50,074 nt of DNA from Nitratidesulfovibrio oxamicus. Its GTDB lineage: Bacteria; Desulfobacterota; Desulfovibrionia; Desulfovibrionales; Desulfovibrionaceae. Below the pieces are notes generated by a model, which was not told the DNA's origin, did not search any database, and worked only from the letters and a program-made list of their open reading frames with translations. Location: positions 1 through 50,074 of the forward strand of contig NZ_VRYY01000221.1 in the NCBI RefSeq assembly GCF_015731765.1. Reading direction: 5' to 3'. The position numbers and the translations under genes were made by a program. This document shows positions 1 to 50,074 of this stretch, piece by piece; the first letter of the stretch is position 1, and every line of letters starts with the position of its first letter.

Positions 1-716
1 GCCATGCAGCGCAGGGTCAGTTCCACCGGGCCGGGCGCAGCCCCGGCCAGCGGTGTTGCGCCGTTGGGCACGAAGGGACCGGCCCCGCACATGTCCGCCG
101 CCAGTTCGCACACCAGCAGCACGTCGTCGGCCAGCGTTTCCGGTCGCTGCCCCGGCACCCCCACGATGAACCCGCTGCCCACCTCGTAGCCCGCGTCGCG
201 CAGGCGGCGCAGGGCCGCAAGCCGCTGGGCCAGGGTCTTGCCGGGGTGCAGGCGGGCGTACAGGGCGGCATCCGCCGTCTCGTGCTTCATCAGAAAGCGG
301 TCCGCACCGGCGGAACGCCACAACGCGTAATCTCGCGCCGGGCGTTCGCCCACGCTCAGGGTGACGGCAAGGCCCAGCCGGGTCTTCACCGCTTCCACGA
401 TGTCGGCAAGATCGCGCGGGGGCATGCCGTAATCGTCGCCCGATTGCAGCACCACGGTGTCCGCCCCGGCAGCGGCGGCCTCGTCCGCCGCCTCCAGCAC
501 CTCCGGCAGGGACAGCCGGTAGCGGCGCACCTGCGCGTTGTCGCGGCGCAGCCCGCAGTACACGCAGTTGCGGATGCAGTGATTGGAAAACTCCACGATG
601 CCGCGAACATGGACAACATCACCCTTGGCTTCGCGGCGCACCGCGTCTGCGCGGGCCGCAAGCTGGTCGAAGGGTGTTTCGAACAACAGGCCGAGAATCT
701 CGTCACGATGCATCAT
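1..716 (-). CDS. hydE: [FeFe] hydrogenase maturase HydE, N-terminal part (runs off left edge)
   Basis: Radical SAM enzyme acting with HydG and HydF to build the diiron subcluster of the [FeFe]-hydrogenase H-cluster in the cytoplasm. About 238 N-terminal residues are visible. The radical-SAM motif CIRNCVYC (Cys47, Cys51, Cys54) binds the 4Fe-4S cluster and sits in a HydE/BioB-like context; further along there is the segment GADRFLMKHETAD. The start is one of two adjacent ATGs (716 or 713). It overlaps the end of aspA by 11-14 bases, so translation is probably coupled. The C-terminal third lies outside the window. HydE is preferred over BioB or PylB because hydG and a TM1266-type regulator lie in the same operon. 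Confidence 0.9.
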   Translation of the reverse strand, partial: MMHRDEILGLLFETPFDQLAARADAVRREAKGDVVHVRGIVEFSNHCIRNCVYCGLRRDNAQVRRYRLSLPEVLEAADEAAAAGADTVVLQSGDDYGMPPRDLADIVEAVKTRLGLAVTLSVGERPARDYALWRSAGADRFLMKHETADAALYARLHPGKTLAQRLAALRRLRDAGYEVGSGFIVGVPGQRPETLADDVLLVCELAADMCGAGPFVPNGATPLAGAAPGPVELTLRCM

Positions 717-2376
717 GGCCGCCCCCGCCTGTCGCCTCGTTCGTTGTCGCGGCCATTGTCAGGGGCGTTGTTCTGCCGCTTCGAGGGCCACCATACTGCG
801 TTGCCTGCCCGGCGGGCCTTCCCAACCGGGCCATGGCCTCGGGCGACAGCAGCGCATCCAGCGCGGCCTCGTCCAGCAGGCCGGTGTGGAGCGCCGCCTG
901 GCGCAGGCCGCAATCCCGCTCGCGCATGACGCCGACCAGCCGGGTGGCCCCCTCGTAGCCCAGCACCGGCACCAGCGCGGTCACCGTGCCCCACGAATCG
1001 TCCACATGGCGCGCGCAGGCCGCCGCGTCCGCCCGCATGCCTTCCACGCAGCGGGTGCGGAACATGACGCAGGCGCGGGCAAGGATGGAAATGGTGTCCA
1101 GCAGCGCATCGGCCACCAGCGGCATGAAGGCGTTCAGCTCCAGTTGCCCGGCCTGCGCGGCCATGGTCAGGGCCGCGTCGTTGCCCAGCGCGCGCATGGC
1201 CGCCTGGGCCACCGCCTCGCAGATCACCGGGTTGACCTTGCCGGGCATCAGGCTGGACCCGGCCTGCACGGCGGGCAGCGCCAGTTCGCCCAGTCCCCCG
1301 CGCGGGCCGGAGGCCAGCAGCCGCAGGTCGGCGGAAATCTTCAGCAGGTTCACCGCGTGCGCTTTCAGGATGCCGGAAACCTCCACGAACACGTCGGCGT
1401 TCTGGGTGGCGTCCACCATATTCTCGGCGCGGGCAAGGCCGAGTCCGGTCACCTCGCGCAGCCGCTCCACCACCAGAAAGATGTAGTCGCGCGGGGCGGT
1501 GATGCCCGTGCCCACCGCCGTTCCGCCCAGATTGACCACGCGCAGCCGCTCCTCGCACTTGAAGATGCGCCAGCGGTCACGCGACAGGGCTTCCGCCCAG
1601 GCGGAACATTCCGCCCCCAGGGTAATGGGCACGGCATCCTGAAGCTGGGTGCGGCCCAGCTTGACCACCCCGGCAAAATCGCGTTCGCGGTCCTGAAAGG
1701 CGCGTTGCAGCGCGGCCACGGCCCGCTCCAGTTCGCGCAGGCCACGCATGGCCGCCACGCGCAACGCCGTGGGAAAGACGTCGTTGGTGGACTGGTGCAG
1801 GTTCACGTGGTCCAGCGGGCGCACCAGCCGGTACGCGCCGCGCGTGCCGCCCATGAATTCTTCCGCCCGGTTGGCCAGCACCTCGTTGACGTTCATGTTG
1901 GCCGAGGTGCCCGCGCCCCCCTGCAACGCATCCACCAGCACGTGCGCACCCAGATCGCCGTGCAGCATCTCGTCGCAGGCGGCGCACACGGCGGCGGCCA
2001 CGCGGGGGTCCAGGTAGCCCAGTTCGGCATTGGCGCGGGCACAGGCCTTCTTGACCAGGGCATGCGCCTCCACGAGTCCCGGGTGGAGGCGCCGCCCGGC
2101 AACGGCGAAGTTGTCCAGAGCCCGCAGGGTGTGGATGCCGTGGTAGGCATCCGCGGGAACGGACAGTTCGCCCAGCAGGTCGTGTTCCGCGCGGACGGGT
2201 GCGTTCGCCGCGCGGGTGCACGCCCCGCAGGTATCCGAGGGCAGGTCGGCGATGCCGATCTTGCTATCCGTGCCGGTGATGCCGGCGGTGGATGGAGGGA
2301 TGGCGCCCACGTCCGTTACGGACGGCACGGACGCCATGCCCTGCCCAGCAGAGGCAACGGGTTCAGCAGAAGACAT
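703..2376 (-). CDS. aspA: Aspartate ammonia-lyase embedded in the hydrogenase maturation operon
   Basis: Aspartase of the fumarase/aspartase superfamily, converting L-aspartate to fumarate and ammonia. The 557-residue product carries the superfamily signature GSSLMPGKVNP (residues 373-383), the TSANMNVNE segment (157-165) and HQSTNDVFP (194-202). Family homology begins near residue 63 (EHDLLGELSVPADAYHG). The first ~60 residues are a low-complexity extension and the last ~35 are Gly/Thr-rich, so the protein is longer than usual aspartases (~470). ATG 2376 lies inside the end of hydG (14-base overlap) and the stop overlaps hydE, so the three genes form one tight operon. Ammonia release may supply the bridgehead nitrogen of the H-cluster dithiomethylamine ligand; that role is inference. 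Confidence 0.9.
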   Translation of the reverse strand: MSSAEPVASAGQGMASVPSVTDVGAIPPSTAGITGTDSKIGIADLPSDTCGACTRAANAPVRAEHDLLGELSVPADAYHGIHTLRALDNFAVAGRRLHPGLVEAHALVKKACARANAELGYLDPRVAAAVCAACDEMLHGDLGAHVLVDALQGGAGTSANMNVNEVLANRAEEFMGGTRGAYRLVRPLDHVNLHQSTNDVFPTALRVAAMRGLRELERAVAALQRAFQDRERDFAGVVKLGRTQLQDAVPITLGAECSAWAEALSRDRWRIFKCEERLRVVNLGGTAVGTGITAPRDYIFLVVERLREVTGLGLARAENMVDATQNADVFVEVSGILKAHAVNLLKISADLRLLASGPRGGLGELALPAVQAGSSLMPGKVNPVICEAVAQAAMRALGNDAALTMAAQAGQLELNAFMPLVADALLDTISILARACVMFRTRCVEGMRADAAACARHVDDSWGTVTALVPVLGYEGATRLVGVMRERDCGLRQAALHTGLLDEAALDALLSPEAMARLGRPAGQATQYGGPRSGRTTPLTMAATTNEATGGGGHDAS

Positions 2377-3772
2377 CCCTGCGCCCTTCCTGCACCTTGC
2401 CCAGCATGCGTTCGGCCACGCGGCGGGTGCGGTCGTCCATGCAGCCGAGTTCGGCGGCGATGACTCCCTGGCCTACCTCGCGCTCCATGGGGCTGCCGTA
2501 GTCGATGAGGTATTCGAGGAAGGTGGACAGCGCGTTGGGAGCGCACTTTTCCTTGATCAGGCCGGGCTTGGCGAGATCCATGAAGTCCTGCCCGGTGCGG
2601 CCCAGCCGATAGCAGGCAGTACAGAACGAGGGGATGTAGCCCATCCGCCCGATGTCGGCCACGACCTCTGAAAGGCTGCGATGGTCGCCGAGCTGGAACT
2701 GGCTGGATTCGAACTTTTCGGCTTCCGTGTAGCCGCCGGGGTTGGTGCGGCTGCCCGCCGATATCTGCGATACGCCAAGGGCAAGGGTGGAATGGCGCAC
2801 CTCGGCGTTTTCGCGCGTGGACATGATCAGGCCGGTGTAGGGCACGGCCAGCCGCAGGATGGCCACCAGCTTGCGGAACTCGTCGTCGGTCACGGCCTGC
2901 GGCGGACAGCTGGCCATCTCGGAACCCACGGCGGGCTCAATGCGCGGCACGCTGATGGTGTGGCAGCCCACGCCGAAGCGGTCTTCCAGATGGCGGATGT
3001 GGCTCATCAGCGCCAGGGTGTCGAACCGCCAGTCCGCCAGCCCGTACAGCACGCCCAGGCCCACGTCGTCGATGCCCGCGCGCATGGCCCGGTCCATGGC
3101 AGAGGCGCGCCAGTCGAAGTCGCGCTTCAGGCCGCCCACGTGCACGCGGGTGTAGGTGGGCCGGTGGTAGGTTTCCTGGAACAGCTGGTAGGTGCCGATG
3201 CCGCGTTCTTTCAACCGGGTGAAGTCTTCCACCGTCAGCGGGGCCACGTTGACGTTGACCCGCCGTATCTCGCCGCTTTCCTCGCGCACCGAGTACACGG
3301 CGTCGATGGCCTTCAGCACGTACTCGAAGCCTTCCCCGGGGTACGATTCGCCCGCCACCAGCAGCACCCGCTTGTGGCCCTGGCGCACCAGCACGCGGGT
3401 TTCTGCGGCCACCTCGTCCATGGACAGGGCGCGGCGGTCCAGTTCCTTGTTGGTGGCGCGGAACGCACAGTACAGACATTCGTTGGCGCACAGGTTGGAA
3501 ATGTACAGCGGCGCGAACATGACCAGCCGGTTGCCGTAGATCTCTTCCTTGACCCGGCGGGCTGTGTCGAACAGTTCGTCGACAAGGCCGGGGCTTTTCA
3601 CGTGCATCAGCGCTGCCACATCGTCGCGGTCCAGCCCTTCCAGTTCACGGGCCTTGGCCAGCACCTCGCGGATCTTGCCCGCATCCTCGGCGGCGTTGCG
3701 GGCCAGCGTGTCCGCGATGAGGCTGTCATCAAGCCACGAAACGTCCCTGTCGGCATCCGTTCCCTTGCCCAT
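2363..3772 (-). CDS. hydG: [FeFe] hydrogenase maturase HydG (tyrosine lyase)
   Basis: Radical SAM tyrosine lyase that cleaves tyrosine to p-cresol plus CO and cyanide and builds the Fe(CO)2(CN) synthon for the H-cluster. The 469-residue protein has the radical-SAM CX3CX2C motif CANECLYC (Cys95, Cys99, Cys102). It also has the HydG-specific C-terminal CX2CX22C motif (Cys384, Cys387, Cys410) for the second, five-iron cluster; this separates it from ThiH. ATG 3772 is preceded by a good ribosome binding site (GGAAGGAG). The stop overlaps aspA by 14 bases, and the TM1266-type regulator lies 33 bases upstream. Confidence 0.95.
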   Translation of the reverse strand: MGKGTDADRDVSWLDDSLIADTLARNAAEDAGKIREVLAKARELEGLDRDDVAALMHVKSPGLVDELFDTARRVKEEIYGNRLVMFAPLYISNLCANECLYCAFRATNKELDRRALSMDEVAAETRVLVRQGHKRVLLVAGESYPGEGFEYVLKAIDAVYSVREESGEIRRVNVNVAPLTVEDFTRLKERGIGTYQLFQETYHRPTYTRVHVGGLKRDFDWRASAMDRAMRAGIDDVGLGVLYGLADWRFDTLALMSHIRHLEDRFGVGCHTISVPRIEPAVGSEMASCPPQAVTDDEFRKLVAILRLAVPYTGLIMSTRENAEVRHSTLALGVSQISAGSRTNPGGYTEAEKFESSQFQLGDHRSLSEVVADIGRMGYIPSFCTACYRLGRTGQDFMDLAKPGLIKEKCAPNALSTFLEYLIDYGSPMEREVGQGVIAAELGCMDDRTRRVAERMLGKVQEGRRDVFC

Positions 3773-3805
3773 GGTCCTGCTCCTTCCACGGTATGGCGGC
3801 GCGGC

Positions 3806-4075
3806 TCATGCCGCGTCGGTAAGCAGAAGCGTCTTGATGCGCACGCCGGGGATGGCCCCCAGCCTGCCCGTCATCGCCCCCAGTTCGTCGGTGGTACCGT
3901 CCACGATCAGCGAAATGACGCCCACTCCGCGCTCCCGGTACGGCACCCCCATGCGCCCGATGACCAGTGAACCGAACTCGCTGATCACGGCATTGACCTT
4001 GTCCGCACAGGCCCCGCGGTTGCCGACCAGCAGCGCCACCACGCCCACGCGCTTGCATTGTCCGTTGGCTTGCAT
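3806..4075 (-). CDS. TM1266-family iron-only hydrogenase system regulator
   Basis: Small 89-residue protein resembling the TM1266 / 'iron-only hydrogenase system regulator' family, a ferredoxin-like ACT-type fold. Recognisable segments are VGVVALLVGNRG at the N terminus, an INEFGSLVIGRMGVPY-like stretch (here ISEFGSLVIGRMGVPY) and GVGVISLIVDGTTDELGAMT, which follow the alternating strand-helix layout of the family. Members sit beside hydE/hydF/hydG, as here, where it is the first gene of the operon ahead of hydG. Biochemical function is not established; a regulatory or ligand-sensing role is assumed from the fold. Confidence 0.8.
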   Translation of the reverse strand: MQANGQCKRVGVVALLVGNRGACADKVNAVISEFGSLVIGRMGVPYRERGVGVISLIVDGTTDELGAMTGRLGAIPGVRIKTLLLTDAA

Positions 4076-4365
4076 CGCCGCCCCGTCTCCCCCCGTCTCG
4101 TCATTTTCACCGGATACGCCGGGCGCGCCGACCGCGCCTTACCGCCGTCCATACGCCCCACCGCAGGGCATGGGGCAGCCTGCAGGGTGCGGCGCGGGGA
4201 TGGCCTTGGCCCGCAACGGCGACCGCACACCCGGCACACGGGCAACCTTGCTGCGCCACTGGGAGGGTAATCCGGCCACATTCGCAAGCCTGCACGCGAA
4301 GCCGCCATTTCCGCCGCGCACCACCGTGCGCCGCACGTCACGACCTCGTGTCATGTTTTTTATTG

Positions 4366-4394
4366 TGACTACCCCCATGTGCTACTGATGTCAA
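4366..4394 (-). promoter_or_regulatory. Candidate sigma-70 promoter of the hyd operon
   Basis: Minus strand: TTGACA at 4394-4389, 17-base spacer, TAGTCA at 4371-4366. This would give a leader of about 280 bases before the regulator gene. Based on consensus match only. Confidence 0.4.
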
Positions 4395-4427
4395 TTTCGT
4401 GCTACACTTTTCACGAAGCAACCTATC

Positions 4428-4444
4428 ATGAAAATAGATTTCAT
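4428..4444. promoter_or_regulatory. 17-base palindrome, possible operator
   Basis: ATGAAA-N5-TTTCAT inverted repeat (six-base arms) in the AT-rich part of the hyd/flgO-like divergent region, about 34 bases upstream of the -35 element proposed for hyd. It looks like a dimeric regulator site; the regulator is unknown. Confidence 0.35.
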
Positions 4445-4770
4445 CAATAACCGTTCCGAGTTGTTCTATCAAACAACGCAACCCGCATGGACAACGTTGC
4501 ATGCACCACCGGTTGCCGCTGGCGCATGCAACGCCCGTTATCCCTTCCGCACAACCACTTGCCGCCGCCCCGCCTGAGACATGACGGGCAACCGCCCTGC
4601 CGTCGGGATTGCAACCTCAAGCTTTTCGTGTTTCCGCCGATAGGACGAACAACGAAGCATCCCGCAGGCTGCGCCCGGCCAAACGGCCAGACAGGTCAGA
4701 CAGGCCAGACAGGCGTACCACGGCATGCGATGCGCGGCCCCGCGCCGCGCGGATACCACCGGAGGCAATC

Positions 4771-5712
4771 ATGTCCCGCGAGACCCGCGAGTCACATATT
4801 CCGCAGAAGAACCCCGGCAAGGGGCAGGACAAGACGGCAAGCGCGGGCGTTGCGGCACTGGTTCGCACGGGCCCCGTTCTGACCGGATTGATCCTGGCCG
4901 GGCTGGCGTTTGCCGCCCTGCCCCTGCTGCCCCCCGGCGGTACACCCGCAATGGCCGAGATGCGCCAGTCGCAGGGTGTCCCGCCGCAGCCCGCCTCCAT
5001 GACACCCCAGCCGCCGCGCCTCGGCGCGGACCCCGGCGCCCCGCTGGAGGCCAGGGAATCGGGCGAGGCCAACGTGAACGGGCAGACCATGCCCCTGTCC
5101 ACGGTGGTCACCCACGACAACGGCTTCATGGTGCCCGACAATCAGGGCGGCATGTTCTGGAGCAAGGGCGCGCCCCGCCCCCAGGCGGACCCCAACTACT
5201 TGGAGGCCCGCGAATTGAAGCTGAAAGTGCGCGAACTGGTGGACCAACTGCTGGCCACGGTGCCCAACGATGCCCTGATGGGGTACATCGCCCTGCCCAC
5301 GTCGTTCGTGAACCAGGACGACTTCGACGAATCGTCGTCGCTGGGCCGATACATCGCCGAGCAGTTGTTCTACGAGTTCAACCAGCGCGGCTTTCCCGTG
5401 CGCGAATACCGCCTGCCCGGCACCCTGCGCCCGCGCGAGGGCGAAGGGGAATTCCTGCTGTCGCGCAACGTGGGCGTGCTGCCCGCGCGTGAAGGGTGGG
5501 CCGTGTTCGTGGCGGGCACCTACTACCGCGACAAGTACAGCGTGTTCATCAACGCCCGGCTCATCCGCGCGGCGGACGGGCTGGTGTTGCGCACGGCGGA
5601 ACTGGTGATGCCCGCCAACGGCCTGCTGGGCCGCATGTTGGCCAACACCGGGCGCAAGCTGATGGGCGGCTCCATGAACATCGGCGATTTCGACCGGACC
5701 ACCCGGAAATAG
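4771..5712 (+). CDS. FlgO-domain exported protein (first paralogue)
   Basis: The 313-residue product has a signal-like N terminus: a long charged region, a hydrophobic stretch around residues 35-55, and a likely cleavage after AMA near residue 64. A Pro-rich linker follows. The C-terminal half resembles the FlgO family of outer-membrane-associated proteins: LVDQLLATVPNDALMGYIAL, SSLGRYIAEQLFYEFNQRGF, then a beta-rich segment ending in FINARLIRAADGLVLRTA. ATG 4771 is chosen because GGAGG lies 6 bases upstream; a longer frame upstream lacks support. It heads a three-gene operon with a lipoprotein and a second FlgO-like gene. In Vibrio, FlgO supports flagellar outer-membrane structures; no flagellar genes are nearby here, so the role is open. 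Confidence 0.7.
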   Translation: MSRETRESHIPQKNPGKGQDKTASAGVAALVRTGPVLTGLILAGLAFAALPLLPPGGTPAMAEMRQSQGVPPQPASMTPQPPRLGADPGAPLEARESGEANVNGQTMPLSTVVTHDNGFMVPDNQGGMFWSKGAPRPQADPNYLEARELKLKVRELVDQLLATVPNDALMGYIALPTSFVNQDDFDESSSLGRYIAEQLFYEFNQRGFPVREYRLPGTLRPREGEGEFLLSRNVGVLPAREGWAVFVAGTYYRDKYSVFINARLIRAADGLVLRTAELVMPANGLLGRMLANTGRKLMGGSMNIGDFDRTTRK

Positions 5713-5729
5713 CCGCGAGGAATCCTGCC

Positions 5730-5996
5730 ATGCGTACCCCCGCCATCCTCCTGCTGCTGGCCAGCCTTGCCCTGCCCGCCCTTGCCGGGTGCGGCAGGCA
5801 GGTGGCCTCGGTGCCGGAAAGCGACGAGGCCCTGCACAACTGGCACCAGGGCCGCACCTATCAGGCCCAGGGCCGCTACGAACTGGCCCGCGAACACTAC
5901 CTGCTGGCCCTTGCCGCCGCGCGCTCCGACGACGTGCGCGACGCACTGGCCCGCGAAGTGGACGTGGTGGACCGCCAGATAAAGACGCTGCGCTGA
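5730..5996 (+). CDS. Small TPR-like lipoprotein between two FlgO-like genes
   Basis: 88-residue protein with a lipoprotein signal: a hydrophobic stretch and the lipobox LAGC with Cys21. The mature part contains a single TPR-like helical pair (HNWHQGRTYQAQGRYELARE then HYLLALAAARSDDVRDALA). ATG 5730 starts 17 bases after the upstream stop with GCGAGGA as ribosome binding site. Sandwiched between two FlgO-domain genes, it may be an outer-membrane partner of both. No specific family was recognised. Confidence 0.7.
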   Translation: MRTPAILLLLASLALPALAGCGRQVASVPESDEALHNWHQGRTYQAQGRYELAREHYLLALAAARSDDVRDALAREVDVVDRQIKTLR

Positions 5997-6018
5997 CGCG
6001 GCGATTCCGGAGCATCAC

Positions 6019-6594
6019 ATGAAGCGCATCCTCGCCCTGCTCATACTGACCATAGGCCTGCTGCTGCCCCTGGCCGCGGCCGCCGCCAGCGTGCCCGAAG
6101 CCGCCGACGCCATGGCCGCGGCCATGGACGTGCAGATGGCCCGCAAACTGGGGCAGGAAGCCCCGCCCGCCAAGGGCATCAGCATCATGGTCACCACCCC
6201 GGTGGACCTTGGCGACCTGGAAGGCGCCAACGGGCTGGCCCGCCAGATGGCGGAAGAAATGTCCCGCTGGTTCGTGCAGGCGGGCTACCGGGTGCAGGAA
6301 ATCCGCAAGGGCCGCACCATCCTGTTCCAGCCGGAAACGGGCGAACTGCTGCTGACCCGCAAGACGGAACTGCTGGGCACCCAGAACGTGTCCAGCGTGG
6401 CCATTCTGGCGGGCACCTACACCATCACCCCCAAGGCCGTGCGCTTCAACATGCGGCTCATCCACACCCCATCCAACGAGGTGCTGGCCATGGGCACCGC
6501 CACGGTGCCGGTTTCCGAGGAACTGCGCCCGCTGCTGGTGGACGCCTCGCGCCTTGGTCCCATCCGGCCCAGCGTGGGCACCAGCCTGCGCTGA
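6019..6594 (+). CDS. FlgO-domain exported protein (second paralogue)
   Basis: 191-residue protein with a clear Sec signal peptide (MKRILALLIL, then an Ala-rich cleavage region near residue 23). The mature part is FlgO-like: ANGLARQMAEEMSRWFVQAG, then strand-rich segments including SVAILAGTYTITPKAVRFNM and RLIHTPSNEVLAMGTATVPV. It shares the architecture of the first gene of the operon without its long N-terminal linker. The spacing from the lipoprotein gene is 22 bases, and a hairpin terminator follows. Confidence 0.7.
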   Translation: MKRILALLILTIGLLLPLAAAAASVPEAADAMAAAMDVQMARKLGQEAPPAKGISIMVTTPVDLGDLEGANGLARQMAEEMSRWFVQAGYRVQEIRKGRTILFQPETGELLLTRKTELLGTQNVSSVAILAGTYTITPKAVRFNMRLIHTPSNEVLAMGTATVPVSEELRPLLVDASRLGPIRPSVGTSLR

Positions 6595-6665
6595 CACACA
6601 AATTCCGACGCCCGGCCCCGCGCGCCAGCGGGGCCAGGGCCCGGGCACCACGCCCAGGATACGGA

Positions 6666-6696
6666 CCGCCCCGCCCTGCCGTTCAGGACGGGGCGG
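6666..6696 (+). terminator. Terminator of the FlgO-like operon
   Basis: GC-rich hairpin with arms CCGCCCCG / CGGGGCGG extended by CCTG / CAGG around a short loop, followed by a weakly T-rich stretch. It lies 72 bases past the last stop of the operon. Confidence 0.6.
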
Positions 6697-6765
6697 CTCC
6701 TATTTCGGGGAGCAGTTATCTGTTTGCCTCCGGCGGGCAGGACGGCAGCCCATATGCGACAACGC

Positions 6766-6799
6766 AAAAGACCGGCCCATGCGAACATGAGCCGGTTTT
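6766..6799. terminator. Bidirectional hairpin terminator
   Basis: Stem ACCGGC-C-CATG / CATG-A-GCCGGT around a CGAA tetraloop, with A-rich sequence before it and TTTT after, so it can act on both strands between the convergent operons. Confidence 0.55.
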
Positions 6800-6850
6800 G
6801 GCGGGATGGTTATCGTGCCCCACCCCCAACTGAAAGGTTTGGGAGGAGCG

Positions 6851-7008
6851 GCAGCCGTTACAGGAGCGTGAAGCGCGAGTGTTACGGCTGGCGACAGCAA
6901 AGATTGGGGGGCCGGGGGAAGGAACCTTTTGCGACAGCCGTTAGGTGAGCGCGAAGCGCGAACCTTACGGATGGCGACCGCAGAGCGTCAAAAGGTTCCT
7001 TCCCCCGG
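6851..7008. repeat. Composite repeat: ~52-base direct repeat plus 20-base perfect inverted repeat
   Basis: Two diverged ~52-base copies (6851-6903 and 6934-6985) share cagccgtta...gagcg(t/c)gaagcgcga...ttacgg.tggcgac. Overlapping them, a 20-base arm at 6912-6931 is perfectly inverted at 6989-7008, enclosing the second copy, which itself carries a GCGC-GAA-GCGC mini-hairpin. The structure lies 37 bases past the lon stop, so it may end lon transcription or stabilise its mRNA. Confidence 0.75.
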
Positions 7009-7045
7009 TTATTCTTACATCAAATCACCCTTACTACCACGCCGC

Positions 7046-9508
7046 CTAGTGCGCCGTGGATACGGGCGGGGTCACGTCGCAGCCCGCGCCTTCGCGCAGG
7101 GTGCGGAAGAGCGGCAGGCCTTCGTCGGCGCGACCGGAGAAGATGGCTTCGGCCTCGCTTTCCAGGGCCAGGGGCAGCACTTCGTCCACGTGGTCCACGA
7201 AGGTGATGGTCAGGTCCTTGAGGATTTCGTCGGGGACGTCCTTGAGGTCCTTCTTGTTGTCACGCGGCACGAGCACCTTGGTGATCAGACCCCGGTGCGC
7301 GGCCAGCAGCTTTTCGCGCAGGCCGCCGATGGGCAGCACGCGACCGCGCAGGGTGATCTCGCCGGTCATGGCCACGTCGTTGCGCACGGGCACGCCGAGC
7401 AGCGCCGAGACCAGCGAGGTGGCCAGGGTGATGCCTGCCGAGGGGCCATCCTTGGGGGTGGCGCCTTCGGGCACGTGCACGTGGATGTCGATGTCCTTGT
7501 GGAAGTCGCTGCGCAGGCCGAACATGTTGGACCGCGAGCGCACGTAGGACAGGGCGGCCTTGGCCGATTCGGTCATGACGTCGCCGAGCTTGCCGGTGAT
7601 GACCACCTTGCCGGTACCGGGCATGAGGGCGGTTTCCACCATCAGCAGTTCGCCGCCCAGTTCAGTCCAGGCAAGGCCGGTGGTCACGCCCACCTGCGCG
7701 TTGGCCTCGCGCTCGCCGTAGCGGAACTTCTTCACGCCCAGGAACTGGGACAGGTTCTGCCGGGTGACGGTGACGGTCTTGTCCAGGTCGTCGGCCTCGA
7801 CGATCTGCATGGCCACCTTGCGGCACACGCCCGCCAGTTCGCGCTCGAGGTTACGCACGCCGGCCTCGCGGGTGTAGGTGCGGATCATCTCCAGCACGGC
7901 GTTGTCCGACATCTTCACGTTCTCGGGCTTGATGCCGTGCGCCTCGATCTGCTTGGGCAGCAGGAATTCACGCGCGATGCGGCGCTTTTCCGTTTCGAGG
8001 TAGCCGGGCAGCCGGATGATTTCCATGCGGTCCTGCAACGGCAGGGGGATGGAATGCAGGCTGTTGGCCGTGGTGATGAAGAACACCTGCGACAGGTCGT
8101 AGTCCATGTCCAGGTAATGGTCGTTGAAGGTATTGTTCTGCTCGGGGTCCAGCACTTCCAGCAGGGCGGCGGAAGGGTCGCCCCGGAAGTCCATGCTCAT
8201 CTTGTCGATTTCGTCCAGGCAGAACAGGGGGTTGTTGAACTTCACCCGCTTCAGCGACTGGATGATCTTGCCGGGCAGCGCACCCACGTAGGTGCGGCGA
8301 TGGCCGCGGATTTCGGCTTCGTCGCGCACGCCGCCAAGGGAAAGACGCACGAACTCGCGGCCCGTGGCCTTGGCCACGGATTTCGCCAGCGAGGTCTTGC
8401 CCACGCCGGGGGGGCCGACAAGGCACAGGATGGGGCCCTTCAGGCGGTTCACCAGCTTCTGCACGGCCAGGTACTCAAGGATGCGCTCCTTGGGCTTTTC
8501 CAGGCCGTAGTGGTCGGCGTCGAGAACCGTACGGGCCTTCTCGATGTCGATCTCGGTTTCCTTCAGGGTGTTCCACGGCAGGTCGAGGATCCAGTCCACG
8601 TAGTTGCGCACCACGGTGTACTCGGCGGACGAAGGGGGCATCTGGCGCAGCTTCTTCATCTCGCGCAGGGCCTTCTCGCGCGCCTCGTCGGGCATGTTCT
8701 TTTCCGCCAGGCGCTGTTCAAGCTCGTTGACCTCGGCCTGGGGGTCTTCCTCGCGGCCCATCTCCTTGTGGATGGCCTTGATCTGCTCGTTCAGGTAGTA
8801 CTCGCGCTGGTTGCGCTCCATCTGGTTCTTGACGCGGTTCTTGATGCGCTTTTCCATGGACGAGATGGCGATCTCGCCCTGGAGCAGCTCGTACACCTTT
8901 TCAAGGCGCACCACCGGGTCTTCCAGTTCCAGCACTTCCTGCTTCTTGCGATAGTCCACCTTCAGGTGGGGCATCACCGCGTCGGCGAGGCGACCCGCCG
9001 TGTTGATGGCGGTGATGGCCAGCAGGGTTTCCTGCGCCAGCTTCTTGTTGATCTTGCTGTATTCCTCCAGGGCCTCCTGCGTGGCGCGCACCAGCGCCTC
9101 CGACTCGGCGGTCAGGGCGTCGGATTCGCGCAGGGGCAGGATGGAGGCGCGGGGAAATTCGCCCTCGCCTTCTTCGCCAAGGGCTTCCCAGCGGGCGCGG
9201 TACAAGCCCTCGAACAGCACCTTGATGGTGCCGTCGGGCAGTCGCAGCAACTGCAGTATCTTGCTGACGGTGCCGACCTCGAACAGGTCCTCGCCGCCGG
9301 GCTTTTCCACTTCGGGCTCGCGCTGGGCCACCAGGAATATCTTCTTGCCGTAATCGGAGATGGCGTTCTCGATGGCCCGGATGGACGCCTCGCGCCCCAC
9401 GAACAGGGGCACGATGGAGCGCGGGAACATCACCACCTCGCGCAGCGACATCAGCGGCAGGTCCAGAACGGGACGGGCCTTTTCGCCATCAACGTCGAAA
9501 TCGCTCAT
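7046..9508 (-). CDS. lon: ATP-dependent protease La (Lon)
   Basis: LonA-type serine protease that degrades damaged and regulatory proteins as a cytosolic hexamer. The 820-residue protein has the usual layout: N-terminal LON substrate-binding domain (about 12-205), helical linker, AAA+ module with Walker A GPPGVGKT (365-372) and Walker B LFCLDEID, then the protease domain with catalytic Ser690 in PKDGPSAGI and Lys733 in [12 protein letters not shown]. Length matches the family. A promoter candidate lies about 95 bases upstream. It is downstream of clpX on the same strand but separated by 412 bases and a terminator, so it is likely its own unit. Confidence 0.97.
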
Positions 9509-9602
9509 TCATTCCTCCAGAACGGCGGCAGGAGCCGCCGGGTGCCCGCGCGCCGGAAGGGGGCGCGGGAGCCCCGCATGCGAGACGGGGCGCAATGCAC
9601 AC

Positions 9603-9630
9603 AAACTAGTGTCCCGATTCCCGTTGTCAA
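9603..9630 (-). promoter_or_regulatory. Candidate lon promoter
   Basis: Minus strand TTGACA (9630-9625), 16-base spacer, TAGTTT (9608-9603). The start would be near 9596, about 90 bases before the lon ATG. Confidence 0.45.
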
Positions 9631-9803
9631 CGCATCCACCGATGGACCGCCGGGGGATTGCCGTGGTTCCCTGCGGGGTACCGCACGAAAATCCGCAGTT
9701 GACGCCAGGCCGGATGGCCGATGCACGGATGACCGCATGGAAAGTTTCCCCAAATGCGGGGGTAAGGGGCGGACTCCGGCGACGGGGCCGACGGGTTGCC
9801 CAT

Positions 9804-9850
9804 GGGCGTCAGGGGCTTTAGGGGCTTTAGGGGCGTCAGGGGCGTCAGGG
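9804..9850. repeat. Five tandem 9-base repeats
   Basis: Units gggcgtcag, gggctttag, gggctttag, gggcgtcag, gggcgtcag in a row between clpX and lon. Two unit types alternate with a 3-base difference. No function evident. Confidence 0.85.
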
Positions 9851-9884
9851 AACCGCATCCGCACGGGTGCGGGACAAAACCATG

Positions 9885-9912
9885 ACGGCGCGGCCCTTGC
9901 GGACCGCGCCGT
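9885..9912 (-). terminator. clpX terminator
   Basis: Nine-base stem ACGGCGCGG / CCGCGCCGT with a 10-base loop directly after the clpX stop; on the minus strand it is followed a few bases later by TTTT. Confidence 0.6.
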
Positions 9913-9920
9913 TGCATTCA

Positions 9921-11174
9921 CTAGGAGCCGGTCTTGGCCTCGGTGTGGTAGATCATCACCGGTTCGCGGCTTTTCTCCACCACGGCGCGGTTGATGACGC
10001 ACTCCTTGATGTCCTGCTGCGAGGGCAGCTTGTACATGATGTCAAGCATCACCGATTCCATGACGTTGCGCAGGCCGCGCGCGCCGGTCTTGCGTTCGAT
10101 GGCCTGGGTGGCGATGCTCTTCAGCGCGTTGGCGGTGAAGCGCAGGTTCACCTTGTCCAGTTCGAACAGCTTCTGGTACTGGCGCACCAGCGCGTTCTTG
10201 GGCTCGGTAAGGATGCGCACCAGGTCGTCCTCGCTCAGCTCCTCCACGTGGGTGACCACGGGGATGCGGCCCACGAACTCGGGAATCAGGCCGAACTTGA
10301 CGAGGTCGTTCGGATGCACCTGGCCCAGCAGTTCGCCGAAGGGCAGATCCTTGCGGGTGGCCACCTTGGCGCCGAAGCCCATGGCCCCGCCGCCGATGCG
10401 CTGCCCGATCAGCTTGTCCAGCCCGATGAACGCCCCGCCGAGGATGAACAGGATGTTCGAGGTGTCCATCCTGATGAATTCCTGCTGCGGGTGCTTGCGC
10501 CCGCCCTTGGGCGGGATGTTGGCCTCTGTGCCTTCGATGATCTTCAAGAGGGCCTGCTGCACCCCTTCGCCCGACACGTCGCGGGTGATGGAGGGGCCGT
10601 CGCCCTTGCGGGAGATCTTGTCGATTTCATCGATGTAGATGATGCCCTTGGACGCCGCCTCGATGTCGTAGTCGGCGTTCTGGAGCAGCTGGACCAGGAT
10701 GTTCTCCACGTCCTCGCCCACGTAGCCGGCTTCCGTCAGGGTGGTGGCGTCGGCAATGGCGAAGGGCACCTTCAGCACGCGGGCCAGGGTTTTCGCCAGC
10801 AGGGTCTTGCCGCTGCCGGAAGGACCGATGAGCAGGATGTTGCTCTTTTCCAGCTCCACCTCGCCGCCAAGGGCGCTGGCGAAGAAGACCCGCTTGTAGT
10901 GGTTGTGCACCGCCACGGACAGTATCTTCTTGGCCTGGTGCTGGCCGATCACGTATTCGTCTAGCTTGGCCTTGATCTCGGCGGGGGTGAGCAGCTTGCC
11001 CTCTTCCACCGTTTCGGTGATGTGCTCCTGCGCGATGATCTCGTTGCACAACGAGACGCATTCGTCGCAGATGTAGACGCCGGGCCCGGCAATGAGGCGC
11101 TGCACGGCGTCCTGCCCCTTGCCGCAGAAGGAACAACGCAGCTCGCGTTCCGAGCCGCCCTTGGTATTGGCCAT
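9921..11174 (-). CDS. clpX: ATP-dependent Clp protease ATP-binding subunit ClpX
   Basis: AAA+ unfoldase that recognises substrates and feeds them to ClpP. The 417-residue product begins MANTKGG at ATG 11174; a longer upstream frame runs into clpP and is not used. The N-terminal zinc domain has Cys14, Cys17, Cys36 and Cys39 (CSFC / CDEC). Walker A is GPSGSGKT (117-124), Walker [11 protein letters not shown], and the ClpP-docking region carries IGF-like [10 protein letters not shown] / MGFGAK context. The gap to clpP is 7 bases, so the two form one operon. Confidence 0.96.
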
Positions 11175-11181
11175 GATGTAC

Positions 11182-11787
11182 CTACTTCGCTTGGTTCTGC
11201 GTGGCATCCCGCCGCGAGGTGAGGATGCTGTCGATGATGCCGTATTCCTTGGCCTCGGCGGGTCCCATGAAGTAATCACGCTCGGTGTCGTCGGCAACCC
11301 GCTCCACGGGCTGGCCGGTGTGGCGGGCCATGATTTCGTTCAGGTTGGCCTTCATGCGCAGCACTTCGCGGGCATGGATGTCGATGTCGCTGGCCTGGCC
11401 GTGAAAGCCGCCCGAGGGCTGATGGATCATGATGCGGCTGTTGGGCAGCGCGTGGCGCATGCCGGGGGCACCGGCGGCCAGCAGCAGCGCGCCCATGCTG
11501 GCGGCCTGGCCCAGGCACAGGGTGGCCACGGGCGAGGTGATGTACTGCATGGTGTCGTAGATGGCCATGCCCGCCGTCACCGAGCCGCCCGGCGAGTTGA
11601 TGTACAGGTAGATTTCCTTCTCGGGGTTTTCCGATTCGAGGAACAGCAGCTGCGCGCAGATGAGCGAGGCGACCTGATCGTCGATGGGGGTGCCGAGCAG
11701 GATGATACGATCCTTCAGCAAGCGCGAATAGATGTCGTAGGCGCGTTCTGAACGGCCCGAGGTCTCGATGACTATGGGAACTGGCAT
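11182..11787 (-). CDS. clpP: ATP-dependent Clp protease proteolytic subunit ClpP
   Basis: Serine peptidase of the Clp machine, forming a tetradecameric chamber. The 201-residue protein starts MPVPIVIET at ATG 11787 with GGAGAGG as ribosome binding site. The catalytic triad is Ser98 (GQAASMGA), His122 (MIHQPSGG) and Asp171 (ERDYFM). Length matches E. coli ClpP. It is cotranscribed with clpX downstream; trigger factor lies upstream across a 519-base gap, the same tig-clpP-clpX-lon order seen in many bacteria. Confidence 0.97.
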
Positions 11788-12306
11788 GTGCCTCTCCTGC
11801 GTGTATCGGCGTGAACTGTCGCGCGCCGCGCGTGCTGCCGTGTGCGTTGGTGATGCCGGGTCCGGGCTGGTGGTGGATTCCGGAGCACGGGCCCGGGGTA
11901 CGGGTTCCGCCGCCAGCCCGCCAATCGACCGGGTTCGTGATGTTGGCGCGCACCCGGCGACTGCGCGTGCCGCATCGCCTCCGGAGATGTCCTGACATGT
12001 CCGGAACGACCGCCGGGGCGGATGCGTGGGCGGCGCGAAACTGACGTGTTGCCCAAAGGATAGCAGAAGACCGCCCAGCACCACAAGAAGCCCGTGACGG
12101 CCCGGCCTCCCGGCTGCACGTCTGCACTCCGGGGGCGGGGCGCTCGCGCAGTGCGACTTTCATCCTTCTTGTCGGCTGAAAGCCGCGATGCTTTACGAAC
12201 CACCCCGCGAAAACAAAGGCAGGGAAGGTGCGGGTGCACCCCCCCTGCTCCGAACGTGCGTGCATGAACCGGGCAGGCCGGTTCGCGTGCTCGGGCCAAG
12301 CAGCCG
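11788..12306. other. Intergenic region between tig and clpP
   Basis: 519 bases with no recognisable gene. It includes a clpP promoter candidate (12057-12086) and a short stem gaaccgg / ccggttc (12266-12284) just past the tig stop, without a T tract. Longer frames here extend the clpP and tig genes only in shadow. Confidence 0.55.
12057..12086 (-). promoter_or_regulatory. Candidate clpPX promoter
   Basis: Minus strand TTGTGG (12086-12081), 18-base spacer, TATCCT (12062-12057), implying a leader of about 260 bases. It does not resemble a heat-shock sigma-32 site. Confidence 0.35.
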
Positions 12307-13605
12307 CTACTTCGCGGCGGGCTCCACCTCGGTCACGGCGGCCTTCTCGTAGATGGCGTCCATGGCCTTGTCGGCCAGCATGCGGTCGCGCAGCGAGAAG
12401 ATCAGGTTGTTCTTGATGTAGTGGTCCTTCAGGGCATTGTAGTCCTGGCTGGAGCGCATGGCGATCTGCTGGATCTGGGCGTCGATCTCCTGCTCGTTCA
12501 CTTCCACGCCTTCCTTGCGGGCGGCTCGCAGCAGGAATATCTGGGTGCGGGTCACCTGCTCGGCTTCGGGGCGCACTTCGGCGCGCAGTTCCTCGGGCTT
12601 CTTGCCCAGGGATTCCATGCTCTTGCCCTGGCGTTCCAGCTTGGAGCGCATGTCGTCCAGCAGATGACCGACATACATGTCCACCATGGATTCGGGCAGG
12701 GGGAAGTCCACAATCTTCAGCAGCTTGTCCAGCATGGTCTTCTGGGCGGTGGCCTTCACCAGCTGGGTGCGGCTTTGCATGTAGGAAGAGGTGACCGCCT
12801 CGCGCATCTTGTCCATGGACTCGAAGCCGCCGGCCTTCTGGGCCAGGTCGTCGTTGGCCTCGGGCAGGCGGCGTTCCTTCACGGCGTGCACCTTGACCTT
12901 GACGGTCAGGCTCTTGCCCGCAAAGTCGGGGTTGATGAAGTCCGCCGGAAAATTCAAGGGGCCTTCGCCCTCCTGGCCGGGGGCCAGGGTCTTCACCAGG
13001 TTCTCGAAGTCTTCCAGGGCCTGGCGGTCGCCAAGGTTCATCTGGAAGTTTTCGGCGCTGATGCCTTCGACGGGCTGGCCGTTTTCGAAGGCGGCAAAGT
13101 CCAGCACCACCACGTCGCCGTCCTTGCCGGGGCGCGCTTCGGCCACGGGCACAAGTTCGGCCATGTTGGTGCGGATGCGGGTGATGACTTCATCCACTTC
13201 CTTCTCGTCCACCACGGCCTTTTCCTGCTCCACGGCAAAGCCGTCGTAGTCGGGCAGGTCGAATTCGGGCAGCACTTCGAAGGAGATGCTGTATTCAAAG
13301 GGGGTGCCGCGTTCCAGTTGCCCGCCGTCGAAGTCGATGCGCGAAATGGGGTTGGCGTCCAGCGCCGTCATCACCTCATTGATATGCACGTTGACGAGGT
13401 CCTGGGTGGCCTCGTTGTAGATTTCCTTGCGGAAGCGGCTTTCGACCAGGTTCGAGGGCACCTTGCCCTTGCGGAACCCGTCGAGGCTCATGTTGGTGCG
13501 GTACATGGCGATGGCGGCGGACAGGGCGGCCTCCACCTCTTCAACCGGCACCGAGATGTTGACCTTTTTCTTGACCGGGGAAATATCTTCGACGGTATAT
13601 TCCAT
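12307..13605 (-). CDS. tig: Trigger factor (ribosome-associated chaperone)
   Basis: Ribosome-bound peptidyl-prolyl isomerase that shields nascent chains at the exit tunnel. The 432-residue protein starts MEYTVEDISP at ATG 13605 with AAGGAG upstream. The ribosome-docking signature is GFRKGKVP (43-50), binding uL23 near the exit. An FKBP-type domain spans roughly 155-245, and the long helical C-terminal arms follow. A tRNA-Leu gene lies 79 bases upstream on the same strand and may share a transcript. Confidence 0.95.
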   Translation of the reverse strand: MEYTVEDISPVKKKVNISVPVEEVEAALSAAIAMYRTNMSLDGFRKGKVPSNLVESRFRKEIYNEATQDLVNVHINEVMTALDANPISRIDFDGGQLERGTPFEYSISFEVLPEFDLPDYDGFAVEQEKAVVDEKEVDEVITRIRTNMAELVPVAEARPGKDGDVVVLDFAAFENGQPVEGISAENFQMNLGDRQALEDFENLVKTLAPGQEGEGPLNFPADFINPDFAGKSLTVKVKVHAVKERRLPEANDDLAQKAGGFESMDKMREAVTSSYMQSRTQLVKATAQKTMLDKLLKIVDFPLPESMVDMYVGHLLDDMRSKLERQGKSMESLGKKPEELRAEVRPEAEQVTRTQIFLLRAARKEGVEVNEQEIDAQIQQIAMRSSQDYNALKDHYIKNNLIFSLRDRMLADKAMDAIYEKAAVTEVEPAAK

Positions 13606-13684
13606 GGTGCTGCGCTCCTTGTGAAAGTCTGTTTGTGCCCTGCGCCCCGGCCCGCCCCGTGGCGGGAAAGCGGCGCGGCGGCGC

Positions 13685-13769
13685 TGGTGCCGGGGGCGGG
13701 GATTGAACCCGCACGGTGTGAACCACTGGCTTCTAAGACCAGCGCGTATACCAGTTCCGCCACCCCGGC
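13685..13769 (-). tRNA. tRNA-Leu (anticodon UAG)
   Basis: Cloverleaf on the minus strand with acceptor GCCGGGG / CCCCGGC, anticodon stem CUGGU / GCCAG around loop CUUAGAA (anticodon UAG), a long type-II variable arm, and T arm GCGGG-TTCAATC-CCCGC. The CCA end is encoded. UAG reads CUA and other CUN leucine codons. Confidence 0.95.
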
Positions 13770-13877
13770 AGTGCGACGGCGCGATCCTGGCCGCCAGCCC
13801 GACGCCCTCGCCGTGCGGCAGTGCGCATTGCGGAAGGAGGCCTGACGACGGTTCGGCAACGCTTCGGAAAGCCCGCT

Positions 13878-13906
13878 CCTTTACCATTTGTGCCAGCAGA
13901 GCGCAA
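13878..13906 (-). promoter_or_regulatory. Candidate promoter of tRNA-Leu / tig
   Basis: Minus strand TTGCGC (13906-13901), 17-base spacer, TAAAGG (13883-13878), about 100 bases before the tRNA. Consensus match only. Confidence 0.35.
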
Positions 13907-13989
13907 GCCTGTGCCGGGACAGCCGCGTCACACTGGAACGGGTACCACGCGCCCGCAGGATCGGGCGTGTCCGGCCCTTTTCCCCCATG

Positions 13990-14006
13990 CCCCCCCCCCC
14001 CCCCCC
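13990..14006. repeat. 17-base homopolymer C tract
   Basis: Uninterrupted run of 17 C on the plus strand, lying between the divergent tRNA/tig and LysR/selD units, about 110 bases before the LysR start. Confidence 0.9.
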
Positions 14007-14079
14007 ACGGCACTCCCGCGCCTGCCGCACGGCATCCAAGGAACACATGAGAAAGATGGTTTCCAACCCGCCAGCTTTC

Positions 14080-14108
14080 TTGACGTATCGCTTTCATCAA
14101 TATACACA
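14080..14108 (+). promoter_or_regulatory. Candidate promoter of the LysR-selD operon
   Basis: TTGACG at 14080-14085 with TATACA at 14101-14106 (15-base spacer) or TACACA at 14103-14108 (17-base spacer). The start would fall at or next to ATG 14115, implying a nearly leaderless message; no Shine-Dalgarno is visible there. Confidence 0.35.
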
Positions 14109-14114
14109 ATCAGC

Positions 14115-15077
14115 ATGCTGGATTTCAGAAGACTCGAAGCGTTCTGCAAGGTTTACGAACTGCGCAGCTTCTCGCGGGCCGGGGCGGACCTGTTCCTGTC
14201 CCAACCCACCATCAGCGCGCATGTCCTTGCACTGGAAAAGGAACTGGGCGTGCGCCTGCTGGACCGCATGGGTCGGCAGGTGCTGCCCACGCCCGCCGGA
14301 GAAGTGCTGTACCGGCGCGCGTCGGAGGCGTTCGCCAGCCTTGCCGCCGCAGAGGCCGAAATCGGCCAGTTGCGCGACGAGGTAAGCGGCGACCTTGTGG
14401 TAGGCGGCAGCACCATACCCGCGCACCACGTCCTGCCGGATGTCATCGCCGGGTTCGTGCGCACCTACCCCGCAGTGCGCGTGCACCTGCGCGTGGGCGA
14501 CACGGCGGACATCGTGCAGCGCGTGACCGACGGCGAACTGATGCTGGGCCTTGTGGGCGCGGTGGATTCGCACCCCGATCTGGTGTTCGAACCGCTGGTG
14601 GACGATGAACTGGTGGTGGTGGCCGCGCCGGAACTGGCGGGCGGAAGGCGACACGTCCAGACGGAGGAACTGGCCCAGTGGCCGTGGGTCATGCGCGAGG
14701 CCGGGTCCGGCACCCGGCGCACCTTTGCCGAGGCGCTGGCCGTCGCAGGCATGGACGTGCGGCGGCTGCCGGTGGCCCTGGTGGTGGACAGCACCCAGGC
14801 TGTCGTGCAGTACGTGCGCGCGGGCCTTGGCGTCAGCGCCACCTCGCGCCTGGCCGTGGCCGAAAGCATCGCCCGTGGCGAACTGGTGGAACTGCAACTG
14901 GACGATTGCCGTCCGGCGCGCCAGTTCCACTCGGTACGCCATGCCCGGCGACACCAGTTCCCGGCGGCGGTGGCCTTTGCCGCCTACCTCGGCGAGCATA
15001 CCCGCCACCTGCGCAACGGCCATGCAACGGGCGCCGAGGCAGGCAACAGCAAGACCCGTCACAAGGACAAGGCATGA
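14115..15077 (+). CDS. LysR-family transcriptional regulator linked to selD
   Basis: 320-residue LysR-type regulator. The N-terminal winged helix-turn-helix (about 1-60) has MLDFRRLEAFCKVYELRSFS and AGADLFLSQPTISAHVLALE, both typical. The C-terminal two-lobed effector domain runs from about 90 to 295. A His/Lys-rich tail follows. ATG 14115 fits the family start; a much longer upstream frame has no resemblance. The stop overlaps the selD start as ATGA (15074-15077), so the two are translationally coupled. This suggests a regulator of selenium or sulfur-related genes; the effector is unknown. Confidence 0.9.
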   Translation: MLDFRRLEAFCKVYELRSFSRAGADLFLSQPTISAHVLALEKELGVRLLDRMGRQVLPTPAGEVLYRRASEAFASLAAAEAEIGQLRDEVSGDLVVGGSTIPAHHVLPDVIAGFVRTYPAVRVHLRVGDTADIVQRVTDGELMLGLVGAVDSHPDLVFEPLVDDELVVVAAPELAGGRRHVQTEELAQWPWVMREAGSGTRRTFAEALAVAGMDVRRLPVALVVDSTQAVVQYVRAGLGVSATSRLAVAESIARGELVELQLDDCRPARQFHSVRHARRHQFPAAVAFAAYLGEHTRHLRNGHATGAEAGNSKTRHKDKA

Positions 15078-16126
15078 GCCGCATCCGTCTGGTCGATTCG
15101 GTCAAGGCCGCCGGTTGAGCCGCCAAGGTGGCTCCGGGGGACCTGGAGCGCATCCTGGCGGGGCTGCCGCGCGACCCGTCCGTCGAAGACAGGGTCATCG
15201 TGGGCACGCGGCACAACGAGGACGCGGCCGTGGTGCGCCTGCCCGGTGGGCAATCCATCGTGCAGACGCTGGATTTCTTCACGCCCATCGTCAACGACCC
15301 ATACCGCTTCGGGCGCATCGCCGCAGCCAACGCCCTGTCCGATGTCTACGCCATGGGCGGCGAGCCGTGGTGCGCCATGAACATCGTCTGCTTTCCGGTG
15401 AAGCGGCTGCCGGAATCCATCCTGGCCGACATCCTGCGCGGCGGGTCCGACGCGTTGCGAGAGGCGGGCGCTGCGCTGGTGGGCGGCCACAGCGTTGAAG
15501 ACGACGAAATCAAGTACGGACTGTCCGTCACCGGCCTCATCGATCCAGAGGCCATCGCCTCCAACGCCGGGTTGCGCACAGGCGACCGGCTGCTGCTTAC
15601 CAAGCCGCTGGGCACCGGCATTCTGGCCACAGCCGTCAAGGCCAACTGGCCCGGTTGCGACGCCCACGAGGAAGAACTGTTCCGCTGGGCTTCGCGCCTG
15701 AACAAGGGCGCGGGCCGAGTGATCCGCGAGTTGCGCCTGAAGGCTGCCACCGACGTCACCGGCTTCGGCCTTGGCGGGCACTGCCTGGAAATGGCCGGGG
15801 CCTCCGGGGTCACCGTGGCCCTCGACACCGCCGCCCTGCCCGTGCTGCCCGGTGTGCTGGAACTGGCGGCCATGGGGCTGGTCCCGGAAGGCAGCCACGC
15901 CAACCGCGCGTACTGCCACAAGCACGTGCATACGGCACCCGGCGTCAGCCCGGTGCTGGCCGACGTGGCCTTCGACGCCCAGACTTCGGGCGGCATGGTG
16001 CTGGCCGTGGCGCCTGACCAGGTGGACCGGGCGACGGCGCTGCTGGCCGAAACCGGTGACCCTGCCTACCCCGTTGGCGAAGTGCTGGAGGCGCTGCCCG
16101 GCGGCGTGCGACTGGTGCTGCGCTAG
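15074..16126 (+). CDS. selD: Selenide, water dikinase SelD with selenocysteine at the active site
   Basis: Makes selenophosphate from selenide and ATP for selenocysteine and selenouridine synthesis. The reading frame starts at ATG 15074 and has TGA at 15116-15118 as codon 15, in GUAAK, where E. coli SelD has Cys17 and Lys20 (here Sec15 and Lys18). Homology continues without break: HNEDAAVV, SIVQTLDFFTPIVNDPYRFG, ANALSDVYAMGG, ATDVTGFGLGGH. The full product is 350 residues, the family length; calling the gene from GTG 15128 would delete the catalytic residue. A hairpin just after the TGA fits a bacterial SECIS. The gene overlaps the LysR stop by 4 bases. Confidence 0.93.
15119..15149 (+). promoter_or_regulatory. 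Candidate bacterial SECIS hairpin in selD
   Basis: Immediately after the in-frame TGA: arms GCTCC (15131-15135) and GGAGC (15145-15149) around a 9-base G-rich loop GGGGGACCT. Its distance from the UGA suits SelB-dependent selenocysteine insertion. Confidence 0.55.
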
Positions 16127-16180
16127 CAGGCACGGCGCAGCAGCCCCTTACCGCCCGGCCTCGGCGGGCAGCGCGCCCTG

Positions 16181-16190
16181 CCCCCCCCCC
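16181..16190. repeat. 10-base C tract
   Basis: Run of 10 C in the selD-rplQ convergent intergenic region. Confidence 0.85.
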
Positions 16191-16217
16191 AACACGCCAC
16201 ATGCACCGGAAATGAAC

Positions 16218-16246
16218 AAGGGCCGCCCAGGACGGGGCGGCCTTTC
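16218..16246 (+). terminator. selD terminator
   Basis: Stem AAGG-GCCGCCC / GGGCGGC-CTTT with loop aggac, followed by T-rich sequence; about 90 bases past the selD stop. Confidence 0.8.
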
Positions 16247-16256
16247 TCATTCGAAA

Positions 16257-16291
16257 TAAAAAACGGGGCGAACCCTGCGGTCCGCCCCGTT
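16257..16291 (-). terminator. Terminator of the alpha ribosomal operon
   Basis: Minus strand stem AACGGGGCG / CGCCCCGTT followed by six T, 30 bases past the rplQ stop. A textbook intrinsic terminator. Confidence 0.9.
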
Positions 16292-16320
16292 GATGTGCAT
16301 GATGCCGAAGGCGTTCCCGA

Positions 16321-16725
16321 TTACTCGGCGGCCTTCTTTTCTTCCGCCGGAGCTTCCGCAGCGGCGGGCTGGTGGGTCAGTTCGATGACCGCCAGCGGGG
16401 CGTTGTCGCCCTTGCGGGGCAGGCCCAGCTTCACCACGCGGGTGAAGCCGCCGGACACGCCGACAAAGGCGGGGCCGATCTCGTCGAACAGACGCTTGAC
16501 CAGCTGGTGCGAAGCCAGCACGTCGTACGCCAGGCGGCGGGAGTGCAGGTCGTTGCGCAGGGCCAGGGTGATCAGCGGTTCGACGATGCGGCGCAGTTCC
16601 TTGGCCTTGGTCTCGGTCGTGCGGATCTTGCCGTAAGTCAGCAGGGCCTTGGCCATGTTGCGGAACAGGGCCTTCCGGTGGGACGGCGTTCTGCCCAGCT
16701 TCTTGCCGGAATTGCTATGCCTCAT
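16321..16725 (-). CDS. rplQ: 50S ribosomal protein bL17
   Basis: 134-residue bL17 with the conserved start [20 protein letters not shown] and the [20 protein letters not shown] block. The C terminus is Ala/Glu-rich. It is the last gene of the alpha operon and overlaps the rpoA end by 11 bases. Confidence 0.97.
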
Positions 16726-17758
16726 TTTGCTGCTTCCTCTTCCATTCCTGGTATTTCTTCTCGAAGCCGTCGACCTTCATGCCGAAGTCCAGGCTCATGT
16801 CGCACAGCACCCGCTTGATTTCATCAAGGGACTTGCGACCGAAGTTCTTGGTCTTCAGCATTTCGTTCTCGGACTTCTGAACCAGTTCGCCCACCAGGGT
16901 GATGTTGGCGCTCTTCAGGCAGTTGGTGGCCCGCACGGACAGCTCAAGCTCGTCGATCCCCTTGAACAGGTTCTCGTTAAGATCGCTGCTGCCCGACGAA
17001 TTGCCGGAACTTTCACCCGAAATGCGCTCATCGAAGTTGATGAAGACGGAAATCTGGTCCTTGATGATCTTTGCACTGTAGGCAATCGCATCTTCGGGGG
17101 TCACGGACCCATCGGTCCAGACCTCGATGATGAGCTTGTCGTAGTTGGTCATCTGGCCGACGCGAGCCTGCTCCACCGTGTAGGCGACCTTGCGGACCGG
17201 GGCGAAGCTGGAGTCCAGCTTGATCAGCCCGATCTCTTCGCTGAGGCCTTCGTGCATGTCCGCGGGCACGTAGCCCTTGCCCATGCGCACCTCGAACTCG
17301 AAGGTGAGTTCCAGGTCTTCGGTCAGCGTGGCGATGTGCAGGTCGGGGTTGAGGACCATCACGTGCTGGTTGGTCTTGATGTCGCCGGCCTTCACCGCGC
17401 CCTTCTTGTTCACGGAAAGCTCCAGGAACTGGGGCTCGTCCGTGTCCATGGCAAGACGCACCTGCTTCAGGTTGAGGACGATGTCGGTCACGTCCTCGAG
17501 CACGCCGGGAATGGTGGTGAACTCGTGCTGCACGCCCGAGACCTTCACCGATACGAACGCCGCGCCCTGAAGCGACGACAGCAGAACCCGACGCAGCGCA
17601 TTGCCGATGGTGGTGCCGTAGCCACGTTCGAGCGGTTCGCACACGAACTTGCCGTACATGGCATCGACCGGGTCGCTGTCCCGGGTGATCTGTTCGGGCT
17701 TCACCAGCTCCGACCAGTTCCGGGTGTTGATAAGCCTGTCGCCTTGTTTGATGAGCAT
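16715..17758 (-). CDS. rpoA: RNA polymerase subunit alpha
   Basis: 347 residues from ATG 17758 (MLIKQG); GTG two codons earlier is possible. The N-terminal dimerisation domain carries the conserved [20 protein letters not shown] block, and the C-terminal DNA- and activator-binding domain contains [15 protein letters not shown] and [12 protein letters not shown] Ser/Gly-rich linker ([11 protein letters not shown]) separates the two. Alpha operon order rpsM-rpsK-rpsD-rpoA-rplQ is kept. Confidence 0.97.
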
Positions 17759-17770
17759 GCTCACACCCGC

Positions 17771-18397
17771 TTATTTGGAGTAAAGCTCGACAATCAGGTG
17801 TTCGTTGATCGGGAACTGAATGTCTTCGCGCTGCGGCAGGGCCTTGACCGTGCCCTTGAAGTTCGGACCGTCCACTTCCAGCCACGAGGGGCAGCCGCGA
17901 CGGGCGATGACTTCCTGGGCCTCGGCGATCACGGGGATCTTGCGGCTGGCTTCGGGCACTTCGATGATGTCGCCAACGCGAACCTGCATCGAGGGAATGT
18001 TCGCCTTGCGGCCGTTCAGCGTGAAGATGCCGTGGCGCACCAGCTGACGCGCCTGCTGGCGCGAGTTGGCGAAACCGAGACGGTAGATCACGTTGTCGAG
18101 GCGGCGTTCGAGAATGGCCAGCAGGTTGGCGCCGGTCACGCCCTTGGCCATGTCGGCCTTGTGGAAGTAACCGCGGAACTGGCGTTCAAGAACGCCATAC
18201 ACGCGACGGACCTTCTGCTTCTCGCGCAGCTGGACGGCGTAATCGCTCACCTTCTTGCGGGCACGGCCATGCTGACCGGGCGCGTAAGGACGACGGTCGT
18301 ACGCGCACTTGTCGGTGTAGCAGCGGTCGCCCTTGAGGAAAAGCTTGGTGCCTTCACGCCGGCACATCCGGCACTTTGCGTCATTGTACTTAGCCAA
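17771..18397 (-). CDS. rpsD: 30S ribosomal protein uS4 (zinc form)
   Basis: 208-residue uS4, an early 16S rRNA binder that also regulates the alpha operon in many bacteria. The N terminus has Cys9, Cys12, Cys26 and Cys31, so this is the zinc-containing C+ form. The S4 RNA-binding domain (about 95-155) includes [20 protein letters not shown]. Confidence 0.97.
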
Positions 18398-18413
18398 GGC
18401 TGGATCCTCCTAA

Positions 18414-18803
18414 CTAGACGCGGCGCCGCTTGGGCGGACGGCAGCCGTTGTGGGGAATCGGGGTGATGTCACGGATGAAGGCGACCTTGAAGCCCGCGGC
18501 ATTGACTGCGCGCATGGCGGCTTCACGGCCGGAGCCGGGGCCCTTGACGTAGATGCCCACGGTACGCATGCCGTGATCCTGGGCACGCTTGGCCGCCTGT
18601 TCGGCAGCCACCTGCGCGGCGAACGGGGTGCTCTTGCGCGAGCCCTTGAAACCGCTCTGCCCGGCGCTGGCCCAGCTGATGGTGTTTCCCCGCGTGTCCG
18701 TGAAGGTCACGATGGTGTTGTTGAACGTCGCCTGAATGTGAACAATCCCGACCGGGACGTTCTTCTTCTCTTTCTTTTTGACCGTACGCTTGGGTCTTGC
18801 CAT
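18414..18803 (-). CDS. rpsK: 30S ribosomal protein uS11
   Basis: 129 residues with a Lys-rich N terminus, then [20 protein letters not shown], and the conserved C terminus [17 protein letters not shown]. Part of the 30S platform. A 151-base gap, unusual in this operon, separates it from rpsM. Confidence 0.97.
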
Positions 18804-18954
18804 GACTTACTCTCTGCGGACTAGAATTAGGGGGCTTGCAGCCGGAACCTCAAAACGAGCTCAGTCATGACAGAGCCGTGCCGCGCTGGCCACCGGGAAA
18901 TTTGCTTGCCCTGGCGACGCAGGTGAGATTCCACGCCTTTGTGCTAGCCTTGGA

Positions 18955-19323
18955 TTACTTCTTCTTGCCGACAGCGCCGCGACGCGGGCCCTTGCGGGTG
19001 CGGGCGTTGGTATGGGTGCGCTGACCGTGAACCGGCAAACCGCGACGATGACGCAGGCCGCGGTAGCAGCCAACGTCCATCAGACGCTTGATGTTGCTGG
19101 AAATCTCACGACGGAGATCGCCTTCAACCTTGTGGTTCTGCTCGAGTTCCTTACGGATTTCGTTGACCTCGTCGGCGCTCAGGTCGTCGATGTTCCGGCT
19201 CCAGTCGACGCCGGTAACATCAAGAATCTGAAGCGCAGTAGTGCGCCCGATACCGTAGATATAGGTAAGGGCGATGTCAACGCGCTTGCCACGGGGCAGA
19301 TCGACACCTGCAATTCTGGCCAC
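18955..19323 (-). CDS. rpsM: 30S ribosomal protein uS13
   Basis: 122 residues starting [20 protein letters not shown], with the [11 protein letters not shown] helix-two-turn-helix and the basic tail [14 protein letters not shown]-like (here [18 protein letters not shown]). Contacts the 50S subunit in the intersubunit bridge. Confidence 0.97.
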
Positions 19324-19340
19324 TGTTTACTCCTGACGGC

Positions 19341-19454
19341 TTAGCCCTGGCGCTGCTTGTGCCGGGGGTTGTCGCAAATGACCCTGAGAATGCCCCGGCG
19401 GCGGATAACCTTGCACTTGGGGCACATCTTCTTGACGGAAGGCCTGACTTTCAT
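19341..19454 (-). CDS. rpmJ: 50S ribosomal protein bL36 (zinc form)
   Basis: 37-residue protein starting [20 protein letters not shown], with the zinc ligands Cys11, Cys14, Cys27 and His32. It ends HKQRQG, 17 bases before rpsM. It is the primary zinc-bearing paralogue. Upstream lies map across 85 bases; infA, often present here, is absent. Confidence 0.97.
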
Positions 19455-19539
19455 GTTCGACTCCGTTGTTTGTCTTTGGCCCGACATGACGGAAGAGCAA
19501 CGTCGGAACAGGGGTGCATATCACCCCTACCGGCGCCCG

Positions 19540-20334
19540 TCAACCGGCAAGTCGCGCCGCCTCTGCCTGCGACAGGCTGAGAATGATCGGCCCGTCCGGC
19601 GTGATGGCCACGCTGTGTTCGAAGTGGGCAGACAGCTGGCGGTCGCGGGTAACCGCGGTCCAGTTGTCGGCAAGGATTTCCACCTCGTACGTACCCACGG
19701 TGACCATCGGTTCGATGGCCAGCACCATGCCGGGTTTCAGGGGCACGCCCGGCATGCCGCGCGGCACGAAGTTGGGAATTTCTGGCTTCTCGTGCAGCGA
19801 ACGGCCAATGCCATGCCCCACGAACCTGCGCACAACCCCGAAACCGGCCGCTTCGACATGCCGTTGCACGGCTGCCGAAATGTCGTACAGGGAGTTGCCC
19901 ACCCGCGCCTCTGCAATGCCCGCAAAGAGCGATTCGCGCGTTACGCGGATGAGTCGCTCGGCCTCGTCGCTCACCGTCCCCACCGGATAGGTGCGGGCGG
20001 AGTCGCCGTAGAAGCCGTCGTACACGACCCCCATGTCGAAGCTGACGATGTCCCCTTCCTGGAGAATCCGCTTCGACGAGGGAAAGCCATGCACAACCTC
20101 TTCGTTCACCGAGCAGCACAGGGCAAACGGAAACCCGTGATACCCCTGAAAGGCCGGGCGGACGCCGTGCTTGCGGCATTCCGCCTGGGCCAGCTCTTCG
20201 AAATGCATCGTCGACACGCCCGGGCGAACGTGTTCACCCAGAATATCCAGTATCGTGGCAACGATTCGATTGGCCTCCCGAAGGAGGCCAATCTCGTTGT
20301 CATTCTTGATGAAGACACCGCGAAACTTCTTCAA
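19540..20334 (-). CDS. map: Methionine aminopeptidase, type I
   Basis: Removes the initiator methionine from nascent proteins. The 264-residue protein has the five metal ligands of the pita-bread fold: Asp100 (SFDMG), Asp111 (GDSART), His174 (GHGIGR), Glu208 (AIEPM) and Glu239 (HFEHS). It follows secY with a 1-base gap, so translation is coupled. adk, which often lies between secY and map, is absent. Confidence 0.97.
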   Translation of the reverse strand: MKKFRGVFIKNDNEIGLLREANRIVATILDILGEHVRPGVSTMHFEELAQAECRKHGVRPAFQGYHGFPFALCCSVNEEVVHGFPSSKRILQEGDIVSFDMGVVYDGFYGDSARTYPVGTVSDEAERLIRVTRESLFAGIAEARVGNSLYDISAAVQRHVEAAGFGVVRRFVGHGIGRSLHEKPEIPNFVPRGMPGVPLKPGMVLAIEPMVTVGTYEVEILADNWTAVTRDRQLSAHFEHSVAITPDGPIILSLSQAEAARLAG

Positions 20335-20335
20335 C

Positions 20336-21649
20336 TCACTGCCGTCCCTTGATGCGGGTCTTGTTCATGAGACCCTCGTACTGCCGTGAGATCAGGTGCG
20401 ATTCCACCTGGGACATGAAGTCCATGGCCACGCCCACGAGAATCAGCACGCTGGTGCCGCCGAAGTAGAACGGCACGTTGAACTGCGCGATGAGGATCAT
20501 GGGCAGGACGCAGATCGCGGATATGTAGATGGCCCCCCAGATGGTCATCCGGGTAAGCACCCTGTCGATGTACTGCCGGGTCTTGTCCCCGGGGCGGATG
20601 CCGGGGATGAACCCGCCGCCCTTCTTCAGGTTTTCGGCGATGTCCTTCGGGTCGAAGATGATCGCCGTGTAGAAGAAGCAGAAGAACACGATAAGGCTGA
20701 TGAACAGGATGTTGTACATCACCGTGTGCGGCGCGAACCACGCGGCAACCCGCTGAAGCGTCTCGTTGGCCGAGAAGCTGGCGATGGTCGCGGGGAACAG
20801 CAGCAGCGACGAGGCGAAGATGGGCGGAATGACGCCCGCCGTATTGATGCGCAGCGGCAGATGCGTGCTCTGCCCACCGAACATCTTACGGCCAACCTGT
20901 CGTTTGGCGTAATGGATGGGTATGCGCCGCTGCCCGCGTTCCATGAACACGATGCAGCCAAGCACCACCGCCATCAGCGCCAGCACCAGAATCGCCGTGA
21001 ACACGCTCATGTCGCCGGCCTTGATGAGCTGGCCCGACTTGACGATGCCGCCGGGGATACCGGCGACGATGCCCGAGAAGATGATCAGCGAAATGCCGTT
21101 GCCGATGCCCTTCTCGGTAATCTGCTCGCCAAGCCACATGATCAGCACGGTACCGGCGGTAAGGGTTGCAATGGTTATCATCCGGAAAGCCCAGCCCGCA
21201 TCCAGCACCACGGGCGCACCCGCGGGGCTGTGCATGTTCTCCAGGCCTACGGCGATGCCGAAGCCCTGGACCACGGTGATGAGCACCGTGGCATACCGGG
21301 TGTACTGGGTGATCTTGCGGCGGCCCGCCGCCCCTTCCTCCTTGGCCATCCGCTTCAGCTCGGGGCTAACGACCTGCAGAAGCTGGATGATGATGGAGGC
21401 AGAGATGTAGGGCATGATACCGAGGGCGAACACCGACAGATTGCGGAGCCCGCCCCCGGAGAACATGTCGAAGAGGCCGAAAAGGGTGTTCTGGACGCTG
21501 GCGAAGAAGTCGGCCAGCGCTCCGGAATCCACCCCGGGAACCGGGACGTGAACCCCGATGCGGTATGCGGCCAGCAACAGGAACGTCCAGAAGAGCTTCT
21601 TGCGAAGCTCCGGCAGACGCGCCAGGTTTTCTACACCACTAAGCGCCAC
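20336..21649 (-). CDS. secY: Sec translocase channel subunit SecY
   Basis: 437-residue inner-membrane channel for Sec export. About ten transmembrane helices are visible, with the plug/half-helix region DMFSGGGLRNLSVFALGIMP and the cytoplasmic loop RGQRRIPIHYAKRQVGRKM. It lies 3 bases after rplO, the standard spc-operon position, and is followed at once by map. Confidence 0.97.
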   Translation of the reverse strand: MALSGVENLARLPELRKKLFWTFLLLAAYRIGVHVPVPGVDSGALADFFASVQNTLFGLFDMFSGGGLRNLSVFALGIMPYISASIIIQLLQVVSPELKRMAKEEGAAGRRKITQYTRYATVLITVVQGFGIAVGLENMHSPAGAPVVLDAGWAFRMITIATLTAGTVLIMWLGEQITEKGIGNGISLIIFSGIVAGIPGGIVKSGQLIKAGDMSVFTAILVLALMAVVLGCIVFMERGQRRIPIHYAKRQVGRKMFGGQSTHLPLRINTAGVIPPIFASSLLLFPATIASFSANETLQRVAAWFAPHTVMYNILFISLIVFFCFFYTAIIFDPKDIAENLKKGGGFIPGIRPGDKTRQYIDRVLTRMTIWGAIYISAICVLPMILIAQFNVPFYFGGTSVLILVGVAMDFMSQVESHLISRQYEGLMNKTRIKGRQ

Positions 21650-21652
21650 GGC

Positions 21653-22102
21653 TTACCCTTCCAGTGCCTTGGCTTCGCCACCGGCGTTGCGGATCTTTTC
21701 GGCGGCGGAGGCGCTGAACTTGTGCGCTTCCACCGTAAGGGCCACGCTGACTTCGCCCACGCCGAGGATCTTCACCGAGGCGCCGGCCTTGCACAGGCCG
21801 CGCGCGTAGATGTCTTCCAGCGTGATGTCGGTCTTGCCCTCAAAGGACGCCACAAGGCGATCAAGGTTGATCACTTCGTAGGTGGCCTTGAAGGGGGCGT
21901 TCTTGAAGCCGCGCTTGGGCAGACGACGCTGCAGCGGCATCTGGCCGCCTTCGAAACCGGGGCGGACGCCGCCGCCAGCGCGGGCGTTCTGGCCCTTGTT
22001 ACCCTTGCCGGAGGTGCAGCCGAGCCCCGAACCGGAACCGCGGCCCACGCGCTTGCGCGATGCCCGTTCTTCGGCGAACGGATAGAGTTCGTGCAGTCTC
22101 AT
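21653..22102 (-). CDS. rplO: 50S ribosomal protein uL15
   Basis: 149 residues beginning MRLHELYPFAEERASRKRVG. The Gly-rich extension GRGSGSGLGCTSGKGNKGQN inserts into 23S rRNA, and the globular C-terminal domain carries VKILGVGEVSVALTVEAH. Its ATG shares one base with the rpmD stop. Confidence 0.97.
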   Translation of the reverse strand: MRLHELYPFAEERASRKRVGRGSGSGLGCTSGKGNKGQNARAGGGVRPGFEGGQMPLQRRLPKRGFKNAPFKATYEVINLDRLVASFEGKTDITLEDIYARGLCKAGASVKILGVGEVSVALTVEAHKFSASAAEKIRNAGGEAKALEG

Positions 22103-22272
22103 TATTCACTGACCTCGACCAGGTGCTTGACTTCGGCGATCATGCCGCGAATGGCGGCATTGTCCTCAAACGACTTCTCGCAACGGATCTTTCGCAGGCC
22201 AAGCGCGTCAAGAACCTTGCGCTGCTTGGGTTTGCAGCCGATCCAGCTGCGTACGAGCTTCACCTTGATCAT
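22102..22272 (-). CDS. rpmD: 50S ribosomal protein uL30
   Basis: 56-residue protein: MIKVKLVRSWIGCKPKQRKV, then LDALGLRKIR and GMIAEVKHLVEV, the complete short bacterial form. The ATG is 22272 and the TAA overlaps the next ATG as TAATG. Sits between rpsE and rplO as usual. Confidence 0.96.
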   Translation of the reverse strand: MIKVKLVRSWIGCKPKQRKVLDALGLRKIRCEKSFEDNAAIRGMIAEVKHLVEVSE

Positions 22273-22281
22273 GATTGCGTC

Positions 22282-22773
22282 CTACTTTCTGGGCGCTTCG
22301 AGCTTCATGCCGCGAAGCTGGCTCACGTACTCGGCGCTGCGCAGCGAGGTAAGCCCCGCCATGGTGGCGCGCAGCACGTTGTGCGGGTTGTTGGTGCCGA
22401 TGGCCTTGGCAAGCACGTCGGTCACGCCCACGGCTTCCATGACGGCGCGCACCGCACCACCGGCGATGATGCCGGTACCCTTGGAGGCGGGCTTCAGCAT
22501 TACGCAGCCGGCGCCGAACTCGCCCAGGATTTCGTACGGAAGGGTGCCGTCCACCAGCGGAATCTGGACCATGTCCTTCTTCGCGCGTTCGGTGGCCTTG
22601 CGCAGGGCTTCCGGCACTTCCTGGGCCTTGCCGAGGCCGAAGCCCACGGCACCCTTGGCGTCGCCCACGACAACGAGGGCGCTGAAGCTGAAGCGGCGAC
22701 CGCCCTTCACAACCTTGGCAACTCGGTTAAGGTAGACAATCTTCTCTACCAACCCGAACTCATTCTGTTCCAT
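22282..22773 (-). CDS. rpsE: 30S ribosomal protein uS5
   Basis: 163 residues from ATG 22773 ([20 protein letters not shown]); an in-frame GTG five codons earlier is possible. It has the double-stranded-RNA-binding core [20 protein letters not shown] and the C-terminal domain [19 protein letters not shown]. Involved in decoding fidelity. Confidence 0.96.
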
Positions 22774-22791
22774 GCCAGTACCTACCACCCG

Positions 22792-23151
22792 TTAGAATTC
22801 CAGGCCGCCCTCACGGGCACCGTCGGCAACAGCCTTGATGCGCCCGTGATACAGGTAGCCGTTACGGTCGAACACCACGCGCTTGATGCTCTTTTCGCCA
22901 GCAAGACGCGCGATTTCCTTGCCCACAAGTTCCGCCCCGGCCTTGTTGCAGTGCGCTCCGGCCTGGGCCTTGCCGATGGCAAGGGTGGAGGTGGCAACAA
23001 GCGTGGCACCGGTGGCGTCGTCCACGATCTGGGCGTAGACGTGCAGGTTCGAGCGGTAGACAACCAGCCGGGGACGCTCGGTGCTCCCGGCGATCTTCTT
23101 GCGAATGCGGACTTTGCGCCGCTTTCTGGCATCGTTCTTGGTCATCGTCAT
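22792..23151 (-). CDS. rplR: 50S ribosomal protein uL18
   Basis: 119 residues with a basic N terminus ([15 protein letters not shown]), then [20 protein letters not shown] and [20 protein letters not shown]. Binds 5S rRNA. The start could also be the Met two codons later. Confidence 0.96.
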
Positions 23152-23165
23152 TTTCTCATACCTGC

Positions 23166-23702
23166 CTATTTGCCACCAGACTTGCCGGCCTTGCGGCGAA
23201 TCTGCTCGTTGTCGTACTTGATGCCCTTGCCCTTGTAGGGTTCAGGCTTACGCACGCGACGGATGCGTGCGGCGATCTCGCCGACCACTTCTTTGCTGGT
23301 GCCCGAGATGGTCAGCTTCTGGCCTTCCACCTTGGCTTCGACGCCTTCGGGCATTTCCATGATCACCGGGTGCGAGAAACCGACCGCGAGTTCCACCAGG
23401 TTGCCCTTGACGGCAACCTTGTAGCCGACGCCGATGACTTCCAGGGTCTTGGAAAAGCCCTTGGTCACGCCCAGGATGCAGTTGGCAAGCAGGGTGCGGC
23501 GCAGGCCGTGCTGGGCACGCGCAGTGCGGGTTTCGGTGGCGCGGGTGATGACGACATGGCCGTCTTCGACCGCGTAGTTCAGTTCCGTGTGGGTAGGGGT
23601 GACAAGCACGCCCTTCGGGCCCTTGACCTCGACGGCCTCGGTCCCGACCTTCACTTCGACGCCGGAAGGAATGGCGATGGGGAGTTTACCGATTCGCGAC
23701 AT
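23166..23702 (-). CDS. rplF: 50S ribosomal protein uL6
   Basis: 178 residues: [19 protein letters not shown], two alpha/beta repeats, and the conserved C-terminal [20 protein letters not shown] block. Sits near the GTPase-associated centre. Confidence 0.97.
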
Positions 23703-23711
23703 GTCCGTACC

Positions 23712-24092
23712 CTACCAGATTTCGCAGAGCAGTTCACCGCCGACCTTGCGGTCGCGGGCCTGCGTGCCCGCAAGGACACCGCTGGAGGTGGACAGGATGC
23801 AGATGCCAAGGCCGTTCTGGACCTTGGGGATGTCGGAGGAACCGACATACACCCGGCGGCCGGGCTTGCTCACCCGCTTCAGACCGGAAATGACCGGCTT
23901 GCCTTTGAAATACTTGAGGGAGATCTTGATCTCGGCCTCTTCCGTCGCCACATCTTCGATGTAGCCTTCCTGCTTCAGGATGGCGGCGATGGATTCCTTG
24001 ATCTTCGAGCGCGGCACACTCACTTCCTTGTGCAGGGCCAAGTGTGCGTTGCGGATACGCGTAAGCATATCAGCAATAGGATCAGTCAGCAT
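23712..24092 (-). CDS. rpsH: 30S ribosomal protein uS8
   Basis: 126 residues starting MLTDPIADMLTRIRNAHLAL and ending with GLGICILSTSSGVLAGTQAR and a VGGELLCEIW terminus. In E. coli it is the translational regulator of the spc operon. Confidence 0.97.
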   Translation of the reverse strand: MLTDPIADMLTRIRNAHLALHKEVSVPRSKIKESIAAILKQEGYIEDVATEEAEIKISLKYFKGKPVISGLKRVSKPGRRVYVGSSDIPKVQNGLGICILSTSSGVLAGTQARDRKVGGELLCEIW

Positions 24093-24110
24093 TCCTTACT
24101 CCTTGGTGAC

Positions 24111-24296
24111 TTACCAGCTCGACTTGCGAACGCCGGGCAGTTCGCCGCGCAGGGCCATGTTGCGGAAGCAGATACGGCAAAGACCGAACTTGCGCATGTA
24201 GGCACGCGGGCGACCGCAGACCGGACAACGGTTGTAGGCGCGGGCGGAGAACTTGGGCTTGCGCTGCGCCTTCACTTCAAGCGATGTACGAGACAA
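24111..24296 (-). CDS. rpsN: 30S ribosomal protein uS14, zinc type (type Z)
   Basis: 61-residue short uS14 with two CXXC motifs (Cys24, Cys27, Cys40, Cys43 in RCPVCGRP and LCRICF), the zinc-dependent form. Shorter than the zinc-free ~100-residue form. Confidence 0.97.
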
Positions 24297-24308
24297 AGCC
24301 GTTTCTCC

Positions 24309-24848
24309 TTACTTCTTGAAAGGCATGCCGAGCTGGTCGAGCAGCAGCTTGCCTTCCTTGTCCGTCTGGGCAGTGGTAACGATCGTGATGTTCATCCCCT
24401 TGGGGTTGTCAACGCGATCCACTTCCAGCTCGGGGAAAATGGTGTGTTCCTTGATGCCCAGGGTAAAATTGCCCCGGCCATCGAAGCCACGGTCCGGAAT
24501 CCCTCTGAAGTCGCGCACGCGGGGCAGCGCGAAGTTCATCAGCTTGTCCAGAAAGTCCCACATGCGTTCCTTGCGAAGCGTCACGCGGCAGCCGATGGGC
24601 ATGCCTTCGCGCAGCTTGAACGACGCGATGGACTTCTTTGCACGGGTCACGACGGCCTTCTGCCCGGCGATGGCGGTCAACTCCTTGATGGCTTCTTCCA
24701 TCAACTTGTTGTTCTGGCTCGCGGCGCCGAGGCCGATATTCAGAGAGACTTTTTCAATCCCGGGAACCTGCATCGAAGAAGTGTAGTTGAACTCCTTCTG
24801 CAATACCGGAACCACTTTCTCGCGGTATATCTGTTCAAGACGCGTCAT
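24309..24848 (-). CDS. rplE: 50S ribosomal protein uL5
   Basis: 179 residues: [40 protein letters not shown], and a [11 protein letters not shown]-like segment (here [20 protein letters not shown]). Binds 5S rRNA and the P-site tRNA. Confidence 0.97.
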
Positions 24849-24859
24849 CGTCTCTCACC

Positions 24860-25183
24860 CTATCCAATGATTTCGTTGCACTTCTTGCAGAAGCGAACTT
24901 TCTTGCCGTCCTCGGTGTAGCGGTAGCCCACCTTGGTGGCCTTGGCGCACGCATCGCACATCACCATCACGTTGGAGATGTCAAGAGGCATCTCCTTCTC
25001 GATGATGCCGCCCGGCTGCTGCCGGTACGGATTGGCGCGCATGTGGCGCTTGACCATGTTGACCTTCTCGACAAGCACTCCGTCCTTCTTGGGAAGAACC
25101 TTCAGCACCTTGCCGATCTTGCCCTTGTCCTTGCCGGCGATGACGACCACTTTGTCGTCCTTGCGGATACGGAACTGTTTCAT
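24860..25183 (-). CDS. rplX: 50S ribosomal protein uL24 (with C-terminal CXXC pairs)
   Basis: 107 residues with the KOW motif [20 protein letters not shown] near the N terminus. The C terminus has CDAC (Cys77, Cys80) and CKKC (Cys100, Cys103), a possible zinc site. Early assembly protein near the exit tunnel. Confidence 0.96.
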
Positions 25184-25193
25184 TTGTGGGCTC

Positions 25194-25562
<369 letters not shown>

Positions 25563-25571
25563 CGCAAACCC

Positions 25572-25838
25572 CTACACGGCTTTTTCGAGAATGGAGACCA
25601 GATGCCAGCGCTTGTTGCGGCTGAGCGGACGGTACTCGATGATCTTCACCTTGTCGCCGATGCCGCACTCGTTCTGGGGATCGTGAGCGGTGAACTTGTT
25701 GCGGCGGCGCACGTACTTCTTCAGCAGGGGATGCTGCACCAGCGTCTCGACGCGGACGACGATGGTCTTGTCGTTCTTGTCGCTGACGACGATCCCGGTG
25801 AGCACCCTGCCCTTGCGGTTCATCAGTTCTTCGGACAT
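25572..25838 (-). CDS. rpsQ: 30S ribosomal protein uS17
   Basis: 88 residues: [20 protein letters not shown] and [20 protein letters not shown], the OB-fold core of uS17. Four bases separate it from rpmC. Confidence 0.97.
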
Positions 25839-25842
25839 GGGC

Positions 25843-26028
25843 TTACCCCTTTTCCTTCAGGATGGTCAGAATCCGGGCGATCTCGCGCTTGGTCGCCGGG
25901 AGGTTGGAGGTCTTCTCCAACTGCGCGGTGGCGTGGCGGAAGCGCAGATCGAACAGTTCCTTGCGGGATTCGGCCAACTTGTCCTTGAGCTGTTCAGCGC
26001 TGAGCTTTCTCAGTTCTGCGGCGTTCAT
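25843..26028 (-). CDS. rpmC: 50S ribosomal protein uL29
   Basis: 61 residues from ATG 26028 ([20 protein letters not shown]); the longer frame upstream would overlap rplP. Two-helix hairpin with [17 protein letters not shown] and [14 protein letters not shown]. Located at the tunnel exit with uL23. Confidence 0.95.
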
Positions 26029-26029
26029 T

Positions 26030-26442
26030 CTAGAGGCCCTCCCGCACGACAATGGTCGTCTTGATGGGGAGCTTGTGGGCGGCGCGCGTCAGAGCTTCCT
26101 TGGCCAGCTCCAGGCTGACGCCCTTGATTTCGTAAAGCACGCGGCCCGGCTTCACCGGAGCGCACCAGCCCACCGGGGCGCCCTTACCGGAACCCTGGCG
26201 GGTTTCGAGGGGCTTGGCGGTGACCGGGTGGTCGGGGAAGATGCGGATCCAGACCTTACCGCCGCGCTTGATGTGGCGCATCATGGCGATACGGGCGGCC
26301 TCGATCTGCTGGCTGGACAGCTTGCCGTGTTCTACTGCCTTAAGACCGATATCACCGAAGGAGACAGTGGCGCCGCGGGTGGCCATGCCACGCAGACGGC
26401 CCTTCTGCCACTTGCGGAATTTAACCTTTCTGGGGCTCAGCA

Positions 26443-26443
<1 letters not shown>
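26030..26443 (-). CDS. rplP: 50S ribosomal protein uL16
   Basis: 137 residues: [20 protein letters not shown], and [20 protein letters not shown] with the family's central GKG loop. Its start shares one base with the rpsC stop. Confidence 0.97.
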
Positions 26444-27086
<643 letters not shown>

Positions 27087-27087
27087 C

Positions 27088-27426
27088 CTATTCCTGCCCT
27101 TCTGCGAGAATCACGGTGATGTGGCTGGTACGCTTCCGGATCTTGGTGGCGCGACCCTGCGCACGCGGAAGAAACCGCTTCCAGGTGGGGCCTTCGTTGA
27201 TGACGATCTGCTTCACGACCATGGCGTCCACGTCGATGCCGGGCAGCTGCTCGGCGTTGGCGAGGGCCGAACGAAGCACGCCGAAGATGATGTCGGCGGG
27301 CTTGTTGGGCGTGAACTTCAGGATATTCATGGCGTCTTCGACAGGCAGCCCGTTCACGTTCTGGGCAACCAGGCGGGCCTTACGCGGCGACACACGCATG
27401 AATTTCGCGGTGGCTCTCGATTCCAT
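27088..27426 (-). CDS. rplV: 50S ribosomal protein uL22
   Basis: 112 residues from ATG 27426 (MESRATAKFMRVSPRKARLV); an in-frame GTG three codons earlier is possible. The tunnel-lining loop is present (RAQGRATKIRKRTSHITVIL). Confidence 0.96.
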   Translation of the reverse strand: MESRATAKFMRVSPRKARLVAQNVNGLPVEDAMNILKFTPNKPADIIFGVLRSALANAEQLPGIDVDAMVVKQIVINEGPTWKRFLPRAQGRATKIRKRTSHITVILAEGQE

Positions 27427-27438
27427 CGGATTCACCCA

Positions 27439-27720
27439 CTACTTCTTTGCTTTGCTCTTCTTGTCCGCGGCATGCCCGTAGAACGTGCGGGTCGGGGCGA
27501 ATTCGCCCAGCTTGTGACCCACCATGTTCTCGGTGACGAACACGGGAATGAACTTCTTCCCATTGTGGACCGCGAACGTCAGGCCGACCATCTCGGGAGC
27601 GATGGTGGACCGACGCGACCACGTCTTGATGACGCGGCGGTCGCTGTTCGACACGGCCAATTCCACTTTCTTGATCAGATGGTCGTCGATGAACGGACCT
27701 TTCTTCAGGGATCTGGGCAT
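27439..27720 (-). CDS. rpsS: 30S ribosomal protein uS19
   Basis: 93 residues: [20 protein letters not shown], the [20 protein letters not shown] block and a Lys-rich tail. Head protein of the 30S subunit. Confidence 0.97.
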
Positions 27721-27729
27721 GCTCTACTC

Positions 27730-28560
27730 CTACTTCTGACCGCGACGCTTGACGATGAGCTTCGTGGAAGCCTTCTTGCGATCGCGGGTCTTGTACCCCT
27801 TGGTAGGCACGCCCCACGGGGTCACCGGATGGCGACCGCCGGAGCTGCGGCCTTCACCACCACCCAACGGGTGGTCGATGGGGTTCATGGCGACGCCGCG
27901 GACCTTGGGACGACGACCGAGCCAGCGATTGCGGCCCGCCTTGCCCAACGAGATGTTCTCGTGGTTCACGTTGCCGACCTGGCCGATGGTGGCGCAGCAG
28001 GCCGCAAGCACCTTGCGCACTTCGCCCGAAGGCATGCGCAGGAGGGCATACTTGCCTTCCTTGGCCACCAGCTGGGCGTAGGTACCGGCGGCGCGGCAGA
28101 ACTGGCCGCCACGACCGGGGTAGAGCTCGATGTTGTGCAGCACGGTACCGACCGGGATGCGGGCCATGGGCATGGCATTGCCAGGCTTGATGTCCGCGCC
28201 TTCGCCAGCCTGCACCATGTCGCCCTGCTTGATGCCGAGCGGGGCGAGGATGTAGCGCTTCTCGCCATCCGCATAGTGCAACAGCGCGATGCGGGCGGTA
28301 CGGTTGGGGTCGTACTCGATGTGCGCGACGGTGGCCGCGATACCGAGCTTGTTACGACGGAAGTCGATGATGCGGTACAGGCGCTTGTGACCGCCGCCGC
28401 GACGGCGCATGGTCACGCGGCCATTGTTGTTGCGACCGCTCTTCTTGGTCAGCCCTTCGGTAAGGGACTTCTCGGGCGTGCTCCTGGTGACTTCCTCGAA
28501 ATCCGAGACGGTCTGGAAGCGGCGACCGGGAGATGTCGGTTTCAGCTTACGAACAGCCAT
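27730..28560 (-). CDS. rplB: 50S ribosomal protein uL2
   Basis: 276 residues with a basic N terminus, the OB and SH3-like domains, and the catalytically important C-terminal region [20 protein letters not shown] followed by a HPVTPWG motif. Near the peptidyl-transferase centre. Confidence 0.97.
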
Positions 28561-28563
28561 TGC

Positions 28564-28854
28564 TTACACTCCCTCGAAGAATTCGATTTTTTCGCCGGGA
28601 GCCAGGGTCACATAGGCCTTCTTGCAGCCGGAGATCCGGCCCACGACGCGGCCCTGACGGACCTTGTCGGAAGGCTTCTTGGTGATGACGTTGACGTCGG
28701 TCACCTTGACCTTGAAGGCGGCTTCGACGGCCTTCTTGATTTCGATCTTGTTGGCCCGGGGGTTCACGAAGAACACGACCTGCTGGGCCTGTTCCTTCAC
28801 GAAGGTGGCCTTTTCGGACACCAGGGGCTTCACGAGAATCTGTGTATAATCCAT
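28564..28854 (-). CDS. rplW: 50S ribosomal protein uL23
   Basis: 96 residues from ATG 28854 (MDYTQILVKPLVSEKATFVK); TTG two codons earlier is less likely. Docking site of trigger factor at the tunnel exit; trigger factor is encoded in the same window. Confidence 0.96.
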   Translation of the reverse strand: MDYTQILVKPLVSEKATFVKEQAQQVVFFVNPRANKIEIKKAVEAAFKVKVTDVNVITKKPSDKVRQGRVVGRISGCKKAYVTLAPGEKIEFFEGV

Positions 28855-28865
28855 GACCAACCTCC

Positions 28866-29486
28866 CTACTTCAGCCTGGCCTGGACGGATTCGACGGCGC
28901 CCTCGAACATCACCAGCTTCGGGTGCTTCAGAATCTCGTAGACGCTGAGCTGGTCGGCGGTGATCAGGGTAATGCCGGGAATGTTGCGGGCCGAAAGGGC
29001 GAGGGTGGTATCCGCTTCGGCGGTAATGACCAGGGCCTTTTCGAGGCCCAGGGCACCGGCCACCTTGGCGAACAGCTTGGTCTTGATCTCGGGCAGTTCG
29101 ATGCCCTTGACCACCATCAGGTTCTCGCCGGCAAGCCGCGAGCTGAGCGCCATTTTCAGGGCCAGCTGACGGACCTTCTTGTTCACCTTGAAGCCGTACT
29201 CGCGGGGCTGGGGGCCGAAAATGACGGCCCCGCCACGCCAGATGGGCGAGCGGTTCGAACCGGAACGTGCGCGGCCGGTGCCTTTCTGGCGCCAGGGCTT
29301 TGCACCGCCGCCGGAGACGAAGGCGCGGGTCTTGGTGGCATGGGTGCCGGAGCGCAGCCCGGCGCGGTGCGCACGGACCACGAGATTGAGAATCTCAGGC
29401 TTCACCTCGACCTCGAACACCTCGGGAGCGAGCGTCAGTTCGCCGGCTTCCTTCTTGTTCTGATCGTATACTTTCACCACAGCCAT
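28866..29486 (-). CDS. rplD: 50S ribosomal protein uL4
   Basis: 206 residues with the tunnel-reaching loop containing THATKTRAFVSGGGAKPWRQ and KGTGRARSGS. In E. coli uL4 also regulates the S10 operon through its leader. Confidence 0.97.
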   Translation of the reverse strand: MAVVKVYDQNKKEAGELTLAPEVFEVEVKPEILNLVVRAHRAGLRSGTHATKTRAFVSGGGAKPWRQKGTGRARSGSNRSPIWRGGAVIFGPQPREYGFKVNKKVRQLALKMALSSRLAGENLMVVKGIELPEIKTKLFAKVAGALGLEKALVITAEADTTLALSARNIPGITLITADQLSVYEILKHPKLVMFEGAVESVQARLK

Positions 29487-29504
29487 GTGATCATCCTCAT
29501 TTCG

Positions 29505-30134
29505 TTACTGCTTGCGCACCAGAACCAGGCCGTTCTTGGGGCCGGGAACGGCACCCTTCACCAGAATGACGTTATCTTCGGCGCGGATGTCGACGATCTC
29601 GAGATTCTTGACCGTCACGCGCTCGTCACCCCAGTGGCCAGCCATCTTCTTGCCCTTGAACACATGGCCCGGGAAGGTGTTGTTACCGATGGAACCACCG
29701 GAACGATGCACCTTTTCGCAGCCGTGCGTGTCCTTGGAGCCGGCGAAGTTCCAGCGGCGCATGACGCCCTGGTACCCCTTGCCTATGCTGGTGCCGGTCA
29801 CCTTCACCTTTTCGCCAGCGGCGAACAGGGACACGGTGAGTTCCTGGCCGACTTCGAATTCGGCAGGCGCTTCCAGGCGAATTTCGCGGAGGTTGCGGAA
29901 AAGACCCTTGCCTGCCTTGGCGAAGTGGCCACGGGCGGGCTTGGTCACGTGCTTTTCCTTGGCTTCCTCAAAAGCGATCTGGACGGCGTCGTAGCCGTCG
30001 GTCTCGCCGTTGCGAACCTGGATGACCGGACAGGGACCGGCCTGGATGACCGTAACAGCCACGGCGGAACCATCACTGGCGAAAATGCGGGTCATGCCGA
30101 CCTTGCGACCCAGGATACCCAATTTCTCAGCCAT
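29505..30134 (-). CDS. rplC: 50S ribosomal protein uL3
   Basis: 209 residues: [20 protein letters not shown], the conserved [16 protein letters not shown] and [20 protein letters not shown] segments. An early 23S rRNA binder. Confidence 0.97.
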
Positions 30135-30146
30135 GACTTCCTCTCA

Positions 30147-30464
<318 letters not shown>

Positions 30465-31160
30465 TGTTGATTACTCCGTTATCTGGCAAACGTACCCTTG
30501 CCATCCGGCGCCTGACTGCCATGAGGTGAGAGGCAGGGACCGTAGGCTGCAGAGTTCCTCACGTTCGGTGGCGGCACACCGAGACCCGCCATAAGCATCC
30601 GGAGCTACGCGATACCCGGACGCCGCTTCCGCGACGCGGGCTCAGGTGGCATATGACGCCATGGCGGCTTGCCGTCCGGCGGGGGACGGGGTGCCGTGAT
30701 CTTCGAGGATTGGGAGCGATGGAGAAAAAGGCGGGAGGGGAGCCGGCTGGCACACCCAAAGGCCTTCTCGTCGCCTCGCGGCACCGCATTCGCGGTATCC
30801 GTCCGGGAAGATCACCCATGTTGTCGCCAGCCTGGCCCAGGCCGGAGCATGCTCCGGCGAGTGCAGGTGGTCCACAGGGGTCACCGAATAGGGCACAAAG
30901 TGCCCCGCACGTACAGTACCTTACAGCCCGCCAACAAGGGGTTAACGACGGACTGGAACGGCATGACATAATTGCGGCATTCGGTAACGCCTGCAATTGT
31001 CAAAGCTTGGCTTGCGCCAAACGCATCAGGACAGGCTCAACCCGCCCTTCCCCTGCCGTTACAGGGGCCCCCGAAGCTTCGGGGATCACGTTTTTCACAC
31101 CGGAGAACCGGCGCGAGAGGGATAGATACCCCAGCCGCCTGTCCCCGTCAAGAATTTTTG
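30465..31160. other. Long leader region upstream of the S10 operon
   Basis: About 700 bases without a convincing gene. On the minus strand it contains TTGACA (31003-30998) but no good -10 at standard spacing, and a perfect 18-base palindrome at 30841-30858. It may be a regulatory leader for rpsJ; no tRNA or known riboswitch was recognised. Confidence 0.5.
30841..30858. repeat. Perfect 18-base palindrome in the S10 leader
   Basis: GCCGGAGCA and its exact complement in direct abutment, about 380 bases before rpsJ. It could be a hairpin in the leader or a protein site. Confidence 0.7.
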
Positions 31161-31200
31161 CAAAAAAAGAGCCCCGGGCAAGCACCCGGGGCTCTGTTTT
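31161..31200. terminator. fusA terminator (bidirectional)
   Basis: Perfect 10-base stem GAGCCCCGGG / CCCGGGGCTC with a six-base loop, T7 on the minus side and TTTT on the plus side. It closes the str operon 48 bases past the fusA stop and separates it from the S10 operon. Confidence 0.92.
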
Positions 31201-31247
31201 CTACGGAGTCCTTTACCGATGGCTCCGGCTCTCCACGAGAGGAAGGG

Positions 31248-33323
<2,076 letters not shown>

Positions 33324-33341
33324 GATGGGTACTCCGGCGCC

Positions 33342-33812
33342 CTACCAGCGGTAATGGGCGAAGGCCTTGTTGGCTTCGGCCATGCGGTGGGTGTCTTCCT
33401 TCTTCTTCACGGCGCCGCCGCGACTGTTGAAGGCATCAATGAGCTCGGCGGAAAGCTTCGCGGACATGCCCTTCTCGCCGCGCGAGCGGGCATAGTTGAT
33501 CAGCCAGCGGATGGCCAGAGAGACCTGGCGATCGGGCCGCACGTCCATGGGCACCTGGTAGGTGGCGCCGCCCACGCGGCGGGCCTTCACTTCAAGGTGC
33601 GGCTTCACGGACTCGACGGCGCGTTCGAACGCCTTCAGAGGCTCTTCACCGGTCTTTTCGCCCAGGGTTTCGAGCGACTTGTAGAACAGCTTTTCAGCAA
33701 CGCCCTTCTTGCCGTCGTACATCAAGCGGTTGATGAAACGGGCGGCCAGCCGGCTGTTGTACACCGGATCGGGCAGAATTTCACGTCTGGGGACGGGACC
33801 TTTACGAGGCAT
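33342..33812 (-). CDS. rpsG: 30S ribosomal protein uS7
   Basis: 156 residues starting [20 protein letters not shown], with [20 protein letters not shown] and [20 protein letters not shown]. Binds the 3' domain of 16S rRNA. Lies 15 bases after rpsL. Confidence 0.97.
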
Positions 33813-33827
33813 CGAAATACTCCCTTG

Positions 33828-34199
<372 letters not shown>

Positions 34200-34247
34200 T
34201 CTGCTCCTCCGTGAAAGTGGATCGGAAACAATCGGTAAAGGCGCATG

Positions 34248-34276
34248 GGCATAGCCCAGCGCCTGACCGTTGTCAA
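34248..34276 (-). promoter_or_regulatory. Promoter of the str operon (rpsL-rpsG-fusA)
   Basis: Minus strand TTGACA (34276-34271), 17-base spacer, TATGCC (34253-34248). Start near 34241, giving a leader of about 40 bases. Confidence 0.65.
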
Positions 34277-34633
34277 GCAACATGATACGGAACCCGCCCA
34301 TCACCTACGGGCAGGTTCACGCCGAACACACGGTCACACGGGCTACCGGACGCACCGCAAGTGCTCCGGTGGGGCGGGGTTCCAGCAGCCAAGCATCCCC
34401 GCAAAATCGCCCACCATGGTCCTGAACCCAGTCTCTGTATCCCTTTTCCTTCGGATGGACAAGTTTTTTCGACACCACAGGGTGACCCTTCGTGCATGCC
34501 CCCCCCCACGCGCCTTCCGCCCTCACGGAGCACAGTTCTCCAGTCGCCCCCCCTGACACGGGGCATGCCGCATATATATATGATGCATCCGCACGCGCCG
34601 CACGCCCTACCCCGCGCGCGCCGCCCCTTGGTC

Positions 34634-34661
34634 ATTTTATCACAACCAAGTTGACAGACAA
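34634..34661 (-). promoter_or_regulatory. Possible second upstream promoter toward rpsL
   Basis: Minus strand TTGTCT (34661-34656), 16-base spacer, TAAAAT (34639-34634), in AT-rich sequence about 430 bases before rpsL. Confidence 0.3.
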
Positions 34662-35010
34662 TCGTCACCTTCCTGCTCGCTCAAGCGGCAAGCGCCATGC
34701 CCAACCACCGCCCCGGCATGGCCGCCCGGGCGCACACTCCTGCCGGATCAACCACGTGATAACACAGTATATTCACAGAAAAACAGCTAACATCATCCAG
34801 TCATGCTCATCCAAAGCCACGCCCCTCTTGCCGCCACCTGGGCACAGCGTCTTCCTGGACGTGGCGCCACTGGGCGTCATCCCGACGCCAGTGCGATTGC
34901 CTGCGCCCCTGCGCCGCCCATCCCCCGCCGCCCTTGTGCCGCAGGGTACGCGCCCCCGCCACGGCAAAATCAGCCGCCTGACGCTTTTCTCCCATTTGCC
35001 GCTTGACATT

Positions 35011-35028
35011 ATGTAAAATATTTCACAA
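35011..35028. promoter_or_regulatory. Candidate Rex operator upstream of sat
   Basis: ATGTAAAA-TA-TTTCACAA matches 14 of the 16 defined positions of the Rex motif TTGTGAAA-N2-TTTCACAA; the right half is perfect. It lies in AT-rich promoter-like DNA 145 bases before the sat ATG, next to TTGACA (35003-35008). Rex is a NADH/NAD+-responsive repressor, and sat is a known Rex target in Desulfovibrio vulgaris. Confidence 0.6.
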
Positions 35029-35172
35029 GAGGGATGCGTGAACGGCGAGATGCACTCCCGAATGCACCGCCGCTCCCGCATGCTTCTCGCACGAGAACAG
35101 CTTTTTTCGTACGCCGCCGCCCCCGGAGCGGCGCGCCATGGCAACAACACATTCATTTGGAGGATGGAAGGT

Positions 35173-36459
35173 ATGTCCAAGCTGGTTCCCCCTCATGGTG
35201 GTAAGGGCCTCGTCTGCTGCCTGCTCGAAGGTGCCGCCCGCGAAGCCGAACTCAAGAAGGCCGCTGGCCTGAAGCAGATCGAAATCAGCTCGCGCACCAA
35301 GGGCGACCTTATCATGATGGGCATCGGCGGCTTCTCTCCGCTGAACGGCTTCATGAAGAAGGCCGACTGGAAGAGCGTCTGCGAAAAGATGACCACCGCC
35401 GACGGCACCTTCTGGCCCGTGCCGGTGACCATGGACATCTCCAAGGAAGACGCCGCCGCCGTCAAGGTGGGCGACGAAGTGGCCCTGGTGCGCAAGGGTG
35501 AAACCTTCGCCACCATGAAGATCGAAGAAATCTACGAAATGACCGAAGCCGACAAGAAGTGGGAATGCGAACTCGTCTTCAAGGGCGAAGGCCCCGACTC
35601 CCAGAAGTTCTGGGAAGTGGCCCTCGAAGACCACCCCGGCGTGAAGATGGTCATGGAACAGAAGGAATTCAACGTCGCCGGTACCGTGAAGGTGCTGTCC
35701 GAAGGTGACTTCCCCACCAAGTTCGCCGGCGTGTACAAGCGCCCCGCCGAACTGCGCGCCGAAATGGAAGAACGCGGCTGGGCCAACGTTGCCGCCCTGC
35801 AGCTGCGCAACCCCATGCACCGCTCGCATGAATTCCTGGCCAAGATCGCCATCGAAGTGTGCGACGGCGTGGTCATCCACTCCCTGGTGGGCGCCCTGAA
35901 ACCCGGCGACATTCCCGCCGAAGTGCGCGTGAAGTGCATCGACACCCTGGTCGAAAAGTACTTCGTGAAGCAGAACGTCATCCAGGCTGGCTACCCCCTG
36001 GACATGCGTTACGCCGGTCCCCGCGAAGGCCTGCTGCACGCCACCTTCCGCCAGAACTACGGCATCAACCGCATGATCATCGGCCGTGACCACGCTGGCG
36101 TGGGCGACTTCTACGGCATGTTCGAAGCCCAGACCATCTTCGACAAGATCCCCTACACCAACGAAGCCTGCCCCGAACCCGGCAAGGCCCTGATCTGCAC
36201 CCCGCTGAAGATCGACTGGACCTTCTACTGCTACAAGTGCGACGGCATGGCCTCCCTGCGTACCTGCCCGCACGGCAAGGAAGACCGCGTCATCCTGTCC
36301 GGCACCAAGCTGCGCAAGGCCCTGTCCGACGGCGCCCCGGTTGCCGACCACTTCGGCCGCGACGAAGTGCTGGAAATCCTGCGCGCCTACTACGAAGGCC
36401 TGACCGAAAAGGTCGAGGTCAAGATGCAGCAGGCCGCTTCCGGCTCCGTGATGAAGTAG
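35173..36459 (+). CDS. sat: Dissimilatory sulfate adenylyltransferase (ATP sulfurylase)
   Basis: Activates sulfate with ATP to adenosine phosphosulfate and pyrophosphate, the first cytoplasmic step of sulfate respiration. The 428-residue product starts [12 protein letters not shown] at ATG 35173, after GGAGG. The nucleotide-binding [11 protein letters not shown] (210-220) and GRDHAGV (304-310) motifs are intact. Cys353, Cys356 and Cys365 (CYKC...C) form the zinc-type cysteine site of prokaryotic homo-oligomeric sulfurylases. It stands alone, between a long leader and a strong terminator. Codon use is strongly biased, as expected of a very highly expressed gene. Confidence 0.97.
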
Positions 36460-36488
36460 GCTCCGGCTACTTCAACGCTCGCTACATC

Positions 36489-36519
36489 GGGGAGGCGCCG
36501 CAAGGCGCCTCCCCTTTTT
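36489..36519 (+). terminator. sat terminator
   Basis: Perfect 11-base stem GGGGAGGCGCC / GGCGCCTCCCC, GCAA tetraloop, then TTTTT; 30 bases past the sat stop. Confidence 0.95.
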
Positions 36520-36706
36520 CGTGGATGCGCCGCCCGGCGCGGACGCGATGGCTGCCCTGCGCGCAGGAAAAATGGCCGCCCGTATGGACTCCGGAGGCGG
36601 CCACGTTCCCTTGCGCGTGATGGAGACGGGTGGTGTGAACCGAGACGCTGACGCCACGCAGAATGGCCGTCAGGTTGTTCCGGCCCAAAGGCAAAACAAA
36701 AGACTT

Positions 36707-37762
36707 CTAGCGGGCCCACCACGGAACATGCGACCACCCGGAACGCAGCCCCTCGCGCCACAGCGCCGCATCGGGGTCCACCGCGTCCAGCAAGGCATGA
36801 AAGCGTGGTGAATGGTCCATGTGCACGGTGTGGCAAAGCTCGTGCAGCAACACGTGGCGGGCCAGTTCACGCGGCAGGAACAGCAGGCTGGCGTTGCAAC
36901 TGATGGTGCCCCGCGTGGAACAACTGCCCCAGCGGGTCTGCTGCATGCGCACCACGCAGCGCTGGTAGTGAAAGCCGTGCTCCACGGCCAGTCCGTGCAG
37001 CCACGGGGCCAGGCGCCGCCGAGCCACGGCGCGCAGCCAGTCGCGCAAGAGATCCACGGCAACACCGTCGCCTGCCCCTCCTTCCGGCACGCGCAGACGC
37101 AGTGCTGCGTCCACCTCGCGCAATTCCGGGCGCATGCCCGGCGCAAGTGGTGCGCGGACCACGGCATAACGCGCCTGCACGGCGGGCAGAAGCACCTCGC
37201 CGGGCACGCTGCGGATGCCGCCCGGCCCCAGGAACGCCCCGACGCCGGAGGGCATGCCGTGAAAAGCCCCGACGCCAGACCCTTCAGCCGCACCGTCAGC
37301 CCCGGGCACCGCCTCGGCCAGCCCGGCCCGCAGCAGGGCTCGCACGATCCATGTGCGGTGCCTTTCCAGCACTTCAGGAATGCGCGTGGCGCTGAATCCG
37401 GGCGGTATCACCACCTCAAGCCCGCGCCGGGGCACGATGCGCAACCGCACCCGCCGGGCCCGTGGGCTGGTGCGCACGTCATGCCGGGGCGGCCAGGCAA
37501 CGTCACAGGGCGAAGGGACGACGTCGGCGTCACCGTCGCCGCGTCCGGCTTCGCGCCCGGAGTCGTTTCCGGTGTCGGGCACTACCCCGGACACGATGCC
37601 AGACATGACATTAGGAACGGCATCAGGAACGGCATCAGGAACGGCATCAGGCGCGGCATCAGGCACGGCGCCGCTCACCGTATCAGACGCCGATTCCGGC
37701 CATCCGGACCGGATTCCGGCAAACCGCCGCATCAACTCTTTCAGGGGGGACATTGGGCTCAT
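36707..37762 (-). CDS. YgjP-like M48 metal-dependent hydrolase with N-terminal PDAV repeats
   Basis: 351-residue protein whose C-terminal third is a YgjP/WLM-type zincin: QQTRWGSCSTRGTISCN, then LARHVLLHELCHTVHMDHS, giving His307-Glu308-x-x-His311 and a likely third ligand His317. N-terminal YgjP-like strands (RRVRLRIVPRRGLEVVIPPG) are present. Two insertions are unusual: a low-complexity N-terminal stretch of Pro-Asp-Ala-Val repeats (residues ~28-52, from a 12-base tandem repeat) and a Gly-rich insert near 160-185. Start could be the Met three codons later. Substrate unknown. Divergent from the VKOR-Trx gene. Confidence 0.8.
   Translation of the reverse strand: MSPMSPLKELMRRFAGIRSGWPESASDTVSGAVPDAAPDAVPDAVPDAVPNVMSGIVSGVVPDTGNDSGREAGRGDGDADVVPSPCDVAWPPRHDVRTSPRARRVRLRIVPRRGLEVVIPPGFSATRIPEVLERHRTWIVRALLRAGLAEAVPGADGAAEGSGVGAFHGMPSGVGAFLGPGGIRSVPGEVLLPAVQARYAVVRAPLAPGMRPELREVDAALRLRVPEGGAGDGVAVDLLRDWLRAVARRRLAPWLHGLAVEHGFHYQRCVVRMQQTRWGSCSTRGTISCNASLLFLPRELARHVLLHELCHTVHMDHSPRFHALLDAVDPDAALWREGLRSGWSHVPWWAR
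37610..37681. repeat. Six tandem 12-base repeats inside the YgjP-like gene
   Basis: Units a(t/c)(t/c)aggaacggc and variants (atcaggaacggc x3, atcaggcgcggc, atcaggcacggc), encoding Pro-Asp-Ala-Val steps on the minus strand. The period is a multiple of three, so copy changes keep the frame. Confidence 0.9.
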
Positions 37763-37773
37763 GGGTACGGGGC

Positions 37774-37802
37774 TTTACCTGTGCCTGTTTAGCGCATAGT
37801 AT
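37774..37802 (+). promoter_or_regulatory. Candidate promoter of the VKOR-Trx gene
   Basis: TTTACC, 17-base spacer, TAGTAT, placing the start about 45 bases before ATG 37855. Confidence 0.4.
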
Positions 37803-37854
37803 CGCGTCGCCTCGGGCTGGCCTTTACGCAAGACCCGCACTGGAGATTCGAGAC

Positions 37855-38907
37855 ATGCTCGCGTCAAACCGTTCCGCCCCCATCTGGGGCGGCTTTCTGC
37901 TCGCCGCGCTGGGCGCGGCCTTCTGCGCCTGGGCTGCCATCGCCCCTGCCGAGTCGCTGTGCGTCAGCTCCGGCTGCTCGCTGTACCGCGACCTGACCTT
38001 CTGGGGACTGCCCCTGTGGTGGTACGGTACGGGCGCGTTCTCGCTCCTAGCCCTGTTCTGCATCTTCGGCAAGCAGGCCGCCGCGCGCGGTTTCGTCTGG
38101 CTGATGCTGGCCGCCGATACGGCGTTGCTGGCGCTGATGGCCCTCACCGCACCCTGCGCGGCCTGCCTGGTGGTGGCCGCGCTCATCGCGGGGGCCTTCG
38201 TGGCCATTCCCGGCGAACTGCGCCGCGACCGGCAACAGCGCGTCTCCATCCTGCTTCTGGTGTGGGGCGGCCTGTTCTTTGCCAACGGCGCGGCCCTGGC
38301 CACGGAACGCACGGGCGCCTGGAACCTTCAGGGACCGGACAACGCCCCCGTCACCCTGTATTTCTCGCCGTCGTGCCCGGCCTGCCGCCAGGCCATCGCC
38401 GCCCTGGCCGGTGCGGCACCGGACACGGTGGCCTATCGCCCGGTGGCCGAAAACGACGACGACATCCTGGCCATCGAACAGATGCGGCGTGCCGTCGAAC
38501 AGGGCGCGTCCGTGGCGGACGCCCTGCGCAAGGTGGTGGATGCGCCGACCACCGCGACGAACCCGGCAATGCCCCTGTTCGAGCAGGCCAGGCTGCGCTG
38601 GAAGCTCCTGCGCAACAAGGCCCGTGTGCTTTCCACCGGCGCGGACCGCCTGCCGGTGATGCAGATCGCGGGCATGCCCCGCCTGCCCTTCGGCCACGGT
38701 GCAGACGGCACCCCTCCCGCGTCCGGCCCCGTCTCTTCGCAGGCTCCGCGCCCTGCGGCCCCGCAGCAGGGACCGTCATCTCCGGTGCAGGGCCATGCAG
38801 GCAAGCCTGCCCCCGTTCCCGCAGGACAGGACACCGCCCTGCCGTTCCTGACCAACGATTTCGCGGGCTGCGGGCAGACACCAGCCAGCAACGCCACCTG
38901 CAACTAG
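37855..38907 (+). CDS. VKOR-like membrane oxidoreductase fused to a thioredoxin-like domain
   Basis: 350-residue inner-membrane protein. The N-terminal half has five hydrophobic segments with a VKOR layout: a loop cysteine pair Cys36/Cys41 (SLCVSSGCSLYRD) and a membrane CXXC, Cys101/Cys104 (PCAACL). The second half is a thioredoxin-like domain with YFSPSCPACRQ (Cys174/Cys177), then a Pro-rich tail with two further cysteines (FAGCGQ...ATCN). VKOR-Trx fusions make periplasmic disulfide bonds, using quinone as electron acceptor. Placed between sat and dsrMKJOP, it could oxidise exported cysteine proteins of this region; that link is inference. ATG 37855 fits the first membrane segment; a longer frame upstream lacks support. 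Confidence 0.75.
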   Translation: MLASNRSAPIWGGFLLAALGAAFCAWAAIAPAESLCVSSGCSLYRDLTFWGLPLWWYGTGAFSLLALFCIFGKQAAARGFVWLMLAADTALLALMALTAPCAACLVVAALIAGAFVAIPGELRRDRQQRVSILLLVWGGLFFANGAALATERTGAWNLQGPDNAPVTLYFSPSCPACRQAIAALAGAAPDTVAYRPVAENDDDILAIEQMRRAVEQGASVADALRKVVDAPTTATNPAMPLFEQARLRWKLLRNKARVLSTGADRLPVMQIAGMPRLPFGHGADGTPPASGPVSSQAPRPAAPQQGPSSPVQGHAGKPAPVPAGQDTALPFLTNDFAGCGQTPASNATCN

Positions 38908-38995
38908 GCGTCGCGCGGGGCTTGCCGTCCCCACGCACCTCGTGGGGATGGCAAAAGCACATCCCCCTTCCCGCCTCCCGAGGCTGATTCGCCAG

Positions 38996-39024
38996 AAGCC
39001 CGGTCGTGAAACGACCGGGCTTTT
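38996..39024 (+). terminator. Terminator of the VKOR-Trx gene
   Basis: Eleven-base stem AAGCCCGGTCG / CGACCGGGCTT with loop tgaaa, then TTTT, about 90 bases past the stop. Confidence 0.92.
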
Positions 39025-39152
39025 CCCTGGCCGCGCCCCTCCGGCAGGCACCAGCACCACAGTCGACACAGAGCGTCCATACAGGGCGCCGACGCCCTCG
39101 CCCCAAGTTGCCCCCAGTAAATTGATCAACCAATCAGAACCAGCAAGATTTG

Positions 39153-39181
39153 TTGACCTTTCGGGTGTTTCAGACTATGTG
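39153..39181 (+). promoter_or_regulatory. Candidate upstream promoter (P1) of the dsr operon
   Basis: TTGACC, 17-base spacer, TATGTG. The predicted start falls inside the inverted repeat at 39180-39199. Confidence 0.5.
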
Positions 39182-39199
39182 AAAAAAATCATTTTTTCA
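39180..39199. promoter_or_regulatory. Inverted repeat at the dsr start site, possible operator
   Basis: TGAAAAAA-N4-TTTTTTCA, eight-base perfect arms, overlapping the end of the P1 -10 element and the predicted start. The left side contains a Rex-like half site (TGTGAAA), but the right half does not match, so the regulator is uncertain. Confidence 0.45.
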
Positions 39200-39265
39200 G
39201 ACATCGCACTCGCGCGCACCGTACGCGGGGGTTGTCCGGGGAGGCGACGCATCCCCCCTTTTCGC

Positions 39266-39295
39266 TTGGACAAAGCGTAAAAAACGCCGTATAGG
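39266..39295 (+). promoter_or_regulatory. Candidate downstream promoter (P2) of the dsr operon
   Basis: TTGGAC, 18-base spacer, TATAGG; start about 45 bases before ATG 39347. Confidence 0.35.
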
Positions 39296-39346
39296 GGGTT
39301 GCGCCGAAAGAGGCGTGCCCGCTAACCGCAACGGCAAAGAGTTCAC

Positions 39347-39892
39347 ATGACCATCAGGGACCTGCTCACCGAGCACAAGGACGCCATCATCCACAAATGG
39401 ATAGACGCCATGTATGGCACCTATCCGTTTGACACCGTGGGTTTCCTGCGCAGCAGCAGGGACCAGTTCTCCAATCCCGTGGGCCACACCACCGCGGCAT
39501 CCGCCGTTGTCATCTTCGACGCCGTCGCAGGCGACGACGTGGACGAGGCCCGCCTTTCCGAGGCCATAGAGGATGTCATCCGCATCCGGGCCATCCAGAA
39601 TTTCACCCCCGAGCAGGCCGTGGGCGTGCTGTTCGTGCTGAAGACGGTGATCCGCCAGATGCTGCGGTCCGCCATCGTGCGGCACGGGCTGCACGACGGG
39701 CAGCTGGAGGTGGAATCGCGCATCGACACCGTGGCGCTTCTGGCCTTCGGCAAGTATGCCGCATGTCGCGAGCGCCTGCACATGATGAAGGTAGACGACT
39801 TCAAACGTGGATACGCCCAGCTCCTGCGCAGGGCTGAACGTATATTGGACAAGCCGGTAGGGGAACCGGACACGCAGAAACCGATAGCCTAG
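39347..39892 (+). CDS. Stand-alone RsbRD N-terminal-like domain protein, first gene of the dsrMKJOP operon
   Basis: 181-residue soluble protein, no signal peptide or membrane segment. It begins MTIRDLLTEHKDAIIHKWID and continues with DEARLSEAIEDVIRIRAIQN and FTPEQAVGVLFVLKTVIRQM, the all-helical layout of the RsbRD N-terminal domain that, in Bacillus stressosome proteins, precedes a STAS domain. Here the STAS part is absent. It ends 15 bases before dsrM, so it is cotranscribed with the complex. A sensory or assembly role for DsrMKJOP is plausible but untested. No enzyme motifs were seen. Confidence 0.75.
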   Translation: MTIRDLLTEHKDAIIHKWIDAMYGTYPFDTVGFLRSSRDQFSNPVGHTTAASAVVIFDAVAGDDVDEARLSEAIEDVIRIRAIQNFTPEQAVGVLFVLKTVIRQMLRSAIVRHGLHDGQLEVESRIDTVALLAFGKYAACRERLHMMKVDDFKRGYAQLLRRAERILDKPVGEPDTQKPIA

Positions 39893-39907
39893 CAGCGAGG
39901 TAACGGA

Positions 39908-40915
39908 ATGTTCATTTCACTTTTAGCGGTCATTGCGCTGGGTTGCATCGCCTGGCTGGGAGCGGCCTCAGGCTTCCAGTACCTTATCGGGGTGGTGTTG
40001 CCGTATGCCGCGGTGCTCGTGTTCATCGGCGGTTTCGTCTGGCGGATGGTGGACTGGGCCAAATCGCCCGTGCCCTTCCGCATCCCGACCACGGGTGGCC
40101 AGCAGAAGTCGCTGGACTGGATCAAGCCCGCCCGGCTCGACAGCCCCTTCACCACCGCTGGCACCGTGGGGCGCATGCTTCTCGAAGTGCTGCTGTTCCG
40201 GTCGCTTTTCCGGAACACTTCGGTCGAAATCCAGAAAGGCCCCCGCGTGGTCTACTATTCGGCCAAGTGGCTGTGGCTTTTCGCGCTGCTGTTCCACTAC
40301 TGTTTCCTGTTGATCTTCATCCGGCACTTCCGGTTCTTCCTCGAGCCGGTGCCCTTTGCCCTGACGGCCATCGAGTTCGTTGACGGCATCATGCAGATCG
40401 GCGTGCCCCGCATGTTCATGTCCGACGTGCTGGTAGTAGCGGCGCTCGGCTTCCTGCTGGCCCGCCGCCTGTTCAGCGAAAAGGTACGCTACATCTCGCT
40501 GGCCAACGACTACTTCCCGCTGTTCCTGCTGCTGGGCCTCGTGGGCAGCGGCATCTGGATGCGCTACTTCGCCAAGGTGGACATCGCCGCGGTCAAGGTG
40601 CTGACCATGGGCCTCGTGACCATGAACCCCGTGCTGCCGGAAGGCATCGGTGCGGCGTTCTTCATCCACATCTTCCTGCTCTCGTGCCTGCTTGCGTACT
40701 TCCCGTTCAGCAAGCTGATGCACATGGGCGGCGTCTTCCTCAGCCCCACGCGCAACCTGCCCAACAACACGCGCGCGGTGCGCCACGTGAACCCCTGGAA
40801 TCCGCCCAAGAAGTACCGCACCTACGCGGAATACGAAGACGAGTTCCGGGAACTGATGGAAGAAGCGGGGCTGCCTGTCGACAAAACCTCTGAAGAAGCC
40901 GCTGCCGCCGAGTAA
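39908..40915 (+). CDS. dsrM: DsrM, membrane cytochrome b subunit
   Basis: 335-residue subunit of the DsrMKJOP complex, a NarI-like cytochrome b that exchanges electrons with menaquinone. Hydrophobic segments lie at about 3-20, 25-45, 120-142, 170-188, 203-220 and 247-268. Candidate heme ligands are His130, His140, His254 and His272. The soluble C terminus is charged. Ribosome binding site GAGG before ATG; dsrK starts 9 bases after the stop. Confidence 0.95.
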   Translation: MFISLLAVIALGCIAWLGAASGFQYLIGVVLPYAAVLVFIGGFVWRMVDWAKSPVPFRIPTTGGQQKSLDWIKPARLDSPFTTAGTVGRMLLEVLLFRSLFRNTSVEIQKGPRVVYYSAKWLWLFALLFHYCFLLIFIRHFRFFLEPVPFALTAIEFVDGIMQIGVPRMFMSDVLVVAALGFLLARRLFSEKVRYISLANDYFPLFLLLGLVGSGIWMRYFAKVDIAAVKVLTMGLVTMNPVLPEGIGAAFFIHIFLLSCLLAYFPFSKLMHMGGVFLSPTRNLPNNTRAVRHVNPWNPPKKYRTYAEYEDEFRELMEEAGLPVDKTSEEAAAAE

Positions 40916-40924
40916 GGAGCCGAC

Positions 40925-42535
40925 ATGTCCAAACTGCCAACTCCCGACAAGCTGATCGCGACCATCCCCGCCTTCCCCATGGAAGGGTGGATGGACACCA
41001 AGCCGGACTTCAAGCCCGGCACGTGGTGCTATCCGGCCAAGGTCGACAACATGAAGGCCCTCGGCATGCCGAACCCGCACGAGTGGTCGGCCGACCAGGA
41101 AGACTGGAACCTGCCCGAGAACTGGGAAGAGATCATCTACGAAGGCCTCAAGGCGCGTCTGGCCAAGCACCGCTCGCTCAAGGTGTTCATGGACATCTGC
41201 GTGCGCTGCGGCGCCTGCGCCGACAAGTGTCACTTCTTCATCGGCACGGGCGACCCCAAGAACATGCCCGTGCTGCGCGCCGAACTGCTGCGCTCGGTCT
41301 ACCGCCGCGACTTCACCACGGCGGGCAAGCTGCTGGGCAAGCTGGCGGGCGCCCGCAAGCTGGACAAGGATGTCATCAAGGAGTGGTTCTACTACTTCTA
41401 TCAGTGCACCGAATGCCGCCGCTGCTCGCTGTTCTGCCCCTACGGCATCGACACCGCCGAAATCACCGCCATCGCGCGTGAGCTGCTGCACGAGTTGGGC
41501 CTTGGCATCCACTGGATCATGGAGCCGGTGTTCAACTGCAACCGCACCGGCAACCACCTGGGCATCCAGCCGCACGCCTTCAAGGAAATCGTCGAGTTCC
41601 TCTGCGAGGACATCGAGACGGTGACCGGCATCAAGATCAACCCGCCCTTCAACGAAAAGGGCCACGAGATCGTGTTCATCACGCCCTCTGGTGACGTGTT
41701 CGCCGACCCCGGCATCTACACGTTCATGGGTTACCTGATGCTGTTCCATGAAATCGGGCTGGACTACACCCTGTCCACCTACGCTTCCGAAGGCGGCAAC
41801 TTCGGCTCGTTCACCACCTTCGACATGGCGAAGAAGCTGAACGCCAAGATGTACGCCGAAGCAGAGCGCCTTGGCTCCAAGTGGATCCTGGGCGGCGAAT
41901 GCGGCCACATGTGGCGCGTGGTGCACCAGTACATGGACACCTTCAACGGCCCCACCCCGCCCAAGATGGAAGTGCCGAGGTCGCCCATCACCGGCACGGT
42001 GTTCAAGAACGCGGCGTCCACCAAGATGGTGCACATCGCCGAGTTCACGGCCGACCTCATCAAGCACAACAAGCTGCGCCTCGACCCCAGCCGCAACGAC
42101 CACCTGACCGTGACCTTCCACGACTCGTGCAACCCGGCGCGCGGCATGGGCCTGCTTGAAGAACCCCGCTACGTGCTCAAGAACGTGTGCAACAACTACG
42201 TTGACATGCCCGAGAACACCATCCGCGAGCAGACCTTCTGCTGCGGCGGCGGCTCCGGCCTGAACACCGACGAAATCATGGAAATCCGCATGCGCGGCGG
42301 CCTGCCCCGCGGCAATGCCCTGCGGTACGTGCAGCAGAAGCACGGCGTGAACACCATGGCCTGCATCTGCGCCATCGACCGGGCCACCCTGCCCCCGCTG
42401 GCCAACTACTGGGCCCCCGGCGTCACGGTCTACGGTACCCACGAGCTGGTGGCCAACGCCCTCGTGATGCGCGGCGAACAGAAGCGCACCATGGACCTGC
42501 GGCAGGAAGAACTGCCCGGTATGGAGGATGAATAA
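40925..42535 (+). CDS. dsrK: DsrK, HdrD-like iron-sulfur subunit
   Basis: 536-residue cytoplasmic subunit related to heterodisulfide reductase HdrD, the proposed catalytic site acting on the DsrC trisulfide. Two 4Fe-4S motifs are visible: CVRCGACADKC (Cys92, 95, 98, 102) and CTECRRCSLFC (Cys161, 164, 167, 171). The C-terminal CCG-type cysteines are GGECGHMW, HDSCNPARG and CCGGGSG, the binding set for the special HdrD-type cluster. AAGGAG precedes the start. The stop is 2 bases before the dsrJ ATG. Confidence 0.96.
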   Translation: MSKLPTPDKLIATIPAFPMEGWMDTKPDFKPGTWCYPAKVDNMKALGMPNPHEWSADQEDWNLPENWEEIIYEGLKARLAKHRSLKVFMDICVRCGACADKCHFFIGTGDPKNMPVLRAELLRSVYRRDFTTAGKLLGKLAGARKLDKDVIKEWFYYFYQCTECRRCSLFCPYGIDTAEITAIARELLHELGLGIHWIMEPVFNCNRTGNHLGIQPHAFKEIVEFLCEDIETVTGIKINPPFNEKGHEIVFITPSGDVFADPGIYTFMGYLMLFHEIGLDYTLSTYASEGGNFGSFTTFDMAKKLNAKMYAEAERLGSKWILGGECGHMWRVVHQYMDTFNGPTPPKMEVPRSPITGTVFKNAASTKMVHIAEFTADLIKHNKLRLDPSRNDHLTVTFHDSCNPARGMGLLEEPRYVLKNVCNNYVDMPENTIREQTFCCGGGSGLNTDEIMEIRMRGGLPRGNALRYVQQKHGVNTMACICAIDRATLPPLANYWAPGVTVYGTHELVANALVMRGEQKRTMDLRQEELPGMEDE

Positions 42536-42537
42536 CC

Positions 42538-42918
42538 ATGTATAACGGCAAATACATCATCCCCGGCATCGTGATCTTCGTCGGGCTGTTCACCTTTCCC
42601 TTCTGGTCCAACCTGCTGACGCCCAAGTACGAGCGTCCGCAGCTGGCCATGCCCGCAGACCAGAAGGAATGCATCGAACCGGCCGAATACATGCGCGCCG
42701 AGCACATGCACATTCTCGACGTGTGGCGCGACCAGGCCCTGCGCGAAGGCAAGCGCGCCTATGTCGCCTCCAACGGCAAGGTCTGGGACATCAGCCTGCA
42801 GAACACCTGCATGAAGTGTCACGCCAACAAGGCCGATTTCTGCGACAAGTGCCACAACTCCAACAGCGTGAGCCCCTACTGCTGGGATTGCCATGTGGCG
42901 CCGAGGGGGAACCAGTAA
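42538..42918 (+). CDS. dsrJ: DsrJ, periplasmic triheme cytochrome c
   Basis: 126-residue triheme cytochrome c anchored by an N-terminal hydrophobic segment (residues ~7-23). Three CXXCH heme sites: CMKCH (91-95), CDKCH (102-106), CWDCH (115-119). Cys45 (QKECIEP) is at the place of the cysteine that gives DsrJ its unusual His/Cys-ligated heme. The stop overlaps the dsrO start as TAATG. Confidence 0.96.
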   Translation: MYNGKYIIPGIVIFVGLFTFPFWSNLLTPKYERPQLAMPADQKECIEPAEYMRAEHMHILDVWRDQALREGKRAYVASNGKVWDISLQNTCMKCHANKADFCDKCHNSNSVSPYCWDCHVAPRGNQ

Positions 42919-43697
42919 TGAGCACCACCAGAAGACAATTCCTGAAGATCGCCGGGCTTGCCGCCTTCGGCCTTGGCACCTCGAGCGCGCTCGACGCTGC
43001 CGAAGCCGTCGCCAAGGACATGCCGGGCGCCAAGTACGATGTGGGCGGCAAGCACCTTGCCGCCAAGCGTTGGGCCATGGTCATCGACACCCGCAAGCTG
43101 GAATCGCGCGAGGACTACGATCGCATCATCCACGCCTGCCATTCCGTCCACAACGTCCCCTCGATTCCCACCAAGCAGGAAATCAAGTGGATCTGGACCG
43201 ACAAGTACGACCGGGTGTTCACCGACGACATGAGCCAGCACCTGTCCCCCGCCGTGCGCGAAAAGGACTACCTGCTGCTTTGCAACCACTGCGAAAACCC
43301 GCCCTGCGTGCGCGTGTGCCCCACCAAGGCCACCTTCAAGCGCGCCGACGGCATCGTGGTGATGGACTACCACCGCTGCATCGGCTGCCGCTTCTGCATG
43401 GCCGGGTGTCCTTACGGCGCGCGCAGCTTCAACTTCGGCGATCCGCGCCCCTACCTGAAGGACGTGAACCCCGCCTTCCCCACCCGCATGCGCGGCGTGG
43501 TGGAAAAATGCACCTTCTGCTCCGAACGGCTTGAGGTGGGTCTGCTGCCCGCCTGCGTCGAAGCTTCGAACGGGGCCATCCTGTTCGGCGACCTCGACGA
43601 CCCGAATTCGCCGGTTCGCAAGGCCCTTGCCGAGAACTTCAGCATTCGCCGCAAGCCCTCCATCGGGACCCAGCCCGGCGTCTACTACATCGTGTAG
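42918..43697 (+). CDS. dsrO: DsrO, periplasmic iron-sulfur protein
   Basis: 259-residue ferredoxin-like subunit with a Tat signal (TTRRQFLKIAG), exported folded. Cysteine groups: CNHCENPPCVRVC (122-134), CIGCRFCMAGC (154-164), and Cys198/Cys201/Cys213, giving several 4Fe-4S clusters. It carries electrons between DsrJ and the membrane subunit DsrP. DsrP starts 11 bases later. Confidence 0.96.
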   Translation: MSTTRRQFLKIAGLAAFGLGTSSALDAAEAVAKDMPGAKYDVGGKHLAAKRWAMVIDTRKLESREDYDRIIHACHSVHNVPSIPTKQEIKWIWTDKYDRVFTDDMSQHLSPAVREKDYLLLCNHCENPPCVRVCPTKATFKRADGIVVMDYHRCIGCRFCMAGCPYGARSFNFGDPRPYLKDVNPAFPTRMRGVVEKCTFCSERLEVGLLPACVEASNGAILFGDLDDPNSPVRKALAENFSIRRKPSIGTQPGVYYIV

Positions 43698-43708
43698 GAG
43701 GAGAAGCC

Positions 43709-44872
43709 ATGATCGAGAAGGTTCTGAAAGGCTCCCCGGCGTTCTACATCTGGCTGCTGTTCCTCGGCAGCATCGCGGGCCTGGGCGTCTTCGCGTACAT
43801 CTTCCAGCTCCAGTACGGGCTGACCATCACCGGCATGAGCCGCGACGTTTCGTGGGGGCTGTACATCTCGCAGTTCACCTACTTCGTCGGCGTGGCGGCC
43901 TCGGCGGTGATGCTGGTGTTGCCCGCCTACTTCCATCACTACAAGAAGTTCAAGAAGATGATCATCCTCGGCGAGTTCATGGCGATTTCCGCCGTGCTGA
44001 TGTGCATGCTCTTCATCGTCACCGACATGGGGCAGCCGCAGCGCATGCTGAACGTCATCCTGCACCCCACGCCGAACTCCATCATGTTCTACGACATGAT
44101 GGTGCTGATGGGGTACCTGTTCATCAACGCACTGGTCGGCTGGGTTACCCTTGAAGCCGAGCGCCACGATGTTGACCCGCCCAAGTGGATCAAGTTCTTC
44201 ATCTATCTGTCGGTGGTGTGGGCGTTCTCCATCCACACCGTCACCGCCTTCCTGTACGCGGGCCTGCCCGGTCGCCACTACTGGCTGACGGCCATCATGG
44301 CTGCCCGCTTCCTGTCCTCGGCCTTTGCCTCCGGTCCGGCCATCCTGCTGTTGCTGGTCATGGCGCTGCGCCGCCTGACCGGGTTCGATCCGGGCCGCGA
44401 AGCCATCCAGACCCTGACCAAGATCATCACCTACGCCATGGCCATCAACGTGTTCTTCTTCCTGCTGGAAGTGTTCACGGCCTTCTACAGCGGCATGCCG
44501 GGCCACCAGCACCCGCTCACCTTCCTGTTCGTGGGCCACGATGGCCACGCCTCGTGGGTGGTGGGCTGGATGTGGACGGCGGCCGTGCTGGCCATCCTGT
44601 CGCTGTGCCTGCTCATCCCCCCGCAGTTCCGCGACAACGAGCGCGTGCTGCCCTGGGCGCTGGGCATCCTGGTCATCGCCAGCTGGATCGACAAGGGCCT
44701 GGGCCTCTTGATCGGCGGCTTTACCCCCAACCCCTTCGAGACGGTGACCGAGTACGCGCCCACCTTCCCGGAAATTCTCGTCACCGTGGGCGTTTACGCC
44801 ATCGGCCTGATGGTGCTTTCCGTGCTGTGGAAGATCGCCCTCGACGTGAAGAAGGAAGCGGGCACCTTCTAG
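43709..44872 (+). CDS. dsrP: DsrP, NrfD-family membrane subunit
   Basis: 387-residue integral membrane protein of the NrfD/PsrC family with about ten hydrophobic helices; it contacts the quinone pool. Start MIEKVLKGSPAFYIWLLFLG, with AGGAGG upstream. Recognisable NrfD-like parts are VSWGLYISQFTYFVGVAASA and RHYWLTAIMAARFLSSAFAS. Last gene of the operon, closed by a GC-rich hairpin. Confidence 0.96.
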   Translation: MIEKVLKGSPAFYIWLLFLGSIAGLGVFAYIFQLQYGLTITGMSRDVSWGLYISQFTYFVGVAASAVMLVLPAYFHHYKKFKKMIILGEFMAISAVLMCMLFIVTDMGQPQRMLNVILHPTPNSIMFYDMMVLMGYLFINALVGWVTLEAERHDVDPPKWIKFFIYLSVVWAFSIHTVTAFLYAGLPGRHYWLTAIMAARFLSSAFASGPAILLLLVMALRRLTGFDPGREAIQTLTKIITYAMAINVFFFLLEVFTAFYSGMPGHQHPLTFLFVGHDGHASWVVGWMWTAAVLAILSLCLLIPPQFRDNERVLPWALGILVIASWIDKGLGLLIGGFTPNPFETVTEYAPTFPEILVTVGVYAIGLMVLSVLWKIALDVKKEAGTF

Positions 44873-44899
44873 CCGCTGTTCTGACCCGACCTGATCGCA

Positions 44900-44930
44900 A
44901 AGGGCCCGTGCCGTATCGGCACGGGCCCTT
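44900..44930 (+). terminator. dsr operon terminator
   Basis: Thirteen-base perfect stem AAGGGCCCGTGCC / GGCACGGGCCCTT, five-base loop, only a short T tract after; 28 bases past the dsrP stop. Confidence 0.8.
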
Positions 44931-44984
44931 ATGCATGTGCGGCAGGCTACTGAAAGGCCGCCTCGCCACGCGGCGCATGTCGCG

Positions 44985-44994
44985 CCCCCCCCCC
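44985..44994. repeat. 10-base C tract
   Basis: Run of 10 C just past the dsr terminator in the convergent intergenic region. Confidence 0.85.
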
Positions 44995-45460
44995 ACGCTT
45001 CCACCAGCGCATCCAGTGGGGCTCCCAGTGCTGCATCTACTGGAGCGTCTCAGCATATCCCCGGCGGCAGGGCCTTGCCCGCCTGTCGCGTGCCGTTTGC
45101 CGTGCAAGCATATGCCCTGACGCTGCTCCGTACGCATTCGCCATGCCACGCGCGGTCAGTCACCGGCCTGGCGCCGCACTGGCCACTGTGCCTGCCCGCC
45201 GCCAGGGAGTCCCAAGGCCATGTGCGGCGGTCAGACCAGCGACTTCATGCCCGCGCTGCCGTGCACCGGCCAATGGGAGTGCGCCATGTGACTGAAACGC
45301 GCAGGACAGCCCCCCCTCCGACAAACGCCCACTTCGCCACTGCTCGCCCGGTGCACGCCGATTCCTCCCCTGCACGCTGCGGTAAAGGCCGATCCCTTCC
45401 CCCCTCGTACATGCCGCCACGCGTGCAGCGCCCGTCTGCCGCCTTGCCCCACCCCGAACG

Positions 45461-45490
45461 CAAAAGGGCCGCCCCCGAAGGAGCGGCCCC
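45461..45490 (-). terminator. Terminator of the FadL-like gene
   Basis: Minus strand stem GGGCCGC / GCGGCCC around a ten-base loop, followed by TTTT, 22 bases past the stop. Confidence 0.75.
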
Positions 45491-45511
45491 GTGCATGCGT
45501 GAAAAGGCGGC

Positions 45512-46798
45512 CTAGAACTTGTAGCCCAGCGAAAGGCCGAACACGTGGGTACGGCCATCGCGCGAGGAACCTTCGTAAATCCCGCCGCCCTGGTTGTCGT
45601 ATTCCGCGTCGGACGCCACTATGTAGGTATAGGACAGGTCCACGGTGTAGCTGTCCCAGTGGAAGCCGGTACCCACGCTGTACAGCTGGCGGTCATCGGT
45701 GGGAATCAGGTAGTCGATCTTGCCGCTGCGGGCAGGCGATTCGTCGTAGACGTAGCCCGCGCGCAGATCCATCCACGGAGTGGCGGCGTACTCGACGCCG
45801 ATGCTATAGCGCCAGGCATCACGCCAGTCCTTCTCCTGGTTTACCAGCGCCCCCTGGCCGCCATAAAAGGGCGGCTCGTGGTAGATGGCCAGGTTGTCGT
45901 ACAGGGACCAGCGGGTCAGCAGCGCCCCCACTTCAATGCTCAGTTCGGGAATGGGGGTGTAGGACACGCCGAAGGCCACCATGTCGGGCAGGGTCACCGA
46001 ACCCTTCACGTCGCAGTCCTGATAGACACCAACCACCTGCGGAATGCTGGTAAGCGAAGACCCGATGGTGAAGTTGTTGTCGCCACGGGCTTCCTGCTCG
46101 ATCTGGCTCTTGTAGCTCACGCCCGCAGCCCACTGGTCGTTGAACTGGTAGTGCAGGCCGGCGGTAAGGCCCCAGCCGTAGCTGTCGGCCTCAAGGTTCG
46201 AATCCACCTCGGCGGCGGCGGGCCTCAGGGGATTGTTGCCGCCGGAGGGATCACTCTTCTTGTCCATGTTCAGCTTCAGGGTCATGAACTCGACCCCCAC
46301 GGCGGCGGAAAGCTTGTCCGTCAGCTTGAACGCGATGTTGGGATTGTACGAGATGGTCTGGATTTCGGCATTGTAGATGTTGTAGCGGCCAGCCCAGCGA
46401 TCATCATCGTATTCGGTGCCCAGGCCGAAGCGGGTGTAGATGCCCATGCCCAGCCACAGGTTGTCCTTGAGTTGGGTGGTCAGGTAGCCGTGCGGGGGCG
46501 TCCACACGTTGTCGGCACCTTCACCGGTGTAGGTCTGGCCGCCGGACTTCACGTCCACCTTGGCGCTGGGGATGATGGCGCTCACGCCAGCCATGACCTG
46601 GGTGCCTTCCAGTTGGGTCATCAGGGCCGGGTTGTAGGCCACGGCAGAGGCATCGGGCTTGCGGGCCACCATGGCGCCGGCCAGCGCGTTGCCGCGCGCG
46701 CCCCATTCGTACAGGGCAAAGCCCTCGGCCTGCGCGGTGCCCGCCATGGCGGTGCACACCAGCAGGCACGACATAGCCAACGATTTCAGTCGCTTCAT
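45512..46798 (-). CDS. FadL/OmpP1-family outer-membrane transporter
   Basis: 428-residue outer-membrane beta-barrel of the FadL/TodX (OmpP1) family, which moves hydrophobic molecules such as fatty acids across the outer membrane. Sec signal MKRLKSLAMSCLLVCTAMAG with cleavage after AQA near residue 24; the mature N terminus EGFALYEWGARGNALAGAMV is the family's hatch start, with SAVAYNPALMTQLEG following. The barrel ends in a C-terminal aromatic (GLSLGYKF), as expected for BAM insertion. Monocistronic, with its own terminator. Substrate cannot be told from sequence. Confidence 0.9.
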   Translation of the reverse strand: MKRLKSLAMSCLLVCTAMAGTAQAEGFALYEWGARGNALAGAMVARKPDASAVAYNPALMTQLEGTQVMAGVSAIIPSAKVDVKSGGQTYTGEGADNVWTPPHGYLTTQLKDNLWLGMGIYTRFGLGTEYDDDRWAGRYNIYNAEIQTISYNPNIAFKLTDKLSAAVGVEFMTLKLNMDKKSDPSGGNNPLRPAAAEVDSNLEADSYGWGLTAGLHYQFNDQWAAGVSYKSQIEQEARGDNNFTIGSSLTSIPQVVGVYQDCDVKGSVTLPDMVAFGVSYTPIPELSIEVGALLTRWSLYDNLAIYHEPPFYGGQGALVNQEKDWRDAWRYSIGVEYAATPWMDLRAGYVYDESPARSGKIDYLIPTDDRQLYSVGTGFHWDSYTVDLSYTYIVASDAEYDNQGGGIYEGSSRDGRTHVFGLSLGYKF

Positions 46799-47212
46799 GG
46801 ATCTCCCCTAGAGTTTTGTATGCCTGCCGCCGAACGATGCGCACGCGCGAAGAGAGCCCCCCGGCGCGGCTGACCGTCCAAGGGAGTACACACGGAACGT
46901 TCCGACTTTTTCAGGCAGGATGACGATTGCCGTTCCCCCGCGCGTTCCCTCTCGGCCAATGGCCGAACGCACGTACCGGAGCACGGCACCCCTTAAGCAC
47001 AATCGGTTTTAGCTATCCGATTCGCCAACGATTTGCAACAATTCGGAAACGTCCCGGAAACACGACAGAAGTAACGCTCGCCCGTGCTACCCCGGCGCTC
47101 TTGCACATCTCTGGCACGTCCCGCCCCCGGCCCGGCCCAAACTGCACACCTGCAATCCGGCACCGGGTGCAGCGTTGCACCCTCCACCCGCCATCCCCGC
47201 GGCCTACCCGCC

Positions 47213-47264
47213 CGCAAAACATCGGGGCGCCGGAATCGGACCCCTGGTCCCTTCCCGGCGCCCC
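47213..47264 (-). terminator. Long hairpin terminator after the hybrid kinase
   Basis: Arms GGGGCGCCGG (47224-47233) and CCGGCGCCCC (47255-47264), a 4x4 internal loop, then an inner stem GGACC / GGTCC with a 3-base loop. On the minus strand TTTT follows four bases after. It lies 35 bases past the kinase stop. Confidence 0.65.
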
Positions 47265-47267
47265 GGC

Positions 47268-47285
47268 ATGCCGCGCGCGCGGCAT
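47268..47285. repeat. Perfect 18-base palindrome next to the kinase stop
   Basis: ATGCCGCGC and its exact complement, with an alternating CG core, 14 bases past the hybrid kinase stop codon. Confidence 0.75.
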
Positions 47286-47298
47286 CCACGTGCTTTCG

Positions 47299-49095
47299 CT
47301 ATTCGGGTTCGGCGTGGCAGTCCTGCCGGTTCACAGTCCCATCCCGCGCGCCGTCGCGCAGATTGTCCAAAGGCCCGTCCAGCAGGCCCCGCGCGCCCAG
47401 CACGTTCTCTATCTCGGCAACCAGGCACCCGAAATCCACGGGTTTCGAGACGTAGCCATCCATGCCTTCGGCCAGGAAGCGCTCCCGGTCCCCCGCCATG
47501 GCATGTGCCGTCATGGCAATGACAGGCAGTTGCGACGGAACGCCCTTGCGGCCACGCAACGCGCGTATCGTTTCCAGGCCGTCCATCTCGGGCATCTGGA
47601 TGTCCATCAGCAGCAGGTCGCAGGCTTCGCGTTCCAGCCCCGCAAGCACCTCGATGCCGCTGGCCACGGTGATGACGTCGTGCCCCATGCGTTCGAAAAA
47701 ATACACCGCCAACTTGCGGTTGATCACGTCGTCTTCGGCCACCATGATGCACAGCCGTCGGCTCAGGCCCCGAATCACCGGCAGGCTGGCGTCGCGCAGG
47801 CGCGGGGCGACCGATTCCCCCAAGGTAAAGCGCATGGTCAGCGCGAAGGAACTGCCCGCCCCTTCCTGGCTGCGCACCGAGATGTCGCCGCCCATCATCC
47901 GCGCTATCTCGCGTGAGATGGCAAGGCCCAGCCCGGCGCCGCCGTACTTCTTGGTAAGAAAATTCTCGGCCAGGGTAAACGGCTCGAAGATGCGCTCCCA
48001 CTTCTCGGCGGCAATGCCTACCCCGGTGTCCTCAACGGTGACGCGCAGCCCCACCGTTCCCCCCGCGTGTGCCGCCTGCGCTCCCTGCCCTGCACCAGGC
48101 GCCCCTGGAGCAGCGTCGTCCAGTTCCACCGACAGCGCGACGCCGCCCACCTCGGTATACTTGATGCCGTTGATGACCAGGTTGGTCAGCACCTGGCGCA
48201 ACCGCGCGGCGTCGCCCATCAAACGGTCGGGCACATCCGGGGACACATGGCAGGCAAGGGTCAGGTTCTTCCAGCGAGCCTGCACATCCAGGACGCGGAT
48301 CAGGTCGCCCACCGTCTCGCGCAGGTTGAACGGGGCCTCGTTGAGGGTGATGCGACCGGCCTCTATGCTGGACATGTCCAGCAGGTTGTTGACGATGGAC
48401 AGCAAGTCCAGCCCGGCCTGGCGCACCATGCCCAGGCACTCCTCCTGCTCGCCAGCCGGTCCTGCGGCCAGAAGCAGTTCGGTCAGGCCGATGATGCCGT
48501 TTAGCGGGGTACGCAGTTCGTGGCTGATGTTGGCAAGGAACTGGGTCTTGGCGCGGTTGGCCGATTCCGCCTCTATCCTGGCCTGCTCCAGTTCCTGGGT
48601 GCGCACGGCCACCTCTGCGGCCAGGTTCTGCTGGTAGCGACGGTTTTCCGCACGCAGCCGCCCCTGTTCGATGGCCAGGCGTACCCGATGGCCCAGCACA
48701 TCCAGATCCATGATGGGCTTGAGGATGAAGTCCCAGGCCCCCCGGCGCACCGCCTCTATGGCGTCCTGCATGACCCCGGTGCCGGATACCACGATGGTGG
48801 GCATGTCCGGCCTCTCGACCGCCAGTTCGCGCAGCACGTCCAGGCCGTCGATGCCGGGCATGCGCAGGTCCACGAGCACAGCGTCCGGCTGCACCGCGCG
48901 CACCAGCGCAAGGCCGGTGCGGCCATCTGTGCCTTCGTGCACGTCGTAGCCAAGGTCTTCGAGGTAGGCGGTAATGCTGCGCCGCACCATGGTGTCATCG
49001 TCGATGACGACAACGGTGGGGGGGGCGGGTGGGGATGTCGAACCGGAGGTACCGGGCGGAGCGGATGGGGCAGAAAAGCCGTTGGCGGAACTCAT
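47299..49095 (-). CDS. Hybrid histidine kinase: receiver - coiled coil - HisKA - HATPase - receiver
   Basis: 598-residue cytoplasmic signalling protein with no membrane segment. A Pro/Ser-rich N terminus leads to receiver domain 1 (about 27-140; Asp76 in VLVDLRMPG, Thr/Ser at VVSGTG, Lys126 in LKP). A coiled coil follows (145-182), then HisKA with His192 in [13 protein letters not shown], then HATPase (N box [25 protein letters not shown]). A C-terminal receiver has Asp498 ([13 protein letters not shown]) and KPV. Input therefore comes through phosphorylation of receiver 1. Its start overlaps the stop of the upstream single-receiver gene by 4 bases (ATGA). Confidence 0.93.
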
Positions 49096-49484
49096 GCCCG
49101 CTCCGGCGCGGAAAGACGGCGGATGATGCCCTGCACCAGATCGTCCATGTTCTGCAACGGCTTGATGTACACGTCGGCGCGTTGCACGCCGATGGCAATG
49201 AGTTCCGACGGCAGCTTGTAGTTGGTCGAGCCGGTGTGGATGAGGTAGCGCAACGCGGGCAGCGCCTGATGGGCACGAATGATGAAATCGTTGCCGCTCA
49301 TTCCCGGCAGGCGCATGTCAATGATGCCCACGTCTGGCCTATGGCGTTCCAGCAGATCAAGCGCGTCTTCGCCGCTTCCTGCCGTAACCACCCGGAACCC
49401 TTCATCCTCGAGGTACGCCTCGAGGTTTTCGCGCACCATCTCTTCGTCATCCACCACAAGAATGAGGATGTCGGCATTGTTCAT
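49092..49484 (-). CDS. Single-domain response regulator coupled to the hybrid kinase
   Basis: 130-residue stand-alone receiver domain, CheY-like in size. Acidic pocket VDDEE (11-15), phospho-acceptor Asp56 (GIIDMRLPG), Thr84 (IHTGST), Lys108 (YIKPL). No output domain. It is translated first and overlaps the kinase by 4 bases, so it is probably a phosphorylation partner of that kinase. Target unknown. Confidence 0.92.
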
Positions 49485-49679
49485 AACTACCCCGTACTGC
49501 CCTATGCTTCCCCCGCCCGGTGCGCCTCTTCTTGGAACAGGCGACCGCTGTTTGAAGAACGATCGCCGGATACATCATATGCCAGACGCGGCACTGCGTG
49601 CAACGCCCGAATGCGTGCCTGCCCGCGCGCGCATAGGGGCGTTGCACGCAGACGCGCCAGAATCCTCCGCGCCAGACGG

Positions 49680-49847
49680 CTAAGAGGCTTCGCGCACGAT
49701 GGCCTGCTCCCGTCGCAACGGGCACCATGTGGGGCGGTCCAGCGCGATGTCCAGCGGACGGTGTTTGGGCGTGGAAAGGTTGCAGCGGGCGGGTTCGCCC
49801 TGGCTGCAGAAGGGACAGTCGCTGCACTTGCGGACGACGATGATCAT
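49680..49847 (-). CDS. Tiny cysteine-rich protein
   Basis: 55-residue frame from ATG 49847 to TAG 49680, preceded by GGATACCCTC. It starts MIIVVRKCSDCPFCSQGEPA and contains Cys8, Cys11, Cys14, Cys22 and Cys42 (WCPLRRE), a plausible small zinc- or cluster-binding fold. It lies between priA (33 bases upstream) and the response regulator. No family was recognised; the clustered cysteines and codon bias support a real gene. Confidence 0.6.
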   Translation of the reverse strand: MIIVVRKCSDCPFCSQGEPARCNLSTPKHRPLDIALDRPTWCPLRREQAIVREAS

Positions 49848-49880
49848 GAGGGTATCCTTGGCGCCGCGCCTCGGCGCGGG

Positions 49881-50074
49881 TTACAGCATATTGACGGGAT
49901 CCAGATCCAGCGAGATGCGCAGGTGGCCGATGCCCGGCGTGGCCCCCGCCGCCCCGAACAGCGAACGGATGCTCGGCCAGTCGTCGGCCTTCAGCAGGCA
50001 CTGGAAGCGCTTGCGTCCGCGCAGCAGCGGCAGCGGCGAAGGGGCTGGCCCCAGCACCTGCACGCCGCGCTCGC
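49881..50074 (-). CDS. priA: Primosomal protein N' (PriA), C-terminal end only
   Basis: The last ~64 residues of a protein that continues past the right edge. The terminus GRKRFQCLLKADDW and a HLRISLDLDPVNML ending match the C-terminal domain of PriA helicase, which restarts stalled replication forks. Helicase motifs and zinc cysteines lie outside the window, so the call rests on the C-terminal pattern alone. Confidence 0.7.
   Translation of the reverse strand, partial: ERGVQVLGPAPSPLPLLRGRKRFQCLLKADDWPSIRSLFGAAGATPGIGHLRISLDLDPVNML

Follow-up and report, generated by a model that had tools for sequence, protein, structure and literature searches.

The first gene of the operon that encodes the membrane complex DsrMKJOP is dsrT, of which almost all sampled genomes with a canonical complex carry a single copy. 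That it leads the operon in nearly every sampled carrier of the complex argues for a dedicated partner, and we propose that DsrT is a cytoplasmic helper of DsrMKJOP, acting either in assembly or in the control of activity; for the two taken jointly we give a probability of about 0.6. The copy analysed here (39347..39892, forward strand) lies in a stretch of 50,074 nucleotides from Nitratidesulfovibrio oxamicus, hereafter the window. As judged from its sequence, the product is DsrT, a named gene product and not a new one. An earlier note on this DNA had suggested that it may be an undescribed regulator or accessory subunit of the complex, and "undescribed" fails, since dsrT and dsrTMKJOP are already in the literature. 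The identification rests on position and homology, not on a comparison of the accessions of the named genes; homologues were found at the place of dsrT in Thermodesulfovibrio, Moorella and Bacteroidota/Chlorobi, for which papers name the gene. The tag DVU1291 of D. vulgaris presumably denotes the same gene. What is known is the gene and its name; what is added here is the strictness of its tie to DsrMKJOP.

In a table of PMC5812927, the dsrT of Thermodesulfovibrio yellowstonii immediately precedes dsrM, and most Chlorobiaceae have the arrangement dsrNCABLEFHTMKJOP (PMC8232776). Where PMC13047784 touches on the operon, it gives a single unit dsrTMKJOP for most sulphate reducers. PMC10504309, in its passages on dsrT, states that the gene adjoins dsrM and that bacterial reducers have it together with DsrMKJOP; on grounds of homology, it adds that the gene "may regulate dsrMKJOP expression". 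The function of DsrT is given as unknown in PMC11406059, according to which several phyla have dsrT and Pseudomonadota have none.

Among 148 sampled genomes of the window's phylum there are 76 DsrM loci, partial ones at contig ends counted, and 69 of these have an RsbRD_N gene before dsrM or dsrK on the same strand, with 252-603 bp between the end of the RsbRD_N profile and the start of the DsrM profile. DsrM lies at the end of a contig in three of the seven exceptions (G426, G411 and G463), and two (G404 and G368) have a divergent dsrT copy directly before dsrM. True absence is limited to G374 and G409, which belong to one family (f33) and have the full complex. In these two genomes a DsrK-like iron-sulfur protein replaces dsrT directly before dsrM (L092, 7268-8956, and L094, 7761-9371, both on the reverse strand); that of G374 (L092) scores 346 bits, where the DsrK cut-off is 400. 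At yet another locus, the gene directly before dsrT-dsrM (L107, 8023-9354, reverse strand) encodes a TmcB-like protein whose 772.6 bits exceed the TmcB cut-off.

That the gene is conserved with dsrMKJOP, on which the earlier note had made a link to the complex depend, is borne out by these 69 of 76 loci and equally across phyla. For the latter, the 80 loci with the strongest similarity to a thermodesulfobacterial DsrK were taken, which is no random draw; they cover about ten phyla, with Desulfobacterota, Nitrospirota, Bacillota, Acidobacteria and others, and also include Zixibacteria, Kapaibacterium, Riflebacteria, Sumerlaeia and an actinomycete MAG. In 78 of the 80, dsrT immediately precedes dsrM or dsrK, and the remaining two contigs start at dsrM. 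The gap to the next gene has a median of about 20 bp, and all 13 genomes of diverse phyla that were counted have a single copy. Moorella mulderi has T-K-J-O-P-M; dsrM has moved to the end of the operon and dsrT still stands before dsrK.

The association is with the canonical DsrK. In the phylum of Moorella, each of the 20 genomes with a DsrK above 700 bits has exactly one DsrT, encoded on the strand of dsrK at a distance of up to about 1.25 kb and, as read from the coordinates, directly before it in 15 of the 20. DsrT was found in none of 14 genomes with DsrK-like paralogues only (about 263-438 bits), which were chosen for this property; the 20 and the 14 genomes are related and do not represent 34 independent events. 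Those Desulfovibrionia genomes with no RsbRD_N that were rechecked have either no DsrK, or distant paralogues only, or a locus cut by a contig end. The one clear exception is G183, which has K-J-O-P but, over about 7 kb upstream, no M and no T (L233, G183:C158:12000-28000); either dsrM and dsrT were lost or moved together, or the assembly is broken at this point.

Apparently, DsrT follows the complex and not the direction of the pathway, since it is also found in clusters of the oxidative type, with dsrFH, in Bacteroidota. In a sample from the phylum of Kapaibacterium, DsrM is present in 48 of 296 genomes, and coordinates place a match to the DsrT profile a few tens of bases before dsrM in all 48. 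In the five loci that were read, genes similar to dsrF and dsrH lie upstream of dsrT. At one of these loci, the two were identified as DsrE/DsrF and DsrH by Pfam, which also assigned RsbRD_N (4.7e-7) to the gene that separates them from dsrM. These genomes are probably those of green sulfur bacteria. Their DsrT (L214-L223) is shorter, strongly diverged and barely reached by Pfam; the FxNPxG loop is gone, and the AVQxxPPS motif and the C-terminal helix are kept. In contrast, the copy in the window is of the usual, long form, NP loop included, and by position, domain and operon it belongs to the DsrT known from green sulfur bacteria and sulfate reducers. A restriction of dsrT to sulfate reducers is thereby ruled out. 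Of the contrast between sulfate reducers and sulfur oxidisers that the earlier note had proposed to check, the absence from Pseudomonadota (PMC11406059) stands, but the presence of dsrT before dsrM in dsrFH-bearing Bacteroidota runs against it.

The open reading frame of dsrT starts with ATG, encodes 181 amino acids and ends 15 nt before the start of dsrM at 39908, exactly as first read from the sequence. It is followed on the forward strand by dsrM (39908..40915; NF038037, 533.6 bits), dsrK (40925..42535; NF045796, 747.7 bits), dsrJ (42538..42918; NF038038, 182.6 bits), dsrO (42918..43697; NF045797, 320.9 bits) and dsrP (43709..44872; NF045798, 481.7 bits), all five above the NCBIfam equivalog cut-offs. 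A FadL/TodX-type outer membrane protein (45512-46798, reverse strand; Toluene_X, 4.4e-73) converges on the end of the operon. The suggestion that dsrT is the promoter-proximal gene agrees with the region in front of it: an inverted repeat rich in GC, with a T-rich stretch after it (38996..39022, forward strand), by its shape a likely terminator of the upstream gene and absent from the list of the automatic terminator scan, would separate dsrT from that gene, and a promoter/leader block of about 220 bp (39122..39346, forward strand) is near-invariant in five further genomes of this genus. Therefore, transcription of the dsr unit probably begins with dsrT. Within the block, a candidate promoter was read by eye on the forward strand (-35 TTGACC at 39153-39158, -10 TATGTG at 39176-39181, spacing 17), for which the automatic scan made no call, and the inverted repeat TGAAAAAA-atca-TTTTTTCA (39180..39199), which overlaps the candidate -10, is a possible operator. 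About 3 kb upstream of dsrT, a Rex-like palindrome, ATGTAAAATATTTCACAA (35011-35028 of the window), immediately precedes an apparent ATP sulfurylase gene (sat; 35038-36459, forward strand). The palindrome has two mismatches to the Rex consensus TTGTGAAATATTTCACAA, and none would be expected by chance.

As had been assumed at the outset, DsrT consists for the most part of a lone RsbRD_N domain (PF14361; 39353..39667, forward strand, residues 3-107), which contains the FxNPxG and RAxQxFxPSxA motifs. The Pfam match covers the full 104-position profile (E 1.3e-18, 68 bits, cut-off 24.3), and it is far above chance given that the domain occupies the same place in the operon in phylum after phylum. 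Pfam gave no STAS, other output or any second domain in DsrT, NCBIfam lacks a model for DsrT, and dsrT is the only PF14361 match in the 4.0-Mb genome of the window. Past the Pfam domain a C-terminal helix of 52 residues (39692..39847, forward strand, residues 116-167) is conserved, with R141, E142 and E/D151. It is located where true RsbRD proteins run into STAS, and we infer that it is a partner-binding surface.

The published alternative is that DsrT regulates transcription of dsrMKJOP. The promoter-proximal position of the gene, the conserved operator-like repeat in front of it and the typical occurrence of RsbRD_N in signalling proteins would fit such a role, and the idea is repeated in the literature, where, in the passages concerned, homology to a signalling domain is the argument. 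However, DsrT has no DNA-binding domain in its sequence (Pfam, NCBIfam) or in its predicted structure; the homologous sensor needs STAS and RsbT to act, and the window's genome is without RsbS. Moreover, dsrT tracks the complex across phyla that differ in their sets of sigma factors and regulators. We consider a role in transcription unlikely.

The AlphaFold model of DsrT, computed with 72 aligned homologues, has a pLDDT of 94.6 and a pTM of 0.84 and shows six helices in addition to the 52-residue C-terminal helix. The solved folds closest to it by VIA-align are sensor globins with or without haem, namely pXO2-61 (Z 11.6), the DosC globin (11.3), the N-domain of RsbR (10.5) and 3zta, a bacterial stressosome sensor domain (10.1), with phycobiliproteins just below. 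For helical folds a VIA-align Z of about 13 is needed if it is to stand alone, and the range of DsrT, 9-11.6, is below this; the putative globin/RsbR-N-like fold is called from Pfam homology together with these scores. Foldseek gave no match to the model at E <= 0.001. Searches for sequence relatives in the PDB found none by phmmer and, with a profile, only TFIIA at E ~0.1, which was taken as chance; solved relatives of DsrK were absent at E 1e-20 from the PDB copy searched. The stand-alone non-haem globin-fold sensors pXO1-118 and pXO2-61 also have no output domain and are closest in predicted fold (Z 10.7-11.6), but with about 10% identity and no common context the likeness is one of fold only. 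Invariant or nearly invariant in DsrT are W18, Y26, F41, N43, P44, G46, R81, A82, Q84, P88, A91, K99, F134, R141, E142 and E/D151. No column among the 72 aligned sequences has His in 20% or more, which makes haem binding unlikely, and a haem sensor was dropped for want of a conserved proximal histidine. An iron-sulfur protein or one with a redox-active cysteine was dropped likewise: C140 is 82% conserved and is not a universal ligand, since it is replaced by Tyr in thermophile copies and by His or Asn in Bacteroidota copies.

A constitutive sixth subunit, lost from earlier preparations, would also be encoded in the same operon with one copy per complex, and it would be expected to show evolutionary distances like those of the subunits. 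The distances of DsrT indeed correlate with those of DsrM and DsrK (0.68-0.69; 0.66 for DsrJ), although shared operon and ancestry alone would yield much of this correlation and of the co-distribution. The co-distribution favours a helper of a protein complex. Yet DsrT diverges faster than the subunits, with a mean distance of 1.32 versus 0.38-0.84. Furthermore, the complex occurs without DsrT in G374 and G409 and in Pseudomonadota (PMC11406059), and DsrT is therefore not mechanically indispensable for every DsrMKJOP. A permanent subunit thus appears rather improbable to us.

The target could instead be DsrC or another cytoplasmic partner of the pathway and not the membrane complex. DsrT occurs whichever way the pathway runs, and DsrK has DsrC as a shared substrate; dsrT, however, tracks the canonical DsrK and is placed before dsrM or dsrK, and we give this possibility little credence. 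A stressosome-like partner switch with unlinked STAS and kinase proteins is very improbable: RsbRD_N is also found in true RsbRD-STAS sensors with RsbS, but RsbS gave no match in the window's genome (93.5% complete) and six other Desulfovibrionia genomes, a second RsbRD_N gene has RsbS beside it in the three positive controls (G089, G320 and G058), and the NPxG loop of DsrT is missing from the STAS-type RsbRD of G089 (L002). This locus (1411-3133, forward strand) encodes a protein with RsbRD_N and STAS; next come a STAS protein and an open reading frame similar to RsbT. The same Desulfovibrionaceae genome has in addition a separate single-domain RsbRD_N gene of the size of dsrT. A stressosome component was dropped for the window's genome, since DsrT lacks STAS and the genome lacks RsbS. 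What DsrT has in common with RsbRD/RsbR sensors is the RsbRD_N domain and the start of the STAS-leading helix; it differs in the missing STAS, the extra NPxG loop, the altered helix end and the absence of RsbS from the genome.

Returning to DsrT as a dedicated helper, it would work post-translationally and would most likely bind the cytoplasmic DsrK-DsrM module. Contact may be made via the C-terminal helix, which is conserved and takes the place at which the signal of a stressosome sensor passes to STAS, and further via the FxNPxG and RAxQxFxPSxA loops. Five subunits have been described for purified DsrMKJOP, hence binding of DsrT would be transient or weak. DsrT could be a system-specific assembly factor in the manner of NarJ for nitrate reductase, produced shortly ahead of its clients, or it could control the flow of electrons between menaquinol and the DsrC trisulfide. 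An assembly factor is slightly preferred, because dsrT is made first, because the complex is found without it in two genomes of one Desulfobacterota family and reportedly in Pseudomonadota, and because purified complexes have been described with five subunits. NarJ-type chaperones are all-helical, operon-encoded and dedicated to one respiratory complex each. DsrT would resemble them in all three respects, and DsrM of the window also matches the NarI family (PF02665, Pfam); they are nevertheless another family, and the likeness is an analogy of working, not membership. It is tempting to speculate, at somewhat less than even odds, that a sensor domain of the stressosome type lost its output and became a helper of DsrMKJOP, in which the helix that once led to STAS would bind DsrK/DsrM and gate either the assembly of the complex or its electron flow to DsrC, in green sulfur bacteria as in sulfate reducers.

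Sulfate respiration depends on DsrMKJOP, whose working and control are still debated. DsrT accompanies this complex almost everywhere outside Pseudomonadota. With one copy per complex, absence where only paralogues are present, and a sensor fold that is apparently free of haem, the notion that DsrT "may regulate expression" is replaced by the testable claim that it is a dedicated helper.
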